64,000 nucleotides of DNA from Thermosipho ferrireducens. Its GTDB lineage: Bacteria > Thermotogota > Thermotogae > Thermotogales > Fervidobacteriaceae. A program made the position numbers and the translations under genes. The notes beneath the pieces are model-generated. The model was not told where the DNA came from. It made no database searches and was given only the letters and a program-made list of their open reading frames with translations. Of the stretch, positions 1 to 64,000 are shown in pieces. The stretch's first letter is position 1, and each line of letters starts with the position of its first letter. The stretch lies in contig NZ_CP071446.1 in the NCBI RefSeq assembly GCF_017358165.1, positions 1,240,001 through 1,304,000 on the forward strand, read 5' to 3'.

Positions 1-1013
1 AGGTAAAGTTTGCCTTTTTCTATAGTGAATTCTATATCCTGCATATCTTTATAATGCTTTTCGAGCTTTTCCATGATATTAAGAAGTTCGTTATAAACAG
101 ATTCATTGAATTTTTTCAATTCTTCCAATGGAACGGGAGTTCTTATACCTGCAACCACGTCTTCACCCTGTGCATTTTGTAAAAATTCTCCATAGGGTTT
201 CTTTTCACCGGTGTTTGGATCTCTTGTAAAACAGACGCCAGTTCCACTGTCTTCACCCATATTACCAAAGACCATTGTAACAATATTAACAGCAGTTCCG
301 AGTAATTCTCCTTCCTTAATATTGTTAATTTGTCTGTATTTAATAGCTCTTTCGTTCATCCATGAGCCGAATACAGCGTCAATAGCGGCCCATAGTTGTT
401 TATATGCGTCTTGTGGAAATTCTTTCCCGTGTTTTTTATAAATTTCTTTATAATCTTCTACAAGTGCTTTTAAATCGTCTGCATCAAGTTCAACATCAAG
501 TTTGACTCCTTTTGCTTCTTTTCTTGCCTCTAATGCCTTTTCAAATTCAGCGTGTGGAATACCAAGTGCTGTGTCACCAAACATTTGCAAAAATCTTCTG
601 TAAGCATCATATGCGAATCTTTTATTGTTAGTTAATTTTGCAAGACCTTCCACTGTTTCATCGTTAAGACCAAGATTTAATATTGTGTCCATCATTCCAG
701 GCATTGATACAGCAGCACCTGATCTAACTGAGACAAGAAGAGGATTGTTTGGATCTCCAAGTTTTTTACCGGTAACTGATTCCAGTTTCTTTAGGGCTTC
801 ATCCACTTCCTGTTTCAATGTTTCAGGATAAGTTTTTTCATGATCATAATAGTATTTACAAACTTCAGTGGAAATAGTAAAGCCAGGCGGAACAGGTATT
901 CCAAGATTTGTCATTTCTGCAAGATTGGCGCCTTTACCGCCAAGAAGTTCTTTCATTTCAGCTTTACCTTCGGCTTGTCCGTTGGCGAAAAAGTATACCC
1001 ATTTTTTTGACAT
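1..1013 (-). CDS. ppdK: pyruvate, phosphate dikinase, N-terminal part
   Basis: Interconverts pyruvate, ATP and Pi with phosphoenolpyruvate, AMP and PPi in the cytoplasm. Only the first ~337 residues lie in the window; the gene runs off the left edge. The translation begins [16 protein letters not shown] and carries the nucleotide-binding landmarks of the family: [12 protein letters not shown] near residue 24, then [21 protein letters not shown] and a [14 protein letters not shown] segment. The ATG at 1013 follows an AGGAGGTG ribosome site. It is monocistronic at this end, separated from the upstream minus-strand operon by a terminator. Identification is secure from these motifs. Confidence 0.95.
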
Positions 1014-1157
1014 CGTTACACCTCCTCAGATTCGGAAAGTTAAGTATCGGTAATATTTTAACATATCAGGATATCAGTTACGATTAATAATTGATAATTA
1101 TATTTTTCTATTTTGTAACGATAGTTAATTTGAAAAATTTCAGAAACATCAAATTAA

Positions 1158-1190
1158 AAAAATGTGGAAATCACAAACGATTTCCACACA
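1158..1190 (-). terminator. intrinsic terminator of the hydF-aspA-moaD-thiF operon
   Basis: A perfect 10-bp inverted repeat (TGTGGAAATC at 1163-1172, GATTTCCACA at 1179-1188, 6-nt loop) is followed on the minus strand by a run of T. It lies about 55 nt past the stop of the ThiF-like gene and upstream of ppdK. Confidence 0.85.
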
Positions 1191-1243
1191 TATTAGCAAA
1201 AATTTTTGTTGCAGCTTTGGCATGAAAATTGTGCCAATTAGAT

Positions 1244-1912
1244 TTAAAGAGAAAGAATTTCGTATTCATTTTTTAATATATCTACAAAAAGTATTTTGTT
1301 TACTAATGCGTTAGAAAGATCTCCTTTTAATAGTTTTATGGTCTCATTAACCTGTAAAGAAGCAGTTATTATTACTGTGGGTGGAAAAACCTGTGGCTTG
1401 TTTTTCGTTGTAATACCAAAGTAAATTTCTTTGAGACTTTTTGTTTTTCCAGGGATAATTACAGTCACTTGAGCTCTGTATTCTTCAACTCCCCCATGAA
1501 CAAAAGGGATACCTTTCTTTTCACACCAGCTTTCTAAAATAAATCTACTTTCAAAGTTGTCAAAGCAATCAATAACTATATCTATATTTTTTTCTAAATT
1601 AAAATTTTCATCAATCTCGTCAATAATGCTTAAAATTTCACATGATGGGTTTATGGAAAGTAATCTTTCTTTGGCAATTAAAGCTTTATGTTTTCCGAGG
1701 TCTTCTCTTGTGTATAATATTTGTCTGTTTAAATCTGGGGGATCAACAATCTTTGGATCAACAATTGTTATGTTGCTAAATCCCAATCTCACTAACAATT
1801 GAAGCACAGTGCTGCCCAATCCACCAGCTCCGGCAACCAGAACGTTTGTTTGACTTATTTTTTCCATAGTTTCTTTGCCTAATAGTTTTTCATGTCTTGA
1901 TGTGTCAAGCAT
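1244..1912 (-). CDS. ThiF/MoeB-family adenylyltransferase (E1-like), short form
   Basis: Expected to adenylate the C-terminal glycine of a ubiquitin-like sulfur carrier. The 222-residue protein has the nucleotide loop GAGGLGS near residue 28, the D-x5-NRQ segment (DLNRQILY) and a D-C-F-D motif before the central strand. It lacks the paired CxxC zinc motifs of typical MoeB, so it is a compact version. Its ATG overlaps the TAA of the MoaD/ThiS-like gene by one base (TAATG), which implies coupled translation and a functional pair. The pathway is uncertain: pterin cofactor, thiamine or another sulfur transfer are all possible. Confidence 0.85.
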   Translation of the reverse strand: MLDTSRHEKLLGKETMEKISQTNVLVAGAGGLGSTVLQLLVRLGFSNITIVDPKIVDPPDLNRQILYTREDLGKHKALIAKERLLSINPSCEILSIIDEIDENFNLEKNIDIVIDCFDNFESRFILESWCEKKGIPFVHGGVEEYRAQVTVIIPGKTKSLKEIYFGITTKNKPQVFPPTVIITASLQVNETIKLLKGDLSNALVNKILFVDILKNEYEILSL

Positions 1913-2199
1913 TATCCACCACCTACCGGCATTATGATTTGTAATTCCCCATCTTCAATGTTTTCCTGTTTTAAAATATTTTTTCCGTTGTTATGAACCA
2001 CTACGGATGTTTTCATCTCTTTACCGTTGTCATCGATAACCAGAAACGTTTTCATATTTTCTTTGTCGATAATTAGTTTGATCTTTTTCCCGATTTTTTC
2101 CCCAGCCTGTTCTAAAATATTTTCTAATGTGTCGAAGTTTACTTCTATTTCTTTTATTCCTACAAAATATCGTATTCCACCTACAAATTTCACTATCAT
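1912..2199 (-). CDS. MoaD/ThiS-like ubiquitin-fold sulfur carrier
   Basis: A 95-residue protein ending in PVGGG, the diglycine tail that is adenylated and thiocarboxylated in MoaD and ThiS. It begins MIVKFVGGIRYFVGIKEIEV, as expected for the first beta hairpin of the fold. The next gene downstream is its likely activating enzyme. The terminal extra glycine and the absence of other cofactor-synthesis genes nearby leave open whether it serves molybdenum/tungsten pterin synthesis or another thiolation. It is the third gene of the hydF operon, 19 nt after aspA. Confidence 0.8.
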   Translation of the reverse strand: MIVKFVGGIRYFVGIKEIEVNFDTLENILEQAGEKIGKKIKLIIDKENMKTFLVIDDNGKEMKTSVVVHNNGKNILKQENIEDGELQIIMPVGGG

Positions 2200-2218
2200 A
2201 GTTTTATCACCTCACTAT

Positions 2219-3595
2219 CTATAAGTTAAAACCAAGCCCTGTCATTTTTTGTACATTCAATTTTTTTCTAAGTTCACTTTCAGAAATACCCGATTTTTTT
2301 GCAAGGATTTTCAGAGTTTTTTCTATATCCCATTTTGCCTGTTTAACAGCAGCTGAAACAATGTCATACCCAAAAATTTTTATAAGCGGGGTCAAATTTG
2401 AAAATGACGATTCAAGATTTTTTTCACATTTTTGATGGTTTACTTCTATTTTATCGATATATTTTGTTAATGCATCGCAGGCATTTTTTAAGAAATAAAG
2501 AGATTTTAGAGTGTAATGAACTATAATTGGTACAAATTGGTTTAATTCCAGATTTCCAAGGGAACAAGCGCTTGTTACAATAACATCGTTTCCAAACACC
2601 ACATGAGAAAGCTGCATAACATATTCCGGAATTACTGGATTAATTTTTCCAGGCATTATGGAGCTACCTATTTGTACTGGTGGTGGTATTAATTCTCCAA
2701 TAGCGGTGTGCGGACCACTTGACAATAGCCTTATATCGTTGGAAATTTTGTAAAGGTTAACGGCAGCAGATTTTAGTAAACCGTGGATTTCTGAGAAGAC
2801 GTCTAAATTTTGTGTCATGTCAATTAAGTTTTCAGCTTTTGCTATTTTTACACCGGTTACCTGTCTGGTAATTTCTACAATTTTCAAGATGTAATCTTTT
2901 GGTGCACCAACGCCTGTTCCAATGGCAGTTCCACCTAAATTAACGCTTCTAATTCTTTCTTCAACTTTATTTAATCTCCACCTATCTCGAGCTAATGCGT
3001 CGGCCCATGCTCCAAATTCCTGCCCTAACATAATTGGGGGGCCATCCATAAGCTGTGTTCTTCCAACTTTTCTTATGGTATAATACTCTTTTTCTTTTTT
3101 TTGAATGATTTCTTGAAGTTTTATAACTGCCTGTATTAATTCTCTGAGCCTTAATATAACAGCTATTTTGCCCGCTGTTGGAAATGTGTCATTTGTGGAT
3201 TGATGAAGATTTACGTGGTCAAATGGATTTACGAAATAACTTCCCAATTCTTTTCCAAGAATTTGGGAGGCACGATTTGCGATAATCTCATTAATGTTCA
3301 TGTTGACTGCTGTGCCTGCACCACCAGAAAGTGGATCTACGATTATGCTCTTTTTTAACGTTTCCCATTCGTCGCATGCTTGAGTTATAGCATTTGCAAT
3401 GTTTTCGGGTAAATAACCTAACTCTTTGTTTAGAATAGCTGCGGCTTTTTTGATCATAAAGTATGCCCATATGAATTTTTCATCAAACTGTTCGCCAGTT
3501 GTTGGAAAATTTTCAGTAGCCCTTTTCGAATTAATACCGTAAAAAGCGTTATCAGGTAGTTCAACTTCACCAAGATAGTCTTTTTCTTTTCTCAT
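2219..3595 (-). CDS. aspA: aspartate ammonia-lyase
   Basis: Deaminates L-aspartate to fumarate and ammonia. The 458-residue protein has the fumarase/aspartase superfamily signature [11 protein letters not shown] at about residues 310-320, with the catalytic-loop serines, the HQSTND segment near 131-136 and the early [13 protein letters not shown] block. The length is normal. Fumarase is the alternative, but the aspartase-like N-terminus and the hydF linkage favour AspA. Its ATG overlaps the hydF TGA (ATGA). From memory, aspA-type genes sit beside hydrogenase maturation genes in several anaerobes, so a supporting role is possible but inferred. Confidence 0.9.
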
Positions 3596-4803
3596 AATTT
3601 TTCACCACCTAAAAGTGGTTTCACCGCTCTGCTTAAAACTCCGTGAAGATAAGAAATGACTACCCCGTAATTTGTCATGGGAATTCCCAAACGTTTTGAC
3701 ATTCTGACGCGGCGCATCATGGCGTTTCTATTCATAACGCAACCACCACAGTGGATTATTAATTTTGCACCTGTAAGTTCTTCGAGTTCTGGCATATCAA
3801 CACCTGCCCAGATTTTGAACTCCAGACTTGCTCCAGTATGGTTTATAAGCCATCTTGGAATCTTTACACGACCTATATCTTCTGTAAGAGGTCTATGGGT
3901 GCATCCTTCCATTATTATGACTTTATCACCGTCCTGGAGTTTTTCTATTTCTTTTACACTTTCTATAAAGTACTGAAGATCTCCTCTGTATCTTGACTCC
4001 AGTATAGAAAAGGTAGTAAGTGGAACATCTTCTGGAATGTCTGAGACTACTTTCATGACACTTTGAGAGTCTGTAACCACAAGTTTTGGAGTAATGCCAA
4101 TATTTTCTATTGCATATCTTAATTCGCGTTCTTTTACAACTAACACTAACGCCTCTCTATCCAATCCTTCCCTTATAGCATGGACCTGTGGCATTATAAG
4201 TCTTCCTTTTGGAGCTCCAAGGTCAATTGGGACTACAAGAACCACAAGGTCTCCGCCATCTATCAGGTCAGAAAGGAATGGAATCTCGTCATCTGTGGGG
4301 ATTATTTTTTTTAAAGTTTCAGCAATATTGTTTAGTCCTTTTTTTTCTTTTGCAGATACTATTAGTACAGGAACGTTGTACTTTTTTATGTACGAATTGG
4401 CGATTTCTTGAGAATTATCCTTTAATATATCTGCTTTGTTTACAACAATCATAAAAGGAATTTCCATTTCCAAAAAAAGTTTTGCTATTTTGTCTTCATA
4501 TTCTGTGGGATAAGAGTCAACTATTAATATACTGGCATCTGCTCTATAAAGACTTTTTTTGGCCTTTTCGATTCTTAATTTACCAAGCGATCCGATATCA
4601 TCTAAACCTGGTGTGTCAATGAAAGTAATCGGACCAAGTGAAGTGAGTTCCATACTTTTATAAACGGGATCTGTTGTTGTCCCGGCAACTTCACTAACAA
4701 TTGAAACATTCTGCCCGATCAAAGCGTTCATAAAGGAAGATTTTCCAACGTTTCTCCTCCCGGTAATAGCTATGTATTTTCTAAATCCACCACTTGCAAT
4801 CAT
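3592..4803 (-). CDS. hydF: [FeFe]-hydrogenase maturation GTPase HydF
   Basis: Scaffold and GTPase on which the diiron subcluster of the [FeFe]-hydrogenase H-cluster is assembled before delivery to HydA. From the start chosen here (403 residues) the P-loop GRRNVGKSS is at 15-23, TPGLDD near 62, NKAD near 128, and the iron-sulfur ligands are C301 (in CTHRP), C352 and C355 (HCGGC). All are intact. An in-frame ATG lies 18 nt upstream at 4821, but GGAAGGTGA is well placed for 4803. It heads a four-gene operon. No hydE, hydG or hydrogenase subunit is in this window. Confidence 0.97.
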
Positions 4804-4828
4804 TATCTCACCTTCCATCATTTGCCTT

Positions 4829-4860
4829 TTACTTAATTATATCAGATGGTGTGATATAAT
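4829..4860. promoter_or_regulatory. divergent promoter region between hydF and the HEAT-repeat gene
   Basis: Two back-to-back TATAAT boxes are visible: 4855-4860 on the plus strand, preceded by TGTGA, and 4836-4841 read on the minus strand towards hydF. The -35 elements are weak. Spacing to both start codons fits. Confidence 0.55.
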
Positions 4861-4908
4861 TCACTTAGGGAAATATGAATAGTATTAATTTTTGTGAGGA
4901 GGCAAGTA

Positions 4909-5520
4909 ATGGATAGAGAATCTTTAATAAAAAGAATTGTAGAAGAAAAGGGAGATAAAGCAATTCCTGAACTGGTAAAATTACTTAAAGAAGGTGATTC
5001 TGAAGTTAGAGATATAGTTTCTGAAGCTCTATTTAAGCTGGGTAATAAAGCCAGAGAGTACCTGTTAAAAGAATTTCATGAAGGGTTAAAAGCTCAAAAA
5101 AAAGATGATGTTTATTTGCTTTACGTGGTGGATTTGTTAGGGGATTTTGGAGAGAGATCAATTGTTCCATATCTTTATAAATTACTTTCTTTTTATAGTT
5201 TTGAAGAAGCAGAGCTTATAATATATGAGGCACTTGCAAAACTTGGTGAAGGTGACAAAGTTTATGATATATTAAGGTTTTTTCTTCTGGAAGATACCGA
5301 GAGAGCTAAATTTGGAGCGCAGGCAGCAATTGCTCTTTCTTACATAGATCGACCAGAAATTGTTAAAGATCTTGTACAGGCTATAGAAAGTGGAATATTC
5401 AAAGGAGAAGAACTTGCAATACTGAAACAGGCCTTGTCTTTTGTTGTAATGAAAAATCCTATGTATCGAGAAATTCTCCTGACACTTGTTGGGGATAACA
5501 TAGAAAAATATCTATATTAG
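4909..5520 (+). CDS. HEAT/PBS-lyase-like repeat protein
   Basis: A 203-residue all-helical protein built of roughly 30-residue units of the form IPELVKLLKEGDSEVRDIVSEAL, typical of HEAT-like scaffolds. No catalytic domain is visible and no function is assigned. The ATG at 4909 is preferred over the GTG at 4894 because GAGGAGG (4896-4902) sits just before it. It begins the long plus-strand run and is followed after 8 nt by the prenyltransferase gene, so the two are probably co-transcribed. Confidence 0.7.
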   Translation: MDRESLIKRIVEEKGDKAIPELVKLLKEGDSEVRDIVSEALFKLGNKAREYLLKEFHEGLKAQKKDDVYLLYVVDLLGDFGERSIVPYLYKLLSFYSFEEAELIIYEALAKLGEGDKVYDILRFFLLEDTERAKFGAQAAIALSYIDRPEIVKDLVQAIESGIFKGEELAILKQALSFVVMKNPMYREILLTLVGDNIEKYLY

Positions 5521-5528
5521 GAGGCTTT

Positions 5529-6569
5529 ATGATGTTCCTTAAAAGTTTTCAGGAGAAGTTTAAAGATAAGATTGATCAAAAAATTCAAAAAATTATGGAT
5601 GATGGTATAAATGAAGCTTATTTTGAAGAACTTAAAGAAATTCTGGAATATTTAAAAAGCTTCGTATTGAGGCCTGGTAAAAGAATAAGACCTTTACTTG
5701 TAATATTGGGTTATTATGGATATTCTGACAAAAATTTAGAAGAAGATGTAATTTTAACTGTGGCAGCTGGTATTGAGATCATGCACGCTTTCTTGCTAAT
5801 TCATGACGATATCATGGATAGAGCTCTGGAAAGACGTGGAGCGCCAGCGATGCATATTTTACTTCAGAAAAGATTTGAAAATCTGGTTAATAATGATCGA
5901 ATAGGTGAAGATTTAGCTATAGTTTTAGGAGATATTGCAATGTTTTATGTTATAAAATCTCTGGCCTCGCTTGATATTCCGGACAAAAATATATTTATGA
6001 AAAGGTTTTCAGATTGTTATATAAAAACTGCTTATGGGCAGATATTGGATTCTTTGTATACGCTTCGTAATAACATCTCTGAAAAGGACGTTGGGATCTT
6101 CGAACAAATTGCAAAATATAAAACGGCTTATTATACCTTTTTTTACCCGTTAGTTATCGGTTTAATTTTGAGTGGAAAGTATACAGAAGAAGAAGAAAAA
6201 AAATTAGAAAAAGCGATTATTCCAGCGGGAATAGCTTTTCAAATACGGGATGACATTATAAGTAGCTTTGATGAAAACTCGGGGAAATCGTCTGATACGG
6301 ATTTTTTAGAGGGGAAATTCACCTCACTCATTGAACTTGCTATAAAAAAAGTTGATAGAAGTTTTTTTGAAATTTTGTCCAAACCTCAAAAATCCTATGA
6401 AGATGTAACTTTGTTGAAAGAAAAAATTATTTACAGTGGGGCAATTCAAAAAGCAAAAGAAGTTATCAGTTATTTGTGTGGCGTATCACTTGAAAATTTA
6501 AAATATATAAACATGAAACATGAATATAGAGAAATTCTTGAAGAACTTGTTTCTGCCATTCAGAGGTGA
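5529..6569 (+). CDS. trans-polyprenyl diphosphate synthase
   Basis: Condenses isopentenyl diphosphate with an allylic diphosphate to give C15-C20 or longer prenyl chains. The ~346-residue protein has RPGKRIRP near 48-55 and the first Asp-rich motif HDDIMD at 92-97. The second motif is DDIIS at 241-245 where the family normally has DDxxD, so the last aspartate is serine. Either the ATG at 5529 or 5532 may be used; the TAGGAGG spacing favours 5532. Chain length cannot be set from sequence alone: the residues before the first motif (HAFLLIH) are fairly large. Confidence 0.88.
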   Translation: MMFLKSFQEKFKDKIDQKIQKIMDDGINEAYFEELKEILEYLKSFVLRPGKRIRPLLVILGYYGYSDKNLEEDVILTVAAGIEIMHAFLLIHDDIMDRALERRGAPAMHILLQKRFENLVNNDRIGEDLAIVLGDIAMFYVIKSLASLDIPDKNIFMKRFSDCYIKTAYGQILDSLYTLRNNISEKDVGIFEQIAKYKTAYYTFFYPLVIGLILSGKYTEEEEKKLEKAIIPAGIAFQIRDDIISSFDENSGKSSDTDFLEGKFTSLIELAIKKVDRSFFEILSKPQKSYEDVTLLKEKIIYSGAIQKAKEVISYLCGVSLENLKYINMKHEYREILEELVSAIQR

Positions 6570-6575
6570 ATAATA

Positions 6576-7145
6576 ATGCCAAATTTTCATACACATATAC
6601 GATTTGGAATATTTTCTTATCCAATAATTCTTGTTATATATGAATTTGTTATAAGAATCGGCAGATTTGATTCTCCATCTTCCCAGGTTATTGCAATAGG
6701 TTTTTTAATATACATTTTGTCTTCGGATATGCCTGACATTGACCATAATCATTCATTTTTACATAAATTTATAAAATTACTTTTAATGGGGACAGCGGCG
6801 TATCTGGAGTTTGTTAACTCTTTTTTTATAAATATTTTTAAAATTTCTCATCTTTACGTTAGTTATTTTTCTATTCGTTTTTTTATTTCATTTACTTTTG
6901 CCTTATGTGTAGGAGCTCTTTATGAGATTGTGACACCTCGTCATAGGGGGCCATTACATACAGTACTTGCAGGACTAATTTATGGAACTATAGTGGCTAC
7001 GGGTTATTGGTGGAGCTATAAAAATATTCCTGATACAGTATTTATTGGTACCGTTTCTATAACAGGCTATATTTCACATCTTGTACTTGATTCTTTATTT
7101 ATGGAGAGAAATGGTGAATTAAAGGTTAGAAAAAGGGGAGATTAA
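6576..7145 (+). CDS. YdjM/DUF457-type membrane-bound metal-dependent hydrolase
   Basis: A 189-residue membrane protein with the ordered metal-ligand motifs of the YdjM family: HTHIRFG at the N-terminus, SSDMPDIDH near 49, RHRGPLHT near 121 and SHLVLDSL near 164, separated by hydrophobic segments. The family is predicted to be hydrolytic, but its substrate is not known. It starts 6 nt after the prenyltransferase stop with a GAGGTG site overlapping that gene's end. A link to lipid metabolism is only suggested by position. Confidence 0.75.
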   Translation: MPNFHTHIRFGIFSYPIILVIYEFVIRIGRFDSPSSQVIAIGFLIYILSSDMPDIDHNHSFLHKFIKLLLMGTAAYLEFVNSFFINIFKISHLYVSYFSIRFFISFTFALCVGALYEIVTPRHRGPLHTVLAGLIYGTIVATGYWWSYKNIPDTVFIGTVSITGYISHLVLDSLFMERNGELKVRKRGD

Positions 7146-7147
7146 CT

Positions 7148-7762
7148 GTGTTTGTAATAGGAATAGGTGGCGGAACCGGTTCAGGAAAAACTACTGTGGC
7201 GCGAAAAATTAATGAAGTGCTGGGGAAAGAGAATTGTGAAATTTTACCAATGGATAACTATTATAAAGATATGGGCCATGTTCCATTTGAGGAAAGGAAA
7301 AAATATAATTATGATCATCCAGATATGATAGAACATACTTTGTTGATTGCTCATTTGAAAAAATTGCTTAAAGGCGAAAGAATAAAACTTCCTGAATATG
7401 ACTTTGCTCTTTATACGAGAACTGGAAAATATATTGAACTTGAATCCAAACCTGTGCTTATAGTGGAAGGGATATTTGCACTTTACTATGAAGAGCTCAG
7501 GAGATATTATGATCTCAGTATATTTGTGGATGCAGAGAATGATGTGAGATTTATTAGACGTCTGGAAAGGGATATTAAAGAGAGAGGCAGAACTATGGAA
7601 TCTGTAATTGATCAATATCTCAGCTTAGTAAAACCAATGCATGATGCATATGTGGAACCTACTAAAAAATACGCGGATTTAATAATACCAAGAGGAGGAT
7701 TTAATGAAAAAGCGGTAAATGTTGTAGTTGAATTTATTTTTAAGAAAGTGATGAAGAAGTAA
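7148..7762 (+). CDS. udk: uridine kinase
   Basis: Phosphorylates uridine and cytidine to UMP and CMP in the salvage pathway. The 204-residue protein has the P-loop GGGTGSGKTT at 7-16, the MDNYYKD substrate motif near 35, NYDHPDM near 54, VEGIFALY, and the late RRLERDIKERGR lid. It uses a GTG start at 7148, the only start placed well after GGGGAG. It follows the YdjM-like gene by 2 nt. Confidence 0.95.
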   Translation: MFVIGIGGGTGSGKTTVARKINEVLGKENCEILPMDNYYKDMGHVPFEERKKYNYDHPDMIEHTLLIAHLKKLLKGERIKLPEYDFALYTRTGKYIELESKPVLIVEGIFALYYEELRRYYDLSIFVDAENDVRFIRRLERDIKERGRTMESVIDQYLSLVKPMHDAYVEPTKKYADLIIPRGGFNEKAVNVVVEFIFKKVMKK

Positions 7763-7845
7763 TGCATGTATTTTCGTGTTTTGCTTGAAAATATGTTAAA
7801 ATCTTGTTTAAGAAGTATTTGCCAATAAAAAAAGAGGTGATTTTA

Positions 7846-9354
7846 ATGTATTATAAAGTTGCACGTGATCCTGTATACTCCGAAATATTCATGTACCCGT
7901 TGGAAATTCTTGCAGCTGATACTAACGCTTTGCAAAGATTAAGGTATCTTTCCCAGCTTGTTGGTGCTGAATATGTTTATCCTGGAGCTACACATACTCG
8001 ATTTTCACATTCTCTGGGAACGATGCATATAGCCGGGATGTATGCTGAACACCTTTATGATCAAATTGAAAAAGTTCGAATTTTAAGACTTGCAGGGTTA
8101 TTGCATGATATTGGTCATGGTCCTTTTAGCCATCAATTTGACGACGTGGTTTATAAAAGAATGCAGCTTGATGAGGGACATGATGAATATAGAAAAAGGA
8201 TACTCCTGGAATATATGCCAGGTGCTATGGAAAAAATTTATAATCGTTCTCATAAGAAACTTCAAAAGGCTGTTCTTGAAGATATTGAAAATACTCTTGG
8301 AAAATGTTCAGATGATATAAAAAAGGATTTTAAAATGGTTATGGAATCTATAGTAGAGGTATTTGAAGGGGAAGAAAAGGGCACTGTGGATTTTGGGTTA
8401 ATTCAAGGACCACTTGGAGCAGACAGATTAGACTTTGTCCTCCGTGATTCTTATTATGCAGGAACCAGAGGCTTTGGTACAGGTGCATTGGATAGGTTGA
8501 TAAGAAATTCTTCCATATATAAATCGGAGAACAAAGAACTATTAACATACAACATAAAAGTAATAGATGAAATATACACTATCCTTTTTGGAAGGTTTAT
8601 GATGTATAAAAATGTTTATTTTCATAAAACATCCAGAGCTGCTGATTTGATGATACAGGAACTTCTTGATTTTTCTTATAGACCCCTTAACCTTCCAAAC
8701 CGGGTGAAAAATCTTGAAACTTTTATGGAATTAACTGATCAAAGGATAATTAATGAAATAGAAGTGATGTTTGAGAACATAGTTAGGGAATATACAGTGG
8801 ATTCTTTTGAGATTACTAAAGAGAAAATATTGAACTATGAAATAGATTTGCAGGCAATAGAGTTGGATGTTGTTATGGCGTATGAAATTATCCAGAAATT
8901 AAAATCCAGAGAACTCTGGAAAACGATTCTTGAGGCGCCGTTTTCCGTTGAAGGAATAGATCCTTCAGTTGCAAGTCAGGGACTTGCAATGGATATTCTT
9001 CAGAAAATAAGGTTGAGACTTGAGAAGGCAGTGGAAATCGCAGAAGAAGAGGATAAAGAGGAATTGTCCATGGTTTTATCAAATTTTGATGAGATATTCA
9101 GAGTGGATACTCCGTATAAATTGACATTGGTACATCCGGAGGAATTTTTGAAGAGTAACATCTATATATATGATTCATGGAAAAACAAAATTCTAAGTTT
9201 TGATGAGTATGTAAGGCAATACCCTGCATATGATTTTATGAGTAGTAATTTAATTCAAATAGTAAGAGTCTATGTAACAAAAGATATAAGGGATTTGCTT
9301 GAAAAATATAATATAGTTCCAAAACTAAAGACTGAATTGACCACCAGATGGTAG
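7846..9354 (+). CDS. HD-domain phosphohydrolase (dNTPase-like)
   Basis: A 502-residue protein with an N-terminal HD domain: RLRYLSQLVGAEYVYPGA, then THTRFSHSLG, then LLHDIGHGPFSH with the HD metal ligands and a later LDFVLRDSYY segment. These are hallmarks of the YwfO/SAMHD1-like dNTP triphosphohydrolase branch. The C-terminal half is helical and unrecognised. The ATG at 7846 is preferred because AGAGGTGA lies 6 nt before it; an in-frame TTG at 7804 has none. Substrate not determined from sequence. Confidence 0.88.
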   Translation: MYYKVARDPVYSEIFMYPLEILAADTNALQRLRYLSQLVGAEYVYPGATHTRFSHSLGTMHIAGMYAEHLYDQIEKVRILRLAGLLHDIGHGPFSHQFDDVVYKRMQLDEGHDEYRKRILLEYMPGAMEKIYNRSHKKLQKAVLEDIENTLGKCSDDIKKDFKMVMESIVEVFEGEEKGTVDFGLIQGPLGADRLDFVLRDSYYAGTRGFGTGALDRLIRNSSIYKSENKELLTYNIKVIDEIYTILFGRFMMYKNVYFHKTSRAADLMIQELLDFSYRPLNLPNRVKNLETFMELTDQRIINEIEVMFENIVREYTVDSFEITKEKILNYEIDLQAIELDVVMAYEIIQKLKSRELWKTILEAPFSVEGIDPSVASQGLAMDILQKIRLRLEKAVEIAEEEDKEELSMVLSNFDEIFRVDTPYKLTLVHPEEFLKSNIYIYDSWKNKILSFDEYVRQYPAYDFMSSNLIQIVRVYVTKDIRDLLEKYNIVPKLKTELTTRW

Positions 9355-9368
9355 GGGAGGTCACTGTA

Positions 9369-10151
9369 ATGGTTTTACTATTTGATGTGGGAAACACACA
9401 TACTACTTTAGCGGTTACAGAGGAAGGGAAAAATTTTTCAACCTGGCGGATTTCTACGAAATCTATACAAACGGAAGATGAACTCTATGCTTATGTAAAA
9501 TCTCTTATCAAAGTTGATGCGCACATTGAAAGATTAGTGATATCATCTGTTGTTCCACAAATAAATCATGTTTTTGAATTTTTTTCAAAAAAATATTTAA
9601 AGAGTGAAGCTATTTTTGTTGATGCAAGGAGATTTCCACATCTAACGTGGAACGTTAAATTTCCAGAAGAGATAGGTGCAGATAGAGTAGCAAATGTGAT
9701 TGCGAGCTGGAAAGACTATGGAAAAGACTGTATTATAGTGGACTTTGGGACGGCAACTACAATAGAAATACTTCGCGATGGTGTTTATGAAGGTGGTTCT
9801 ATAATCCCTGGGTTTTATATGATGATTAACGCTCTTTTTAAAGGGACTGCTAAACTTCCTATGATAGAGATAAAGCCGTTTAGTTCATTTGTAGGAAAAG
9901 ATACAGAAAGCAACATAAAAATTGGAGTTATAAATACTGTTTTAGGTGGCATAAGGTATGCGATAGATGAAATAAAAAAGGAGTTAAATTTTCCAGAAAG
10001 CACTTATATAATTTTAACTGGTGGACAGGCTTTGCTTGTTGAAAACTTTTTTAGAAAACATTACAAGTTACAATACATTTTCGATCAGGATTTGACACTT
10101 AGGGGGATATACTATTTTTATGAAAGCGTTATTAATAAATCCATGGATTGA
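9369..10151 (+). CDS. coaX: type III pantothenate kinase
   Basis: First step of coenzyme A synthesis. The 260-residue protein has the ASKHA nucleotide-binding pattern of CoaX: LLFDVGNTHTT at the N-terminus, GADRVANV near 104, and DFGTATTIE near 123. The ATG at 9369 follows GGGGAGG. The upstream in-frame ATG at 9348 lies inside the preceding gene and lacks a ribosome site. Its 3' end overlaps the next gene by 32 nt. Confidence 0.95.
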   Translation: MVLLFDVGNTHTTLAVTEEGKNFSTWRISTKSIQTEDELYAYVKSLIKVDAHIERLVISSVVPQINHVFEFFSKKYLKSEAIFVDARRFPHLTWNVKFPEEIGADRVANVIASWKDYGKDCIIVDFGTATTIEILRDGVYEGGSIIPGFYMMINALFKGTAKLPMIEIKPFSSFVGKDTESNIKIGVINTVLGGIRYAIDEIKKELNFPESTYIILTGGQALLVENFFRKHYKLQYIFDQDLTLRGIYYFYESVINKSMD

Positions 10152-11454
10152 AGATTTCGCAGCTTACGATTTCTGGTTGAAACCGTTAGGTTTGCTTTAT
10201 GTTGGTTCATATTTAAAAAAATTAGGTTTTGAAGTATTTTTAATTGATCTTATGAACCGGCATGATAAAAGATTACATGATTATGTCCAGGTTCCAAAAG
10301 ACAAATTTTATAAAACAGGAAAATTTCCTTATACAAAAATCGAAAAGCCATCTGTATTATCATTTGTTCCACGAACATATAAAAGGTATGGTGCACCCAA
10401 GGAGTATTTTTATGATAAACTTAGAGAAATAGGAAAAGTTGATATAGTTTTTGTTACTTCTACATTAACTTATTGGTATCCGGGATACTGGGAAACTATA
10501 AAAACAATTAAACAGGTTTTGGGTAGAAAAGTACCTATTGTTTTTGGAGGGTTTTACGTTAGAAATTTACCGTACCACGCTAAAAAATCAGGAGCCTACA
10601 TTTTTTCCAGCAGCGAATTAAATTTGCTTCCGAAAGTTTTAAGTAATTTGTTGGACGTGGATCTTTCAGTTGAGGTGTTTGATTGGTTTGAAGAGCTGGA
10701 ACCAGCGTATGACCTGTATGAAAATGTAGGATATCTTGTTCTTACTACTACACTTGGTTGTACTTTTAGATGTACTTATTGTATAGCCCATAGAATCTGG
10801 AATAAAATCAAATTTAGAGAGATATTTCGCACTGTTGAAACAATAGAAAAATATGTAAATTATTTCGATGTAAAAGATGTGGTTTTTTTTGATGATGCGA
10901 TACTTGTAAATTCGCATAAACATTTTAAACCGTTGTTAAAAGAACTTATAAAAAAAGATTTGAAAGTGAATTATCATCTTCCAAATGGTATACATGCCAG
11001 ACTTTTGGATAAAGAAACTGCGGAACTTTTAAAAGAAGCGGGATTTAAAACTATAAAACTGGGATATGAAACTTCTGGAGATTTGCAAATTAAGACAGGT
11101 GGTAAAGTTGTTGATAGGGATTTAATAAAAGCGGCCAGGTTGTTAAGAGATGTCGGTTTCACAGAAAGAGAAGTATCTGCGTATATAATGATTAATATCC
11201 CGGATCAGAAAGAAGAAGAAGTTGTTCAGGCAATGAAAATTTGCAGGGAAGAAGGGATAGGGTTTTCTCTAAATGAATATACGCCAATCGTTGGAACAGA
11301 TGATTGGATAGAGCTGGTAAACAAAGGAGCACTCAGGGGGAATGAAGATCCTGTTTTGTTGAATAACACGGTTTTACCATTTTGGTGGAAGTATGGAATG
11401 GATGAAAAAAAGATACAGTTTTTAAAACAAAAAGCAAGAGAGTTAAAAAGTTAA
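10120..11454 (+). CDS. B12-binding-type radical SAM protein
   Basis: A 444-residue protein with an N-terminal Rossmann/cobalamin-type domain (MKALLINPW, then GLLYVGSYLKKLGFEV) and a radical SAM core whose iron-sulfur motif is CTFRCTYC at about residue 218, after TTTLGC. Such proteins modify lipids, tetrapyrroles, RNA or natural products, and this one's substrate is unknown. The DxHxxG cobalamin motif is not evident, so cobalamin use is uncertain. It starts inside coaX with AGGGGGAT about 12 nt upstream. Confidence 0.82.
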   Translation: MKALLINPWIEDFAAYDFWLKPLGLLYVGSYLKKLGFEVFLIDLMNRHDKRLHDYVQVPKDKFYKTGKFPYTKIEKPSVLSFVPRTYKRYGAPKEYFYDKLREIGKVDIVFVTSTLTYWYPGYWETIKTIKQVLGRKVPIVFGGFYVRNLPYHAKKSGAYIFSSSELNLLPKVLSNLLDVDLSVEVFDWFEELEPAYDLYENVGYLVLTTTLGCTFRCTYCIAHRIWNKIKFREIFRTVETIEKYVNYFDVKDVVFFDDAILVNSHKHFKPLLKELIKKDLKVNYHLPNGIHARLLDKETAELLKEAGFKTIKLGYETSGDLQIKTGGKVVDRDLIKAARLLRDVGFTEREVSAYIMINIPDQKEEEVVQAMKICREEGIGFSLNEYTPIVGTDDWIELVNKGALRGNEDPVLLNNTVLPFWWKYGMDEKKIQFLKQKARELKS

Positions 11455-11475
11455 GTAATAAATACAAGGGGGATT

Positions 11476-12090
11476 ATGGTGAACATAGTTGGAAAAGTTT
11501 TTGAAAACTTGGCTATAGGTTTTGTAGCTGTTATACTGGTAGTTTACCCACGAGAGTACTTTAAAGCATACATAATAACAAGATTTGGAGATGATACTCC
11601 CAAAAAGTTAGGAAGGCTTTCTTTAAACCCTCTGGTGCATCTTGATCCTATTGGTACAATAGCGTTTATAATGTTTAACTTTGGATGGTCGAGGCCAGTT
11701 CCGGTTATTCCAATGCGATTAAAAAATCCAAGGAAGGCTCTTTTAATAATTTCAGTTTTTGGTCCAATTCTTGGTGCAATAACGTTTATTGTCTATGGTA
11801 TAATAGCAAAAAGAGTGGAAAATTACTATTTATTTTCTACGTTTTATAGAGCAGCAAAATGGAGTTTGACGTATGCGCTGTTGTCTTTGTTTCCTATTCC
11901 ACCGCTGGATGGTTCGAGAATTTTAGGTGTAATTCTCCCGGAAAAATATATCGACTGGTACATCAAGTATGAAGTTTATGGAGTGTTATTCTTATTAGGA
12001 TTGCTATTATTATGGGTATTACCGCTAATTATGAGTCCTTTTATAAATGTTATTGAAAGCTTAACAAATTTTATAATATATGGAGGGTGA
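11476..12090 (+). CDS. site-2 protease (M50) homologue lacking the HExxH histidines
   Basis: A 204-residue integral membrane protein aligning with the short M50B family: the segment after the motif (GRLSLNPLVHLDPIG, H55) and the second metal motif PPLDGSRIL (D145) are present. At the HExxH position it reads R26-E27-Y28-F29-K30, so both histidine ligands are replaced while the glutamate is kept. A zinc peptidase of the usual type is therefore unlikely, and a non-peptidase membrane role is inferred. It starts at ATG 11476 after AAGGGGG. Confidence 0.8.
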   Translation: MVNIVGKVFENLAIGFVAVILVVYPREYFKAYIITRFGDDTPKKLGRLSLNPLVHLDPIGTIAFIMFNFGWSRPVPVIPMRLKNPRKALLIISVFGPILGAITFIVYGIIAKRVENYYLFSTFYRAAKWSLTYALLSLFPIPPLDGSRILGVILPEKYIDWYIKYEVYGVLFLLGLLLLWVLPLIMSPFINVIESLTNFIIYGG

Positions 12091-12095
12091 GCAAG

Positions 12096-12350
12096 ATGAA
12101 CGAAAAAATAAGGGAACTTGAGGGGTTGGTTGATAGGCTTCTTCAGAAATATGATGAATTAAAAAAAGAAAACGAGGATTTATGGAAAGAATTAAATGCA
12201 GCTCTGGAGCGCGCCAATCAGCTTGAGCAGGAAAAAAATGAATTGGAGATGCTTATTAAAACAAATGAAGAAAGCGTGGATAATCTTCTGGGAAAAGTGA
12301 AAAGTCTGTTAGGAGCATTATCGGAGATAAATGGTGAAGAAAACGCTTAA
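12096..12350 (+). CDS. small coiled-coil protein (ZapB-like in form)
   Basis: About 84 residues with an almost continuous heptad pattern (LEGLVDRLLQKYDELKKENE onwards) and no globular domain. The ATG at 12096 is preferred over GTG 12087 because GGAGGG lies 10 nt upstream. Its stop overlaps the start of the ZapA-like gene. A short coiled coil next to ZapA suggests a divisome accessory role by context only; sequence similarity to ZapB cannot be judged for such a simple coil. Confidence 0.65.
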   Translation: MNEKIRELEGLVDRLLQKYDELKKENEDLWKELNAALERANQLEQEKNELEMLIKTNEESVDNLLGKVKSLLGALSEINGEENA

Positions 12351-12606
12351 TATTGGCTCAAAAAGGTTTATAATTGAAAGTGACAGTGGTGAAGAAATTT
12401 TGAATTACATCGAAAAAAAGGTGTCCGAATTAAAAGAAAAATATAGAGATATCTCGTCAACTGATGAGATATTATTGGCTATGTTATGTGATATTGCTGA
12501 AGAATATTATATATATGTTGAGAGAACCAATAAGATTATAAAGTCTATTAGTGATAAGGTTTCAAAGAAGATAGGGGGAAACTTTATTGAAGATAGGTCT
12601 TTTTGA
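12331..12606 (+). CDS. zapA: ZapA-like cell-division protein
   Basis: A 91-residue protein with the ZapA pattern: a short beta N-terminus (KTLNIGSKRFIIES), an early helix, then a long amphipathic helix (LLAMLCDIAEEYYIYVERT). ZapA bundles FtsZ filaments at the division ring. Starts at ATG 12331 after CGGAG and overlaps the coiled-coil gene before it and murI after it. The assignment rests on length and pattern more than on invariant residues. Confidence 0.6.
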   Translation: MVKKTLNIGSKRFIIESDSGEEILNYIEKKVSELKEKYRDISSTDEILLAMLCDIAEEYYIYVERTNKIIKSISDKVSKKIGGNFIEDRSF

Positions 12607-13390
12607 TTCTGGCATTGGCGGCGTTTCTGTATTAAAGAAGTTAGCATATTTAAACGGAGCACATTATATATATGTTGCTGATACTGACAGAGCACCATAT
12701 GGTATTAAAACTACAGAAACTCTGGAACGATATATATATGAAATATTGAGTTTTCTTCACCAAAAAGGAGTTTCGAAAATATTTGCCGCATGTAACACCA
12801 CCGATTCTATAATTTTAGAGAAAAATATAAATCCCGGAATAGAATATCACAGTATAATAGAGGCGGGAGTATGTGCCGTTAAATCGGATATGGTTGGAAT
12901 TATAGGAACAAATATAACTGTTCAAAGCGCAACATATAAAAGTAGACTGGAGCAATTGGAAAAAAGGGTTTTTCAAAAGGCTACGCAGCTTTTTGTTTCG
13001 CTTGTAGAAGAAGGCATTTTTTACGGAAGAATGGTGGAAGCTGTTGCGAATTTTTATTTAACTCCGCTAAAGAAAAAGAATATAGAAGAATTGATCCTTG
13101 GTTGTACACATTTTCCATTTTTAAAAGGAATTATTTCAAGAGTATTGCCCAACGTGAGAATAATAGATCCTGCTGAAGAACTTTCACATAATATAAGTGT
13201 GTCAAAAGAAAAGAGAGCATTTGTAGATTTTTATGTTACAGGAAGTTCTAAAGAATTTGAAAGAAAACTTAGACGTATAAATTTCAGAATACCATACAGG
13301 GTTCATAATCTTGATGTAAAACAAATTGAAAAGAAGGTGTATACTTTTGAAAAAGCTGGTAATATTAACCGGGTTATCCGGAGCGGGTAA
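12587..13390 (+). CDS. murI: glutamate racemase
   Basis: Makes D-glutamate for peptidoglycan. The 267-residue protein has GLFDSGIGG at the start, the first catalytic cysteine in AACNTTD near residue 67 (usual ACNTA/S) and the second in LGCTHFP near 167. The start is TTG 12587 after a GGGGG site at 12573-12578, within the end of the zapA-like gene. Overlap with rapZ downstream suggests coupled translation across the cluster. Confidence 0.93.
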   Translation: MKIGLFDSGIGGVSVLKKLAYLNGAHYIYVADTDRAPYGIKTTETLERYIYEILSFLHQKGVSKIFAACNTTDSIILEKNINPGIEYHSIIEAGVCAVKSDMVGIIGTNITVQSATYKSRLEQLEKRVFQKATQLFVSLVEEGIFYGRMVEAVANFYLTPLKKKNIEELILGCTHFPFLKGIISRVLPNVRIIDPAEELSHNISVSKEKRAFVDFYVTGSSKEFERKLRRINFRIPYRVHNLDVKQIEKKVYTFEKAGNINRVIRSG

Positions 13391-14186
13391 ATCAACAGCC
13401 ATGGGATTGTTAGAAGATTTAGGCTTTTACTGTATAGACAATTTTCCGCCGGTATTAGTTGATAAACTACTACCGGCTTTGTCTATTAATATAGAGAATC
13501 TTGTGCTTGTTATGGATGCAAGAAGTGGATACATAGAGAAATTAGTAGAAGTTGTTAATACAGTGAAAAGGAAATATTCTAACATAGTTCAGGTGATTTT
13601 TTTGATGGCAAAAAAAGAAGTTTTAATGAATAGGTTTGCACATACTCGAAGAAATCATCCGCTTTTAAAAGAATTCCATTCGCTGGAAAAAGCTGTAGAA
13701 AATGAGATTGAAAGAACTTCACCGTTAAAGGAAATGGCGGACATAATTATAGATACATCTTTTTTAAATCCACATGAGCTTAGAGAGAAGTTGAAAACAT
13801 TTTTGGAAAAATTTTCTCAGGTTTTTTCTGTTAGGTTTGTAAGTTTTGGGTTTAAGTATGGAATACCTCTGGATGTTGATTTTATCTTCGATGTTCGCTT
13901 TTTTCCAAATCCTTTTTATATTAATGGTCTTAGAGATAAATCTGGTAAAGATAAGGAAGTAAAAGAGTTTATGTATATGACAGAGGGTGTGAAAGAATAT
14001 TTGAGAATGATGGGAGAGCTTGTAAAATTTGCAGTTCAGAAATATGAAAACGAAGGTAGAATGGAGATAAATGTAGGTATAGGGTGCACAGGGGGGCAGC
14101 ATAGATCTGTGTTTTTTGCTGAAGAATTAGGTGAAATATTTTCTGAAAAGTTTAATGTCACGGTCGAACACAGGGATGTGAAATAG
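13347..14186 (+). CDS. rapZ: RapZ/YvcJ nucleotide-binding protein
   Basis: P-loop protein that binds GTP/ATP. In enterobacteria RapZ adapts small RNAs controlling glucosamine-6-phosphate synthase; its role in this lineage is not set. The P-loop GLSGAGKST is at residues 9-17, followed by LEDLGFYCIDNFP, and the C-terminal domain has GIGCTGGQHRSV near 250. I choose TTG 13347, preceded by AAGAAGGTG, which gives the normal MKKLVILTGLSG N-terminus. It overlaps murI by 44 nt and precedes the conserved yvcK and whiA. Confidence 0.93.
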   Translation: MKKLVILTGLSGAGKSTAMGLLEDLGFYCIDNFPPVLVDKLLPALSINIENLVLVMDARSGYIEKLVEVVNTVKRKYSNIVQVIFLMAKKEVLMNRFAHTRRNHPLLKEFHSLEKAVENEIERTSPLKEMADIIIDTSFLNPHELREKLKTFLEKFSQVFSVRFVSFGFKYGIPLDVDFIFDVRFFPNPFYINGLRDKSGKDKEVKEFMYMTEGVKEYLRMMGELVKFAVQKYENEGRMEINVGIGCTGGQHRSVFFAEELGEIFSEKFNVTVEHRDVK

Positions 14187-14187
14187 G

Positions 14188-15135
14188 ATGAGAATAGTGA
14201 CAGTAGGTGGTGGTACGGGAATTTCTACATTGTTAAAAGGGCTTAAACAATTTCGCGAGATAGAGTTGACAGCGGTTGTTACAGTTACAGATGAAGGGGG
14301 AAGTTCTGGTATAATACGTGAAGAATATTCCGTTCCACCTCCAGGCGATATAAGAAACAATTTAGTCGCACTGGCAAAAGATGAAGAGATTCTTGGAAAA
14401 TTGTTTAATTATAGATTTTCAAATGGGTTCCTTTCTGGGCATACAGTTGGCAATATTATCCTTACTGCATTGTCAAAGATTACCGGTAGCTTTACAAAGG
14501 CTATAGAATTAACTTCTGAGGTTTTAGCAATTGAAGGGACAGTTTTACCAGTTTCAGAATCTTTGATCAGGTTAGTTGCAGTTTATGATGATGGAACAAT
14601 TTCTGTGGGAGAAAAGGAGATAATGAATCAAAAAAGAAAAAAGATAGTAAATATATATATTGACAAACCAGATGTTTTTATTCTTCCAGATACAAAAGAT
14701 GCACTCGAGAACGCAGATGTGATAGTTTTTGGTCCAGGAAGTTTGTACACCAGTATAGTTTCTAATATAATAGTTAATGGTTTTAGAGAAGCAGTAAGAA
14801 AGAACAAACGTGCAAAAATAGTGTTCGTGGCAAATTTAATGACTCAGAGTAGTGAAACATACAACTTAACTCTTTCAGAACATGTTAAAATAGTGGAAAA
14901 GTATCTTAAAAGAGAAATGGACATTATTATTGTTAGCTCTTCGAAAATACCTGAAGAAATTTTAAAGAGTTATGAAAAGGAGAATTCAATCCCGGTTAAA
15001 ATAGATATGAATGATCAAAGGGTAATAGCTACTGATTTGTGCGATATAATTAAGGATGTAGATGGACGATTGAAATTGAGACACGATCCAGATAAAATTG
15101 CGAAGGTCATTTTAGAACATGTGAGGAGATATTGA
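14188..15135 (+). CDS. yvcK: YvcK/CofD-like gluconeogenesis factor
   Basis: A 315-residue protein of the YvcK family, linked in Bacillus to carbon-source-dependent cell shape and peptidoglycan control and known to bind UDP-sugars. Motifs: VGGGTGISTLLKGLK at 6-20, TDEGGSSG near 44, and PPPGDIRNN near 60. It begins 1 nt after the rapZ stop and ends 1 nt before whiA, the standard order of this cluster. Confidence 0.93.
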   Translation: MRIVTVGGGTGISTLLKGLKQFREIELTAVVTVTDEGGSSGIIREEYSVPPPGDIRNNLVALAKDEEILGKLFNYRFSNGFLSGHTVGNIILTALSKITGSFTKAIELTSEVLAIEGTVLPVSESLIRLVAVYDDGTISVGEKEIMNQKRKKIVNIYIDKPDVFILPDTKDALENADVIVFGPGSLYTSIVSNIIVNGFREAVRKNKRAKIVFVANLMTQSSETYNLTLSEHVKIVEKYLKREMDIIIVSSSKIPEEILKSYEKENSIPVKIDMNDQRVIATDLCDIIKDVDGRLKLRHDPDKIAKVILEHVRRY

Positions 15136-15136
15136 A

Positions 15137-16045
15137 ATGAGGTACACTTTTTCAGAAGATGTTAAAGGAGAAATTTGCCAGTTGGATATTTCGACTACAG
15201 AAGAAGCCAAAAGTGAGATAATAGGTTATTTAAAAGCAAAAGGTACAATAACCAAAACATCAGTAGAGATGTTTGTGAAGATAGAAGTAGGTTTTATTCC
15301 TTCTGCTCGAAGAATCATGAATCTTATGAATATTATAGAAATTGATAAGAAAAAGCTTACCATGATAAAAAATAAACTTAAAAGAAAGAGGGTTCAAATA
15401 TTCATTCCCATATCGGTTCTTGAAAAATTGCGTATATCGCCAATGAATCTCCCAGAATATATTTTTAATGATGTAGGTTTATTTTCATGTTTTTTAAGGG
15501 GAGTCTTTGTTGCGAGTGGTTCGTTGACTGATCCATCTAAGAGTTATCATTTTGAGATAGTTTCGTATAATGAAGATCTTTTGAATAAATTGAAAATCAA
15601 AATTAATGAATTTTTAGGGATTTCTGGGAAGGTAGTTAAATTAAATTATAATTTCAGGTATTATGTTAAACGAGCTCGTGATATAATAGAGTTGTTATAT
15701 TTTATGGGGGCTCAAAGAGCTGCGGACAAAATGGAAAGGATAGTTCAATCGCGAGAAATAAAGAGTGACTTTAATAGGTCACTAAATTTTTTGTCTGCTA
15801 ATGCGAAACGTACAGGAGAAAGTAATGCCAGGCAGATAGAGGTAATTAGTGAAATTATAAATCGTTTTGGAATAGAAGTTTTGCCAGAGGAACTTAGAAA
15901 CATAGCTCTTGCAAGACTCGATAACGAAGATTTGAGTCTTTCAGAACTTGGTCAGCTTTTTGATCCACCTTTAACAAAAACTATGGTGTATAATAGGCTG
16001 AAAAAAATTTTTAAGATTCATAAAGAATTAACAAATAACAAATAG
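15137..16045 (+). CDS. whiA: WhiA DNA-binding protein
   Basis: A 302-residue WhiA: an N-terminal degenerate LAGLIDADG homing-endonuclease fold (CFLRGVFVASGSLTDP near 117) and a C-terminal helix-turn-helix domain (LSELGQLFDPPLTKT). In Gram-positive bacteria it regulates division and sporulation genes. It shares the rapZ-yvcK-whiA order. Start ATG 15137. Confidence 0.93.
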   Translation: MRYTFSEDVKGEICQLDISTTEEAKSEIIGYLKAKGTITKTSVEMFVKIEVGFIPSARRIMNLMNIIEIDKKKLTMIKNKLKRKRVQIFIPISVLEKLRISPMNLPEYIFNDVGLFSCFLRGVFVASGSLTDPSKSYHFEIVSYNEDLLNKLKIKINEFLGISGKVVKLNYNFRYYVKRARDIIELLYFMGAQRAADKMERIVQSREIKSDFNRSLNFLSANAKRTGESNARQIEVISEIINRFGIEVLPEELRNIALARLDNEDLSLSELGQLFDPPLTKTMVYNRLKKIFKIHKELTNNK

Positions 16046-16062
16046 AATAGTGAGGTGGCATG

Positions 16063-16518
16063 GTGAAATGTCCTTTTTGTGGACATGAAGAAACAAGGGT
16101 ATTAGATTCTCGAGTAGATTCAAGTGGTTTTACAATTCGAAGAAGAAGAGAGTGTCTTCAGTGCAAAGCGAGGTTTACAACGTACGAGAGATACGAATCT
16201 GGGCCGGTATTTGTTGTAAAAAAAGATGGAAGACGTGAAAAATTTAATAGGCAAAAAATACTTAATGGTGTTATGAAAGCGTGTGAAAAAAGGCCTGTTC
16301 CTTTAGAGAATATGGAAAAAGCAGTGGATACTGTGATAAGCAAATTGCAGAAATCTGGTAACCTTGAAGTTTCTACTGCTGAAATAGGAACGCTTGTTAT
16401 GGAACAGCTTAAGGCTCTTGATGAAGTTGCCTATGTCAGATTTGCGTCGGTGTATAAAGATTTTAGAGAAATTGATCAGTTTCTTGAACTTGTTGAAGAA
16501 TTAAAAAATCAAAAATAG
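16063..16518 (+). CDS. nrdR: ribonucleotide reductase repressor NrdR
   Basis: Zinc-ribbon and ATP-cone repressor of ribonucleotide reductase genes. Cysteine pairs CPFC and CLQC form the ribbon, followed by RFTTYERYE and the ATP-cone ([16 protein letters not shown]). I place the start at GTG 16063, which gives the usual M-K-C-P-F-C-G beginning and better spacing from GAGGTGG (16052-16058) than ATG 16060. The protein is 151 residues, a normal size. No reductase gene is in the window. Confidence 0.93.
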
Positions 16519-16538
16519 AAGATTTAGGAGGTGCTAAT

Positions 16539-17015
16539 ATGGCAAAAAGCAAAGATACTATTTTTCTTACTAAAGAAGGATATGAAAAATTAAGACGTGA
16601 ACTTGATACATTAAAGGAAAAGCTTATGTTTGAAATAGCTGAAAGAATAAAAGAAGCAAGAGAGTTAGGGGATCTTTCTGAAAATTCAGAATATCAGGAA
16701 GCCAAAAATGAACGGGGAAGAATAGCGGCTCGAATTAATGAACTGGAAAATATGTTGTCAAAAGCAGAGGTTATATCCGACCTGGATACAAATACTGTTA
16801 ACATAGGTAATTGGGTAATCATAAAAAACCTGGATACAAGTGAGCAGACAAAGATTCAATTGGTTACACCTCACGAGGCGGATGTTTTTAATAACAAAAT
16901 AAGTATTGAATCTCCACTTGGAAGGGCGCTTGTAGGAAAAAGAATGGGAGAAGTAGTTAAGATAAAGGCTCCAAAAGGAGCTTTTAAATATGAAATAATA
17001 GGTATACAGGTTTAG
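16539..17015 (+). CDS. greA: transcription elongation factor GreA
   Basis: Rescues backtracked RNA polymerase by stimulating transcript cleavage. The 158-residue protein has the coiled-coil with the acidic tip ([16 protein letters not shown]) near residues 44-59 and the C-terminal FKBP-like domain ([14 protein letters not shown]). Strong AGGAGG site. It sits between nrdR and lysS; greA-lysS pairing is common in bacteria. Confidence 0.96.
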
Positions 17016-17026
17016 GAGGGATAGTT

Positions 17027-18535
17027 TTGCTTAAGGAGTTTAAAGAACAACGTCTTAAAGAGATTTCTGAGATTCGAAAAGCAGGGATAAATCCATATCC
17101 TTACAAATTTAATAAAACACATAGTAGTAAAGATATTATAGAAAATTTTTCTCGATTAGAAAACGGACAGGTAGATGAAAAATCATTTGTTGCGATTGCC
17201 GGGAGAATTATGTCTTTAAGAAAGCATGGAAAGAGCGCGTTTTTTCATTTAAAAGATTTTGAAGGTAGAATACAGGCCTATATAAGAAAAGACATGGTAG
17301 AGGAAAGAACTTTTGACTTTTTCAAAAAATATATTTCCATAGGTGATATTGTAGGGATAAAGGGGAATGTTTTTAAAAGCAAAACTGGTGAAATTACAGT
17401 TTTGGTGAAAGAAATAGAGCTGTTGAACAAACCACTTAGACCTATGCCAGAAAAATGGCATGGAATAAAAGACAAAGAATTGCTATACAGACAGAGATAC
17501 GTTGATATGATAGCTAATGATGAGACAGTTAAACGATTTAAAATACGGTTTGAAGTAATCAAACTTATAAGGGATTTTCTCAACTCAAAAGGGTTTATAG
17601 AGGTAGAAACCCCAATCCTTGAGCATGTTACTGGAGGAGCATCTGCCAGACCGTTTGAAACTCGTTTGAACGTGTTTGATATTCCGATGTACTTAAGAAT
17701 AGCAACTGAATTATATTTGAAAAGATTTATTGTTGGTGGTTTTGAAAAAGTTTACGAGATAGGAAAAAACTTTAGGAATGAGGGGCTATCTTATAAGCAT
17801 CACCCGGAATTTACATCAATAGAGGTGTATCAGGCATATGCAGATTATAACGATATGATGGAACTTACTGAAGAATTAATAACGTTTATAGTAGAAAAGA
17901 TTTTTGGAACGACAAAAGTTAATTATCAGGGTATAGAAATCGATTTTACAAGGCCATGGAGAAGGGTAAAAATGCGAGACTTTATAAAGGAACACCTTGA
18001 CGTTGATATACTGGAAGATTCTAATGAAAAACTTTTAGAAACGCTAAAATTCCATGAGGTAGAAGTGGAGATTAACGATAGAGGACATATGATAGAAAAA
18101 TTGTGGGATCTTGTTGAGGACAAAGTAGTGCAACCAACGTTTCTTTTAGAGCATCCTGTTGAGATATCACCACTTGCAAAGCGACACAGAGAAGATCCCC
18201 GTGTAACTGAAAGATTCGAATTGATCATTTATGGACGGGAAATGGCCAACGCTTTCAGTGAGCTAAATGATCCTGTTGATCAATACGAGCGATTTTTAAA
18301 GCAAATGGAACTTCGTGAAGCAGGAGATGAAGAAGCACAAATGATGGATAAAGATTTTGTAAGGGCTCTTGAGTATGGAATGCCACCTACTGGTGGTCTG
18401 GGAATAGGTATAGATAGACTTGTAATGTTGCTCACAGATTCTCCAACAATTCGTGATGTTATTGCTTTTCCACTTGTAAGGCCTGTATCTTTTGAAGAGG
18501 AAGAAATGGAAGTAGAAAGGGGAGTAGAAGAATGA
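17027..18535 (+). CDS. lysS: lysyl-tRNA synthetase, class II
   Basis: Charges tRNA-Lys. The 502-residue protein has an N-terminal OB-fold anticodon domain and class II motifs: motif 1 around [21 protein letters not shown], motif 2 [15 protein letters not shown], and motif 3 [15 protein letters not shown] start at 17027 after AGGAGGG (17014-17020). The TGA stop overlaps the next gene's ATG (ATGA). Confidence 0.96.
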
Positions 18536-20160
18536 GAAGATGGTTTGAGAAAACAAGGGAAGTTATTATCTGGGCAATTGCTATAGCGTTTGTAGTGGGA
18601 ATAGCTTTATGGTCATTAACTTCTTATTTTTACGGAAGAAAGCAAGGAAATGTTAAATACACTGTCAACGATGCAGTTGCTTATTTAACAAAAGATGGGA
18701 CTGCTCTTGAAAATTCGACTTATTGGGTTTTTCCATGGGAAGTTGAAACTTCTTATAATCAGGCGTTATCTTATTATAAAATTTCCAATATTGATCCAAT
18801 ATTTGAAGAACCTATGTTAAAAACCTCAGTTTTAAATGATCTTTTAAACACAAAACTAATTTTGTATTATAGCGAAGCAAACAAAATTCACCCTTCAAAA
18901 GATGAGATTAACGCAGAATTAAAAAAACAGGTTGACCAGATTAATCAAAATAAACAATTGGTGGAATACATAAAGCAGAAATATGGAAGCGTTAGCAATT
19001 ATGAAAAGCAAATCGAACCTGATGTGGAAAAATATCTTACTGTAAATAAGGTAAAAGAGACTATAGGCAGTGTTTCAGAAGAAGAGATAAAAAAATACTA
19101 TGAGGAAAATAAGGAGGCATTGGTGCAAAAATATGACAACGCCAATGTTGATTATGTATATTTCACCAGCGATGCGAGTGCTCAAAAATTTATTCAAGAT
19201 GCAATGATGATAGGATTTCAGCAAGCTGCAACTAATATGAATGTGGATGTTAGAAACATCGCGCAATTTAAGAGAGGATTTGTGCCGGAAGAGTATGAAA
19301 GAAGTATATTTAGTGGAACAAACACAATGGTGGGTCCTGTTCCTATAGGAAATAGTTTTTTTGTATTTAATGTAAAAGATGTTAAAACTGTTGATACATT
19401 CGAAAAATTTTCTCTTTCCAGTGGATATCAGGATATTCTGAATAAACTTAAGACAGAAAGATTCAATAGTAAAATTGAAACTTTTAGAAATGAAAATAAC
19501 ATTGATTTTGTCATCACTGATCCAGTATACAAAACATGGAATCTTGTACTTAACACTTCCGGGAAAGATTTAATAGATGTTTATAAGCAGTTGTATGAAA
19601 CAGTTTTTGATGGAACAAGCGTTAATACCCAAACACCTCTTGAAATCCAGACGGCATTTATAACACTTGTGGATAAGATGCGTTCTGCTACTGAGATAAC
19701 AGACGATCCCAACTTTAATATGGTATTGCTTGATGCAGAAAAAGATGCAAAAAAGGTAATAGAGAACGTTTATAATGAATACTCGAGTTCATTTAACGCT
19801 GCCAAAAAAATGAAAGAAATTCATCCAGAAAATACAAAAGTGCTTTACAATTATTATGGATTGCTCTATTCTCGTATAAAACCGTATCTTGAATACGGTA
19901 TGATGCAAAACGTTGTTAATGATTTTATAGATCTTTACAATGGATTTAATACAATAGCAAATGCTACAGACGCAACTCTTGACATGAAGGCAGAAGTGTT
20001 ATACAACCTTTATGAAATAAACAAAATGCTTGGAGACGCTACAACAGCCAGAGTTTACCTTGAAAAGCTTCAAAAGGCAACACCAGATTACATGGATTAT
20101 GATTCGGCTTATTCAGAGCTTGATACCATGCTCTCATCTACTTCGACTGAAAACAAATAA
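18532..20160 (+). CDS. membrane-anchored SurA/PrsA-like chaperone
   Basis: A 542-residue protein with one N-terminal membrane segment ([16 protein letters not shown] at about 15-30), a SurA_N-like helical part ([23 protein letters not shown]), a degenerate parvulin-like stretch (ending [16 protein letters not shown] near 285) and a helical, TPR-like C-terminus. By topology it would act outside the cytoplasmic membrane in folding envelope proteins. Isomerase activity is uncertain. It ends the plus-strand run at a terminator. Confidence 0.7.
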
Positions 20161-20191
20161 TTTGAAGATAAAATTGCCTATTTATACAGTT

Positions 20192-20226
20192 AAGGCTCCA
20201 GTGTCAGATACTGGAGCCTTTTATTT
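20192..20226 (+). terminator. intrinsic terminator after the SurA-like gene
   Basis: An 11-bp stem (AAGGCTCCAGT at 20192-20202 with ACTGGAGCCTT at 20210-20220) followed by a T-rich tract. It ends the long plus-strand housekeeping run. Confidence 0.92.
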
Positions 20227-20269
20227 ATATTTTTTTATATGTTTTGAAATGTTGGGCTCTAAAAAAATT

Positions 20270-21991
20270 TCACTTGCTTTTTTCTAATTCAGAGAGCCTA
20301 TCTTTTGCAAAATCTACTATTTCACTTATATATTCTTCTGAAAAATCTAATTTAATACCAGCAATTTCATAAATTTTGTCAATAGGGACTTTATAACCTG
20401 ATTTTAAAAATTGGATATAATTTTCTACAGTGGCTTCTGGAGCTTTAACATAATTTTTATAAATAGCAAGAGCTCCGAGTTGCGCCATACCATATTCTAT
20501 GTAATAAAATGGTGCCTGGAATATGTGAAGCTGAAACATCCATCTTGTTTTCTTTTCAACATCAAGTCCACTCCAGTCAACACCTTTGTTAAATTTATCC
20601 ATTAAAGTGCCGAAATAGTTATCACGTTCTTCGGGTGTGTGGTCTGGATTTGTATAAATCCAGTGTTGAAATGCATCAACTGTCATGCACCATGGAAGAA
20701 ATAATAAGGCATTTTCCAATTCTTCAATCATAGCTTTTCTGAAGTCTTCATTATCATTGTAATATTCGTTCCAGTAATGAAGTGTAAGAAGCTCCATGGT
20801 CATTGATGCAAGTTCGGCGATTTCCATTCTAATTGGTCTGTAATACATGATAGGAATATTGACTGTTTCAAATGTATGCATTGCATGTCCAGACTCATGT
20901 AATAAAGTTCTCACGTCGCCGCTTTGACCGGTTGCATTCATAAATATAAATGGAGCACCTGTTTCAGGAAGAGGATAGTTGTAACCTCCAGGCGCTTTCC
21001 CTTTTCTGTTTTCTAAATCAAGTAGTCCGGAGTTTTTCATCATTTCAAGCCTTTTTCCGAAAGTTTGATTTACTTTTCCCAGGGTTTTAATTGCTTTAAC
21101 TATGAATTCTTCTGTACTATGAAACGGTTTCAAAACTCTGCCATCAGGATCAACTGATGTATCCCATGGTTTTACAGAATCGATTTTTAATTTTTGGGCT
21201 CTGCTTTGCATTCTTTCAATGGAAAAAGGAACTACCTTTTTTTCAACTGCTTCATGGAATTTGAAAAGGTCATCTGGGGTATACTCGAATCTACCTTTTA
21301 GTTTGTGAATATAATCTCTATAATTGTCAAATCCAGCATTTTTGGCCTGCTTTATGCGAATTTCTTTCAAAGTGTCAAAAAGTTCATCAAGTTCTTTCTT
21401 TTTCGAAAGTAAACCTTCGTATCTTTTCTTCCAGGCTTCCTCTCTTATATTTCTGTCAGGGTCCTTTAAATAAGGGGTAAGTTGCTGCAGTGTTTTTTCT
21501 TCACCTTTAAATTTAACGGTAATGCTTCCGTAAATACTTCCATATTTGTTTGCAAGTTTTCTTTCCTCTACCTGCAATTTTACATTTTCTTCTCTATAAA
21601 GTTTTGTATTATTAGATATTATCTCTATCATTAATTTATATTTTTCAGGTAAAAGATCCTTTTGTGCCGACGTTTGAATCTTTTTTTCGAATTTAAATGT
21701 ATAGGGTTTTAATTTTGCAACTACATTTGCAAAATAGTTGTTAAAATCATTGATGTACTTTTTATTATCTGCATTGCAGGTCATTTTAATATATCGCCAT
21801 CCCATTTCTTCTGAGACAATGTCGTTTATCTCGGTAAATTTTTCAACGAGTTCAATTATATCTTCAGGGGAGTTAATAGGAGATTCCAGGAGTTTTTTTA
21901 ATTCAGAAATTATCTCTTCCGGGGAAGTTGAGTTAATGTATGGATAAAACTTTCTTTGCTTTTTCTGGATAGTTTCGTTTGTATATACCAT
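20270..21991 (-). CDS. M3-family oligoendopeptidase (PepF-like)
   Basis: Cytoplasmic zinc peptidase that degrades short peptides. The 573-residue protein carries the zinc motif HESGHAMHTFE near residue 370 and a third ligand glutamate in the RMEIAELASMTMELL segment 25 residues later. Length and N-terminal helical domain match the family. ATG 21991 follows GGAGGG. It is followed on the minus strand by nothing co-directional before the terminator region, and upstream lies the MATE gene in the same direction. Confidence 0.93.
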   Translation of the reverse strand: MVYTNETIQKKQRKFYPYINSTSPEEIISELKKLLESPINSPEDIIELVEKFTEINDIVSEEMGWRYIKMTCNADNKKYINDFNNYFANVVAKLKPYTFKFEKKIQTSAQKDLLPEKYKLMIEIISNNTKLYREENVKLQVEERKLANKYGSIYGSITVKFKGEEKTLQQLTPYLKDPDRNIREEAWKKRYEGLLSKKKELDELFDTLKEIRIKQAKNAGFDNYRDYIHKLKGRFEYTPDDLFKFHEAVEKKVVPFSIERMQSRAQKLKIDSVKPWDTSVDPDGRVLKPFHSTEEFIVKAIKTLGKVNQTFGKRLEMMKNSGLLDLENRKGKAPGGYNYPLPETGAPFIFMNATGQSGDVRTLLHESGHAMHTFETVNIPIMYYRPIRMEIAELASMTMELLTLHYWNEYYNDNEDFRKAMIEELENALLFLPWCMTVDAFQHWIYTNPDHTPEERDNYFGTLMDKFNKGVDWSGLDVEKKTRWMFQLHIFQAPFYYIEYGMAQLGALAIYKNYVKAPEATVENYIQFLKSGYKVPIDKIYEIAGIKLDFSEEYISEIVDFAKDRLSELEKSK

Positions 21992-22009
21992 GATTTCCCT
22001 CCTTTAAAA

Positions 22010-23386
22010 TCAGAGTTGTGATTTTGAAATTACGGGAGTCTTCCAGTTTCCAAAACGTACAAATAACCAGGCAAGAATGAGTGCCAGAATATTGCTAATA
22101 ATCATTGCATAAAATAATCCAATAAAACCGTACTTTGCTGACATAATTCCGATTAATGGAACACGAATTCCCCATAAGCGTGTTATATCTATTATCATAG
22201 ATTGTTCGGTTCTTCCAGCTCCTATGAGGGTATTAGTGAAAACTGTCATTGAAGTGAAAAATGGAAGGGAGAAAGAGACATATTTGAAAAAGATATTTCC
22301 AACTTTTATAACTTCTGGATCGTTTATAAAAAATTTTGTTAACGATCCCCCAAAGAAAAATGTTAGAGAACTAAGAAAAAAGACTATAGAAAAATTCACC
22401 AGGAAAGCTACCTTAACAGTTTTTTCAGCATTTTTCACATCTTTTGCACCTAAAAATTGACCTATCATTGTAGTTACCGCACTCCCAAGTCCAAATGAAA
22501 TCATTGTTATTATGCTTATTATTCTATTACCCACTCCATAAGCGCTAATGACGGCGGGACCAAAGCTTGAAACAAATCGCATAATTATTGTAAATCCTAA
22601 GGATGTAACACTCATACTGGCTGAGCCAGGAAATCCTATTCTTAATACCTTTTTTATTAGCCACCATTTTGGGTATAAATCTTTAAAATGTATTTTAAAT
22701 CCTCGAGTACCTTCAAAAAGATGATATGCAGAAATAATTCCAGCAATACCACGAGCTAAAGTTGTAGCCCAGGCAGCTCCACTTACCCCAAAACCTGGTA
22801 TAATCCAGAATCCAAATATGAAAATAGGATCAAGTATAATATTAATAACAGTTGATAGAAACATTATTTTCATTGTGAACTTTGAATCGCCCCATCCGCG
22901 AACTATAGAGGTTGTAGTATTAAATATAAATCCAAGAGGAAGTCCGAACATTATTATTCTGAAATAACTTATAGCATAAGGGACAATTTGAGAGCTTCTC
23001 GGCCCGACAATGGCTGTTATAACAGGTTTCGAGATAATTATTCCAAGAATAGAAATGCCTGTCCCTATTACAAAGCTTACAAGAAGACTCTGGCCAGCTG
23101 CTCGTTTTGCATTTTCTTTATCTCTGGCTCCTGTGTACTGTGCTACTAGTGCTACACCAGCATTTGAAAAACCTATAGAAAAAGATATAAACACAAATAG
23201 CAAGGGCCATACAACAGTAGGGGCAGAAAATTCTATTTTTCCTAATTTTCCAAGAAAGTATGCATCAACTACGTTATAAAAAGTTTGCATTAGATTTGAT
23301 ACAACCATTGGCCAGCCTAATAAAAACAACGAAGAAATAATAGTCCGGTTGAATATATCAACTCTGTTTGAATTTACTTTAGCCAA
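22010..23386 (-). CDS. MATE-family multidrug/cation efflux transporter
   Basis: A 458-residue protein with about 12 membrane segments and the duplicated MATE architecture; the first repeat begins LGWPMVVSNLMQTFYNVVDAYF, and the second has IGFPGSASMSVTSLGF. Exports drugs or metabolites using Na+ or H+. The start is TTG 23386 directly after AGGAGGACTA. The 18-nt gap to the M3 peptidase suggests one transcript. Substrate unknown. Confidence 0.9.
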   Translation of the reverse strand: MAKVNSNRVDIFNRTIISSLFLLGWPMVVSNLMQTFYNVVDAYFLGKLGKIEFSAPTVVWPLLFVFISFSIGFSNAGVALVAQYTGARDKENAKRAAGQSLLVSFVIGTGISILGIIISKPVITAIVGPRSSQIVPYAISYFRIIMFGLPLGFIFNTTTSIVRGWGDSKFTMKIMFLSTVINIILDPIFIFGFWIIPGFGVSGAAWATTLARGIAGIISAYHLFEGTRGFKIHFKDLYPKWWLIKKVLRIGFPGSASMSVTSLGFTIIMRFVSSFGPAVISAYGVGNRIISIITMISFGLGSAVTTMIGQFLGAKDVKNAEKTVKVAFLVNFSIVFFLSSLTFFFGGSLTKFFINDPEVIKVGNIFFKYVSFSLPFFTSMTVFTNTLIGAGRTEQSMIIDITRLWGIRVPLIGIMSAKYGFIGLFYAMIISNILALILAWLFVRFGNWKTPVISKSQL

Positions 23387-23526
23387 ACAATAGTCCTCCT
23401 TTTTGGTTAATGAATTTTCTGATGTTCATTGTCAATTATATTTGTTTTTTCAGAATATTTTTTTACATATAGGTAACTTTCACATACTGATATTTATTCG
23501 TATTACTAACAATTTTACCATTTTTA

Positions 23527-23535
23527 TGATATAAT
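23527..23535 (+). promoter_or_regulatory. extended -10 promoter of the aldo/keto reductase gene
   Basis: TGATATAAT at 23527-23535 is a full extended -10 box 22 nt before the start codon. No good -35 hexamer is present, as is usual for extended -10 promoters. Confidence 0.6.
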
Positions 23536-23556
23536 TCAAAATTGGAGGTGGTAAGT

Positions 23557-24519
23557 ATGAATTACAGGAAAGTAGGTAAATGGGGTTTAAAAATCAGCGA
23601 GCTTTCACTTGGTTCATGGATTACCTTTGGTAATCAACTTGATATTGCCGGGGCAAAAGAGATAGTAAGAGAAGCTTTCAAAAGTGGAATAAACTTTTTT
23701 GATACAGCAGAAGCGTATGCTAATGGTATGGCAGAAGCAATGCTTGGTGATATATTAAAAGAATTTAAGAGAAGTGACATAGTAGTTTCTACAAAAATAT
23801 TCTGGGGTGGCAACGGTCCAAATGATAGAGGATTATCAAGGAAGCATTTGTTAGAGGGTATATGGGCTTCATTGAAAAGACTTCAGCTTGATTATGTTGA
23901 CATTGTTTATTGCCACAGGCCGGATCCAGAAGTTCCTATTGAAGAAACGGTTATGGCCATGGATTACATTGTTAGAAATGGATTGGCTCTGTACTGGGGA
24001 ACGTCAGAATGGAGTGCAGAAGAACTTGAAGAGGCCCATAAGGTGTGTGAAAAGCTTAACTGTATTCATCCTGTAGTGGAGCAACCACAGTATAATATGC
24101 TTGTAAGAGAGCGAGTGGAAAAAGAGTACCTCCCAATATATGAAAAGTATGGGATGGGGCTTACTACATGGAGTCCTCTTGCTTCTGGTGTTTTAACAGG
24201 AAAATATAACAATGGTATACCGGAAAATTCAAGACTGGCAAAGTTTCCGAATTTGAGAAAACATTTAGAGGAAAAAGGAATGCTGGGAGAAAAGGTGTTT
24301 GAGAAACTTAGAAAGCTTCAAAAAATAGCTGATCAGCTTGATGCAAAACTTTCCCAGCTTGCTCTTGCCTGGTGTTTATTAAATCCTAATGTGAGCAGTG
24401 TAATTCTTGGAGTTACCAGTATTGAGCAATTGCATGAAAATCTTAAGGCCATTGAAATAAAAGAAAAGCTTTCTCAGGATGTTATTGATGAAATAAAAGA
24501 GATTCTGGAAGATGAATGA
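23557..24519 (+). CDS. aldo/keto reductase, potassium-channel beta-subunit-like
   Basis: NADPH-dependent carbonyl reductase of the TIM-barrel AKR superfamily. The tetrad is visible: D and Y in FFDTAEAYANG, K in STKIFWGG, H in YCHRPDPEVP. The RKVGKWGLKISELSLGSW start and ASLKRLQLDYVDI resemble the KCNAB/YghZ branch. The ATG at 23557 follows GGAGGTGG; the TTG at 23542 is part of that site. 320 residues. Natural substrate unknown. Confidence 0.9.
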   Translation: MNYRKVGKWGLKISELSLGSWITFGNQLDIAGAKEIVREAFKSGINFFDTAEAYANGMAEAMLGDILKEFKRSDIVVSTKIFWGGNGPNDRGLSRKHLLEGIWASLKRLQLDYVDIVYCHRPDPEVPIEETVMAMDYIVRNGLALYWGTSEWSAEELEEAHKVCEKLNCIHPVVEQPQYNMLVRERVEKEYLPIYEKYGMGLTTWSPLASGVLTGKYNNGIPENSRLAKFPNLRKHLEEKGMLGEKVFEKLRKLQKIADQLDAKLSQLALAWCLLNPNVSSVILGVTSIEQLHENLKAIEIKEKLSQDVIDEIKEILEDE

Positions 24520-24560
24520 GGAAATTTTAGTTATTTTATTGAGTAAAAGGAGGATTTTTA

Positions 24561-25793
24561 ATGGATAATTTAAACTTCACAAGCAACATAGATAGATATG
24601 TGGAACTGTTGTTGAAAATAGGGCTTAATTTCCAGGAAGGTCAGAGACTTTTTGTAAGGGCTCCAATTGATGCAAGAGTTTTAGTGGAAAAAATTGTTGA
24701 AATGGCTTATGATTTAGGAGCTTATGATGTGTATGTGAAATGGTCTGATGAGAAAGTTACCCGGCAGCGTTTGAAAAAAGCACCTGAAGAAGCCTTAAAA
24801 GAAGTTTACAGCTGGGAGATCGATGCGGCAAAAGATATGCTTGATAAAAAGGCTGCTTTTTTAAGTATTACAGGAGGAGATCCTGATATATTAAAGGATG
24901 TTCCAACTGAAAGGATATCTATAGCAACAAAAGCGATTAACAATGCTATGAAAGAAGTATCAAGAAGAGTGATGTCGAATGAGGTAAGCTGGTGTGTAAT
25001 AGCGAATCCTACAGAAGCCTGGGCGAAGAAAGTGTTTCCGGGTGATAATAAAGCGTTGGATAAATTATGGGAATATATTTTAAAAGCTTCGAGAGTAGAA
25101 GGAATTGATGATCCTATAAAAGAATGGTATCAACATATAGAAAAGTTACAAAATGTTACTGAATTTTTAAATAAAATGCAGTTTGATTATCTTCATTATG
25201 AGGGACCAGGTACAGACTTAACTGTAGGACTTCCAGAGGAACATCTGTGGATTTCAGGTGCTCAAACAAATAAAGATGGTATAGTTTTTGTACCCAACAT
25301 TCCAACAGAGGAAGTTTTTACTGCTCCCCATCGTGACTTAATTAACGGTGTTGTAAAAAACAGCAAGCCTCTTGTGTATGCTGGAAATGTAATTGATAAC
25401 TTTGAACTTGAATTTAAAGATGGAAAAGTTGTAAGATTCAAAGCTGAAAAAGGGGAGAAAATTTTAAAAACGATTTTAGAGACTGATGAAGGGGCCTCAT
25501 ATCTTGGCGAAGTTGCACTGGTTCCTGTCAATTCTCCTATATATAAAATGAACACAGTTTTTTACAACACATTATTTGATGAAAACGCTGCATCTCACTT
25601 TGCTTTTGGAAGAGCATATCCAACGTGTTTAAAAAATTCTGAAAGATTTTCTGAAGAAGAATTAAGAAAAAGAGGTCTGAATATTAGTATTACACATGTT
25701 GATTTTATGATAGGAAACGAAAATATGAGAGTAACTGGCTATAAAGATGATGCTCCTACGGTAATAATGGAAAATGGTTTATGGGTAATTTAA
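24561..25793 (+). CDS. M29-family aminopeptidase
   Basis: A 410-residue member of the AmpS/PepS/thermophilic aminopeptidase family, metal-dependent exopeptidases that remove N-terminal residues from peptides. Seen: GQRLFVRAPIDARVLV near the start and the C-terminal metal site region with GPGTDLTVGL, NIPTEEVFTAPHRDLINGVV, and late ASHFAFGRAYPTC and THVDFMIG. Strong AGGAGG site. A terminator follows directly. Confidence 0.93.
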   Translation: MDNLNFTSNIDRYVELLLKIGLNFQEGQRLFVRAPIDARVLVEKIVEMAYDLGAYDVYVKWSDEKVTRQRLKKAPEEALKEVYSWEIDAAKDMLDKKAAFLSITGGDPDILKDVPTERISIATKAINNAMKEVSRRVMSNEVSWCVIANPTEAWAKKVFPGDNKALDKLWEYILKASRVEGIDDPIKEWYQHIEKLQNVTEFLNKMQFDYLHYEGPGTDLTVGLPEEHLWISGAQTNKDGIVFVPNIPTEEVFTAPHRDLINGVVKNSKPLVYAGNVIDNFELEFKDGKVVRFKAEKGEKILKTILETDEGASYLGEVALVPVNSPIYKMNTVFYNTLFDENAASHFAFGRAYPTCLKNSERFSEEELRKRGLNISITHVDFMIGNENMRVTGYKDDAPTVIMENGLWVI

Positions 25794-25807
25794 TTTTCTA
25801 ATTACAA

Positions 25808-25838
25808 AATCTGCCCCGTTTATCGGGGCAGATTTTTT
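25808..25838 (+). terminator. intrinsic terminator after the M29 aminopeptidase
   Basis: An 11-bp stem (AATCTGCCCCG at 25808-25818, CGGGGCAGATT at 25824-25834) with a 5-nt loop and following T run. Confidence 0.93.
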
Positions 25839-25888
25839 TGTAAATGCAAAATTTGATAAGAATAATAATTGTAATAGTTTTAGTGTTT

Positions 25889-26980
25889 TTATAGATCGTT
25901 TATTTTGTTCCTTTTTAGAAATATTATTAATATAGAGAATAACAACCACAGTGAAGGAACTAAAATATGGTTTTTGTACACAGAGTATCCATACGGGATT
26001 CTAAGTGCATCAACTATATAAGTGGATGGAATAACAGAGGATATAAAAGAAATAATAGGAGACGAATTTTTTACGTTGAAATAAAACCCTCCCATGAACA
26101 TAAAAACTTGAAAAAGTATATTTCCAAGAACGACAGTAGATTCCGGATTTTTAAATAGAACAGCCATCATATATCCTAAAGCCAAAAATACGATTATTCC
26201 AAATAAAGAATAAAATATTGTGTTTTGAAAGTGGTTAAATACATTTACTTTGTAAACTGAAGCTTCAACTATATACAGCAATATCAAGCCAGAGAATACC
26301 TGAATTACAGCAATTATGGTATATGAGAGATAGAATTTGTTTAAGGAGTAAGGGGTAACGGCGAATCTTTTAAGCACTCCCCTTTTTTTCAAGAAAGATA
26401 TGCCCGGGGTATATCCAAAAAATACGACAGACATTATAGACATAACTATTACTGCGGGGAACAAATATTCATAATAGTTAAATGTAGAAGTTTTTTCAAC
26501 ATACCTTACTTTTGCCTCTTTCCAGCTACTGGAAACTTTGAAATATTCTATGTCCATAGTAGTTAAAATTTGTGAAATGACGTCTTTTGTTATTTTAGAT
26601 TCGTCTTTTTCAGGTATATAAACTAACTCTACTCTTATTGGTTTAAAAAGATTCGTTTTTGAGAGAATAAGAGAACGTTGAAATTGAGAATCAAAATTAT
26701 CTGGAATTTTTATAACAACATCAACTTTACCGCTTAACAATGCTTCTTCGAAATTTTCATTTAGTTGAATAAAGTTGAATTGATTGCTGTCACTTAAGTT
26801 TTCTGTTATTTTGTCTATTATTTTACTATTTCCGAATATTCCTACGTTAAAATTTAAATTTTTTTCGATGTTCCCGAAAATAGAAGAGAGGATTACAGTA
26901 AGAAGTGTCGGAAATAAAACGAACCAGAATAACGCTTCTTTTGATCTTGTAAGTTCTTCTTTAATTAAGGCACCTATCAT
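25889..26980 (-). CDS. ABC-2 type transporter permease
   Basis: A 363-residue permease: one N-terminal membrane segment (LFWFVLFPTLLTVILSSIFG), a large extracytoplasmic loop, then five C-terminal segments ending in a short cytoplasmic tail. This is the ABC-2/YhgE-like half with the motif region ISFLKKRGVLKRFAVTPYS. It follows the ATPase gene by 10 nt, and a second permease precedes the ATPase, so the exporter is probably a heterodimer. Substrate unknown (drug, lipid or peptide). Confidence 0.88.
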   Translation of the reverse strand: MIGALIKEELTRSKEALFWFVLFPTLLTVILSSIFGNIEKNLNFNVGIFGNSKIIDKITENLSDSNQFNFIQLNENFEEALLSGKVDVVIKIPDNFDSQFQRSLILSKTNLFKPIRVELVYIPEKDESKITKDVISQILTTMDIEYFKVSSSWKEAKVRYVEKTSTFNYYEYLFPAVIVMSIMSVVFFGYTPGISFLKKRGVLKRFAVTPYSLNKFYLSYTIIAVIQVFSGLILLYIVEASVYKVNVFNHFQNTIFYSLFGIIVFLALGYMMAVLFKNPESTVVLGNILFQVFMFMGGFYFNVKNSSPIISFISSVIPSTYIVDALRIPYGYSVYKNHILVPSLWLLFSILIIFLKRNKINDL

Positions 26981-26990
26981 ATTATCACCA

Positions 26991-27863
26991 TCAATCTCTT
27001 AATTTTTTTCCTGTTAGTTTTAGAAAAACATCTTCAAGAGTTGGATGCCTTACAATGAAATCTTCTATTCCATTGGCAAGCAATTTTTGAATATCCTCTG
27101 CAACATTAGTTGTTTCAAAGAAAAATTTGTCGCCAAGTTTCTTACAATTTGGGAAGTGTGTTGTGCTGATGTTATCAGCTTGAAATTCTATAATTGATTT
27201 CAAACCTGAAGATTTGATTAATTCATCTGGTGAACCAGAGGCGACGATTTTTCCATTATCGATTATGCATACCATATCGGCGAGTCTTTCAGCTTCTTCC
27301 ATGTAATGAGTGGTTAAGAATATTGTTTTTCCACTTTTTTTGAAAGCCTGGATAATTTCCCATATGTGTCTTCTTGATTGTGGATCAAGGCCTGTAGTGG
27401 GTTCATCAAGAAAAATTATCTCTGGGTCGTTTACAAACGCTAAACCTAAAACAAGTCTTTGAAGTTGACCTCCAGATAGGTTTTTTACTCTGCTTTTTGC
27501 TTTTTCGTTTAGCCCAACCATATCGACAATCTCTTTTGGAGTGAATCCTTTTTGATAAAAACTCCTGAAAAGTTTTACGGTTTCCAATACAGTTAGTTCT
27601 TTGAATAGTTCTGTCTTTTGTAAAGCCACTCCTATCTTTTCTTTTATACTTTTAGTAATGTCATTAACTTTTTCACCAAAATAGTAAATTTCTCCGCCAG
27701 TTTTTTTTCTTAGCCCTTCTAAAATTTCGACGGTAGTTGTTTTTCCAGCGCCATTTGGACCAAGTAAAGAGAAAACAGTTCCTCTTTTTACTTCAAAGGA
27801 AATATTATTCACCGCTTTTAAATCTCCATAATATTTTTTAAGATTTTTAACAGCTAATATCAT
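26991..27863 (-). CDS. ABC transporter ATPase, drug/lipid export type
   Basis: A 290-residue ATPase with Walker A GPNGAGKTT near 34, Q-loop, signature LSGGQLQR and Walker [14 protein letters not shown], followed by the C-terminal region typical of CcmA/DrrA-type exporters. I place the start at ATG 27863 after AGGGGGA; an in-frame start at 27893 would lie within the upstream permease and lacks spacing. It overlaps neither neighbour after this choice but is tightly linked to both permeases. Confidence 0.93.
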   Translation of the reverse strand: MILAVKNLKKYYGDLKAVNNISFEVKRGTVFSLLGPNGAGKTTTVEILEGLRKKTGGEIYYFGEKVNDITKSIKEKIGVALQKTELFKELTVLETVKLFRSFYQKGFTPKEIVDMVGLNEKAKSRVKNLSGGQLQRLVLGLAFVNDPEIIFLDEPTTGLDPQSRRHIWEIIQAFKKSGKTIFLTTHYMEEAERLADMVCIIDNGKIVASGSPDELIKSSGLKSIIEFQADNISTTHFPNCKKLGDKFFFETTNVAEDIQKLLANGIEDFIVRHPTLEDVFLKLTGKKLRD

Positions 27864-27873
27864 ACTTTTCCCC

Positions 27874-28881
27874 CTATTCTTCGTGAAATACAAAATAACC
27901 AGCCCAGGTTACAAAAAATAGACCTATTCCTGTAAAGAACAGAGCATATATTAAAAACATTTTAGATGATAAACTTCCCAACCCGGCAGAAAATCTTATC
28001 ATTTCAACAACATATTTAACAGGCATAAAATAACTTAATTTCTCAAGAAAGTCAGGCAAAAAAGAAATAGGAAAATAAATGCCAGAAAAGAAGAAAAAAA
28101 CAGTGTATAAAAATTGTCCAACAAGACTTGAGGCTTTTCCAAATAGTAATGTAAGTACAATTCCAAGTGAAATCATTCCAAATGTTGTAGAAAAAACTGC
28201 TATTAGAAAATAGATGACATTGATTTTTATGTTTAAATCAGAAAACATTAGTAAAGCAATTAACCTTATAGATATTACAGAAATAAAACTGATGAAAAAT
28301 TGAGAAAAAGAAAAATCCAGTACAAATTTTAGTGGCGAGAGCGGAAGAACTTTAAGTCTTTTGAATAATCCATGCCTTTTATAATCAGAAAAAATTGTTA
28401 TTGAACTGAACATTCCCGATGAAAGAATAGATATGGCAAGAGTTCCAGTAAAAATAAATGCAAGTTGTGAAGGCATAGTGGGAAGAGTCTTTTTGATATC
28501 TACAATTCTTATAATCTGTTTTTGATTATTCAAGTATCTTTCTACGTCTAACTTTACAGAATTAATCCAGGATTCAGTGTTGAAATCTCTATAATTTATG
28601 TAAAATGTTATGGATGAGTCTTCAATAAATGCTACTATATCGTATTTAGATATGTTTTTCGTTAAAAGGTTTTTATCATCATATTTTTCTCCCTGAACAT
28701 TCAAAGGTATATTGCTTTGAGAATAATAAGCGTATTTATATTTTTCAACATTGTTATCTTTAAAAACAAGTCCAAACATTATTAAAAATATGGCTGGAAA
28801 AATTATATTCATAAAAAATGCGGCACGATTTCTAAAAGATTGTTTAAAAAGTGCTATCATTAATTCGAAGAAACTTTTCAT
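27874..28881 (-). CDS. ABC-2 type transporter permease
   Basis: A 335-residue permease with the same layout as the one at 25889: N-terminal segment (AAFFMNIIFPAIFLIMFGLVF), an external loop of ~130 residues, and five or six C-terminal segments, with YKRHGLFKRLKVLPLSP before the second. The ATG follows directly on the TAA of the macro-domain gene. With the ATPase and second permease it forms a complete exporter. Confidence 0.88.
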   Translation of the reverse strand: MKSFFELMIALFKQSFRNRAAFFMNIIFPAIFLIMFGLVFKDNNVEKYKYAYYSQSNIPLNVQGEKYDDKNLLTKNISKYDIVAFIEDSSITFYINYRDFNTESWINSVKLDVERYLNNQKQIIRIVDIKKTLPTMPSQLAFIFTGTLAISILSSGMFSSITIFSDYKRHGLFKRLKVLPLSPLKFVLDFSFSQFFISFISVISIRLIALLMFSDLNIKINVIYFLIAVFSTTFGMISLGIVLTLLFGKASSLVGQFLYTVFFFFSGIYFPISFLPDFLEKLSYFMPVKYVVEMIRFSAGLGSLSSKMFLIYALFFTGIGLFFVTWAGYFVFHEE

Positions 28882-29460
28882 TTATTTCACATCCTCAAAA
28901 GGTGGAAATTTATTGCTAAATACCTTTTTAAAAGTAGAAGATGTAATTTCATCTATATTGATATATCTTATTAATTCTAAGGAGCAGTTAAACTCATTTA
29001 AGAAAACTTCGGTGACCTCTGCAAAGATTTCAGCGCATCTATCTTTTGGGAATCCGAATATTCCACTGCTTATCGCAGGAATAGATATAGACTTTAATTC
29101 CAATTCAACCGCCTTTTTCAATACATTAAACAGAGCTTTTTTTAATATTTCCTCTTCTCCGCTGTTTCCCCCGTGCCATATTGGTCCTACAGCGTGGATG
29201 ATGTATTTTGCTTTTAAATTGCCTGCGTTTGTAACAACTATACTTCCAGGTGGGACAGGTCCGTTTTTTCTAATGTAGTCATCGCTTTCATGCTGGATTG
29301 ATTTTCCGCCTGCTCTTAGTATTGCTCCAGCAACACCTCCACCATGTTTCAAATGTGAGTTAGCTGCATTGACAATAGCATCCGTCTTTTCTATAGTAAT
29401 ATCACCTTTAACTATTTCTATCAAAGTGTTACTGATTTTTGTTTTGAAAAGAACGCTCAT
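28882..29460 (-). CDS. macro-domain protein (ADP-ribose binding / O-acetyl-ADP-ribose deacetylase type)
   Basis: A 192-residue macro domain of the MacroD class: DAIVNAANSHLKHGGGVAGAI at residues 27-47 and the phosphate-binding loop AISSGIFGFP near 134. Such enzymes hydrolyse O-acetyl-ADP-ribose or remove mono-ADP-ribose from proteins. It is the first gene of the transcript with the ABC-2 transporter and has a GGGGGGA ribosome site. The functional reason for pairing with an exporter is unclear. Confidence 0.93.
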   Translation of the reverse strand: MSVLFKTKISNTLIEIVKGDITIEKTDAIVNAANSHLKHGGGVAGAILRAGGKSIQHESDDYIRKNGPVPPGSIVVTNAGNLKAKYIIHAVGPIWHGGNSGEEEILKKALFNVLKKAVELELKSISIPAISSGIFGFPKDRCAEIFAEVTEVFLNEFNCSLELIRYINIDEITSSTFKKVFSNKFPPFEDVK

Positions 29461-29633
29461 AATTTTGTCCCCCCTTTGTCTGTTTTAAAATATACAAAAC
29501 TTTTTTAGTTTTTTACAATACTACAAACATTATATGAAGCACATTGCTCATAACTTATCATAAATTCAGTTGATTGTCAAGTTTTACTCGGGTTGATATA
29601 ATTTATGATTCGTATTTAGTTTTTAATGCAATG

Positions 29634-30881
29634 TTATTCATCCTTTTTTTGAGAAGAAGAATTATAGTTTTTGATTCCTTTCCATAAACTATTTAAAATT
29701 TCTTTTAGTTTTTTCTCTTTGCCAATGGGTTTTGGTATATAAAATTTCTCGTTTAAAATCTCTGGTGGTAAGTACCTTGTTTTTACAAAGCCTCCAAAAT
29801 CATGTGGATATTGATAACCACTGTCTGGAATATTTAATAGATGTCGTGGGACTTTAAGATCTGTAGTTTTTCTGGCAACTTCCATAGCTTTATTTATAGC
29901 TATGTACGATGTATTGCTTTTTGGCGCAAGAGCTAAGTAAATAACACACTCTGACAAATTTATAACGCATTCTGGCATTCCAACATAATCAACAGCATAG
30001 GCAGTGGAAGTGGCAACTAATAAAGCAGTTGGATCTGCAAGTCCAATATCCTCACTTGCAAGTATAATTAATCTTCTTGCAATAAATCTCGGATCTTCCC
30101 CTCCAACAAGCATCCTTGAAAGATAATAAAGTGCTGCATCAGGATCGCTGCCTCTTATACTTTTTATGAAAGCTGATATTAAGTTGTAATGATCACTTTT
30201 TTTATACGAAAATTTTTCTTCTCCGGTATACAACTGGAGAATTTCTTCATCAATCTTTCGTTTATTCTGAGACCTTGCTATATTGCTTAAAACTTCGTAA
30301 AGATTTATGGCAAAACGAGCATCACCATGAGAAACATTTATAATGAATTCTTCTACATTTTCATTTAATTCTATATTTTCTAAATCAACTGCTTTGTTTA
30401 AAATTTTTTTTATATCACTATTTGAAAGCCTTTTGAATGCTAACACCATTGCCCTCGATAAAAGAGCTTCATTTAACATTTTATAGGGATTTTCTGTTGT
30501 AGCACCTATTAAAATGTAATCTCCTTCTTCAATTCCAGGCAAAAATATATCTTGCTGTTTTTTATTAAATCTGTGTATTTCATCCATGAAAATCAAAATT
30601 TTTTTGTAATTTTTTACAGAGCGAGCATATTCAATGAGTTTTTTTACCTCAGAAACTGTGGTAAAGGCTCCGTTAAGGTGATAAACTTCGTAGTCGGTAT
30701 ACTTTTTAATCAATTCCAGAGACGTTGTTTTCCCACATCCAGGCGGACCATAAAAAATAGCGGGGAATAATTCCCCGGACTCTATAGCCACTCTTAAAAT
30801 GGCTTTATTTCCAAAAAGGTGTTTTTGACCAACTATTTCTTCAAAATTCTTAGGCCTTAATCGTTCGCTTAAACCAATCAA
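29634..30881 (-). CDS. rarA: RarA/MgsA AAA+ replication-repair ATPase
   Basis: Acts at stalled replication forks with the clamp loader and SSB. The 415-residue protein has SERLRPKNFEEIVGQ near the start, Walker A GPPGCGKTT near 44, Walker B IFMDEIHRFNK, sensor IGATTENP, and the C-terminal domain with GSDPDAALYYLSRML and the closing DSGYQYPHDF block. TTG 30881 is the best start seen, giving the family N-terminus, though the ribosome site AAGGGG is ~14 nt away. It overlaps the epimerase gene by 32 nt. Confidence 0.93.
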   Translation of the reverse strand: MIGLSERLRPKNFEEIVGQKHLFGNKAILRVAIESGELFPAIFYGPPGCGKTTSLELIKKYTDYEVYHLNGAFTTVSEVKKLIEYARSVKNYKKILIFMDEIHRFNKKQQDIFLPGIEEGDYILIGATTENPYKMLNEALLSRAMVLAFKRLSNSDIKKILNKAVDLENIELNENVEEFIINVSHGDARFAINLYEVLSNIARSQNKRKIDEEILQLYTGEEKFSYKKSDHYNLISAFIKSIRGSDPDAALYYLSRMLVGGEDPRFIARRLIILASEDIGLADPTALLVATSTAYAVDYVGMPECVINLSECVIYLALAPKSNTSYIAINKAMEVARKTTDLKVPRHLLNIPDSGYQYPHDFGGFVKTRYLPPEILNEKFYIPKPIGKEKKLKEILNSLWKGIKNYNSSSQKKDE

Positions 30882-31794
30882 CTGTTAACTTCAACCCCTT
30901 TTCAAGATCTGTTTTTGGTTCCCATCTCAATTCTTCTTTGGCTTTTGTATAACAGAGCAAACTCTTTCTTATGTCTCCCTTTCTTGGAGGTCCATAAATA
31001 GGTTCTTTTTCATACTTTGTTAATTTTTTTAGATATGAAAACAATTGATTCACCGTGGTTCCAATTGATGTTCCGATGTTAATTACCATTCTGTCTCCCT
31101 TTTTTATTGCTCGAATATTAGCATTTACAACGTCACCAACATAAACGTAATCTCTAACATATTCACCATCGCCGTTTATTGTTACATCCTCTTTTTTAAT
31201 CATTTTACTGGTAAATATTGCTATTACTCCGGCTTCTCCGAAAGGATCCTGCCTTGGACCGTAAACATTTCCGTAACGCAGTATCGTAAAATTCAATCCA
31301 AATTCTTTTGATGCAAAATTAAGATAATTTTCTACTGAGAGTTTGGCTATACCGTAAGGAGAAATTGGTTTGGGGGATACTGATTCTGGTGTGGGGAATA
31401 TTTCAACGTTTTCCCCATATATTGCACCACCAGTTGATGAGAAAATAAACTTTTTTACACCATATTTTATTGAATTTTGAATCAAATTCAAACTTCCGAT
31501 TATATTAACATTAGCATCAAATACAGGATTTTTTACTGAGATTGAAACACTCGCTTGCGCAGCTAAGTGGAATACATAGGAAAAGGTGTTTTTTGAAAAA
31601 AGTTTTTCCATTTCTTCATGCTTTTGTATATCTGCAACTATAAGTTGTGCCTTTGGATTTACATTTTCTTTTTTTCCCGTAGATAGGTTGTCTACCACAA
31701 CAACTTCGTATCCAAGTTCAATTAATCTGTCTGTTAAATGTGACCCTATGAATCCTGCGCCACCTGTTACAAGGACTCTTTCCACTACGCTCAA
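30850..31794 (-). CDS. NAD-dependent sugar-nucleotide epimerase/dehydratase (GalE-like)
   Basis: A 314-residue extended-SDR protein. NAD loop TGGAGFIGSHL near 9-19, FSSTGGAIYGE with the catalytic serine/threonine, and SPYGIAK with the Tyr-x3-Lys pair. Closest in pattern to UDP-glucose 4-epimerases, but the exact sugar is not fixed by what I can see. TTG 31794 overlaps the stop of the regulator gene; GTG 31785 is a possible alternative with better ribosome spacing. Confidence 0.88.
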   Translation of the reverse strand: MSVVERVLVTGGAGFIGSHLTDRLIELGYEVVVVDNLSTGKKENVNPKAQLIVADIQKHEEMEKLFSKNTFSYVFHLAAQASVSISVKNPVFDANVNIIGSLNLIQNSIKYGVKKFIFSSTGGAIYGENVEIFPTPESVSPKPISPYGIAKLSVENYLNFASKEFGLNFTILRYGNVYGPRQDPFGEAGVIAIFTSKMIKKEDVTINGDGEYVRDYVYVGDVVNANIRAIKKGDRMVINIGTSIGTTVNQLFSYLKKLTKYEKEPIYGPPRKGDIRKSLLCYTKAKEELRWEPKTDLEKGLKLTVDWFKRTIKA

Positions 31795-32294
31795 TCCTCC
31801 TCTGAGATTCTTAATTTTAAATCTAATGCTTCTTTTGGGACATTTTTCAGCCCCGCCTTTTTTCTTTGTTCTTCTATAAACTTCATTAATTTTTTCACTT
31901 TGGATTCGTCAAAATCGATCATAATTGCGTAGAAACGTCTTAACGCTTTTCTTGTTTCAGGATCAAGGCCGTATATCATAAGTTCTGCAATTTTTTGAGC
32001 TTTTTGCTCTGCAAGACCTACTATGTAAATGAAAAAATATTTTATTCTTAGTTCAGCTCGTTTTATTGTAGCTGCAAGTCTATAGCCTTTTCGCGTGAGT
32101 TTTATAAAGCCATATTTTCGGTGTTCAACGTATCCAAGCTCAGCGAGTCTTTTAATCGCAGTTGTAACACTTGGATAACTCACCTTTTTTCTGTTGGCTA
32201 TTTCAGAAACTCTTGCTACATCATTTTTTTTAATAAAATCATATATAGCAACCAGATAATTCTCTAATGTTGGAGTTAATTTTTTCTCAGGCAT
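31791..32294 (-). CDS. MntR/DtxR-family metal-dependent regulator
   Basis: A 167-residue regulator with an N-terminal winged helix (LENYLVAIYDFIKKNDVARVSEIA, SYPSVTTAIKRLAELGYVEH) and a dimerisation region, without the C-terminal SH3-like domain. The usual LxxH metal ligands are weak in the dimer domain, so metal dependence is not certain. Second gene of the UDG operon. Three GTTAA half-sites just downstream of the operon's -10 are a candidate binding site. Confidence 0.8.
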   Translation of the reverse strand: MPEKKLTPTLENYLVAIYDFIKKNDVARVSEIANRKKVSYPSVTTAIKRLAELGYVEHRKYGFIKLTRKGYRLAATIKRAELRIKYFFIYIVGLAEQKAQKIAELMIYGLDPETRKALRRFYAIMIDFDESKVKKLMKFIEEQRKKAGLKNVPKEALDLKLRISEED

Positions 32295-32298
32295 TTAC

Positions 32299-32895
32299 TC
32301 AACCCCTATTTTCCAGAAGAAATCTATCGTAATATTTTTTCACCTTTTTAATGTCCTGCCATGTAAGATCTTTTGGTGATCCTTTAGCTTTTGAAGGATT
32401 TCTTAATAAATAGCTGGGGTGAAACATAGGAAAGATTGTTATGTTACCCTTCCAGTCAAATTCATTTCCTCTTATCTTTGTTATTGGTAAGCTTTTTCCT
32501 GCAAAAAAATCAACAGCAGTTTTCCCGAGGGCTACAATCATTCGGGGGTTAATTATTTCAATTTGAGCGTATAAAAAATGTGCGCAGCTATTCTGTTCTT
32601 CCTTTGTAGGAGTTCGATTTCCCGGCGGTCTACATTTTACCACATTAGTAATATAAACATCTTCTCTCTTAATATTAACTGATTCAAGAATCTTTGTAAG
32701 AAGTTGTCCCGCTTTCCCAACGAAAGGCCTTCCTGTGTTGTCTTCTTCTTCTCCTGGGCCTTCCCCAACAAACATAATAGGAGTGTCTAAGTTTCCTTCT
32801 CCTGGAACTGTATTTGTACGATTTTGATATAAAATACATTTCTGGCACTTTTGAATTCTTTCTTTGACTATGTTCATTAAATCCTCTTTATTCAT
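32299..32895 (-). CDS. uracil-DNA glycosylase, family 4 (iron-sulfur)
   Basis: Removes uracil from DNA in base-excision repair. The 198-residue protein has motif A GEGPGEEEDNTGRPFVG near 44, iron-sulfur cysteines CQKC near 17 plus C in VKCRPPGNR and C in NSCAHF, and the late HPSYLLRNP. All four cysteines and the glycosylase motifs are intact. Thermotoga and archaea carry this thermophilic type. First gene of the operon with the regulator, epimerase and rarA. Start ATG 32895. Confidence 0.96.
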   Translation of the reverse strand: MNKEDLMNIVKERIQKCQKCILYQNRTNTVPGEGNLDTPIMFVGEGPGEEEDNTGRPFVGKAGQLLTKILESVNIKREDVYITNVVKCRPPGNRTPTKEEQNSCAHFLYAQIEIINPRMIVALGKTAVDFFAGKSLPITKIRGNEFDWKGNITIFPMFHPSYLLRNPSKAKGSPKDLTWQDIKKVKKYYDRFLLENRG

Positions 32896-32911
32896 TAATA
32901 TACCTCCGGAG

Positions 32912-32936
32912 GTTAAACATGGTTAACTTTGTTAAC
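32912..32936. promoter_or_regulatory. candidate operator of the UDG operon (GTTAA repeats)
   Basis: GTTAACTTTGTTAAC at 32922-32936 is a perfect dyad with a third GTTAA at 32912. It lies between the -10 box and the ribosome site, where a repressor would block transcription. The MntR-like product of the same operon is the obvious candidate binder, but this is inference. Confidence 0.5.
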
Positions 32937-32942
32937 ACGCAA

Positions 32943-32971
32943 ATTATACCATATTTTGTTAGTTTTTGCAA
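32943..32971 (-). promoter_or_regulatory. promoter of the UDG operon
   Basis: On the minus strand TTGCAA (32966-32971), a 17-nt spacer and TATAAT (32943-32948), itself preceded by TG as an extended -10, form a near-consensus promoter. Confidence 0.82.
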
Positions 32972-32995
32972 TTTATATTATATTGTGGTCTATGT

Positions 32996-33290
32996 CGGGC
33001 AAATGGATACAGAACTTGCAAGATTAGTAAGGCTTGTCCTGAGGAACGTAGTGACGGAGGATCTTGCAAGGAATCCAACCATCCCTGTCATTCCGGACTT
33101 AAAAGGTGGGAATCTTATAATTAGCGAGGGTTGGCGATATTGGCGAGGTTAGCAAGGCCTGTCCTGAGCACAAAGTGCGAAAGATCTTGCGAGAGTTGGC
33201 GAGGTTAGTAAAAAAATAAGATTCCTCGCTTCGCTTGGAATGACAATAAGGAAAAAAATCTTTCGCCGATGGCACTTCTCAGGATGATAT
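32996..33290. repeat. mosaic dispersed repeat block, no gene in 32972-33448
   Basis: This gap holds repeated modules also present near 43600, 52150 and 60300: a CCTGTCATTCCGGA start, AGGCCTGTCCTGAGCACAAAG with AAGATCTTGCGAGAGTT, GGAATCTTATAATTAGCGAG, and short AGCGAGGTTGGCGAGG runs. Neighbouring modules form imperfect inverted pairs (for example AAGATTCCTCGCTTCGCTTGG against GAGGAATCTT-type units). A short open frame at 32919-33152 is made of these repeats and is not a gene. 33291-33448 shows nothing further. Confidence 0.8.
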
Positions 33291-33448
33291 CCTTCCACGT
33301 TTGTCTGACGTGCCAGGAAAAGAGGTTGTTATTTTGAGAAACCAAGCAACGAGAAATCTTGAGTTGGAAAGTTTATCACAAACTAAAACAACAAAGGAGA
33401 AATATTCTCACTTTGTTAGAATGAAAGACATTTTTTGCATTGTAGAAA

Positions 33449-34300
33449 TTACTTAGTTACCAACCACTGTTTGATGTTTGCATTATCGCTTAAAACAGGT
33501 ACAATAGTGTTTTCTGGAGAAGTCATAATTACCACTATTCCTGGGCCATGGCCTGTTTTTATACAGTTAGAATGAACTACTACACCAATAGATACCGCTC
33601 CTTTTTTAAATCCTCCCACTCCAAAACCGCTAAAATGATCTGTAATGGCTACAAGGTCTCCTATTTTAATTTTGTCTATATTATGTTTCTTAATTTCTTC
33701 CATGTCATGTGTATTTATATCATAGTCTGTTCCAGCAGGATTGGTTGAACCTATTCCAGAGCCTGTTAAATGTGCTGGGATAATTGCTGTAACTGGAATA
33801 TGAATTTTTCCTTCTTTTTCTTCAAGTGGTAGCTTTTCAAATAATTCTGGATCAATATTATAAACTTTTACTTGTGGGTAATCAAGAAGTTCAAGTCCCT
33901 GACCATAAGCCTTTATTTGAATTCGATCACCTATTGTTAATTTTTCCTTTTCTGGAAAATAGACAAGAATATGGTTGATTCCTCCGTGTTTTCCTATGAC
34001 AAAACCTTTTAACCCTTTAGCCTCTCCTGAAATAACTGTTGCTTCGTTTCCTATACAGGCTAAAGTCATACATGTTGAATTGAAATTTCCATCTTTGTTT
34101 TTGGTAGAAACATCTGGTTCAATATGATCCCCGTGCATTGCAAAGGCATTATCTCCGAGACCAAAATTATATGTTATTCCTCCAACACCTGGAAAGTAAT
34201 AAGGCTTTCCTTCATGATTAAGCGAAGGTATGCGTACCAAAGGATGGGCAATTTCTACAAGAATAGATAGTTTTACCACTTTTTCTTTGTTTGTTCTCAT
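33449..34300 (-). CDS. DUF4438 family protein
   Basis: A 283-residue protein of the DUF4438 family, which I recall has a structural-genomics structure from T. maritima but no known function. Distinctive blocks: the central GKHGGINHILVYF, PAHLTGSGIGSTNPAGTDYDI and the glycine-rich C-terminal GFGVGGFKKGAVSIGVVVHS. No membrane segment or signal peptide. It has a GGAGGAG ribosome site and stands alone between the repeat block and the accessory region. Confidence 0.82.
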   Translation of the reverse strand: MRTNKEKVVKLSILVEIAHPLVRIPSLNHEGKPYYFPGVGGITYNFGLGDNAFAMHGDHIEPDVSTKNKDGNFNSTCMTLACIGNEATVISGEAKGLKGFVIGKHGGINHILVYFPEKEKLTIGDRIQIKAYGQGLELLDYPQVKVYNIDPELFEKLPLEEKEGKIHIPVTAIIPAHLTGSGIGSTNPAGTDYDINTHDMEEIKKHNIDKIKIGDLVAITDHFSGFGVGGFKKGAVSIGVVVHSNCIKTGHGPGIVVIMTSPENTIVPVLSDNANIKQWLVTK

Positions 34301-34348
34301 AATTCTCCTCCTTCTTAAATAGGGTTATTATTTAAAAATAACTATTCA

Positions 34349-34465
34349 TTGTTTAATTATCAAAAAATTCTGGTTGTTGAGTTTGAATATTCAAATGTTA
34401 CAATGATTAATCTTATGGATGAAAGTTTTGTTGGTATAGATAAATTCCAAGAGAATTATATCTAA
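34349..34465 (+). other. possible small coding remnant (STAS-like C-terminus)
   Basis: A 38-codon frame from TTG 34349 reads ILVVEFEYSNVTMINLMDES near its middle, which resembles the end of a STAS/DUF4325-like domain. There is no ribosome site and no upstream extension, so if real it is a fragment left at the edge of the accessory region. Weakly supported. Confidence 0.2.
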
Positions 34466-34479
34466 TATTTTAAAAAATA

Positions 34480-35479
34480 TCAAATATTTAGTTCCTTTAA
34501 AATCCTTTCCAGTCTCCGCTTCACCCTTTTATCGTCTTCGCACCAGTATGCCAGAAGCGTAGGCTGGATCTTGAGTCTGTACTTTTTTGCAAAAACACTT
34601 ACCGGCTCTGGTCCTTTCACCCTTATACCAAACCTTACACTATCATACCGCCCGTAATTTCTCAAAAACCTGTCCATTAAATTCCTGTCGTGTTCGTCAA
34701 GTTCTATGTATCTCTGGACAAATTCCCTCAGTCTCTTTATTTCCATCCTATCTATCGCTTTTCTCACCACCGCCTTCCGCCCTTCCACGTATGGATGAGC
34801 CTCAACCATCTCTACCACAAATTCCTTTGTTTCATATCTCTTTGACATGTATTTTCCAAATTCTTCAACATTTTTGAGCAGTTCGTACGCTGTTTTGAAT
34901 TTATCCTTTCTTGACAGATAGAACTTTTCTCTTCCAACTTGCGCCATGTACGTTGATATAAAAAGTAGCTTTCTTTCAAAGTGAGGCAGGTTTTCTAACT
35001 TTCTTACTGATTTATCAAATTTTTCTTCAAGTTCCGTTTTTATCAGCTCGTTGTAGATTGGGGATGGTACTTCAATGTCTACTACTTTTTTCATTATTAT
35101 CTTTTTCAACGTATTTCCTCGCACTTTCTTGGTTTTTCCTGTAAGTATATCGCATATTCCTTTCATACTGACGTTTTTTCCTCGGTAAGATTTCAAAACC
35201 TTTCTGAGGTATTTTCTAAGTTCTTCTGTGTTTTCATATGATGAAACCCTGTAATCTGTTATCATTTTTTTGGCTTTTTCAAAAAGTTTAAAATACCTTT
35301 CCGGTCCAGATAAGGTTGTGATGACTTTTGCAGTACGTGATATAGAAAAAAGAAACAGAAGATCTATTTCAATCGCGAACAGAGTATCAAGGGAGCCGAA
35401 CAGATTACCCGGTGTCTCCCGGTAGTATCCAAGCCAGTACACTGCTTTTTGGGAAATGGAATAAGCCCAGAGTTGGTGG
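34480..35479 (-). pseudogene. 3' part of an unrecognised gene split by the IS21-family element
   Basis: Encodes the C-terminal ~333 residues of a 527-residue protein whose first part is at 37615-38198. It is rich in charged helices (KLENLPHFERKLLFISTYMA, YETKEFVVEMVEAHPYVEG) and ends in a basic segment (CEDDKRVKRRLERILKELNI). I recognise no domain. The fragment now opens in frame from the IS end (an in-frame start lies at 35535 inside the element), so a truncated product is possible. It reads well as coding sequence with no internal stops, which implies a recent interruption. Confidence 0.8.
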
Positions 35480-35543
35480 ACATCTGTAAAAGTCAAGATA
35501 AAAATGCATAAAAAAGGGAAAATAATAATGGACAAAAAAAGTA

Positions 35544-36305
35544 TTATTGCTTAGAAGAATTAGAGAAAAATTCGAGTTTTTCCTTTAATCTATATGATTC
35601 ACCTTTAATTGATATTACGTGGGAATGATGCAGTAGTCTATCCAGGATTGCTTGAGCCAGGACAGGGGATCCAAATATTTCACTCCACTCTGAAAACGGT
35701 GTATTGGTTGTTATTATCGTTGAATGTTTTTCATATCTTTTTGAGATTAACTGGAAGAATATATTTGCACCATCTTTATCTATTGGTAAATATCCTATTT
35801 CATCTATTATTAATACTTTGTATTTTGCGAAGTGTTTTAGTCTTACTTCTAATCTATTTTCTTTTAAAGCCTTTTTCAATTGAGCTATTAATTCTTGAAA
35901 ATGTATAAAATATGTTGAGTATCTATGTTTTGCACATTCAATTCCCAATGAAACAGCAAGATGCGTTTTACCAACTCCTGGTGTACCTACAAATAATATA
36001 TTTTCATTATTTTCCACAAATCTTAAGCTTTTTAAATCTAAGATTTGTTGTTTATTTATTCCAGGTTGAAAATCAAAGTCAAAATCTTCTATTCCTTTCA
36101 AAAAAGGAAAATTAGCAACTTTTACCATTGAAGCAATAGCTCTTTTTCTCTTTGCTTTTAACTCTAATTCACTTAATTCATATAATGCTTCTACTATGCT
36201 TTTTTCTTCATTATTTATAAGGGTTATATATTTATCCAGATTATTTTTCATATTTACCAGATTCAATTCTTCCAGATTGTTTTGTAATTTTATATAAACA
36301 TTCAT
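35544..36305 (-). CDS. istB: IS21-family helper ATPase IstB
   Basis: A 253-residue DnaC-like AAA+ protein required with IstA for transposition. Walker A GTPGVGKTHLAV near 107 and Walker B LIIDEIGYLP near 168, followed by the ITTNTPFSEW sensor block. The ATG overlaps the end of istA (coupled translation). Length normal, no disruption. Confidence 0.95.
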   Translation of the reverse strand: MNVYIKLQNNLEELNLVNMKNNLDKYITLINNEEKSIVEALYELSELELKAKRKRAIASMVKVANFPFLKGIEDFDFDFQPGINKQQILDLKSLRFVENNENILFVGTPGVGKTHLAVSLGIECAKHRYSTYFIHFQELIAQLKKALKENRLEVRLKHFAKYKVLIIDEIGYLPIDKDGANIFFQLISKRYEKHSTIITTNTPFSEWSEIFGSPVLAQAILDRLLHHSHVISIKGESYRLKEKLEFFSNSSKQ

Positions 36306-37516
36306 ACATTTCCCTCCTGCAAGAATTTATCCAGATTTTTTAAATTATTCTCACATACTTCTTTTAATTCTTCGCCGCTTTTTATATGCTTTCTCATTAA
36401 TGCCATATAATGGTTATTAAGATAATTAATTTTTTTACCTGTTATTTCGTGTACTGCTATTAACTCTGTGATATAATACACATAGATGTAGTTCTCATTG
36501 ATTTTTAAATTAACTATTTTTCCTATGTATTCTGGTGGAACGGAGTATTTATTCCCTTTGTAGTATATCAATGAATCTTTTTGGACTTTAACTTTGACAG
36601 AATAATCTACATATGATTCAATGATATGTCTTTTTGGTAGTGGGAATAAATACTCCTTTTCTTTTTGAAACAACAACAGTGGTGGAACATTAGTTGCTTG
36701 ATTTATTCGTGTGTTGACTTTTTTATTTATCCTTCTGATTATATCCTTTAATTCTTCCTCACTTTCAAAAGCGTAATTATATGCTAATAACCAATTTAAA
36801 AATTTATTTGCTGATTCTACTTTCCCTTTGGTATATGAGTGCTTTGGCTTACATAATTTAATTTTAAACCCAAAATCTTTCGCAAAAGCTTTCATCTTGT
36901 TGTTTATTTTTCTACCGTTTTCGGTAATATCTACAACAGATTTCATATTGTCGAATAGTATTTCTTGAGGAACACCACCTGTAGCTTTAAATGCGTTGAT
37001 TAAACATTCAAAAATATCTTGTTGTGTTTTGCTTTGTCTGTATTCAAAGTAACAGTATCTTGAATATCCCAATTTGTAATTAAATACATTTACTACAAAT
37101 TCTTCACCACTTTTTGAATGTAATCTCATATTTTCTTTCCAATCTACTTGAGCTTGAATACCAGGTAAAGTTTCAAACCTCGGGTATCCTTTAGATTTTT
37201 TCTCAGCTCTCAACCCCTTCCTTTTTACATATTTCCTAAAGTTCGAATATGTCCCAATTACATCTCCTTCTTCATCTCTCAATCTTTCATATGCCGCTCT
37301 AATTGTAATTCCTTTAATTGACATTAACATTGCTATCTTTCCAAAATATTTATCCAGCTTACTGGGTTTGTTTCTGGTTTTAGGCTTTCCCTGATAACCT
37401 TCCCAATACTTCTTTACAGTTCTTCTATCTATCCCATATATCCTTGCCAGTTCAGAAAAGTTAGGTTTCAAATTCATCCCCCTTAACATTTGCAAATGTT
37501 GTTTGATTTTCTCCAT
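36302..37516 (-). CDS. istA: IS21-family transposase IstA
   Basis: A 404-residue DDE transposase. N-terminal helix-turn-helix (FSELARIYGIDRRTVKKYW), then catalytic aspartate in QAQVDWKEN, second aspartate in ILFDNMKSVV and glutamate in KGKVESANKFLNW. The ATG at 37516 (MEKIKQHLQML) follows a GGAGGAGGGAT site; reading frames starting at 37561 lie in the terminal repeats. Confidence 0.94.
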   Translation of the reverse strand: MEKIKQHLQMLRGMNLKPNFSELARIYGIDRRTVKKYWEGYQGKPKTRNKPSKLDKYFGKIAMLMSIKGITIRAAYERLRDEEGDVIGTYSNFRKYVKRKGLRAEKKSKGYPRFETLPGIQAQVDWKENMRLHSKSGEEFVVNVFNYKLGYSRYCYFEYRQSKTQQDIFECLINAFKATGGVPQEILFDNMKSVVDITENGRKINNKMKAFAKDFGFKIKLCKPKHSYTKGKVESANKFLNWLLAYNYAFESEEELKDIIRRINKKVNTRINQATNVPPLLLFQKEKEYLFPLPKRHIIESYVDYSVKVKVQKDSLIYYKGNKYSVPPEYIGKIVNLKINENYIYVYYITELIAVHEITGKKINYLNNHYMALMRKHIKSGEELKEVCENNLKNLDKFLQEGNV

Positions 37517-37614
37517 CTTTGGTATCCCTCCTCCCAAAGGAAGGATACCATTTATGTACATTTTTGTGCATTTTTATTTTCCTCTTTTTGTCCATCTGTA
37601 TTTTACCATTTACA

Positions 37615-38198
37615 ACATCTTTTATATCCCATGCAAGATCGTTGAGAGAACTAACGATTCCAGATGGGTGAGGGATGGTTCTGGACAATCTGTACGCTTG
37701 TATGTAATGGTGTACTGTGGCGGACAATTTTCCCGGATTTACATACTTTCGCGCCTGCGCGAGATGTAAAAACGCAAGTGTTGCATCGTCGAGTTCACAC
37801 CTGTTCCCCCACAACCGAACGTTTCTCGCCGGCTCCAACCCACTCGCTTCGATGTTTATTAAAATGTTAACTACACTGTTTCTTGCTCGCTTCGACATTT
37901 TAGGAAGCTCTCTCTTAAGGTATCTATAAAGCTGTGTATCTACATTTCCGACACTTTTCGAAAAAAACAGCTTATTTGCAAGAAGTAGATACCTGACCGT
38001 ATTAGAATTGCACTTTCTCAGACATCTGTCTATTTCACGGAGTGCTTTGTTGAAATCACCTTTCCATACGTATTTGAGCACAAGAGAGAAAGAGCACCAG
38101 ATATTCGAGCTGGGGTTTTCAAGAAAATAATTCACAACTGGAAGAGAAAAGGCTCCATATTTGAAAACAGCTTTCAAACCTTCTGGAATTTTCTTCAT
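37615..38198 (-). pseudogene. 5' part of an unrecognised gene split by the IS21-family element
   Basis: Encodes the N-terminal ~194 residues of the interrupted gene, from ATG 38198 (AGGAGG site) to the junction at DIKDV. Joining it to 35479 across one ACATC copy gives AWDIKD-VHQLWAY with the frame preserved; the total is 1584 nt or 527 residues plus stop. The segment is helical with a repeat-like look (YVWKGDFNKALREIDRCLRK, FLHLAQARKYVNPGKL) that resembles tetratricopeptide helices. It is divergent from the peptide locus, so a regulatory role for that locus is plausible but unproven. Confidence 0.82.
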
Positions 38199-38218
38199 TT
38201 TTGTTTCCTCCTGCTATA

Positions 38219-38326
38219 GTTATACCATAAAAAATCAAATTGTTTGAAACCCCACAAAAATTGCATACACCAAACCCGCATGGATAGCGGGTTTGAAAGC
38301 CTGTAAAAATTGAAAACCATATAGGG
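38219..38326. promoter_or_regulatory. divergent control region of the peptide locus, with upstream element copy 1
   Basis: Holds an extended -10 (TGGTATAAC, 38219-38227) directed at the interrupted gene and, on the other side, the element beginning ACAAAAATTGCATAC at 38254. The element includes a perfect 9-bp dyad CAAACCCGC (38271-38279) / GCGGGTTTG (38287-38295) with a 7-nt centre, then TTGAAA. A diverged copy lies at 42908-42970. TTGAAA (38311-38316) and TATAGG 16 nt on could be the plus-strand promoter. Confidence 0.55.
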
Positions 38327-38356
38327 TATGGTATAGGTAAAAACGGGGGTGAAGGA

Positions 38357-38491
38357 ATGAGAAAGACAGTGATGGTGTTTTTTTTTTTGATGTTTTTGCT
38401 TTTAGCAACGTTTGTTTTTGCAGATAAAACAGATGCGGGCGATAGCACGCATGGCCAAACCTCTGTGATTGAGCAGCGTGTTGATGGGTAG
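38357..38491 (+). CDS. 44-residue peptide with signal sequence
   Basis: Starts ATG 38357 shortly after a GGGGGTGAAGGA site. Residues 1-22 are a clear signal peptide (MRKTV, hydrophobic FFFLMFLLLATFVF, then Ala before Asp23). The remaining 22 residues begin DKTDAGDSTHGQTSV, are polar, and lack cysteine. It is the first gene after element copy 1. Eleven T in a row (38378-38388) encode part of the hydrophobic core, a slippage-prone tract. A secreted signal or structural peptide is plausible; I know no family for it. Confidence 0.6.
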   Translation: MRKTVMVFFFLMFLLLATFVFADKTDAGDSTHGQTSVIEQRVDG

Positions 38492-38810
38492 TGTAAAACT
38501 TCCACCGGTGGGAAAGGTGCAAAGAAGGGAAAGAGGTGAAAACTCATTTTATTAAATATGCTGTGGAGTTCGATGGTATTTCAATGCTTCTTGGTTAACG
38601 AAATCAACTTGTTAAAATTGTCAAGTAGTGGTAATGAAAGCAACACGTTTAACAGTCGGAACATGAACATCACCTAAAAGAGTTATACGTGGTATGGAAG
38701 TTTTAGACATATCGGAGATGTGCAAAAATTTGTATGATATAGTGTTCTTGAAACAGCGTTGAATTCCATCTCTCGATATCAAGAGAAACCTTAGAAAAGG
38801 AGGGATTTTT
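38492..38810 (+). other. leader region of the 30-residue precursor, no supported gene
   Basis: No frame in this stretch has both a ribosome site and a convincing product. It contains an extended -10-like TGATATAGT near 38735-38743 and an imperfect 18-bp dyad (TCTCTCGATATCAAGAGA, 38769-38786, 16 of 18 positions symmetric) 25 nt before the precursor start. The precursor may have its own promoter here. Confidence 0.4.
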
Positions 38811-38903
38811 ATGTTAAGAGGATATTATTCAATTTCTAAAAAAAGTGTTTCTTTAAACAAGTGGTGTGAAACAACTATATTTGTTTGTGGTGTATTCTGG
38901 TGA
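38811..38903 (+). CDS. 30-residue RiPP precursor peptide (sactipeptide/ranthipeptide-like)
   Basis: ATG 38811 follows an ideal AAAGGAGG site (38796-38803). The peptide has a basic, leader-like N-half (MLRGYYSISKKSVSLN) and a hydrophobic C-half with two cysteines, C19 and C26 (KWCETTIFVCGVFW), directly before a radical SAM/SPASM enzyme gene with an RRE domain. Length and Cys spacing recall T. maritima TM1316, a 31-residue peptide strongly made in stationary phase and compared with subtilosin A. Thioether cross-linking of the cysteines is expected but inferred. No GG cleavage motif is seen. Confidence 0.75.
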   Translation: MLRGYYSISKKSVSLNKWCETTIFVCGVFW

Positions 38904-38911
38904 TACATAAT

Positions 38912-38945
38912 ACCCTTGGGGAGTTGTTTCCCCAAGGGGTTTATA
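38912..38945 (+). terminator. hairpin between precursor and maturation enzyme
   Basis: A 10-bp stem (CCCTTGGGGA 38913-38922, TCCCCAAGGG 38929-38938, 6-nt loop) followed by GTTTATAATAAT. The weak T tract suggests a leaky terminator or an RNA-stabilising hairpin that lets the precursor be made in excess over the enzyme. Confidence 0.75.
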
Positions 38946-38971
38946 ATAATCTAAAGGAAGGAGGAGTATAT

Positions 38972-41900
38972 ATGTATGAAAATATATTCCCTATCGTTTC
39001 CCCTAATTTAGATATTATCAAAACAAATAAAGGAGCAATATTAAAAATCGATAGAATGCCCAATATTGTATTTGTTTCTCAAACTGAGGCTTTTTTTTAG
39101 CTTTATCTGATGGGATTCACTCTTTGAAAGAGATTGGAGAAATTTTTTCAGAACTTTATTCAATAGAATTTGACTGTTTGATAGATGATTTAAAGTTTTT
39201 AGTAAACAAGTATAAAGAAGCTAATATTTTAAGCATTTTACATGAAAGATTAAGTAGTTCGTTTAAAAAGAATTGCGAAGAGTTTATTTTTATTCCTGAA
39301 AATGATTCAACAAAATTAATACCTATGAAAATCACATCTATTGCTTTTGCAATTACAAATTTTTGTCCACTTAATTGCAATTATTGTTATGGAAATTTCG
39401 GTAAAATTAAGCGAGATTTTCTCCCAGCAGAAGTTGTTAAAGGTGTAATTATAGATGCAGGAAAGTTAGGTAATATAAGGTACGTTTCTATTACTGGTGG
39501 CGAACCATTAATGCACGAGGAATTGCCAGAAATAATAGAATTCTTAGAAGATAGAAATATTTTCTATGAAATATCTACAAAAGGTGTTTTCATAAATGAA
39601 ACCCTAATTAAGAAACTTAAAAAATCGGGACTGAGAGAGATTCAGATTAGCTTAGATTCAATGAATCCTAATACATGGGCCAAAATTACAAGGATGTCGG
39701 TAAGTGAATTCAAAGAAGTTATTGAAACTATGTTATTGCTAAAAAAGTATCATATAAACATAAGAATACGAATTACTCTATCAAAGGATAATTTTGAAGA
39801 TTTAGATTATACTTTAAAAGAGCTTCGCTTTTTCAATCCTGAAACCATTAGAATTTCTTCGCTTATCCCAGTTGGCAGAGGAAGTGTAGAAAACACATTG
39901 GACAAACTTGAAACGTTAGAAGCGTTAAATGTTATTAAAAAGTATGAACAAATATACAATGTGCAAATTGGAATATATCGGTACGTGTCCGATGCATTTT
40001 GCGGCGGTTTAAAAACTTCTCTTTATATAACACCCAATGGTGACGTGTATCCGTGTGATATGTTATATGGGCTTGAAAATGATTCGCTTTTCAAGATAGG
40101 AAACATTTATGAAAATAGTATAAGGGAAATTTGGTTTTCTGAAAAAGCAAATAATTTTAGAACTAATAAAAATATAGTAAAATGTCAATCTTGTGAAGAT
40201 TTTACAATTTGTGGTGGTGGTTGTAGAGCTGTCGCATATAGTTATTTCAAGGATTTTTATGAACCTGTTCCTTATTGTTCTCGAATATATATGGGAACGA
40301 AGGAGAGGTTTTTAGTTGGAAATAACGAAGTAAAAGGGGGAATTGAGATGGAAGAGAACAAAAGTGTAAAACGCTTTTTAAGGACATTTTTTAGAAGATA
40401 TTGGAAACGTCAAGTTGTCACATCAATTCTGGTTATAATCGAGTCCGGTGGAGGAATTCTTATACCCCTTGTGTTTAAGCAAATCATAGATAAAGCCATT
40501 CCGTCAGGCGATTATAAAATATTACTAAATTATATCTTAGGATTAATGGGGTTATTGCTTCTTGCCACAATTTTTAGTTATTTGGGAGAAGTTTGGTTCG
40601 AGTTTACAGCTATTAAGGTAAAAAAAGATTTGCAAAGAGAAATTATAAATAAGTTTATGAGAGTTCCTTTTAAATATTTTATGACAAATAAAGTAGGAGA
40701 ACAGGTTTCAAAGTTAATCTCTGATATAGAACAGGTTGGTATTTTGGCTTCTCAGTTTTTTCCAATAATATTTTTAGCACTTACACAGATTTTCGGAATA
40801 TTAGCAATAATGTTTTTCCTCAACTGGAAACTTGCATTGTTACCTATCACTCTTATGGTAATATCATGGTTCGGAATTATGATTGTAAACGTAAAAGCAG
40901 AGAAACTTAGTCAAAAGGAACGAAAGAAATTTGGAGTTTTATCAGACGTGATATTAAATATTCTAGAAAACATAAAAATACTGAAAATTATACATCCATT
41001 AAATTGGATAAATAAACATTTTGAGAAATTTCAAGAGGATTATATTCAAACTAAGAAAACTTTTACAAGGGTAATAAAACTTGCAGCGGTTTTGGGAAAT
41101 ACGATATTCGGAATAATTGCATTAGCACTTTTTTGGTATGGTGGGTATCAAATTTTAAATGGGAAGATGACTTTAGGTGTATTGATAGCATTCTGGGCGT
41201 ATATGCAAGCACTGGCAAACCCTATACAACTTTTAATGCAAGCAAATGTTACTTATAGAAGTTCGTATGGAAGTATATCAAGGATTAAGGAAATACTCGA
41301 ATATGAGGAGGAAAAAACGGAAAAAGAGGAAATTGCGGATATGAAAATAAGGAAATTAGAATTAAAAAATATTAAGTTTAAATATAAAGAAAAAGAAATA
41401 TTGAAAGGGATAAATATGAAACTAGAAGAAGGAAAAAGCTATGCTCTTGTGGGAAAGAGCGGAGTAGGGAAAACCACTACTTTAAATATATTAACAGGTT
41501 TATATAGATCAAGTAGCGGGAACATAATTGTTAATGATAAGGATTGGACTGAGAAGTTAACAATTCTTAGAAAAAAGATAGGTTTTGTGGAGCAGTCTCC
41601 AGTGTTTTTCAAGTATTGTACTATAAAGGAAAATATACTAATGGGAAGAGATATTCCAGATGAGGAATTTGAAAAAATTATCAATGAAACAGGTGTAAGT
41701 AGATTTGTGGAGAACTTTCCTCAAAAGATTGATACACTTCTCGGGGAAGTTAATATCTCAGGTGGACAAAAACAACTTCTTGCACTTGCAAGGGCATTAG
41801 TAGGGACTCCGGATGTATTAGTGCTCGATGAATTTACTGCAAACGTCGATTCAAAAACAGAGGAAGAAATTCATAAAATACTTCACAATGAAAGAGAAAA

Positions 41901-42066
41901 AGGAAAAATAATCTTGTTTGTTGCACATAGACTCTCAACAATACAAAATAGTGACAAGGTGTTTTTACTTGATGATGGAAAAATAGAAGCAGAAGGTCCG
42001 CATGGCGAATTGATAAATGCTTCTGAAAAATATAGGAAATTAATTTCTTTGCAGATGATAAGTTAA
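38972..42066 (+). pseudogene. RRE-radical SAM-SPASM peptide maturase fused to ABC exporter; frameshifted in a T8 tract
   Basis: From ATG 38972 (GGAAGGAGGAG site) the frame reads MYENIFPIVSPNLDII to a stop just after eight T (39091-39098). One more T would continue it as EAFFLALSDGIHSLKEIGE, completing a PqqD-like recognition domain. Then come the radical SAM motif CPLNCNYC (from 39364), a SPASM Cys set (40003-40280, including CQSC and CGGGC), and in the same frame a six-helix ABC exporter with Walker A GKSGVGKTT, signature ISGGQKQ and Walker B VLVLDEF. It has no C39 peptidase. AAAAGGGGG and ATG 40348 could start the exporter separately. Apart from the T tract both enzymes look intact. Confidence 0.8.
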
Positions 42067-42235
42067 ACGGAAGAAAGAATTGAAGCAGGGAAATTAAAAG
42101 TAAAAGATCTTGCATTTGGCTACGACGAAGAGAAAATCCTTGATGTGATAAGCTTCAAGGTGAACGAGGGAGAAATGGTGCAATAGCAGGCAGAAACGGA
42201 AGCGGGGAAAGTAGCTTAATGAAAATAGTGGTGAG
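42067..42235 (+). pseudogene. fragment of a second ABC exporter ATPase domain
   Basis: Directly after the exporter stop, one frame reads EAGKLKVKDLAFGYDEEKIL and on to GEMV. After a one-base shift at the CAATAG it continues AIAGRNGSGESSLMKIVVRLF. This is the beginning of an ABC ATPase domain with the Walker A lysine changed to glutamate (GSGES). Both the membrane part and the rest of the ATPase are missing, so it is a deletion remnant. Confidence 0.8.
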
Positions 42236-42249
42236 GTTGTTTAAAAGTA

Positions 42250-42420
42250 GTGCAGAGCAGAGTTTTTCAGGGAGTATTGGGAGGCCTTGTTGGAATAGCA
42301 ACGTATAAAATTACAACGTCTCCATTAGCTGCTCTTGCAATCGGTTTTGGAGTGGGATTTACCAGTTATGATATTAACAATTTTATTCTTAAAGTTGTAG
42401 ATTATGCTCATGAGAAGTGA
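42250..42420 (+). pseudogene. truncated membrane peptide, paralogue A
   Basis: A 56-codon frame from GTG 42250 (ribosome site weak) with a glycine-rich hydrophobic middle (GVLGGLVGIATYKITTSPLA) and a C-terminus GFTSYDINNFILKVVDYAHEK. The last part matches the frame-corrected end of the gene at 43100 (LENFMMKAVDYARGR). It lacks the N-terminal part present there and abuts the ABC fragment, so its 5' end was probably lost in the same deletion. It may still be translated. Confidence 0.5.
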
Positions 42421-42883
42421 AAAAGTGCAAAAATTTTTAAAAGTTTTATTAAAACCATCCGATATGTTTTACGAAACGTTCATTGATGTAAAAAATGGAG
42501 TCTGGACTTATGTGTTGATGACTATCTTCGATACCATCTACCTTTACAAAGTTGCGGATATGATAGTTCCGCTTTATTATGATAAGCCATCATTGTCATT
42601 CACAGCTAAGTTTGTAATTCTATTAATAGTACTTTACATGGTTATTCCATTTGAAATGCACAAAAAGGATTTCAGGGACAAAGAAAAAGGACTGACAGGT
42701 TCGTTGTTTTTTCTGTCACTGTACTTTGAAGTTGGGAATTTTATGAACATTCACATTTTTCTCATAGGTGGAAGAGGAGATATTGTGTACAGGATCGTGG
42801 GGTACGCAGTGTATATGGGTATAGTGATAGTGATAAATCCATTGAATAAGAGAAAGATGTTTTTTAGATTTAAAAGGAATTAA
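42410..42883 (+). CDS. small multi-pass membrane protein of the peptide locus
   Basis: About 157 residues with four or five hydrophobic segments (for example FVILLIVLYMVIPFEM and GYAVYMGIVIVINPL) and a basic end (KRKMFFRFKRN). It overlaps the end of paralogue A and has no ribosome site of its own, suggesting translational coupling. Start at ATG 42410 or 42404. I recognise no family. By position between peptide-like genes, immunity or export help are possibilities, without direct evidence. Confidence 0.6.
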   Translation: MRSEKVQKFLKVLLKPSDMFYETFIDVKNGVWTYVLMTIFDTIYLYKVADMIVPLYYDKPSLSFTAKFVILLIVLYMVIPFEMHKKDFRDKEKGLTGSLFFLSLYFEVGNFMNIHIFLIGGRGDIVYRIVGYAVYMGIVIVINPLNKRKMFFRFKRN

Positions 42884-42907
42884 AAGTATTCAATACAACC
42901 TTAACAT

Positions 42908-42970
42908 ACAAAAATTGCATACTTTAAACTGCTATGAATAGCTGATTTCGAGATCCGTAATACTTGAAAA
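42908..42970 (+). promoter_or_regulatory. upstream element copy 2 of the peptide locus
   Basis: Matches 38254-38316 without gaps; I count about 45 of 63 identical positions, including the full ACAAAAATTGCATAC box, the ATGGATAGC/ATGAATAGC centre and TTGAAAA. It precedes the gene at 43100. The dyad is partly kept (GCTAT-GA-ATAGC, 42931-42942). Shared regulation of both transcription units is the simplest reading. Confidence 0.6.
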
Positions 42971-43099
42971 TCGAGAAGATAAGTAAAATTTTATTTTAAA
43001 AGAATGGGAGAAAAGAAACATCTGAAACTCTATGGTTGTGGGAAAAGATATGGTCTAAAAACATTAAGATTGTAAACAACACATATGGGGTGAGGAATT

Positions 43100-43432
43100 A
43101 TGGATAAAGCGTATGCGCTAACAGCAAACGATGGAACTGGAAGGGTACACGATGGATATTACAACAAAGGAATTGCAAGAAAAATAGATGAGATTAATAC
43201 AAAATCCTGGCAGGCTGATAGGAAAGTGGTTTCCTCAAAGTACTCGAATTGGATAAGAGCAGGAATATTGGGAGCTTTAACATGGACGGTTAGTGGAGGA
43301 CCGATAGCAGGCTTTTTGTTGGAGCAGGTAGTGCAATGCTTGACGATTGTTTAGAGAATTTTATGATGAAGGCGGTGGATTATGCGCGTGGGAGATAGTG
43401 CATTTCTCAAACCCGGAGTTTGGTTTGTTGAG
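43100..43432 (+). pseudogene. membrane peptide, paralogue B, frameshifted
   Basis: ATG 43100 follows GGTGAGG. The frame encodes a polar N-terminus (MDKAYALTANDGTGRVHDGY) and a glycine-rich hydrophobic part (AGILGALTWTVSGGPIAGF), then stops at 43354. Adding one T to the T5 tract at 43313-43317 continues it as VGAGSAMLDDCLENFMMK and VDYARGR, which matches paralogue A. The double-glycine/alanine hydrophobic core resembles class II bacteriocins or holin-like peptides, but no family is certain. Coordinates include the corrected end near 43399; the tail to 43432 is the start of the next remnant. Confidence 0.5.
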
Positions 43433-43570
43433 AGGAAGCGCCTTTGTGGATAAAGATCGTTGTGATGACAATAGGAGTTTATTTGTCAGCTGCGATGGGG
43501 ATAGTTTACAAAAGAAAAAAAGTGATCAGGAGCAGGCAGGATGGAGCAAATAAGAATATCTTATACACTG
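43382..43570 (+). pseudogene. degraded single-span membrane protein remnant
   Basis: One frame from ATG 43382 reads MRVGDSAFLKPGVWFVERKR and stops. Another resumes as WIKIVVMTIGVYLSAAMGIV followed by basic YKRKKVIRSRQDG and ends near 43582. A net frameshift near 43441 separates them. It appears to be a small membrane protein that followed paralogue B. Low certainty. Confidence 0.35.
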
Positions 43571-43594
43571 GTAAGGAGCGATAGCCACGAGAGT

Positions 43595-43760
43595 TTTTTG
43601 TTGTCATTCCGAACATATGTGAGGAATCTTATCTTTGCCCTTCGGGTTCGGAATGAGAGTGATTGGTTTGATTCCTTGTCGCTTGCGCTTCTCAGAACAG
43701 CATAGGTGGAGAACCAACCCTGCTAATATTGCCAGCCTCGCCAGCCTCTCCAATTCTTGT
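43595..43760. repeat. mosaic dispersed repeat block
   Basis: Contains TTGTCATTCCGAACATATGT with GAGGAATCTTATCTTTG, an inverted partner GGTTCGGAATGA, CTTGTCGCTTGCGCTTCTCAG and reversed AGCGAGG-type units (GCCAGCCTCGCCAGCCTCTCC). Same modules as the blocks near 33000 and 60300. No gene between 43571 and 43851. Confidence 0.75.
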
Positions 43761-43851
43761 CATTTTCATATTAAATCTGAAAATTAGGTTTGTGAATTTT
43801 TAATTTTCTCTGTTATAATTTTTTTAGTAAAATTTTTTTAAGGAGGTAATT

Positions 43852-44910
43852 ATGAATCCTATATGGTTTTTAAGACCTCTTTTGTCACCGGCAATTAAGA
43901 AATTTTATAATATTAAAGTTGTTGGAAAAGTTCCGGCTCCACCGTATCTTTTGATAGCTAACCATACACATTTTTTTGACCCTTTTTTTATTCACTCTGT
44001 GATAGAAGAACCAATATATTGGGTTGTTGCTAAAGGAAATTTTGAACATCCAGTGAAAGGTGGACTTTTTAAAAGTTTGGGTTTTATTCCAAAGCAAAAA
44101 GGAGTACCTGATTTTTCTACTATTCGAAATATTTATAGAAATTTAAAAAAAGGCAATATTGTTGGAATTTTTCCAGAAGGTTCTGTGACCTGGGATGGAA
44201 ACTTTCAGGAAGTTCCAAAAGGAACTGACAAACTTTTAAACATGGTAAAGGCAAAAATTGTAGCTGTTAAAATTCAAGGAGGGTATTTAACAAAACCAAG
44301 ATGGGCTGATTACGGTAGAAAAGGAACAGTTACTCTTGAGTTTAGAGAATTTTCTGGAGACGAAGCCCTTGATTTTATAAACCACAATGAATGGGATTGG
44401 CAGGGAGAACAGCGTGTAATTTTTAAAGGTAATAACAGGGCAAAAGGGATAGAAAGAATTATATGGTATTGTCCGGAGTGTGGGACTTTTAGAAGCATTG
44501 TTTCTTTAAGCAATGTAGCGTATTGTAAGAGATGCGGAGCAAAGTTGTTTGTAGATGAGTTTGGATATGTTGCTAACAAAAGAATAGATCATATACTTTC
44601 AGAACAGTTGAATTTGCTTATAGATGATTTTTATGAACTTGGTATAGCAATTGCCATTGTGAGAGAAAAAAGAAAAGCTCGTCTTTTAAAAAAAATTAGA
44701 GGGGTGGTGAAAGTTACTAAATCTTATTTGTCTATTGGACATGAAGTTTTTGAACTTTCCAGGATAAAAGGTGTGACAACTTTTCTGAAAAATGTAACCG
44801 AATTTATTTATGATGATAGATACGTAGTTCGAATATTTTTGAAATATGATAGTTTGTTATTGTACTACTTATTGAGGAGGTATGCTGATGTATTTAAGTA
44901 TGGTGGATGA
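43852..44910 (+). CDS. PlsC-like acyltransferase with zinc ribbon
   Basis: A 352-residue protein with the glycerolipid acyltransferase motifs NHTHFFD near 37-43 and FPEGS near 108, consistent with acyl transfer to lysophosphatidate or a related acceptor at the membrane. After the catalytic part it carries a zinc ribbon (CPEC ... CKRC near 206-227) and an unrecognised C-terminal region of ~120 residues, which makes it longer than a standard PlsC. AGGAGG site and ATG 43852. The next gene starts within its 3' end. Confidence 0.85.
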   Translation: MNPIWFLRPLLSPAIKKFYNIKVVGKVPAPPYLLIANHTHFFDPFFIHSVIEEPIYWVVAKGNFEHPVKGGLFKSLGFIPKQKGVPDFSTIRNIYRNLKKGNIVGIFPEGSVTWDGNFQEVPKGTDKLLNMVKAKIVAVKIQGGYLTKPRWADYGRKGTVTLEFREFSGDEALDFINHNEWDWQGEQRVIFKGNNRAKGIERIIWYCPECGTFRSIVSLSNVAYCKRCGAKLFVDEFGYVANKRIDHILSEQLNLLIDDFYELGIAIAIVREKRKARLLKKIRGVVKVTKSYLSIGHEVFELSRIKGVTTFLKNVTEFIYDDRYVVRIFLKYDSLLLYYLLRRYADVFKYGG

Positions 44911-46225
44911 TTTTTTTGTGATTTCCTTATTTTTTGCAATAGCGATTTTATTGAAACGCTTTATTCCATTTTTGAAAAAAATAGTTATACCTAATTCTAT
45001 ACTTGCGGGGTTCATTGGTTTTTTGCTGGGGCCGAACTTATTAAACTTTGTTAAATTAGATATAGATGGTCTTGGGAGACTTATTTACCATTTGATGGCT
45101 ATTGGTTTTATTGCTTTATCACTCAGAAAAGTTAGTTTTAATGGGAAGCCACGTTTTTTTGGAGCTGCTTTAATTATAGTTGGAACGTATCTTTTTCAGG
45201 GAATTTTGGGAGTTTCTGTTGGTTTTATCTTGCATTTTATTGATAGGTCTTTTTCGCCTGAAATCGGTTTTATGATTCCACTGGGATTTGGGCAGGGGCC
45301 TGGTCAGGCGTATTCTATTGGCATGCAATGGGAAAACCTGGGACTTCACAGTGGCGGAGCTATAGGTCTTGCGGTAGCAGCTGCGGGGTTTGGATGGGCA
45401 ACGCTTGGAGGGATAATAATACTGAATCTATTGCTTGCAAAATGGAAAAAATCGAGAGAACGTGTGATGATAGAAAAAAAGGCAATAGAAGTTCAGGATT
45501 ACGAATTTTCTGATATGGATGGATTAACAATCCAGTTGGTTATAATAGGTGTTATTTATGCTATAACCTATCTGTTTTTAAATGCAGTTGGTTTTGTTCT
45601 AGAACCACTTGGAAATATTGGTCATACTTTTGCAACAGTTTTATGGGGATTTCACTTTGTTTTTGGAGCAATTTTTGGAATAGTTTTTAGAAACATATAC
45701 AGTTATCTTAAAAGTAAAGATATAGCAAAAGAAAATTACCTTAATAACTTTTTGTTACAGAGAATTGCAGGCGGGGTTTTTGATTTTATGGTTGCTGCAT
45801 CTATTAGTGCGGTCTCTCTGGAAAGAATTCAAAAAGAATTTTGGGGAATATTTATAATGACTTTCATTGTAGGAGTATTTACATACCTCTTTATAATGAA
45901 AATTACAAAACGAATGTATAAGCATCATGAAGTTGAAAACAGAATAGCTTTTTATGGAATGCTTACTGGAACAATATCTACAGGTATGGCATTGTTAAGA
46001 GAAGTAGATCCCGCGTTTGAGTCAGGTGCAGCAGAAAATCTTGTTTTTGGCAGTGGATTCTCAATATTTATAGGAATACCGTTGATTGCTGTTTTAAATT
46101 TACCAGCTTTATCTATTTCTACAGGAAATACAATGTATAGTGTTTATGCTTTTGTAGTGATGTTGATTTACGGAGGGATTTTGTATTTATTGGGAAGGAG
46201 AATAGTACGGGATAGAAAAACTTAA
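44888..46225 (+). CDS. GltS-like sodium/glutamate symporter family protein
   Basis: A 445-residue membrane carrier with about ten segments in two inverted halves. Glycine-rich re-entrant blocks GFGQGPGQAYSIG and LHSGGAIGLAVAAAGF resemble those of Na+/glutamate symporters (GltS, ESS family). Substrate is not certain. ATG 44888 is preferred over 44882 because GAGGAGG (44874-44880) lies 7 nt before it. Ends at a terminator. Confidence 0.82.
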   Translation: MYLSMVDDFFVISLFFAIAILLKRFIPFLKKIVIPNSILAGFIGFLLGPNLLNFVKLDIDGLGRLIYHLMAIGFIALSLRKVSFNGKPRFFGAALIIVGTYLFQGILGVSVGFILHFIDRSFSPEIGFMIPLGFGQGPGQAYSIGMQWENLGLHSGGAIGLAVAAAGFGWATLGGIIILNLLLAKWKKSRERVMIEKKAIEVQDYEFSDMDGLTIQLVIIGVIYAITYLFLNAVGFVLEPLGNIGHTFATVLWGFHFVFGAIFGIVFRNIYSYLKSKDIAKENYLNNFLLQRIAGGVFDFMVAASISAVSLERIQKEFWGIFIMTFIVGVFTYLFIMKITKRMYKHHEVENRIAFYGMLTGTISTGMALLREVDPAFESGAAENLVFGSGFSIFIGIPLIAVLNLPALSISTGNTMYSVYAFVVMLIYGGILYLLGRRIVRDRKT

Positions 46226-46248
46226 AAAGCCCATTTTTGGGCTTTTTT
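46224..46248 (+). terminator. intrinsic terminator after the GltS-like gene
   Basis: AAAAGCCCA/TGGGCTTTT stem with a short T loop and a following T run. Confidence 0.9.
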
Positions 46249-46386
46249 TATGTAAAATTATAGAATTTTTAGTTTGCATTGGTTCTGTTTTAGTAGTAAA
46301 TAAAAGCTTTCTTATTATTGTGTCAGTAATATTTATTTTGAAAGAGTTAATTTTTTTTATTTGAGGTTTTAAAGATAATACGATTC

Positions 46387-46415
46387 TTGGAAAAGCTTTC
46401 TAAAAGTAATATAAT
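46387..46415 (+). promoter_or_regulatory. promoter of tdh-kbl
   Basis: TTGGAA (46387-46392), 17-nt spacer, TATAAT (46410-46415), about 68 nt before the tdh start. The rest of the 230-nt gap shows no other feature I can support. Confidence 0.75.
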
Positions 46416-46482
46416 ATCAGTGGTGTTACTGTGTGTGTATTGTAAAGTTTGAAGTTTAATCCATCCGGAAGGAGGAAGCTAA

Positions 46483-47517
46483 ATGAAAGCCATTTTAAAA
46501 GAAAAAGCAGGGCCAGGATTTATTATGAAAGACATAGCTAAACCAGAAAAGCTTGGACCAAGAGACGTACTCATAAAAGTAAGAAGAGCGTCTATATGTG
46601 GAACAGATATTCATATATATCGCTGGGACGAATGGTCACAATCTCGAATTAAGCCACCTTTAATAGTAGGGCATGAAATGGCTGGCGAAGTTGTTGCTGT
46701 TGGAGAAGCGGTTACAAGGGTGAAAATAGGTGATCTTGTATCTGCAGAAACTCATATCCCATGTGAACATTGTATACAATGTCAAACTGGTCGAATGCAC
46801 GTATGTAAAAATCTTGAAATCTTAGGAGTAGATAGAAATGGTGTCTTTGCAGAATATACAGTTGTTCCTGAAACAGTATTATGGAAATTTTCTCCTGAAA
46901 TTCCTTTAGATTTTGCATCAGTCATGGAACCGTTTGGAAATGCTATACACACCTCTCTTGTAACTGATCTAACAGGAAAAAAGGTGCTTATTACAGGTGC
47001 CGGGCCTATTGGGTTAATGGCAATACAGGTTGCCAGAGCTTCTGGAGCAAGTTTGGTTATAACTTCTGAGGTAAATGAAGATAGATTAAAAATGGCAGAA
47101 GAGAATGGAGCGGATTATGTTATAAACCCTATGAAACAGAACCTTATTGAAACAGTTTATTCAATAACAGAAGACGGCGTAGATATACTTTTAGAGATGA
47201 GTGGAAATAGGAAAGCGTTAATTGATGGTTTAGAATGCGTTACTATGGGTGGCGAAGTGTCATTACTTGGAATTTTTGGTGGAAGTATAGATATCAACCT
47301 TGATTCGCTTGTTATTATGAAAGGTATAACTATGTATGGTATTACCGGAAGACGTATGTTTGATACGTGGAAAGTAGCAGATGAACTTTTAAAAAGTAAA
47401 AAGGTAGATCTTTCAAAAGTGGTAACTCATGTGATACCATTTGAAAAATGGGAAAGTGGTTTTGAGTTAATGCTTAATAAAAAATGTGGAAAAGTTGTAC
47501 TCAACTTTGACGAATAA
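46483..47517 (+). CDS. tdh: L-threonine 3-dehydrogenase
   Basis: Oxidises L-threonine to 2-amino-3-ketobutyrate with NAD+. The 344-residue zinc-dependent MDR enzyme has catalytic zinc ligands in ASICGTDIH and VGHEMAGE, the structural-zinc cysteines CEHCIQCQTGRMHVC, and the NAD loop GAGPIGLMA. The next gene encodes the ligase that cleaves the product, which fixes the assignment over other MDR alcohol dehydrogenases. Confidence 0.95.
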   Translation: MKAILKEKAGPGFIMKDIAKPEKLGPRDVLIKVRRASICGTDIHIYRWDEWSQSRIKPPLIVGHEMAGEVVAVGEAVTRVKIGDLVSAETHIPCEHCIQCQTGRMHVCKNLEILGVDRNGVFAEYTVVPETVLWKFSPEIPLDFASVMEPFGNAIHTSLVTDLTGKKVLITGAGPIGLMAIQVARASGASLVITSEVNEDRLKMAEENGADYVINPMKQNLIETVYSITEDGVDILLEMSGNRKALIDGLECVTMGGEVSLLGIFGGSIDINLDSLVIMKGITMYGITGRRMFDTWKVADELLKSKKVDLSKVVTHVIPFEKWESGFELMLNKKCGKVVLNFDE

Positions 47518-47540
47518 TGATATAAGGGGGTGTTGTTTAT

Positions 47541-48725
47541 ATGTTTGATTACAGTATATTTGCAAAAGAGGTTGAAAATTTAAAAGAGCAGGGCTTGTAC
47601 ACTTATATAAGGACTCTTGAATCGCCCCAGGGAGCATGGCTGGTAATAAATGGAAAAAAAGTGTTGAATCTTTGTTCGAACAATTATCTTGGATTTGCAA
47701 ACGAAGAACGTTTGAAAAAGGCCGCACTTAGAGCCGTTGAAGAATGGGGTGTAGGTCCAGGAGCAGTGAGGACTATAGCAGGAACTTTTTCACTCCATGA
47801 AGAATTAGAAAGAGAGCTTGCAAAGTTTAAGAAAGTTGAAGCGACACTGTTTTTACAGTCTGGATTTGTAGCAAATCAAGCTGTAATACCTGCGATAACG
47901 AGTGAAGAAGATGCTATATTATCCGATGAGCTTAATCATGCAAGTATAATTGATGGAGTAAGACTTTCGAAAGCGAAAAGATATGTCTGGAAACACAGAG
48001 ACATAAATGATCTTGAAGAAAAATTGAAAGAGGCTGACAAAAATGGGGCGCGAAGAAAACTTATAATTACTGACGGTGTATTTAGTATGGATGGAGATTT
48101 GGCACCTCTTCCAGAAATAGCTGAGCTTGCTGAAAAATATAATGCGATGATTATGGTTGATGACGCTCACGGAGAAGGAGTTTTGGGTAGTCATGGAAGA
48201 GGAATAGTAGATCATTTTGAACTTCACGGAAGAGTGGACATAGAGATTGGAACGCTCTCAAAAGCATTTGGCGTTTTAGGTGGCTATATTGCTGGTAAAA
48301 AGGAGCTAATAGATTATTTAAAGCAAAAAGCTCGACCATTTCTTTTCAGTAGTCCTTTATCTCCTGCAGATACTGCTGCTGCGCTTGAAGCTACGAAAAT
48401 TCTTGAGGAATCTGATGAACGAGTAAGAAGATTATGGGATAATGCAAAATACTTTAAAGAAGAGATGAATAAACTTGGATTTGATACAGGCGAAAGTGAA
48501 ACACCAATTACACCAGTTATGCTTTATGATGCAAAGCTTTCAACACAATTCAGTAAAGAATTGTTTGAAGAAGGAATCTTTGCACAATCTATTGGTTATC
48601 CAACAGTTCCAAAAGGTAAGGCAAGAATAAGAGTTATGATAAGCGCTGTTCATACCAAAGATGATCTTGATTTTGCTCTTGAAAAATTTGAAAAGGTTGG
48701 AAAAAAATTAGGAGTTATAAAATAG
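47541..48725 (+). CDS. kbl: glycine C-acetyltransferase (2-amino-3-ketobutyrate CoA ligase)
   Basis: PLP enzyme that splits 2-amino-3-ketobutyrate with CoA into glycine and acetyl-CoA, completing threonine breakdown begun by tdh. The 394-residue protein has [12 protein letters not shown] near 43, [11 protein letters not shown], and the PLP-lysine in [15 protein letters not shown]. 8-Amino-7-oxononanoate synthase is the close alternative, ruled out mainly by the tdh neighbour. AAGGGGG site; terminator follows. Confidence 0.94.
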
Positions 48726-48731
48726 TTTCAG

Positions 48732-48762
48732 AAAACCCATCCCTGAAAGGGATGGGTTTTTT
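48732..48762 (+). terminator. intrinsic terminator after kbl
   Basis: AAAACCCATCCC / GGGATGGGTTTT stem, 5-nt loop, long T run. Confidence 0.93.
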
Positions 48763-48775
48763 TAATTTTTATTTT

Positions 48776-48979
48776 TTAATCTTCAAGTAATTTCTTTTTT
48801 CTCAGATATTCCTCTTCTGTTATTTCCCCTTTTACAAATTTTTCGTTTAAAATTTTCAAAGCTTCTTTGTTTGCATTATCGTTTTTTTGCGGAGCTTCAA
48901 AAAGATTCTTAAAAAAGTCGGGATTTTTAATTATAAGCCATAGAATCAATAATATTAATAGAAATCCAAAAAACATCAT
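48776..48979 (-). CDS. small membrane protein with SHOCT motif
   Basis: A 67-residue protein: one N-terminal membrane segment (MMFFGFLLILLILWLII) and a C-terminal SHOCT motif (ALKILNEKFVKGEITEEEYL). SHOCT is a short oligomerisation motif of unknown specific role. It is a paralogue of the next upstream gene, 19 nt away in one transcript. Confidence 0.8.
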   Translation of the reverse strand: MMFFGFLLILLILWLIIKNPDFFKNLFEAPQKNDNANKEALKILNEKFVKGEITEEEYLRKKKLLED

Positions 48980-48998
48980 TGTGTCACCTCCTTAAAAC

Positions 48999-49262
48999 TT
49001 AAAAGTCTTTCATTATTATTTCTTTTTTTCTTTTGTATTCTTCTTCGCTTATTTCACCTTTTGCAAATTTTTCATTTAAAATTCTCAAAGCTTCTTCTGA
49101 ATCACTTTTGAAACTTTTTGAATTTTTAGAGCTTTTATAAGCACTTTTGACTACAAAATATATCACAAATCCTATAAGTACTATAAACCCCAGCGAGAGT
49201 AAAAAGCTGAATAATCCAAATCCTGAAAAAGGTCCATAGCCCCACCAGAACCAATGCATCAT
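48999..49262 (-). CDS. small membrane protein with SHOCT motif
   Basis: An 87-residue paralogue of the gene at 48776: aromatic/glycine N-terminus (MMHWFWWGYGPFSGFG), a membrane segment (FLLSLGFIVLIGFVIYFVV) and the SHOCT motif (ALRILNEKFAKGEISEEEYK). Start placed at 49262 because AAAGGAGTG lies 7 nt before; the frame is open further to 49280. Confidence 0.8.
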   Translation of the reverse strand: MMHWFWWGYGPFSGFGLFSFLLSLGFIVLIGFVIYFVVKSAYKSSKNSKSFKSDSEEALRILNEKFAKGEISEEEYKRKKEIIMKDF

Positions 49263-49427
49263 ATAAATCACTCCTTTCAATTATTTTTTATTTTTTGAAT
49301 TTGTAAATTTTTCTTTCAAAGAACAGTGTAATTTTATTGAGTTTTCAATTTATATTATAATACTTAAACCTTAAAAGAAGCTTAGAACAAACTTAGTTTT
49401 TTATAGTATACAAATTTTATCAACAAA

Positions 49428-49458
49428 CATAAAGCCCATCTTAGATGGGCTTTATGCT
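49428..49458 (-). terminator. hairpin after the P-type ATPase gene
   Basis: AAAGCCCATCT / AGATGGGCTTT, an 11-bp stem with one-base centre, 15 nt beyond the ATPase stop. The T tract is modest (CTTTATGTTTGTTG). Confidence 0.65.
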
Positions 49459-49473
49459 TTACAAAAAATTTAT

Positions 49474-51579
49474 TTATTTTCTTTTATTGAACACTCTTAA
49501 TGAGTTGAAAATAGCAATTAGTGTAACGCCAACATCAGCAAAAACTGCTCCCCACATGTCTGTCCTTCCCAATGCTCCGAGTACAAGGAATAGAACTTTT
49601 ATACTAAATACCATTATTATATTTTCCCAGGTGATTTTTAATGTTTTTCTGGATATTTTAATGGCATCGGATATTTTTGAAATATCATCGTCCATTATTA
49701 TTACATCTGCAGCTTCTATTGCAGCGTCTGATCCAAGACCTCCCATAGCTATGCCTACGTCTGCTCGTGTAAGAACTGGCGCATCATTTATCCCATCCCC
49801 AACAAAAGCTGTGGAAATCCCTGAATTAAATTTTTCAAAGAATTTAACCTTATCTTCTGGAAGTAACTCTGCATAATACTTGTCTATTCCTATTTCTTTT
49901 GCTACACTTTCGGCTACTTTTTCACTATCTCCTGTAAGCATAATAGTGTGCTTGACTCCTAATTCTTTTAGTTTTCTTATAGCATCTGCAACGTTAGCTT
50001 TAATTTTGTCTGAGATCCCTATATAACCTGCAAAATTTCCATTTACAGCCACAAAAACTATAGTACCGTGAAATTCGATGTCAGGGGCTTTTATATTGAA
50101 TTTGTTCATCAGTTTTTTATTTCCGACTAAGATGATTTTTCCGTTTATTTTTGCTTTAATTCCATGTCCCGAGATTTCTTCATATTCTTCTATTAATTCT
50201 TTTTCTATTTTTTTGTTGTATTTTTTCTTTATAGAATCTGCTATGGGATGGTTAGAATAGCTTTCGGCGTATGCAGCAATTTCAAGTAATTCTTCCGGAG
50301 AAAATTCTTCAGTTGGTTGAACTTTAACCACTTCAAACACACCTTCAGTAAGCGTCCCGGTTTTATCAAATATTATAGTATCCAGATTCTTAAGCACTTC
50401 GAGATAATTTCCACCTTTTGCAAGTACCCCATGTTTTGATAAACTTCCAATTCCCGCAAAATATCCCAGAGGAATAGAGACCACTAAACCACACGGACAT
50501 GATATAACAAGAAAAATTAGAGCTCTATACAACCATGTTTCAAATGGGGCCCCTGTTAGTAAAGGTGGTAGTGTTGCCAGTGCCACTGCCATAAAAACCA
50601 CTACAGGTGTGTAATATCTGGCAAATTTTGTAATTAACTTTTCTGTGCGAGCTTTTTTTGAAGCAGCGTTCTCTACCATGTCAAGAATTTTTGCAATTGT
50701 AGATTCTGAGTACTCTTTTTCAACTTTCACAGTAATAACACTGTTAATATTTATGAATCCACTTAAAACTTCTTCACCTTCTTTAAGTGAGCGTGGTACT
50801 GATTCTCCTGTTAAGGCTGAAGTGTCCACCATTGTCGAACCCTTAACTATTATTCCGTCAAGAGGCACTCTTTCACCTGGTTTGACCAATATGAGATCGC
50901 CTTTTTGAACTTTTTCTGGAGAGACTTTCAGCTCATTTCCATCTTTTAAAAGATTTGCATAGTCTGGTCTAATATCCAACAGAGCTTTTATGGATCTTTT
51001 TGAATTGTCAATGGCAAGTTCCTGCAAAAACTCACCAATTTCGAAAAATAACATAACTCCTACAGCTTCAGGGTATTCTTTAATAGCAAATGCACCAATA
51101 GTTGCTATACTCATTAAGAAATTTTCGTCAAAAACGTTACCTCTAATTATATTTTTAAAAGAGCGTAGTAAAACTTTTCCGCCTGATATTAAATAGGCAA
51201 TTACATATAAAGTTACTTTTAATGAATATGGGTCTTTTACAAATATTGCTGCAATGAAAAAAGTTACAGTAAGTATTAACCTTATAATTTCATTTCTTTT
51301 GTTAAACGAACCTCCATGATCGTGAGAATGGTGATTTTTTTCCTGTTTGATTTCTTGTTCTTTGTCATATTCACGAATTTTTATGTTGGGTTCAAGTTTT
51401 TTTACTATCTTTTTGATTTCTTCAACTTTGCTTTCATCTTTAACCTCGAAGCTCAGGGTTTTTGTGAGGAAATTCAGAGAAACATCTTCAATATTTTCCA
51501 ATTTTTTTACCTTTTCCTCTATCTTTGCAGCACAATTTGCACAGTCAAGACCTTCGAGTACCAATTTTTTCTTTTCCAT
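49474..51579 (-). CDS. heavy-metal P1B-type ATPase (Zn/Cd/Pb-type)
   Basis: A 701-residue efflux ATPase. N-terminal metal-binding domain with GLDCANCAAKIE, a His-rich linker (HHSHDHGG), membrane CPC motif (SCPCGLVVS), TGES loop, phosphorylation site DKTGTLTEG, a conserved HP (SNHPIADS) and hinge GDGINDAP. CPC without other ligands fits Zn2+/Cd2+/Pb2+ export. It follows the ArsR-family regulator gene, and a match to the regulator's operator lies just upstream of its ribosome site. Confidence 0.94.
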   Translation of the reverse strand: MEKKKLVLEGLDCANCAAKIEEKVKKLENIEDVSLNFLTKTLSFEVKDESKVEEIKKIVKKLEPNIKIREYDKEQEIKQEKNHHSHDHGGSFNKRNEIIRLILTVTFFIAAIFVKDPYSLKVTLYVIAYLISGGKVLLRSFKNIIRGNVFDENFLMSIATIGAFAIKEYPEAVGVMLFFEIGEFLQELAIDNSKRSIKALLDIRPDYANLLKDGNELKVSPEKVQKGDLILVKPGERVPLDGIIVKGSTMVDTSALTGESVPRSLKEGEEVLSGFININSVITVKVEKEYSESTIAKILDMVENAASKKARTEKLITKFARYYTPVVVFMAVALATLPPLLTGAPFETWLYRALIFLVISCPCGLVVSIPLGYFAGIGSLSKHGVLAKGGNYLEVLKNLDTIIFDKTGTLTEGVFEVVKVQPTEEFSPEELLEIAAYAESYSNHPIADSIKKKYNKKIEKELIEEYEEISGHGIKAKINGKIILVGNKKLMNKFNIKAPDIEFHGTIVFVAVNGNFAGYIGISDKIKANVADAIRKLKELGVKHTIMLTGDSEKVAESVAKEIGIDKYYAELLPEDKVKFFEKFNSGISTAFVGDGINDAPVLTRADVGIAMGGLGSDAAIEAADVIIMDDDISKISDAIKISRKTLKITWENIIMVFSIKVLFLVLGALGRTDMWGAVFADVGVTLIAIFNSLRVFNKRK

Positions 51580-51616
51580 TTATTACCACCTTCCTTGAAA
51601 ATTTATAGTTGAACAA

Positions 51617-51632
51617 ATGAATATATTTTCAT
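51617..51632. promoter_or_regulatory. operator-like dyad before the P-type ATPase
   Basis: ATGAA-TATATT-TTCAT, the same half-sites and 6-nt spacing as the dyad at 52073-52094 in front of the regulator gene. Confidence 0.6.
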
Positions 51633-51657
51633 ATATTGATTAAAATAAAAAAACATT

Positions 51658-52056
51658 TTATTTAGTTTTTTCATCTTCTTCAAAAAGATGAATATAACCC
51701 ATGTCAAGGATAGCTTTAATATGCTCATCATTTAACGAATAGAATACTACTTTTCCTTCTTTTCGATATTTTACTAATTTTGCCTGTCTGAGAATTCTTA
51801 GTTGATGTGAAATAGCTGAGTGCGTTTTTTTTAAGATAACTGAGATATCGCAAACACATAGCTCATCAACCTGAGATAATGCGTATAATATTTTTATTCT
51901 TGTGGGGTCTCCGAAAATTTTGAAAAATTCTGAAAGCTCTGATAAATTTCCATTTTCCGGTATTTTTTTTCGTACCTTATCAACAACATCTTCATGAACT
52001 GATATTGTTTGACATACCTCTATATTAACGTCTTTGGATTTTTTTATTTTGTTCAT
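51658..52056 (-). CDS. ArsR/SmtB-family metal-responsive repressor (CadC-like)
   Basis: A 132-residue winged-helix repressor with FKIFGDPTRIKILYAL, the ELCVCDIS metal-sensing helix (two cysteines) and HSAISHQLRILRQAKLV recognition helix, plus an N-terminal cysteine (EVCQT) as in CadC. It should release DNA when bound to Cd, Pb or Zn and so de-repress the ATPase downstream. Promoter and operator are visible upstream. Confidence 0.92.
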   Translation of the reverse strand: MNKIKKSKDVNIEVCQTISVHEDVVDKVRKKIPENGNLSELSEFFKIFGDPTRIKILYALSQVDELCVCDISVILKKTHSAISHQLRILRQAKLVKYRKEGKVVFYSLNDEHIKAILDMGYIHLFEEDEKTK

Positions 52057-52072
52057 TTTACCAATCTCCTTT

Positions 52073-52124
52073 TATATGAATATCTGTTCATATATATTTT
52101 ATAACTTTTGACTATTTATGTCAA
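52073..52124 (-). promoter_or_regulatory. promoter and operator of the arsR-type/P-type ATPase operon
   Basis: On the minus strand TTGACA (52119-52124), 17 nt, TAAAAT (52096-52101). Directly downstream is a perfect 8-bp dyad TATATGAA (52073-52080) / TTCATATA (52087-52094) with a 6-nt centre, the expected ArsR-type operator. Confidence 0.85.
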
Positions 52125-52132
52125 GAGTAATG

Positions 52133-52277
52133 CTGGGCCTGTTTTTGTCATCCCACCCCTCCTCTTTTGTCATCCCGAGGAACGGAGTGACGAGGGACCT
52201 TATTCTTTGTCATTACAAACAAATGTGAAAAATCTTGTTTTTCGGTGTCAATGGGCCTATTTTCGAAACAGACCCAG
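52133..52277. mobile_element. 145-bp MITE-like element carrying the dispersed repeat
   Basis: Ends are 12-bp inverted repeats, CTGGGCCTGTTT (52133-52144) and AAACAGACCCAG (52266-52277), with one mismatch. It is flanked by a 7-bp direct repeat AGTAATG (52126-52132 and 52278-52284). Inside are TTGTCATCCCGAGGAACGG and related modules of the dispersed repeat. It has no coding capacity. Confidence 0.8.
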
Positions 52278-52323
52278 AGTAATGAAAACTTTTTGAATGA
52301 CTGCAAAAAAGTGTTCTGGAAGT

Positions 52324-53319
52324 TTATTTTTCATCGTATTTTACTTTTTTTAGAAGCAAGATCTGTCTTTTAAATTCTCTTACGTTCATTTTCTTTAGAA
52401 TGAATTTTGCAAGGAAAAACTGAAATGGTAACCATGTAACGTGTCCAGAAGGAATAACATATTTTTTTGGTTTTCCAAGCATTTCCCATAATAATTTTCT
52501 GCTTTGTTTTGGTAAAGCTCTATCGAATAATGCTTCAATAAATGTTATTTTATCGGTTTTGACAAATTTTGCATAAGCGATAGGGTCGACTTTAAGAAAT
52601 GGGTGAATATCGCTCTTTTGCATTTCTTCTACAGTTTTGAATGTTTTAAGTTTTTCAATATCTTTTTTAAAAATGTTTATGAATTTTTCCTGAGGATATA
52701 AATAAGCTGGTTTATTAGGGAGCTTTTTGATGTTTTTACGCATAAAGGCAAGCGTTGGAGAGTGCCATATTAGTGTAGAGATATCTCCTCCAGTTGTCAT
52801 AAGAATAGTTTGTTTGAAATCATCTGTTATAGCATTTAAAATTACACTTATCATGCCACCAAGGCAAAAACCAAAAAGACAATTATTTTCACTCCATAAA
52901 TCTGTTGATTTTAAAAACTCAATAGTAGTTAAAGAGTCTACAATAGCGTGCTCCCAGTATTTTATTGCTTTTTCAATGTCTGGTGAAAAAAAGTCTTTTC
53001 CGCTTACTGAATTATGAGATGTTCTTGTGAAGTTGCCAGGAAGGATAGGAACTACTGTTCTAATACCGGCGTTTGCAAGATGTGTGCCCATCCATAATAA
53101 AAATGGAATATTGCTTGTGCCAAGGCCATGTAATGCTACTAATGTACCTACTACATTTTTTTTTGGATTGAATAGATATATTTCTACAGTCTCTGTTCCT
53201 TTTTCAGGGTTATCGTACTGTGTGGGAAACTTTATTATGGAAACTCTAAAATGTTTTGATTTCAGAATATATCCTGAGGTGAAATTTATAGGTTTGTGCA
53301 CGTATGTAAAATTTATCAA
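52324..53319 (-). CDS. alpha/beta hydrolase with cysteine nucleophile elbow
   Basis: A 331-residue hydrolase. The HGLGTSN oxyanion segment is followed by the nucleophile elbow GFCLGG, where cysteine takes the usual serine place as in dienelactone hydrolases, and a late SGHVTW contributes histidine. Substrate unknown. TTG 53319 sits right after an AGGTGAT site and on the stop of the upstream hydrolase, so the two are co-translated. Confidence 0.78.
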   Translation of the reverse strand: MINFTYVHKPINFTSGYILKSKHFRVSIIKFPTQYDNPEKGTETVEIYLFNPKKNVVGTLVALHGLGTSNIPFLLWMGTHLANAGIRTVVPILPGNFTRTSHNSVSGKDFFSPDIEKAIKYWEHAIVDSLTTIEFLKSTDLWSENNCLFGFCLGGMISVILNAITDDFKQTILMTTGGDISTLIWHSPTLAFMRKNIKKLPNKPAYLYPQEKFINIFKKDIEKLKTFKTVEEMQKSDIHPFLKVDPIAYAKFVKTDKITFIEALFDRALPKQSRKLLWEMLGKPKKYVIPSGHVTWLPFQFFLAKFILKKMNVREFKRQILLLKKVKYDEK

Positions 53320-54258
53320 TTAAATCACCTCTTTTAAAAATTCAACCGTTTTTTGGAGAATTTTTTTAGTTAATTCATCTTTTAATACAAATTCAAAACC
53401 ATGATTGCCTTCAGGGTGTAGAAGAATTTTTGCGTTAGTTCCGTTGGTCTTTAGTGTTTTATAAAGTTTTATTGATGATTTTACAGGTACTACATTATCT
53501 TTCATTCCGTGAACTAATAAAATAGGTGGGCTATTTTTTTTTGGAACAAAGTTTATTGGAGAGTATTTCATGTATAATTCTCTGGATTTTCCAGGAATTC
53601 TTTTTAATGTTGTAGCAACAGCAAATTTGGCAAATATAGAAGTGGAGTCGTGGCTCCAGAGATCCAATAAATTGGAAGGCGCATAGTAGGCAACAATATT
53701 TTTGATAGTAGGTCTTTTTTGATTGTTTCTAATGAATGTGTAACATAACGCGAGATGTCCGCCGGCGGAAAGCCCCATGAGGCTTATATTTTTTGGATCT
53801 AATTTCAAATTTGGCGCGTTCATGTATATATAATTTATAGCATCTTCGTAATCATCTAATAGATCTTCTATATCGTAAAGATAACCGTATCTGTAATCTA
53901 TACTGACAACAGCCAAACCGTTAAAAACTAAATAGTTATACCATGAAATATTGTTTGGTTGTCTTCTATACCCTGTTATCCAGCCACCACCGTGAGCAAA
54001 TATAACCACAGGAAAAGGTGGCATGCCGCTGGAAGGATATAAAATATCCATAAAAAGTCTTTTTTTATATTGAACAGTCTTAATAAATTCCCAGGACTTT
54101 TTTGGAACTTTTATGGGGAGTTTTCCAAGAACAGTTCTTTTTATTAGCGGGATATTCAGAATAACTATAATAAAAATAAATATTCCTATGTTTACAAAAG
54201 CAGATAAAAATATAGCAAGATATAGCAGTCGTTTAACGTAAAGTTTTAAATTTTTCAT
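53320..54258 (-). CDS. membrane-anchored alpha/beta hydrolase (carboxylesterase-like)
   Basis: A 312-residue protein with an N-terminal membrane segment (LAIFLSAFVNIGIFIFIIVIL) and an esterase domain: HGGGWITGYRR oxyanion loop, GLSAGGHLAL nucleophile serine, HGMKDNVVP aspartate and GNHGFEF histidine. Catalytic triad complete. It is probably at the outer face of the cytoplasmic membrane, acting on esters. Operon with the cysteine-type hydrolase. Confidence 0.85.
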   Translation of the reverse strand: MKNLKLYVKRLLYLAIFLSAFVNIGIFIFIIVILNIPLIKRTVLGKLPIKVPKKSWEFIKTVQYKKRLFMDILYPSSGMPPFPVVIFAHGGGWITGYRRQPNNISWYNYLVFNGLAVVSIDYRYGYLYDIEDLLDDYEDAINYIYMNAPNLKLDPKNISLMGLSAGGHLALCYTFIRNNQKRPTIKNIVAYYAPSNLLDLWSHDSTSIFAKFAVATTLKRIPGKSRELYMKYSPINFVPKKNSPPILLVHGMKDNVVPVKSSIKLYKTLKTNGTNAKILLHPEGNHGFEFVLKDELTKKILQKTVEFLKEVI

Positions 54259-54371
54259 TTTCTCACCCTGGAAAGTATTATATCACGCACTGTATGCTCA
54301 TAATGATAGAAATAGAAGGATTAACTCCCGGTTGTTTCTGTTTGTTACCATATCAATCAGGATATTGTAGT

Positions 54372-54935
54372 TTATTTATCAACGTCTTTTATAACATCAG
54401 TCGTTTTAAATTCGACTTTAAATAAATATTCCGGATGTCTTTCTATTATTTGTTTCACGCCTTTATCACCCTGAAGTGAGAAAATTTCTGAAAAAACTGT
54501 TTTATGAATAAGTGTTGGAAAACCCTTTTTTTCTTTATAAAAAGGGGCAATGATTTTTCTCTTCCCGTCTGCATGTTCTAAAATTTTTTTCACACTCGAC
54601 TCTTTTATAAAAGGCATGTCTCCTAAAAAAATCGTCACATAGTCTGGGACTTCTATTTCATTTATATGTGAAATAGCTATTTTGATAGAAGAAGAAATTC
54701 CTGACACGTAATCTTTATTTTCAATCACAGTAAAATTTTGAGGTAGAAGAAATTTACTGGCTATTTTTTTCCACATTGGATTTACTATTAAAAAGTTTTT
54801 TTCAAACCTTAGATTATGAACTAAATTTACAACATGTTGAAGCATAGGATATTTTTCAATTTTATATAAAATTTTTACTCCCTTAGAAAATCGTGAGCCT
54901 TTTCCTGCTGCTAAAATAATAGAATATATTTTCAT
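54372..54935 (-). CDS. MobA-like nucleotidyltransferase
   Basis: A 187-residue NTP transferase with the ILAAGKGSRFSKG loop at residues 6-18 and LGDMPFI metal site near 95. It resembles the MocA/MobA molybdenum-cofactor nucleotidyltransferases, but sugar or polyol nucleotidyl transfer cannot be excluded. I choose ATG 54935, giving the normal MKIYSIILAAGKG start; the AAAGGAGG site is ~13 nt away, which is long. It overlaps no other gene after this choice and follows ogt. Confidence 0.72.
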   Translation of the reverse strand: MKIYSIILAAGKGSRFSKGVKILYKIEKYPMLQHVVNLVHNLRFEKNFLIVNPMWKKIASKFLLPQNFTVIENKDYVSGISSSIKIAISHINEIEVPDYVTIFLGDMPFIKESSVKKILEHADGKRKIIAPFYKEKKGFPTLIHKTVFSEIFSLQGDKGVKQIIERHPEYLFKVEFKTTDVIKDVDK

Positions 54936-54939
54936 TAAA

Positions 54940-55380
54940 TTATTTGAACCTCCTTTCAAGACTTAAAAGAAATTTTTTCCACGATATTCCCGGAGTAAAT
55001 CCTCCAAGTTCATTTTTTCCTACGATCCTATGACACGGAATATAAAGCGGAAGAGGATTTTTTGCCATTGCAAATCCAACCACGCGTGGGTTAATATTTA
55101 ATTGTTTGGCTACTTCTCCGTAAGTCATAATTTCCCCGTAGGGTATTTTTCTTACAGTTTCCCAGATTTTTCTGAAAATTAATCCACCTTTTATGTTCAC
55201 AGGAAAATCCAATACTTTCCTCTCTCCCGAAAAGTATTCTTTTACTTGTTCGGTAAAATCTCCGGCGTTTCTTTCTTCTAATTTTTTATTTACAAAATTT
55301 ATTGCTACCGCTTTGCCATCAACAATAGCTATGACTATAGAACCAATTTTAGTAGTTACAATTCCCTTAGTTCTATACAT
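54940..55380 (-). CDS. ogt: methylated-DNA-protein-cysteine methyltransferase
   Basis: Suicide repair enzyme that removes alkyl groups from O6-methylguanine. A 146-residue protein with the DNA-binding segment (PYGEIMTYGEVAKQLNINPRVVG) and active-site IPCHRIV followed by GGFTPGISWKKFLL. Start placed at ATG 55380; the frame is open to GTG 55389 within the likely ribosome site. Confidence 0.93.
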   Translation of the reverse strand: MYRTKGIVTTKIGSIVIAIVDGKAVAINFVNKKLEERNAGDFTEQVKEYFSGERKVLDFPVNIKGGLIFRKIWETVRKIPYGEIMTYGEVAKQLNINPRVVGFAMAKNPLPLYIPCHRIVGKNELGGFTPGISWKKFLLSLERRFK

Positions 55381-55521
55381 ACTCCACACCCCGGAAAAAT
55401 TATATCATTTTTGAACAGTTAAACTCATACAGATATCATTGTCTCTGGTAGAAAAGTAATGTTTCCATTTATTCATTTTACATGGATTTGTGTAAAAAAT
55501 TCGTCAAACAAATTAAAAATA

Positions 55522-55530
55522 TGCTATAAT
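55522..55530 (+). promoter_or_regulatory. extended -10 promoter of the S4-domain gene
   Basis: TGCTATAAT at 55522-55530, 17 nt before the start, is an extended -10; a weak TTCGTC lies 19 nt further upstream. Confidence 0.6.
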
Positions 55531-55547
55531 TTTTACTGGTGATGGAA

Positions 55548-55814
55548 ATGAGGTTAGACAAATACTTAAAAGAAGCCAAAATTATTAAAAGAAGAGTAAT
55601 AGCCCAGCAGCTGGCAAAAGGTGGTAGGATACTCAGAAATAATATTTCGTTGAAACCTTCCAGTAACGTTAAGGTAGGAGATGTACTGGAAATTTATTAT
55701 GGTAATAAGTATTTGAAAGTTGAAGTAACAGGTGAAAAAGATTATATATTACTTGAAAAGAGTGTAAAAAGGAGGATTGAAAGTGAGGAATATCATAGAG
55801 AATCGCGTGGATGA
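55548..55814 (+). CDS. S4-domain RNA-binding protein (RqcP/YabO-like)
   Basis: An 88-residue S4 domain: MRLDKYLKEAKIIKRRVIAQQ then KGGRILRNN. This is the form of RqcP, which stabilises tRNA during ribosome-associated quality control, and of the heat-shock Hsp15. ATG 55548 gives the family N-terminus; the nearer upstream GTG 55539 is likely part of the ribosome site (GGTGATGG). It overlaps the GAF gene by 32 nt. Confidence 0.85.
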   Translation: MRLDKYLKEAKIIKRRVIAQQLAKGGRILRNNISLKPSSNVKVGDVLEIYYGNKYLKVEVTGEKDYILLEKSVKRRIESEEYHRESRG

Positions 55815-56712
55815 ATTTATGGAAATGCTTAGATATGATAAATCCCAATGGGGAGAATTCTGGAAAAAAATGGAAAGACGCTTTTCTCCTATTTTAACTA
55901 ATTATGTTAAAAAGTTTAGCATAAACGTTGAAGGTGAACTTTTTGGATTAGAAAGACGTTCTCTGGATCGATTTTATTTTGATTTTAAAGAATATGAGAA
56001 AACAAACAAAGGGAAGATTTCCGAAAGAATAAGGAAATATAGCGAGGAACTGGAGTTGTCGAGGGAAGATTTTATTATTTTTATAGCAGTGTTTCCTGGA
56101 GGAAAAGATTGGTGTGTCGTTGAAGGGAAAAAGGAAAATGTTATATTTGTAAATGCGTATAATTTGTGGTTAAAAAATGAACTTACAAACCTTCACGATG
56201 CGGTATATCAGGCTATTATTCATTTTAGACACGGTGAAAGTGGTGGGAACTACTATAATAAAGAAAATTTATTTCAAAGTATTTCAGAAAAAATTGAGAG
56301 TTTAAGCAGGGAGAATGTGAGAAACTATATGAAAAGAATTTGTGAGATTTTATATAAAAACATTCCATATTATGATTGGGTAGGTTTTTATATGGTAAAC
56401 GATGAAAATTTACTTGAACTTACAGAATTTGTTGGAGAACCCACAGAACATGTAAAAATTCCTATAGGAAAGGGTATCTGTGGACAGGCTGCTGCTTTAA
56501 AACAGGTGTTTTTGGTACAGGATGTTAGTCAGGAAAGTAATTATCTTTCCTGTAGTCCAAAAGTAAACAGCGAAATAGTTGTTCCGATTTTTAAAGATGG
56601 AAAGGTAATAGGGGAAATAGATATAGATAGTCATTATAAAGCACCTTTTGATGCACGGGATAAACTCTTTCTTGAAACAATTTGTGAGGTAGTTGGTAAA
56701 TTATGGAAATAA
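55783..56712 (+). CDS. protein with C-terminal fRMsr-like GAF domain
   Basis: A 309-residue protein. The last ~140 residues form a GAF domain of the free-methionine-R-sulfoxide reductase type: YDWVGFYMV, GKGICGQAAA and LSCSPKVNSEIVVPI, which keep two of the conserved cysteines, ending DIDSHYKAPFD. The N-terminal ~185 residues are helical and charged and I do not recognise them, so reductase activity or ligand sensing are both possible. GTG 55783 fits GGAGG (55771-55775) better than TTG 55777. Confidence 0.75.
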   Translation: MRNIIENRVDEFMEMLRYDKSQWGEFWKKMERRFSPILTNYVKKFSINVEGELFGLERRSLDRFYFDFKEYEKTNKGKISERIRKYSEELELSREDFIIFIAVFPGGKDWCVVEGKKENVIFVNAYNLWLKNELTNLHDAVYQAIIHFRHGESGGNYYNKENLFQSISEKIESLSRENVRNYMKRICEILYKNIPYYDWVGFYMVNDENLLELTEFVGEPTEHVKIPIGKGICGQAAALKQVFLVQDVSQESNYLSCSPKVNSEIVVPIFKDGKVIGEIDIDSHYKAPFDARDKLFLETICEVVGKLWK

Positions 56713-58133
56713 ATGGTGAGTATAAAAAGAAAATAAATATAGCGTATCTTGACAGCTATATTCTTTATCTGCTTGAATCTTCAAAAAAGGTAGGTATAGA
56801 TATAAAAATAAAACTTTTTCCTCATAAAAAACCGGAAAAAGTTCCAGATAATTTGTATAAAATCTGGAAAGTAGCAAGATACTATTCAAATTCTCAAGAT
56901 GTACATTTTGTTGATAGAGTAGAAGAGCAAATGGTAAGATTAAAAATAGGCGAATTTGATTACAAAATAGACTATACAAATTTAAAACGGGATTTTATTG
57001 AAATAGTGTATAATTTGATGTTAGCTATGCCTGAAAGTTTCAAGAGAAGAATATTTGACTTTCACGTTAATGCTGTAAAAGCTGCACATTTGTTAAAAAA
57101 CGCCTCAATTGTGTTAAATTACGCTCTTCATCCGCAGGCCGATCTTAATACTGTAATATATTCGATTTTGACAGGCATCACCGCAGGATATTCTGGTGCT
57201 TTTAATCGGGCTTTCTTATTTTATAAGGTGGATGAAACAAATTACAGGTTATTTAAAGCACTTGGACCAGGAGACAGAAAAGAAGCTTATGGAATTTGGG
57301 AAGCGATTGAAACTATAGAATACGATATTCAGGACTTCTTGAAAACAGTTAACTCGGATTTTATACCAACAGTTGAATTAAAGTATAAAAATGTTTTTAT
57401 TGAAAGTCATGAAATAACTGATTTGTTAGCAACAGAAACTTCAATAATTATCCCTCTTTCTGATATTCCTTCAAGTTTAAAAGACGATTTAGAAATCACC
57501 ACAGATATTGCATTTATGCCTGTTCGAAGTGGTAACGATGTACTGGGATTTATTATAGCAGATAATAAGTTTGATGAAAAAGATATTAAAAATTTTCAGG
57601 TCGAAGCGCTTAATTTTTTCGGTATGCAACTTGCTATGTTAATGGAAAATAAGAAATTTCTTTTACGACTTAAAACATACGCAATGTATGATGGATTAAC
57701 TGGACTCGAGAATCGAAGAAGCCTTGAAGAGTTTATTAGAAGAGGTTTTAAAAGAAGGAGTTTAATAATTTTTATTGATATGAACGATTTTAAAAAAGTA
57801 AATGATAAGAGGGGACATAAAGAAGGGGATAGAATTTTATCAGCGTTTGGTGATATAGTTAAAAAGAACATTAGAAGTCACGATCGAGCGTTTAGATACG
57901 GTGGTGATGAGTTTGTTATTGTTATACTTTCCGATGATGAAAAAGCGGGAGTTTCCGTGCTTCGAAGAATAGCAGCTGAAGCAGAGAAAATGTTGGGAAT
58001 AACTTTTTCTGCAGGGATAGTTCCATATCCGTTTAACAATCACGATTTAAGAAAAGTTCTGGAAATAGCTGATCAACTTGCGTATAAATCGAAAAAGACG
58101 GGACATTTTGAGATATATAAAACTCTGGTTTAA
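56703..58133 (+). CDS. GGDEF diguanylate cyclase
   Basis: Makes cyclic di-GMP. The 476-residue protein has an unrecognised N-terminal ~190 residues, a probable GAF-like sensor region (about 190-320), and a C-terminal GGDEF domain with YDGLTGLENRR, GGDEF at 400-404 and an RxxD inhibitory site (RSHD, 391-394) five residues before it. Motifs are intact. It overlaps the GAF gene by 10 nt, so the fRMsr-like domain may feed into its signalling. Confidence 0.92.
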   Translation: MEINGEYKKKINIAYLDSYILYLLESSKKVGIDIKIKLFPHKKPEKVPDNLYKIWKVARYYSNSQDVHFVDRVEEQMVRLKIGEFDYKIDYTNLKRDFIEIVYNLMLAMPESFKRRIFDFHVNAVKAAHLLKNASIVLNYALHPQADLNTVIYSILTGITAGYSGAFNRAFLFYKVDETNYRLFKALGPGDRKEAYGIWEAIETIEYDIQDFLKTVNSDFIPTVELKYKNVFIESHEITDLLATETSIIIPLSDIPSSLKDDLEITTDIAFMPVRSGNDVLGFIIADNKFDEKDIKNFQVEALNFFGMQLAMLMENKKFLLRLKTYAMYDGLTGLENRRSLEEFIRRGFKRRSLIIFIDMNDFKKVNDKRGHKEGDRILSAFGDIVKKNIRSHDRAFRYGGDEFVIVILSDDEKAGVSVLRRIAAEAEKMLGITFSAGIVPYPFNNHDLRKVLEIADQLAYKSKKTGHFEIYKTLV

Positions 58134-58156
58134 TACTGTTTAAAGGAGAGAGACTT

Positions 58157-59893
58157 GTGAAGGTAATTGTTAGACTACTAAAATACGCTAAACCATATAC
58201 TTTATTGTTTGTATTAGCTATTATTGTTGTATTGTCTCTTACTTATATAACTTTAATGCCACCACAGATAGTTAGAACTGCTATAAATCAATATATAAAT
58301 AACGATGCCCTTGAAATTAATGAGAGATTTCAAGGGATTTTTAAAATGGGAATATATTTTTTGTTAGTTTCTTCCGGAATTTTCGTTCTTGAATATCTTT
58401 CCATATATTTAACAACGTATATAGGTGGTCGAATCGTTTATGACATTAGAAGAGACATTTACGATCATGTTTTGAAATTGCCTATGTCCTTTTTTGATAA
58501 GCATCCAAGTGGACAGGTGACAACAAGAATAGCCAACGATACTCAAAACATTATGGAATTTTTTACCTCAGTTATAACAAGCATTATAAATGATGTGTTT
58601 TTACTTGCTGGTGTAATAATAATGATGTTAAAAGTGAGTACAAGTTTGTTTATAAATATTTCGTTCGTTTTTCCAATTCTCATTGTGGCTGTTTTGCTTT
58701 TCAGATACTTTGATTTGAAGGCTTATAGGGCTGTTAGAACAAATATTTCAAGGGTAAACGCATACCTTGCTGAGCATATATCCGGTATGCCAGTTATTAA
58801 GCTGTTCAATGCCGAAGCTTATGAGGAGAAGAAATTTGATAAAGTAAACAAAGAATTGTATAAATCCCGAATTCAACAAATGTATGTCTTTGCTATTTTT
58901 AGACCCACAGTTAGTACGTTATATAGAATTGCGATAGCTGCTATTATCTGGATGGGAGCGAAATATATTATAAATAAAACCCTTGACTTTGGAGATTTAT
59001 ATGCGTTTGTTGCTTATCTTGAACTTTTTATGAGGCCTTTAGAGGACCTATCAGAAAAATATGATATCATTCAAAACACTACGGCAAGTGCGGAAAAAAT
59101 ATTTAACTTAATGGATGAGCCCGAAGAATATTTCGGAAAAATTAATGGAAAAAAACATGTGGAAAAAGGAATTTTGGAATTCAAAAACGTATGGTTTAGA
59201 TATACAGAAGATAGATGGATTTTAAAAGACATAAATTTTAAGTTTACCCCCGGAGAACTGATCGCAATTGTTGGTGAAACAGGAGCTGGGAAAACTTCCA
59301 TAATGAATCTAATAAATGGAATGTACCGGCCGCAAAAAGGGGAGATTTTGATAGATGCAGTAGCTCTTGAAGATTATAATATCCACGAACTCAGAAAACA
59401 AATCTCAGCTGTCCCACAGGATGTGGTGCTGTTTAGTGGTACGCTGTTAGATAATGTTCGGCTGTTTCATGATGAAATTCCTGAAAAAGAAGTCATAAAA
59501 GCGTTGAACAAAGTATATGTCTGGGACTTGATAGAAAGACTTCCAGATGGTCTTTATACAAAGATAATAGAAAGGGGAAAAGGAATATCTGCCGGGGAAA
59601 GACAACTTATAGCTCTGGCTCGTTCAGTGCTTTTTGATGCAAAAATTTTTATTCTTGACGAGGCAACCAGTAATATTGATGTGCAAACAGAAGAACGCAT
59701 TCAAAAAGCGGTAAGGGAGCTTTCAAAAGACAAAACAGTTATAATGATAGCACATAGGTTGGCAACAGTTGTAAATGCAGATAGAATAATCGTCGTTCAC
59801 AATGGAAGGATAGTAGAAGAAGGAACTCATGGAGAATTAATGAAAAAATCGGGAACGTATTATAAATTGTACGAAATACAATTTGCGGAGTAA
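58157..59893 (+). CDS. ABC exporter half-transporter (MsbA/multidrug type)
   Basis: A 578-residue protein with six N-terminal membrane segments, the SFFDKHPSGQVTTRIANDT coupling region and an ATPase domain: Walker A GETGAGKTS, signature ISAGERQ in place of LSGGQ, Walker B IFILDEAT and switch AHRLAT. The altered signature suggests it may pair with another half-transporter or have an asymmetric site. GTG 58157 follows AAAGGAGAG. Confidence 0.9.
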   Translation: MKVIVRLLKYAKPYTLLFVLAIIVVLSLTYITLMPPQIVRTAINQYINNDALEINERFQGIFKMGIYFLLVSSGIFVLEYLSIYLTTYIGGRIVYDIRRDIYDHVLKLPMSFFDKHPSGQVTTRIANDTQNIMEFFTSVITSIINDVFLLAGVIIMMLKVSTSLFINISFVFPILIVAVLLFRYFDLKAYRAVRTNISRVNAYLAEHISGMPVIKLFNAEAYEEKKFDKVNKELYKSRIQQMYVFAIFRPTVSTLYRIAIAAIIWMGAKYIINKTLDFGDLYAFVAYLELFMRPLEDLSEKYDIIQNTTASAEKIFNLMDEPEEYFGKINGKKHVEKGILEFKNVWFRYTEDRWILKDINFKFTPGELIAIVGETGAGKTSIMNLINGMYRPQKGEILIDAVALEDYNIHELRKQISAVPQDVVLFSGTLLDNVRLFHDEIPEKEVIKALNKVYVWDLIERLPDGLYTKIIERGKGISAGERQLIALARSVLFDAKIFILDEATSNIDVQTEERIQKAVRELSKDKTVIMIAHRLATVVNADRIIVVHNGRIVEEGTHGELMKKSGTYYKLYEIQFAE

Positions 59894-59922
59894 ATTATTG
59901 AATATATATCCTCAATAAAAAA

Positions 59923-60194
59923 GGTACCGTGCCCCTAACTTCGACCTGTTGGGACCTGAGCGTGCATCTGAATAAGAGCTCCGACCGGGCTCCCCCACGG
60001 CACACACTTGCCTGCTTAGGGCTGCTTCCTTCCGGACCTGACCCGGTTCGCAGGTAGTTGTTGCGTGGGACCCAATCTTCTACGCCCCTTCAGATGCCGT
60101 TTTCAACCCCCAACGGCCTCTGTTAGGGAATTCAGCCCCGCTTTGGTGGATTTCGGGTTCAGGGGACCACCAACCCCCCGCTTAGCACGGTACC
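59923..60194 (-). ncRNA. ffs: signal recognition particle RNA, large (Alu-containing) form
   Basis: The minus strand has the conserved domain-IV sequence CAGGTCCGGAAGGAAGCAGC within a hairpin, and the two ends (GGTACCGTGC and GCACGGTACC) pair to close a ~272-nt molecule. The length and the 5' half beyond domain IV indicate the long form with an Alu domain rather than the ~110-nt 4.5S type. The closing helix followed by a T run on the minus strand acts as terminator. It guides ribosomes translating membrane and secreted proteins with Ffh. Confidence 0.95.
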
Positions 60195-60202
60195 AATTTC
60201 AT

Positions 60203-60231
60203 ATTTTATCACTTACAAAAACATTTGTCAA
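60203..60231 (-). promoter_or_regulatory. promoter of the SRP RNA
   Basis: TTGACA (60226-60231), 17-nt spacer, TAAAAT (60203-60208), with the RNA's 5' GGTACC eight nt after the -10. This also fixes the RNA start near 60194. Confidence 0.88.
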
Positions 60232-60660
60232 AAATTAGCGAGGTTAGCCCCCCACTCATATCATTACGAGGAGCGTGGAGGCAAGGAATCCAACCCATCT
60301 ATGTCATTCCGAACCCGAAGGGTGAGGAATCTTATATTTAGCGAGGTTGGCAAGGCCTGTCCTGAGCACGGAGTGCGAAGGATCTTGCGAGAGTTAGCGA
60401 GAGTTGGTAAAATAAGATCCTTTGTCGCTGGCGCTCCTCAGGATGACATCCCCCTCACGTTCGTTCGGAATGACAAAAGAAGGAGAATGCCATTCTAAGG
60501 AGCGCAAAGGCGAGGAGTTCCTCCTCTGTGTCATTCCGAGGAGCGTACGCGACGAGGAATCTTATAATTGGCAAGATTAGCGAGATTGGCGAGTTTAGTA
60601 AGACCTGTTCTAAGGAACGCAGTGACAAAAGATCTTGCAAGGGTTACTAGATTAGCGAGA
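60232..60660. repeat. mosaic dispersed repeat block, no gene
   Basis: The longest repeat block. It has several TGTCATTCCGA starts (60301, 60530 area), GAGGAATCTTATAATT-type ends, AAGGCCTGTCCTGAGCACGG and AAGACCTGTTCTAAGGAACG with GATCTTGC partners, and runs of TTAGCGAGATTGGCGAG. The TCCTCAGGATGACAT unit is the reverse of the GTCCTGAGGA units, so modules face both ways. Open frames here are short and built of repeats. 60661-60807 holds only A+T-rich DNA. Confidence 0.8.
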
Positions 60661-60843
60661 TAATAAGTGTTGTCTTTTTTCTACATACAATTTTAAATTT
60701 TAAGGTTCTATAAAGCGAAAATGTGCAGTTTAAAGTGATATTTCATTATTTTCAATGAAAAAGTATTCTCCATTCAAAATTTCAAATATAGAAAAACATA
60801 TTTTATAGTGTATAATATAATGTATTCTGAAAGGAGGGATTTT

Positions 60844-61440
60844 TTGAAGTCGCTCTGGTTTTTTTTTGTTTTACTGGTAATCATCATTGTAAGTCTTTTC
60901 TACAGCTTTAATAGTCCTAGGAAAATTTATATTGATGCTGATAATGTAACAATTGCGAAATTAATTGATTATTTAAGTTCGCAGGGAATAAGATATAGAT
61001 TGGTTAATAAAGATGAAGCGAATTATTTTGTAAATTTTGAAAAGTTTGAAGTGAGTACAGGGGAAGGATTGGTTTTTAATTTAAAGTGGGATAATAATAC
61101 TGTTACTAAAATTCTTTCTGCTTTAGATTTATCTACATGTACAGTCTTAAATGTAAATAACAAATATTACCTGCCGAATAGTGAATTTTACGAACACTTT
61201 ACAATAAGCCTTTCATGTGGTATAAATATAATGATATTACCTGCACCTTTAGAAAGGCTTGATTTATATATTTTCCGGGTAATATCTGATATAATTTCAG
61301 GGAATTATGGAAGTTTCGAAAATGGTTTTCTTGTTACAAATATGTATGTTTATAAATTAAGTGATGAAGTCAAATTAGTGGGTATTTATAATCCAATACT
61401 TGATGTGTTTACTGAAGTACAATCTGAAAAAAATTACTAA
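60844..61440 (+). CDS. hypothetical membrane-anchored protein
   Basis: A 198-residue protein from TTG 60844 after GGAGGGA. One N-terminal membrane segment (SLWFFFVLLVIIIVSLFY) is followed by an extracytoplasmic region of mixed beta/alpha character starting RKIYIDADNVTIAKLIDYLS, which looks like a small secretin-type or POTRA-like fold only in broad outline. No family recognised. Two overlapping TATAAT boxes at 60811-60821 precede it. It lies 15 nt before the peptide-transporter ATPases, so co-transcription is likely. Confidence 0.6.
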   Translation: MKSLWFFFVLLVIIIVSLFYSFNSPRKIYIDADNVTIAKLIDYLSSQGIRYRLVNKDEANYFVNFEKFEVSTGEGLVFNLKWDNNTVTKILSALDLSTCTVLNVNNKYYLPNSEFYEHFTISLSCGINIMILPAPLERLDLYIFRVISDIISGNYGSFENGFLVTNMYVYKLSDEVKLVGIYNPILDVFTEVQSEKNY

Positions 61441-61455
61441 GAGAGGTGAAAACTT

Positions 61456-62466
61456 TTGAAGCCGGTATTATCTGTGCGTAACCTCAGTACATGGTTTTAT
61501 ATGGAGGAAGGTGTAGTAAAGGCAGTTAACGATGTGTCATTTGATTTACATGAGAATGAAGTTCTTGGAATTGTTGGAGAAACTGGCTCAGGTAAAAGTG
61601 TAACGGTGAAATCTGTTATGAGGCTCATTCATAAACCAGGGAAAATTGTGAACGGTGAAATAATTTATCGAGGTCGCGGAGAAGAGGAAGATATTTTAAA
61701 GTTACCGGAAGATGAGATGACAAAAATTAGAGGGAAAGAAATAGGTATGATTTTCCAGGATCCATTGACTTCATTAAACCCGCTTTATACAATAGGGGAC
61801 CAGCTGGTAGAAACCATCATTCAGCATCAAAATGTGGATAGGAGAACTGCCTGGGATATAGGCATTGAGATGCTAAGGAAAGTTCAGATTCCCGAACCTG
61901 AAAAGCGTATGATGGCGTATCCTTTTGAGTTCAGTGGAGGTATGAGGCAAAGAGCGGTTATAGCTATCGCATTATCATGTAATCCGAAAGTGTTGATTGC
62001 TGATGAACCTACAACAGCTTTAGACGTTACAATTCAGGCTCAGATTCTGGAACTGATGAAGGATCTTCAAAAAGAATTTAGAACAGGTCTTTTGTTTATA
62101 ACGCATGATTTGGGTGTAATTGCATCCATGGCTGACAGAATAAATGTTATGTATGGAAGCAGACAAATGGAATTAGGTACAGCAGAAGATATATTCTATA
62201 GGCCAATGCATCCGTATACACATATGTTATTAAGGGCAATCCCAAGGCTGGATAAGAAACTTGATAAGCTGGAAGCTATTCCTGGACAACCTCCAAGAAT
62301 GATAGATGTTCCAGACGTTTGTCCGTTTGCCCCAAGATGTCCAAGGAGATTAGATAAGTGTACGAAAGAGTTGCCAAAATTAGAAGAACTGGAACCAAAC
62401 CATTTTGTAAGATGTTTTAATCCTGTTGAACCAGAAAATAATCTGGAGGCGATGAACAATGAGTGA
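61456..62466 (+). CDS. peptide-type ABC transporter ATPase (OppD/DppD)
   Basis: A 336-residue ATPase with Walker A GETGSGKSV, signature FSGGMRQR, Walker B VLIADEPTTALD and the C-terminal OppD/F extension with cysteines CPFAPRCPRRLDKC that can bind an iron-sulfur cluster. Powers uptake of peptides, or of oligosaccharides as many Thermotogota Opp-type systems do. TTG 61456 follows GAGAGGTG. Overlaps the partner ATPase gene by 8 nt. Confidence 0.92.
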   Translation: MKPVLSVRNLSTWFYMEEGVVKAVNDVSFDLHENEVLGIVGETGSGKSVTVKSVMRLIHKPGKIVNGEIIYRGRGEEEDILKLPEDEMTKIRGKEIGMIFQDPLTSLNPLYTIGDQLVETIIQHQNVDRRTAWDIGIEMLRKVQIPEPEKRMMAYPFEFSGGMRQRAVIAIALSCNPKVLIADEPTTALDVTIQAQILELMKDLQKEFRTGLLFITHDLGVIASMADRINVMYGSRQMELGTAEDIFYRPMHPYTHMLLRAIPRLDKKLDKLEAIPGQPPRMIDVPDVCPFAPRCPRRLDKCTKELPKLEELEPNHFVRCFNPVEPENNLEAMNNE

Positions 62467-63451
62467 AACCATTATTCGCGTTCAAAATTTAAAAAAATAT
62501 TTTCCGATAATGAAAGGTTTTCTTGTTAAAAAGCGTGTTGGGGATGTTAAAGCAGTAGATGATGTCTCTTTTGATGTAAAACGAAAAGAAACGTTCGCTT
62601 TAGTTGGTGAATCAGGTTGTGGGAAAACAACGACAGCTCGTACAATGCTAAAGTTAATAGAACCAACTGAAGGAAAAGTAGAAATTCTTGGGGAAGACAT
62701 ATCTCAACTTACTCGAAAAGAAATGTTACCTTTTAGAAGAAAGATGCAAATAGTTTTCCAGAATCCAATAGGTTCATTAAATCCGAGGATGACAATAGGT
62801 CAAATATTAACAGAACCATTGTTGTTTCACAATATAGTGAAAACAAATAAAGAGGCTTATGAGAGAGCAGTTGAACTTTTGAGGATGGTTGGTTTAAAAC
62901 CATATCATATGGATAGATATCCACACCAATTTAGCGGGGGACAAAAGCAAAGGATCGCTATAGCTCGCGCGTTATCAGTTGGTCCAGAAATAATATTCCT
63001 TGATGAGCCTACCTCAGCACTTGATGTGTCTGTGCAGGCGCAAATTGTTAACCTTTTTCAAAGATTTCAGGAAGAATTGAATTTAACTTACATATTCATA
63101 TCCCACGATCTCTCTTTAGCCCGATTCATAAGCAACCGTGTTGCTGTAATGTATCTGGGGAGAATTGTGGAGATGGGGGATGTGAACGAGGTATTTGATC
63201 ATCCCGTACATCCTTACACAAAAGCATTACTATCTGCTTCGCCTGTGCCGGATCCAAAAGTTGAAAAACAAAGAAAAAGAATAATTTTAACAGGAAGTGT
63301 ACCAAGTCCTATTGCAAGACCAAGTGGATGCTTCTTCCATCCACGATGTCCTTATAAAATGAACATATGTGATAAAGAATATCCAAAAATGTCGAATGTT
63401 TCTGAAAATCACCAGGTAGCATGTTACCTGGTAGAAAAAGAGGGGGTGTGA
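62459..63451 (+). CDS. peptide-type ABC transporter ATPase (OppF/DppF)
   Basis: A 330-residue partner of the OppD-like ATPase: Walker [11 protein letters not shown]-loop [11 protein letters not shown], signature FSGGQKQR, Walker [15 protein letters not shown] and the C-terminal [14 protein letters not shown]. The two ATPases form a heterodimer under two permeases, not present in this window and probably downstream. The binding-protein gene follows 4 nt later. Confidence 0.93.
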
Positions 63452-63455
63452 GTTT

Positions 63456-64000
63456 ATGAAGAAACTTGCAGTGATGTTGTTGGCTTTGATAGTAGTATTT
63501 GCCTTTGCTGCTCCAAAACTACCGTGGATTGGTGCGGATGCAAACGGTAAAGCTGGAGGACAGTTTGTGGTAGGAACGCTTAGCGGTCCAAAGACGGTGA
63601 ACGACATTGTAGCAAAAGAAACAAGCTCTACCGATGTCATTGATATGTTCATGGGATATGGTGGAACCCTTATTGAGCGCCATGGAGTAGATATGGAATT
63701 CTATCCAGCAGTTGCTGAAAGCTGGGAAGGTCCAAGGCTCACAGCTGATGGTGGAATGGAAGTTATCTGGCATTTGAGAAAAGGAATTAAATTCAGTGAT
63801 GGGCAACCTCTTACAGCAGATGATGTGGTATTTACTTTAAATGAAATTTACACAAATCCAGATATTCCAAGTTCCATGCAGGATGTATTGAAGAGTACAA
63901 ACGGGTATCTTCCAAAAGCGGAAAAAATAGATGATTACACAGTAAGGATGTATTATCCAGAACCATTCAGGCTTGCTTTCAGATACCTTGGCGGTATGTA
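63456..64000 (+). CDS. family 5 extracellular solute-binding protein, N-terminal part
   Basis: Runs off the right edge. MKKLAVMLLALIVVFAFAAP is a signal peptide. The mature start has GGQFVVGTLSGPKTVNDIV and later SWEGPRLTADGGMEVIWHLRKG, KFSDGQPLTADDVVF typical of family 5 (DppA/OppA-like) binding proteins. It delivers the ligand (peptide or oligosaccharide) to the transporter whose ATPases precede it. ATG 63456 follows AGGGGGTG. Confidence 0.92.
   Translation, partial: MKKLAVMLLALIVVFAFAAPKLPWIGADANGKAGGQFVVGTLSGPKTVNDIVAKETSSTDVIDMFMGYGGTLIERHGVDMEFYPAVAESWEGPRLTADGGMEVIWHLRKGIKFSDGQPLTADDVVFTLNEIYTNPDIPSSMQDVLKSTNGYLPKAEKIDDYTVRMYYPEPFRLAFRYLGGM

Follow-up and report, generated by a model that had tools for sequence, protein, structure and literature searches.

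Remains of a RiPP operon of the RRE/radical-SAM-SPASM/ABC-exporter type in Thermosipho ferrireducens, probably inactive today

Does a run of small and broken reading frames in Thermosipho ferrireducens represent a genuine RiPP operon, and, if so, what would it have made and is it still at work? The frames lie in a 64,000-nucleotide stretch of the forward strand of contig NZ_CP071446.1 (positions 1,240,001 to 1,304,000), hereafter the window. The host genome is a single contig of 1,982,543 bp, and no genome of the same genus was in our comparison set. A first-pass annotation, made from the letters alone, had described a RiPP-type locus in decay, and we found each of the elements that it named, the precursor by an independent profile, the enzyme by Pfam domains, and the exporter. 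In order, the parts are a divergent regulator cut by an IS21 element, a 44-aa secreted peptide, a 30-aa precursor, a hairpin, the enzyme, the exporter, and the remains of a second cassette.

34480-38198, minus strand: divergent regulator with TPR and Cro-type HTH, 527 aa with the IS skipped (N-terminal part 37615-38198, C-terminal part 34480-35484)
35485-37614, minus strand: IS21-family insertion, 2,130 bp (istA 36302-37561, istB 35544-36305)
38215-38334, no strand: conserved divergent promoter, with TATAGTTATACC..AAAAAATCAAATTGTT at 38215-38244 on the regulator side and AAAATTGAAAACCATATAGGGTATGGTAT at 38306-38334 on the operon side
38357-38491, plus strand: 44-aa secreted peptide, intact, a signal sequence followed by DKTDAGDSTHGQ..., from the regulator-linked peptide set
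38811-38903, plus strand: 30-aa RiPP precursor MLRGYYSISKKSVSLNKWCETTIFVCGVFW, from the ORF, alignment, and independent profile
38913-38938, plus strand: hairpin between precursor and enzyme, -24.6 kcal/mol, z -3.95
38972-39100, plus strand: N-terminal part of the PqqD-like RRE, ending in a premature stop after a T8 run (39091-39098)
39100-40347, plus strand: remainder of the RRE, radical SAM, and SPASM, with a second frameshift at 40286-40292 and the frame joined to the exporter
40348-42066, plus strand: ABC exporter with fused transmembrane and ATPase domains, intact, from domain and identity searches
42067-42230, plus strand: fragment of a second ABC ATPase domain, partly out of frame, from the translation read by eye
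42220-42420, plus strand: copy of a ~97-aa peptide family, N-truncated, from family comparison
42404-42883, plus strand: 159-aa hydrophobic, probably membrane protein, from by-eye likeness in sequence and setting to L024:11265-11720
43100-43398, plus strand: second copy of the ~97-aa peptide family, frameshifted near its C terminus, from family comparison

Judged from its sequence, 34480-43400 is a genuine RiPP operon of the RRE/radical-SAM-SPASM/ABC-exporter type. The best explanation of its present state, which we regard as highly probable, is that the operon was formerly complete and is inactivated today.

The 30-residue Cys-x6-Cys precursor proposed earlier was recovered with a profile built without it. 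This profile matched 38763-38900 with an E value of 1.1e-9, against 0.17 for the next best of 1,732 six-frame segments of the window, making the 30-aa ORF its sole significant match in the six frames. The consensus of the family reads MLKGYYxIxK...CxxCxxAIVVCGxxW, and M1, L2, G4, Y6, C19, I23, C26, and W30 are invariant in an alignment of eight precursors. Across 103 Thermotogota genomes, a genome-wide search returned 12 strong matches (E < 1e-11), spread over eight genomes; the next match stood at 1e-3. All eight of these genomes carry an ortholog of the enzyme, a co-occurrence that was seeded from enzyme loci, although the genome-wide precursor search was independent of position. Genome G050, whose enzyme is closest to that of the window, has two small precursor ORFs beside it, MLKGYYLVNKSQDPILACAFCQNAIVVCGIVW and LLKGYYSISKTPIIASECYFCQGAIVVCAITW, and Mesotoga-type genomes likewise have two precursors each. 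No clear precursor of the family was found in G073, whose enzyme is diverged (26% identical), or in G100, whose enzyme is partial. The relatives sit in other families of the class, in genomes of Marinitoga, Petrotoga, and Mesotoga type. The precursor has no match among Pfam or NCBIfam models; by its alignments, this is a conserved family, yet one missing from the protein libraries that we searched.

The hairpin just downstream of the precursor has counterparts at the same position in most relatives: of the six loci of this family that were folded, five have one, with z scores of -2.4 to -6.8, and G074 has none. A hairpin in this place would hold precursor RNA above enzyme RNA.

As in RRE-dependent radical SAM RiPP systems, the short precursor gene is conserved next to an enzyme with a radical SAM core and a SPASM domain. 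The Pfam matches of the window's own copy (radical SAM, 5e-27; SPASM, 1e-16) bear out the radical SAM/SPASM assignment, whose failure in an HMM search had been named in advance as grounds for dropping it. The RRE that had been assigned to the enzyme stands for its orthologs but not directly for the window: PF05402 was detected in six of seven alignment members and missed only in the window's frame-broken copy. All orthologs keep the CxxxCxxC motif and the seven cysteines of the SPASM domain. The closest enzyme is that of G050 (43-44% identical), and a tree groups the window's enzyme with those of G050, G087, G091, G074, and G073 (support 100/100), apart from the TM1317-type clade (100/100). 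None of the NCBIfam models comes near its cut-off. Beyond Thermotogota, a pattern-seeded search, which also missed known orthologs, found no close homologs, and its longer matches were ~21 to 29% identical. Also, the diverged enzyme of G073 (L053:2248-5822) is accompanied not by an ABC exporter but by an MFS-like transporter, with the same kind of divergent regulator, at a locus that also holds a 50-aa ORF ending EEPWCHTAIVIW.

In intact relatives, the order is a divergent regulator, a small secreted peptide, one or two precursors of ~32 aa, the RRE-radical-SAM-SPASM enzyme, and the ABC exporter; G050, G087, G091, and Mesotoga-type genomes share the gene order of the window's locus, and G091 has the complete gene set. 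A homologous locus without the small precursor gene would have counted against the earlier reading. There is one such locus, in the family relative G007, but it is without the enzyme as well. The promoter, regulator, and exporter are kept there, the secreted peptide, precursor, and enzyme are absent, and the promoter lies directly upstream of the exporter, which reads as a joint deletion of precursor and enzyme and not as an enzyme left with no substrate.

The exporter was correctly called intact and is 88% identical to that of G007. With a dN of 0.066 and a dS of 0.75 between the two, it has evidently been under constraint during most of their divergence. No C39 peptidase domain was found in 40348-42066. 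Of the secreted or membrane peptides that had been proposed, the one at 38357-38491 is intact, and the ORFs at 42250 and 43100 belong to one family. This ~97-aa family (LTANDGTGR...HDGYYNK, with a glycine-rich hydrophobic C terminus) occurs in 2 of 103 Thermotogota genomes, the host's own and G014, with further members at L057:6434-6718, L024:9828-10121, and L024:10966-11268. In G014 the peptide is paired with a likely membrane protein of ~150 aa, and peptide and membrane protein together are, by appearance only, bacteriocin/immunity-like. Upstream of the second cassette, the stretch 42905-42990 is similar to 38260-38340 at the divergent promoter (AAAAATTGCATAC....TTGAAAA), as if duplicated.

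Decay by frameshifts, truncation, and an insertion sequence had been read from the letters, and all three kinds of damage are there: two frameshifts in the enzyme, a truncated second cassette, and an IS21 element flanked by a 5-bp target duplication, ACATC (35480-35484 and 37615-37619). The insertion occupies 35485-37614, outside the span of 38199-43570 given to the locus. The ORFs 34480-35535 and 37461-38198 hold the two halves of one regulator gene, which becomes a continuous 527-aa frame once the IS21 is skipped, in accordance with the divergent regulator proposed earlier. In G017 (L157:4482-6469), from the same family, a related IS21 is inserted right where the regulator begins, as if the target had been hit repeatedly.

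The first frame change in the enzyme falls in the T8 run at 39091-39098, inside the RRE. The second, in the TATATAT tract at 40286-40292, costs the enzyme its native tail and lets the reading run into the exporter, giving an apparent ORF of 980 aa. The expected tail, NEGEVFSWK followed by a stop (compare KEGELFIW in relatives), sits in another frame. A natural enzyme-exporter fusion is therefore ruled out by this tail and by the separate ORFs of the relatives, and a programmed frameshift at the T8 run is ruled out because the tract is not conserved. Enzyme copies are also interrupted in G092 and G102, both draft assemblies.

Could the enzyme nonetheless be alive, or the breaks be artefacts? 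Slippage of RNA polymerase on the T8 run might restore the frame, or the tract might act as a phase switch; it does lie within the part that encodes the RRE, and a T11 run, the longest homopolymer in the window, occurs in the gene of the secreted peptide. Yet G050 carries a T8 that is in frame at the corresponding codons, G087 and G091 are without the tract, and a second, unrelated frameshift together with the IS points to plain decay, so that we consider a living enzyme improbable. Similarly doubtful is the idea that the frameshifts are errors of sequencing or assembly in an operon that is intact except for its regulator. The small indels do fall in simple tracts (T8 and a TA repeat), but sequencing error cannot give an IS with a target duplication or a truncated second cassette, and neighboring ORFs are without such breaks. 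As had been stated of the genes around the region, the other ORFs of the window look unbroken, which makes the decay local. Past completeness and present inactivation thus remain our preferred account; with an IS21-cut regulator and two enzyme frameshifts, the modified peptide is probably no longer made in this strain.

What would the product of an intact copy be? Most likely, the RRE would bind the conserved N terminus of the precursor (MLKGYY), the SPASM enzyme would cross-link the C-terminal core CxxCxxAIVVCGxxW at its invariant cysteines, at the invariant final Trp, or at both, and the exporter would carry the product to the envelope. The first-pass annotation had foreseen a -4 Da form with two thioethers, which nothing supports specifically and which we treat as one option only. 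A sactipeptide or ranthipeptide with two thioethers from the Cys-x6-Cys pair is plausible, if short of probable. The SPASM domains of CteB and SkfB have seven cysteines; both proteins are matched by the enzyme profile, all seven cysteines are present here, and the two precursor cysteines are invariant. However, among solved structures PqqE is matched best (1.7e-30), before SkfB and CteB, and the final Trp of the precursors shows the same invariance as their cysteines. The maturase models for sactipeptides (AlbA, with 48 bits where the cut-off is 850; StsB, also far below) and for ranthipeptides of the SCIFF/PapB type (PapB, 63 to 81 bits against 340) likewise stay far under their cut-offs. A PqqE/MftC-like modification, either a carbon-carbon bond or an oxidative decarboxylation at the C-terminal CGxxW, is possible but rather unlikely. 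Mycofactocin precursors end in CGVY, of which the CGxxW terminus with its invariant Trp is reminiscent, and a mycofactocin maturase model matches at 1e-30 alongside the PqqE structure. Against this, every bit score is far under its cut-off (107 against 265 for the MftC-type model), and no mycofactocin partner genes were seen in the locus.

The regulator belongs to a family present in 57 of the 103 genomes. Scored in members other than the window's fragments, TPR and HTH were each detected in 4 of 14, giving the family the TPR plus DNA-binding HTH combination of RRNPP regulators; the Cro/C1-type HTH is central (about residues 283 to 343 of the profile) and not N-terminal. An adjoining small secreted peptide gene, again as in RRNPP systems, was found by a crude signal-peptide rule: a divergent ORF of 30 to 125 aa with a signal-peptide-like start faces 28 of 44 regulators (the distinct family members with enough upstream sequence) versus 27 of 325 control ORFs (Fisher, 5e-16, uncorrected for relatedness or locus choice). 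The peptides share a style (FADKTEAGNETHSW, FADRTDADNETHSW, FSDENNDDIYSTDSINP), and across three families the intergenic footprint consists of TATAGTTATACC..AAAAAATCAAATTGTT next to the regulator and AAAATTGAAAACCATATA next to the operon. A genome-wide regulon of the promoter element was rejected, as there is a single exact copy of the core, and matches with one mismatch are as frequent as in a reversed-pattern control. The T11 run (38378-38388) lies in the signal sequence of the window's peptide and is possibly a phase-variable tract.

This module adjoins the window's RiPP family in G091 and G092, and elsewhere TM1316-type, Cys-rich-precursor, split-RRE, and other SPASM loci. The Cys-rich precursors (MEFLN.PVV..K.YLSFCD...CD.C.N) lie beside SPASM enzymes in Thermotoga-/Thermosipho-type genomes (L022:5998-6213 and L024:1030-1293). 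The simplest reading of the module, and the one that we propose, would be a pheromone switch. That Thermotogota have a pheromone-type circuit of their own, regulator and secreted peptide with a conserved promoter, which switches a number of RiPP loci unrelated to each other, perhaps in stationary phase or at high density, is a speculation that we hold tentatively and think rather unlikely; alternatively, the secreted peptide might be a second product, or it might serve in immunity or delivery. If the circuit were real, the TM1316 locus would have TM1315 as its pheromone, and the window's locus the 38357-38491 peptide. The module links the TM1316 locus to others and places the TM1316 puzzle in a testable frame.

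Taken together, we observe a precursor and maturase family that is outside the curated models searched and spans three Thermotogota families. The window's copy would be a fossil, but some members look intact and hence open to experiment.

Several known systems invite comparison. Sactipeptide-like clusters were mined earlier in Thermotogota, namely Tmel_0409 (PMC4289311) and Petrotoga mobilis Pmob_0674-0678 (PMC3132745). Both are radical SAM peptide loci of the same phylum, but the T. melanesiensis-type enzyme, at a locus equated by position only, falls in another clade, and the peptide proposed for P. mobilis has 197 aa and no Cys. Our literature searches found nothing combining Marinitoga, radical SAM, and peptide, and, for RRNPP with Thermotog-, nothing beyond a phage-plasmid review. 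RRNPP pairs (Rap, NprR, PlcR) share a TPR plus HTH regulator adjoining a tiny signal-peptide ORF, but differ from the present family in their N-terminal HTH, and the regulator has no significant match among solved structures. Subtilosin A (AlbA) and sactipeptide loci likewise unite a Cys-bearing precursor, a SPASM enzyme, and an ABC exporter in one operon, but no sequence kinship of the precursors was seen and the AlbA model scores low, as noted above. With PqqE/PqqD, the likeness lies in the enzyme, whose nearest solved structure by profile is PqqE, and in an RRE domain of PqqD type; here, however, the RRE is fused to the enzyme, the precursor is Cys-rich with a terminal Trp, an ABC exporter is present, and scores are far under the PqqE cut-off.

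The closest comparison is with T. maritima TM1315-TM1319, which we take, by position, to be the G031 locus at ~1.325 Mb (L166:5052-9090). That locus holds a 79-aa secreted peptide, the 29-aa MNVLKRIANHSIPLGGCTNRSQRCAVVTP, a 442-aa SPASM enzyme, and ABC genes. TM1316 is reportedly 31 aa long, a length unmatched from the ATG used here, which leaves the assignment presumptive. Its regulator (L166:4415-4865) is broken into two short ORFs, with full-length paralogs elsewhere in the genome, and its post-precursor hairpin has a z score of -2.1. Work on TM1316 is cited in PMC13157175. The resemblance claimed by the first-pass annotation holds for the layout, with a secreted peptide, a Cys-x6-Cys precursor of ~30 aa, a SPASM enzyme, ABC genes, and a divergent regulator of the same family, but not for direct kinship to TM1316. 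The T. maritima-type precursor is PLGGCTNRSQRC, and the PLGGCxNRSQRC core of the TM1316/TM1317 type is absent from the window's precursor, both by alignment and by a search of the host's own genome (with a 29-aa query, weak alone). The T. maritima enzyme falls in a CefB-like clade outside which models and tree place the window's enzyme, and the T. maritima exporter is split into ATPase and permeases. By these comparisons, the window's locus is a parallel relative of the TM1316/TM1317-type pair, with a different precursor and a different enzyme clade.

Follow-up and report, generated by a model that had tools for sequence, protein, structure and literature searches.

A conserved 30-residue peptide of Thermosipho ferrireducens is probably a radical SAM RiPP precursor of a small Thermotogota family

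The window analyzed here is a 64,000-nucleotide stretch of the Thermosipho ferrireducens genome (contig NZ_CP071446.1, positions 1,240,001 to 1,304,000). It harbors a 30-codon gene whose product is very probably the precursor of a radical SAM RiPP, with a leader that would be bound by an RRE, a core cross-linked by a SPASM enzyme and a product exported by an ABC protein. This assignment draws on the existence of a peptide family, the gene order, conserved residues, purifying selection and the domains of the enzyme. Judged by sequence comparison, it is the type of a small family in heat-loving Thermotogota for which no model existed. The features of the locus are collected in Table 1.

Table 1. 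Features of the peptide locus and its surroundings in the window
Feature	Positions	Strand	Evidence
TPR-like protein, C-terminal part, about 330 aa	34480..35489	-	homology
IS21-family element splitting the TPR gene; ends TGTAAA.., 54-nt inverted ends, 5-bp target duplication ACATC	35485..37614	-	sequence
IS21 genes istA (36302-37561) and istB (35544-36305)	within 35485..37614	-	
TPR-like protein (same one), N-terminal part, about 195 aa; divergent from peptide operon	37615..38198	-	homology
MRKTVMVFFFLMFLLLATFVFADKTDAGDSTHGQTSVIEQRVDG, a short ORF with a signal peptide; has homologues among the short ORFs beside TPR genes in other Thermotogota	38357..38491	+	homology, other genera
Shine-Dalgarno sequence AGGAGGG, 6-nt spacer to ATG	38798..38804	+	sequence
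Predicted RiPP precursor peptide, 30 aa, MLRGYYSISKKSVSLNKWCETTIFVCGVFW; family core C-x6-C-G-x2-W-stop	38811..38903	+	translation, homologues, alignment
Stem-loop, 11 pairs, then weak T-rich tail; directly 3' of precursor stop	38913..38938	+	folding z -3.2
RRE-radical SAM-SPASM maturase gene, frame broken; -1 frame runs on to ABC gene	38972..40347	+	domains, alignment with relatives
T8 run where the maturase frame breaks, within the RRE; GC[T TTT TTT] TAG, shape of a -1 slippery heptamer	39091..39098	+	sequence
ABC exporter, MsbA-like (TMD+NBD), same open frame as maturase	40348..42066	+	domain search

The precursor gene and its homologues

Open reading frames of 25-40 amino acids occur by the dozen in the window and one of 30 codons is ordinary by itself; therefore comparison with relatives decides whether the gene is real. 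A tblastn search with the 30-mer returned homologous peptides of 37-47% identity (E 2e-6 to 1e-3) at six loci, directly ahead of orthologous radical SAM genes. These homologues are 31-32 residues long and precede an orthologous RRE-radical SAM-SPASM enzyme and an ABC exporter in six other Thermotogota genomes, which fall in two other families of the phylum. Searches with both the 30-mer and the enzyme gave two precursors per locus in G087, G050, G074 and G078 and one each in G091 and G102. A pattern search added a seventh genome (G092), where the peptide sits at a contig end. A distant eighth (G073, locus L044) combines a related enzyme of 27% identity with a short peptide ending in CHTAIVIW.

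The C-terminal pattern is specific. Shuffling the window 100 times never produced it at the DNA level. For the last 12 residues and the stop codon, a degenerate DNA pattern gave 12 matches in 103 genomes of the phylum, all of them family peptides, while the reversed control pattern gave none in the same genomes. Among 84,980 species, a collection from which near relatives of the window genome are possibly absent, the exact C-terminal pattern matched one Petrotoga MAG (the G102 record) and two others. The latter, in Flavobacterium and Sideroxydans, offer no suitable short in-frame start and were judged to be chance matches; nothing else was found outside the phylum. With the looser pattern C-x2-[AT]-I-x-x-W-stop, the L044 peptide was the one placed beside a family enzyme among the matches examined. 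Within the organism's own family the cassette was present in 1 of the 20 genomes searched, the window genome itself.

Orthologous precursor pairs differ mostly at synonymous positions (pS 0.74 against pN 0.07 for one pair, 0.35 against 0.03 for another), and the peptides evidently evolve under purifying selection. Because of the homologues, the specific C-terminal pattern and the mostly synonymous differences, we consider positions 38811-38903 to be a real, conserved gene. A chance reading frame, which the abundance of short ORFs in the window might suggest, is refuted by the homologues, the synteny, the pattern specificity and the codon evidence, and we give it practically no credence. The first-pass annotation, made from the letters of the window, had proposed a genuine 30-residue RiPP-type precursor on the grounds of its composition and a good ribosome site. 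Homologues, synteny and codon evidence bear out the precursor, and the AGGAGGG six nucleotides ahead of the ATG the ribosome site. The hairpin that follows the stop codon is probably an attenuator or processing element through which more precursor than enzyme would be made.

Neither Pfam nor NCBIfam holds a model that covers the precursor, and an Rfam search of the window gave no match. Model NF033413, which describes the TM1316 peptide, matched neither the window peptide nor its relatives, whereas it does match the peptide of locus L089. A search of genome and viral contig collections with the back-translated peptide and enzyme found no relative, probably because exact 8-mers are species-specific. 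A plasmid search returned no relative of the maturase, and the phage matches to the enzyme were generic radical SAM proteins only, of 24-28% identity.

The maturase

The predicted RRE-bearing SPASM enzyme downstream was confirmed by domain searches, in which radical SAM and SPASM domains were found in the window enzyme and the RRE was recognised in intact relatives. Orthologues at six Thermotogota loci share 39-47% identity with it. The family keeps a CX3CX2C motif and a canonical seven-cysteine SPASM motif, CX2CX5CX3CX17C; cysteines 293, 311, 354, 357, 363, 367 and 385 (window ORF numbering) are invariant. The RRE, of the PqqD fold (PF05402), exceeds the Pfam cut-off in L038 and L039 and falls just below it in L042; the break in frame divides the window copy of this domain.

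The best curated models for the enzyme were AhbD, WgkB, NirJ2, TIGR04053 and PqqE, all far under their cut-offs (WgkB 115.9 of 650 bits). The sacti- and ranthipeptide maturase models StsB (79.8 of 625 bits) and PapB (80.6 of 340 bits) were not reached either. When the family profile was compared with solved structures, PqqE (6c8v) came clearly first at 1.8e-30, ahead of SkfB (1.7e-19) and the radical SAM protein 5wgg (2.2e-18), which we take to be CteB. By these comparisons the enzymes form a separate branch of peptide-modifying SPASM proteins, and similarity leaves the choice between thioether and carbon-carbon bonds unsettled. Since the enzyme is closest to PqqE/WgkB-like proteins and not to known sacti- or ranthisynthases, thioethers are plausible only, and modification of the terminal Trp is a possibility.

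Conserved residues and the type of cross-link

The alignment was taken as 11 family members, including the G092 peptide, and has the consensus MLKGYYxIxK...CxFCQxAIVVCGVxW. Met1, Tyr6, Cys19, Ile23 and Trp30 are invariant. Leu2, Gly4, Ala22 (Thr in the window), Val24 (Phe in the window) and Cys26 are nearly so. In the window peptide, MLRGYYSISKKSVSLNKWCETTIFVCGVFW, the cysteines are residues 19 and 26, and Lys17 and Trp18 are adjacent. Most members carry a third cysteine three residues ahead of Cys19 (C-x-F-C), which is missing from the window, G102 and L044 peptides. The conserved N-terminal GYY is likely to be a leader motif bound by the RRE. The divergent L044 precursor (L044:3810-3917, MEDLKEEIKEFYEFFDYSWMKNIEEPWCHTAIVIW) has no second core cysteine; it keeps a Cys, the Ile and the terminal Trp (EPWCHTAIVIW).

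The first-pass annotation had named the two core cysteines as the likely link residues, kept a streptide-type Lys-Trp bridge as an option and left the choice to conservation among relatives. The cysteines are conserved, Cys19 in 11/11 members and Cys26 in all except L044 (10/11), so that relatives devoid of both the cysteines and the Lys-Trp pair are not what the alignment contains. Lys17 is unique to the window peptide, Trp18 occurs there and in L044 (2/11), and 9 of the 11 members have neither. Therefore a carbon-carbon bond joining Lys17 to Trp18, or two residues close to them, is very unlikely and was rejected, although WgkB, which makes a Trp-Lys link, is among the best-scoring curated models. 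The choice between sacti- and ranthipeptide chemistry that had also been offered finds no backing in enzyme similarity, as the best profiles are PqqE, AhbD and WgkB and none reaches its family cut-off.

Thioethers formed from Cys19 and Cys26 are the most likely cross-links and somewhat probable. Against them stands the fact that the enzyme resembles PqqE/AhbD/WgkB-like SPASM proteins more than any known thioether synthase. A carbon-carbon or Cys-Trp bond using the invariant C-terminal Trp is less likely, as is the related proposal that a carbon-carbon or Cys-to-aromatic link centered on Trp30, with Cys19 or Ile23, is the main modification and cysteines besides Cys19 are dispensable. Trp30 and Cys19 persist even in L044, which lacks Cys26, and the best solved relative by profile, PqqE, is a carbon-carbon linker. 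However, L044 is a single divergent case, Cys26 is kept by all other members, and the conservation of the Trp could reflect recognition or membrane insertion.

The exporter and downstream reading frames

The ABC gene has an ortholog beside the enzyme in relatives (42-46% identity). No match to a C39 peptidase domain was found in the exporter. Further downstream, two short ORFs with hydrophobic Gly/Ala-rich stretches (42250-42420 and 43100-43354) flank a probable membrane protein of 159 aa (42404-42883). These could be unmodified bacteriocin-like peptides with their immunity protein; none of the three has relatives in the loci fetched from other genomes. In G007 (L100:5574-9037) a TPR gene, 63-69% identical to that of the window, and an ABC gene that shares 45% identity with the cassette exporter are immediate divergent neighbours. 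Precursor and maturase are both missing there, so that the locus may be an eroded or immunity-only cassette.

State of the cassette in the window genome

The maturase frame that starts at ATG 38972 stops at a TAG (39098-39100) at the end of the T8 run. Past this run the -1 frame reads FFLALSDG, matching QTEAFFLSLCDG of the relatives. A second departure occurs near the 3' end, where the enzyme frame leaves that of the relatives at a short T run and continues into the ABC gene. Sequencing errors concentrate at T runs, and since both breaks lie at such runs a local error may apply. A poor assembly is not the favored cause of the breaks: among other genes in 464 kb of the window genome that could be set against a relative, 0 of 68 showed a frame change, which makes sequencing error less likely.

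Given the broken enzyme frame and the IS21 insertion in the likely regulator, impairment of the system in the window genome is probable, and the simplest reading is that this lineage has a cassette in decay or turned off. Its strongest form, in which the cassette is a set of pseudogenes and the peptide is no longer modified, has in our estimate a little less than an even chance and is compatible with the RiPP assignment for the family. The break within the RRE and its counterpart near the 3' end, the clean 5-bp duplication around the insertion in the TPR gene, the undisturbed frames of the 68 compared genes and the loss of the first Cys of CxFC from the window peptide all speak for decay. Against it, the precursor, its ribosome binding site, the radical SAM and SPASM motifs and the ABC gene are all intact, and both breaks lie where sequencing is error-prone. 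Moreover, as the T8 run reads GC[T TTT TTT] directly before the TAG, -1 frameshifting or transcript slippage could yield exactly the sequence of the relatives; it is a possibility that some enzyme is supplied in this way.

A TPR-like protein and a divergent short peptide

The gene interrupted by the IS21 element is one of a family encoding TPR-like proteins of roughly 530 aa. This family is present in 54 of the 103 genomes of the phylum, and a single genome can hold as many as 18 matches. One member passes the Pfam cut-off for TPR_12 and the others match weakly; the family profile gave nothing significant against solved structures. The short signal-peptide ORF on the opposite strand is a candidate exported signalling peptide. 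It contains a T11 run (38378-38388), one of only two T runs of at least 11 in 464 kb of the window genome, which could make the ORF phase-variable.

Such pairs recur. Divergent signal-peptide ORFs of 35-68 aa accompany 13/27 TPR genes as against 0/186 other genes (p 1e-13, with neighbouring loci not independent). A radical SAM enzyme akin to the window family is present in 9/20 TPR regions and in 0/40 control regions (p 1e-5, with the same dependence between neighbouring loci). The pair is multi-copy across Thermotogota (L059-L108) and stands beside many radical SAM peptide loci, that of TM1316 included. Short Cys-rich ORFs often lie between the short signal-peptide gene and the enzyme in these regions. 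In G053 (L106:2383-3257) several occur in a row, with CNPDGDC-type motifs, between the TPR gene and a radical SAM gene.

We tentatively propose that a multi-copy Thermotogota signalling system, composed of a TPR-like receptor and a divergent exported short peptide, may switch on radical SAM RiPP cassettes, with the window peptide as one cargo. Taken together with this switching role, and with the same reserve, the pair might constitute a circuit like Rgg/SHP-RaS-RiPP within a phylum of diderm thermophiles, distinct from the known RRNPP families of Bacillota. Peptide signalling of this kind in Thermotogota was not found in the literature searched. The first-pass annotation had passed over the flanking pair, the IS21 lesion, the invariant C-terminal Trp and the Thermotogota-wide family.

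Comparison with known systems

The closest parallel in the same phylum is the TM1316 locus (TM1315-TM1319) of Thermotoga maritima, where a 31-aa Cys peptide (NF033413) precedes a radical SAM enzyme and ABC genes. At L089 the same TPR-like gene and a short signal-peptide ORF are likewise divergent from the operon. The TM1316 precursor (L089:7355-7450) has the core CGGAGLVCG and the window family CQSAIVVCG, with C-x2-A-x-[LV]-V-C-G in common, although the enzymes are of different branches. The TM1316 peptide belongs to another precursor family. For its enzyme the top-scoring models are those of PapB/SCIFF-type maturases (135 and 120 bits), whereas that of the window family fits PqqE/WgkB-like models best.

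PqqE/PqqD resembles the window system in the best profile match among solved enzymes, a PqqD-like RRE and a SPASM domain. In contrast, the RRE of the window family is fused to the enzyme, the substrate has no conserved Glu-Tyr pair and the score is far under the PqqE cut-off. No other PQQ genes were seen near the window locus. Sactipeptides and ranthipeptides (subtilosin, thuricin CD, SCIFF, PapA) share a small precursor with spaced cysteines, an RRE-SPASM enzyme and an ABC exporter, and the two-precursor arrangement of some relatives recalls thuricin CD. The StsB, PapB and SkfB models nevertheless match weakly and below cut-off, and a thioether in the window family is putative.

A similar layout is seen in the Rgg/SHP-controlled RaS-RiPP loci of streptococci (streptide, tryglysin/WGK, streptosactin), where a short exported-peptide gene is divergent from a regulator, with a small precursor and a radical SAM/SPASM enzyme close by. 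In groups I and II of these loci, rgg and the SHP gene point away from each other (PMC13361665). The window system differs in its phylum and in its TPR-like protein, which has no recognised HTH. The core CxFCxxAIVVCGVxW matches none of the named streptococcal motifs, and the Lys-Trp pair is not conserved.

Proposed mechanism and implications

The RRE of the maturase would bind the N-terminal half of the peptide, with its MLKGYY-type leader, and the SPASM radical SAM enzyme would then use the conserved cysteines to cross-link the C-terminal half at one or more places. The MsbA-like ABC protein would export the product, which may act at the cell surface or against neighbours. The frame breaks and the IS21 insertion suggest that the locus may not work in the window strain, unless frameshifting or slippage at the T8 run supplies some enzyme. 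The earlier interpretation is partly supported: it was right on the class of radical SAM RiPP precursor and left the bond open, but it should not have retained a Lys-Trp link as an alternative.

The locus represents a precursor and enzyme family for which Pfam and NCBIfam have no model, with a clear conserved core. The enzyme branch is nearer to carbon-carbon linkers than to thioether synthases, yet the substrate cysteines are conserved, so that the bond type becomes a testable question. The chemistry would be directly readable by co-expression and mass spectrometry. The recurrence of the TPR/short-exported-peptide pair beside these and other radical SAM loci suggests how Thermotogota may control such peptides.
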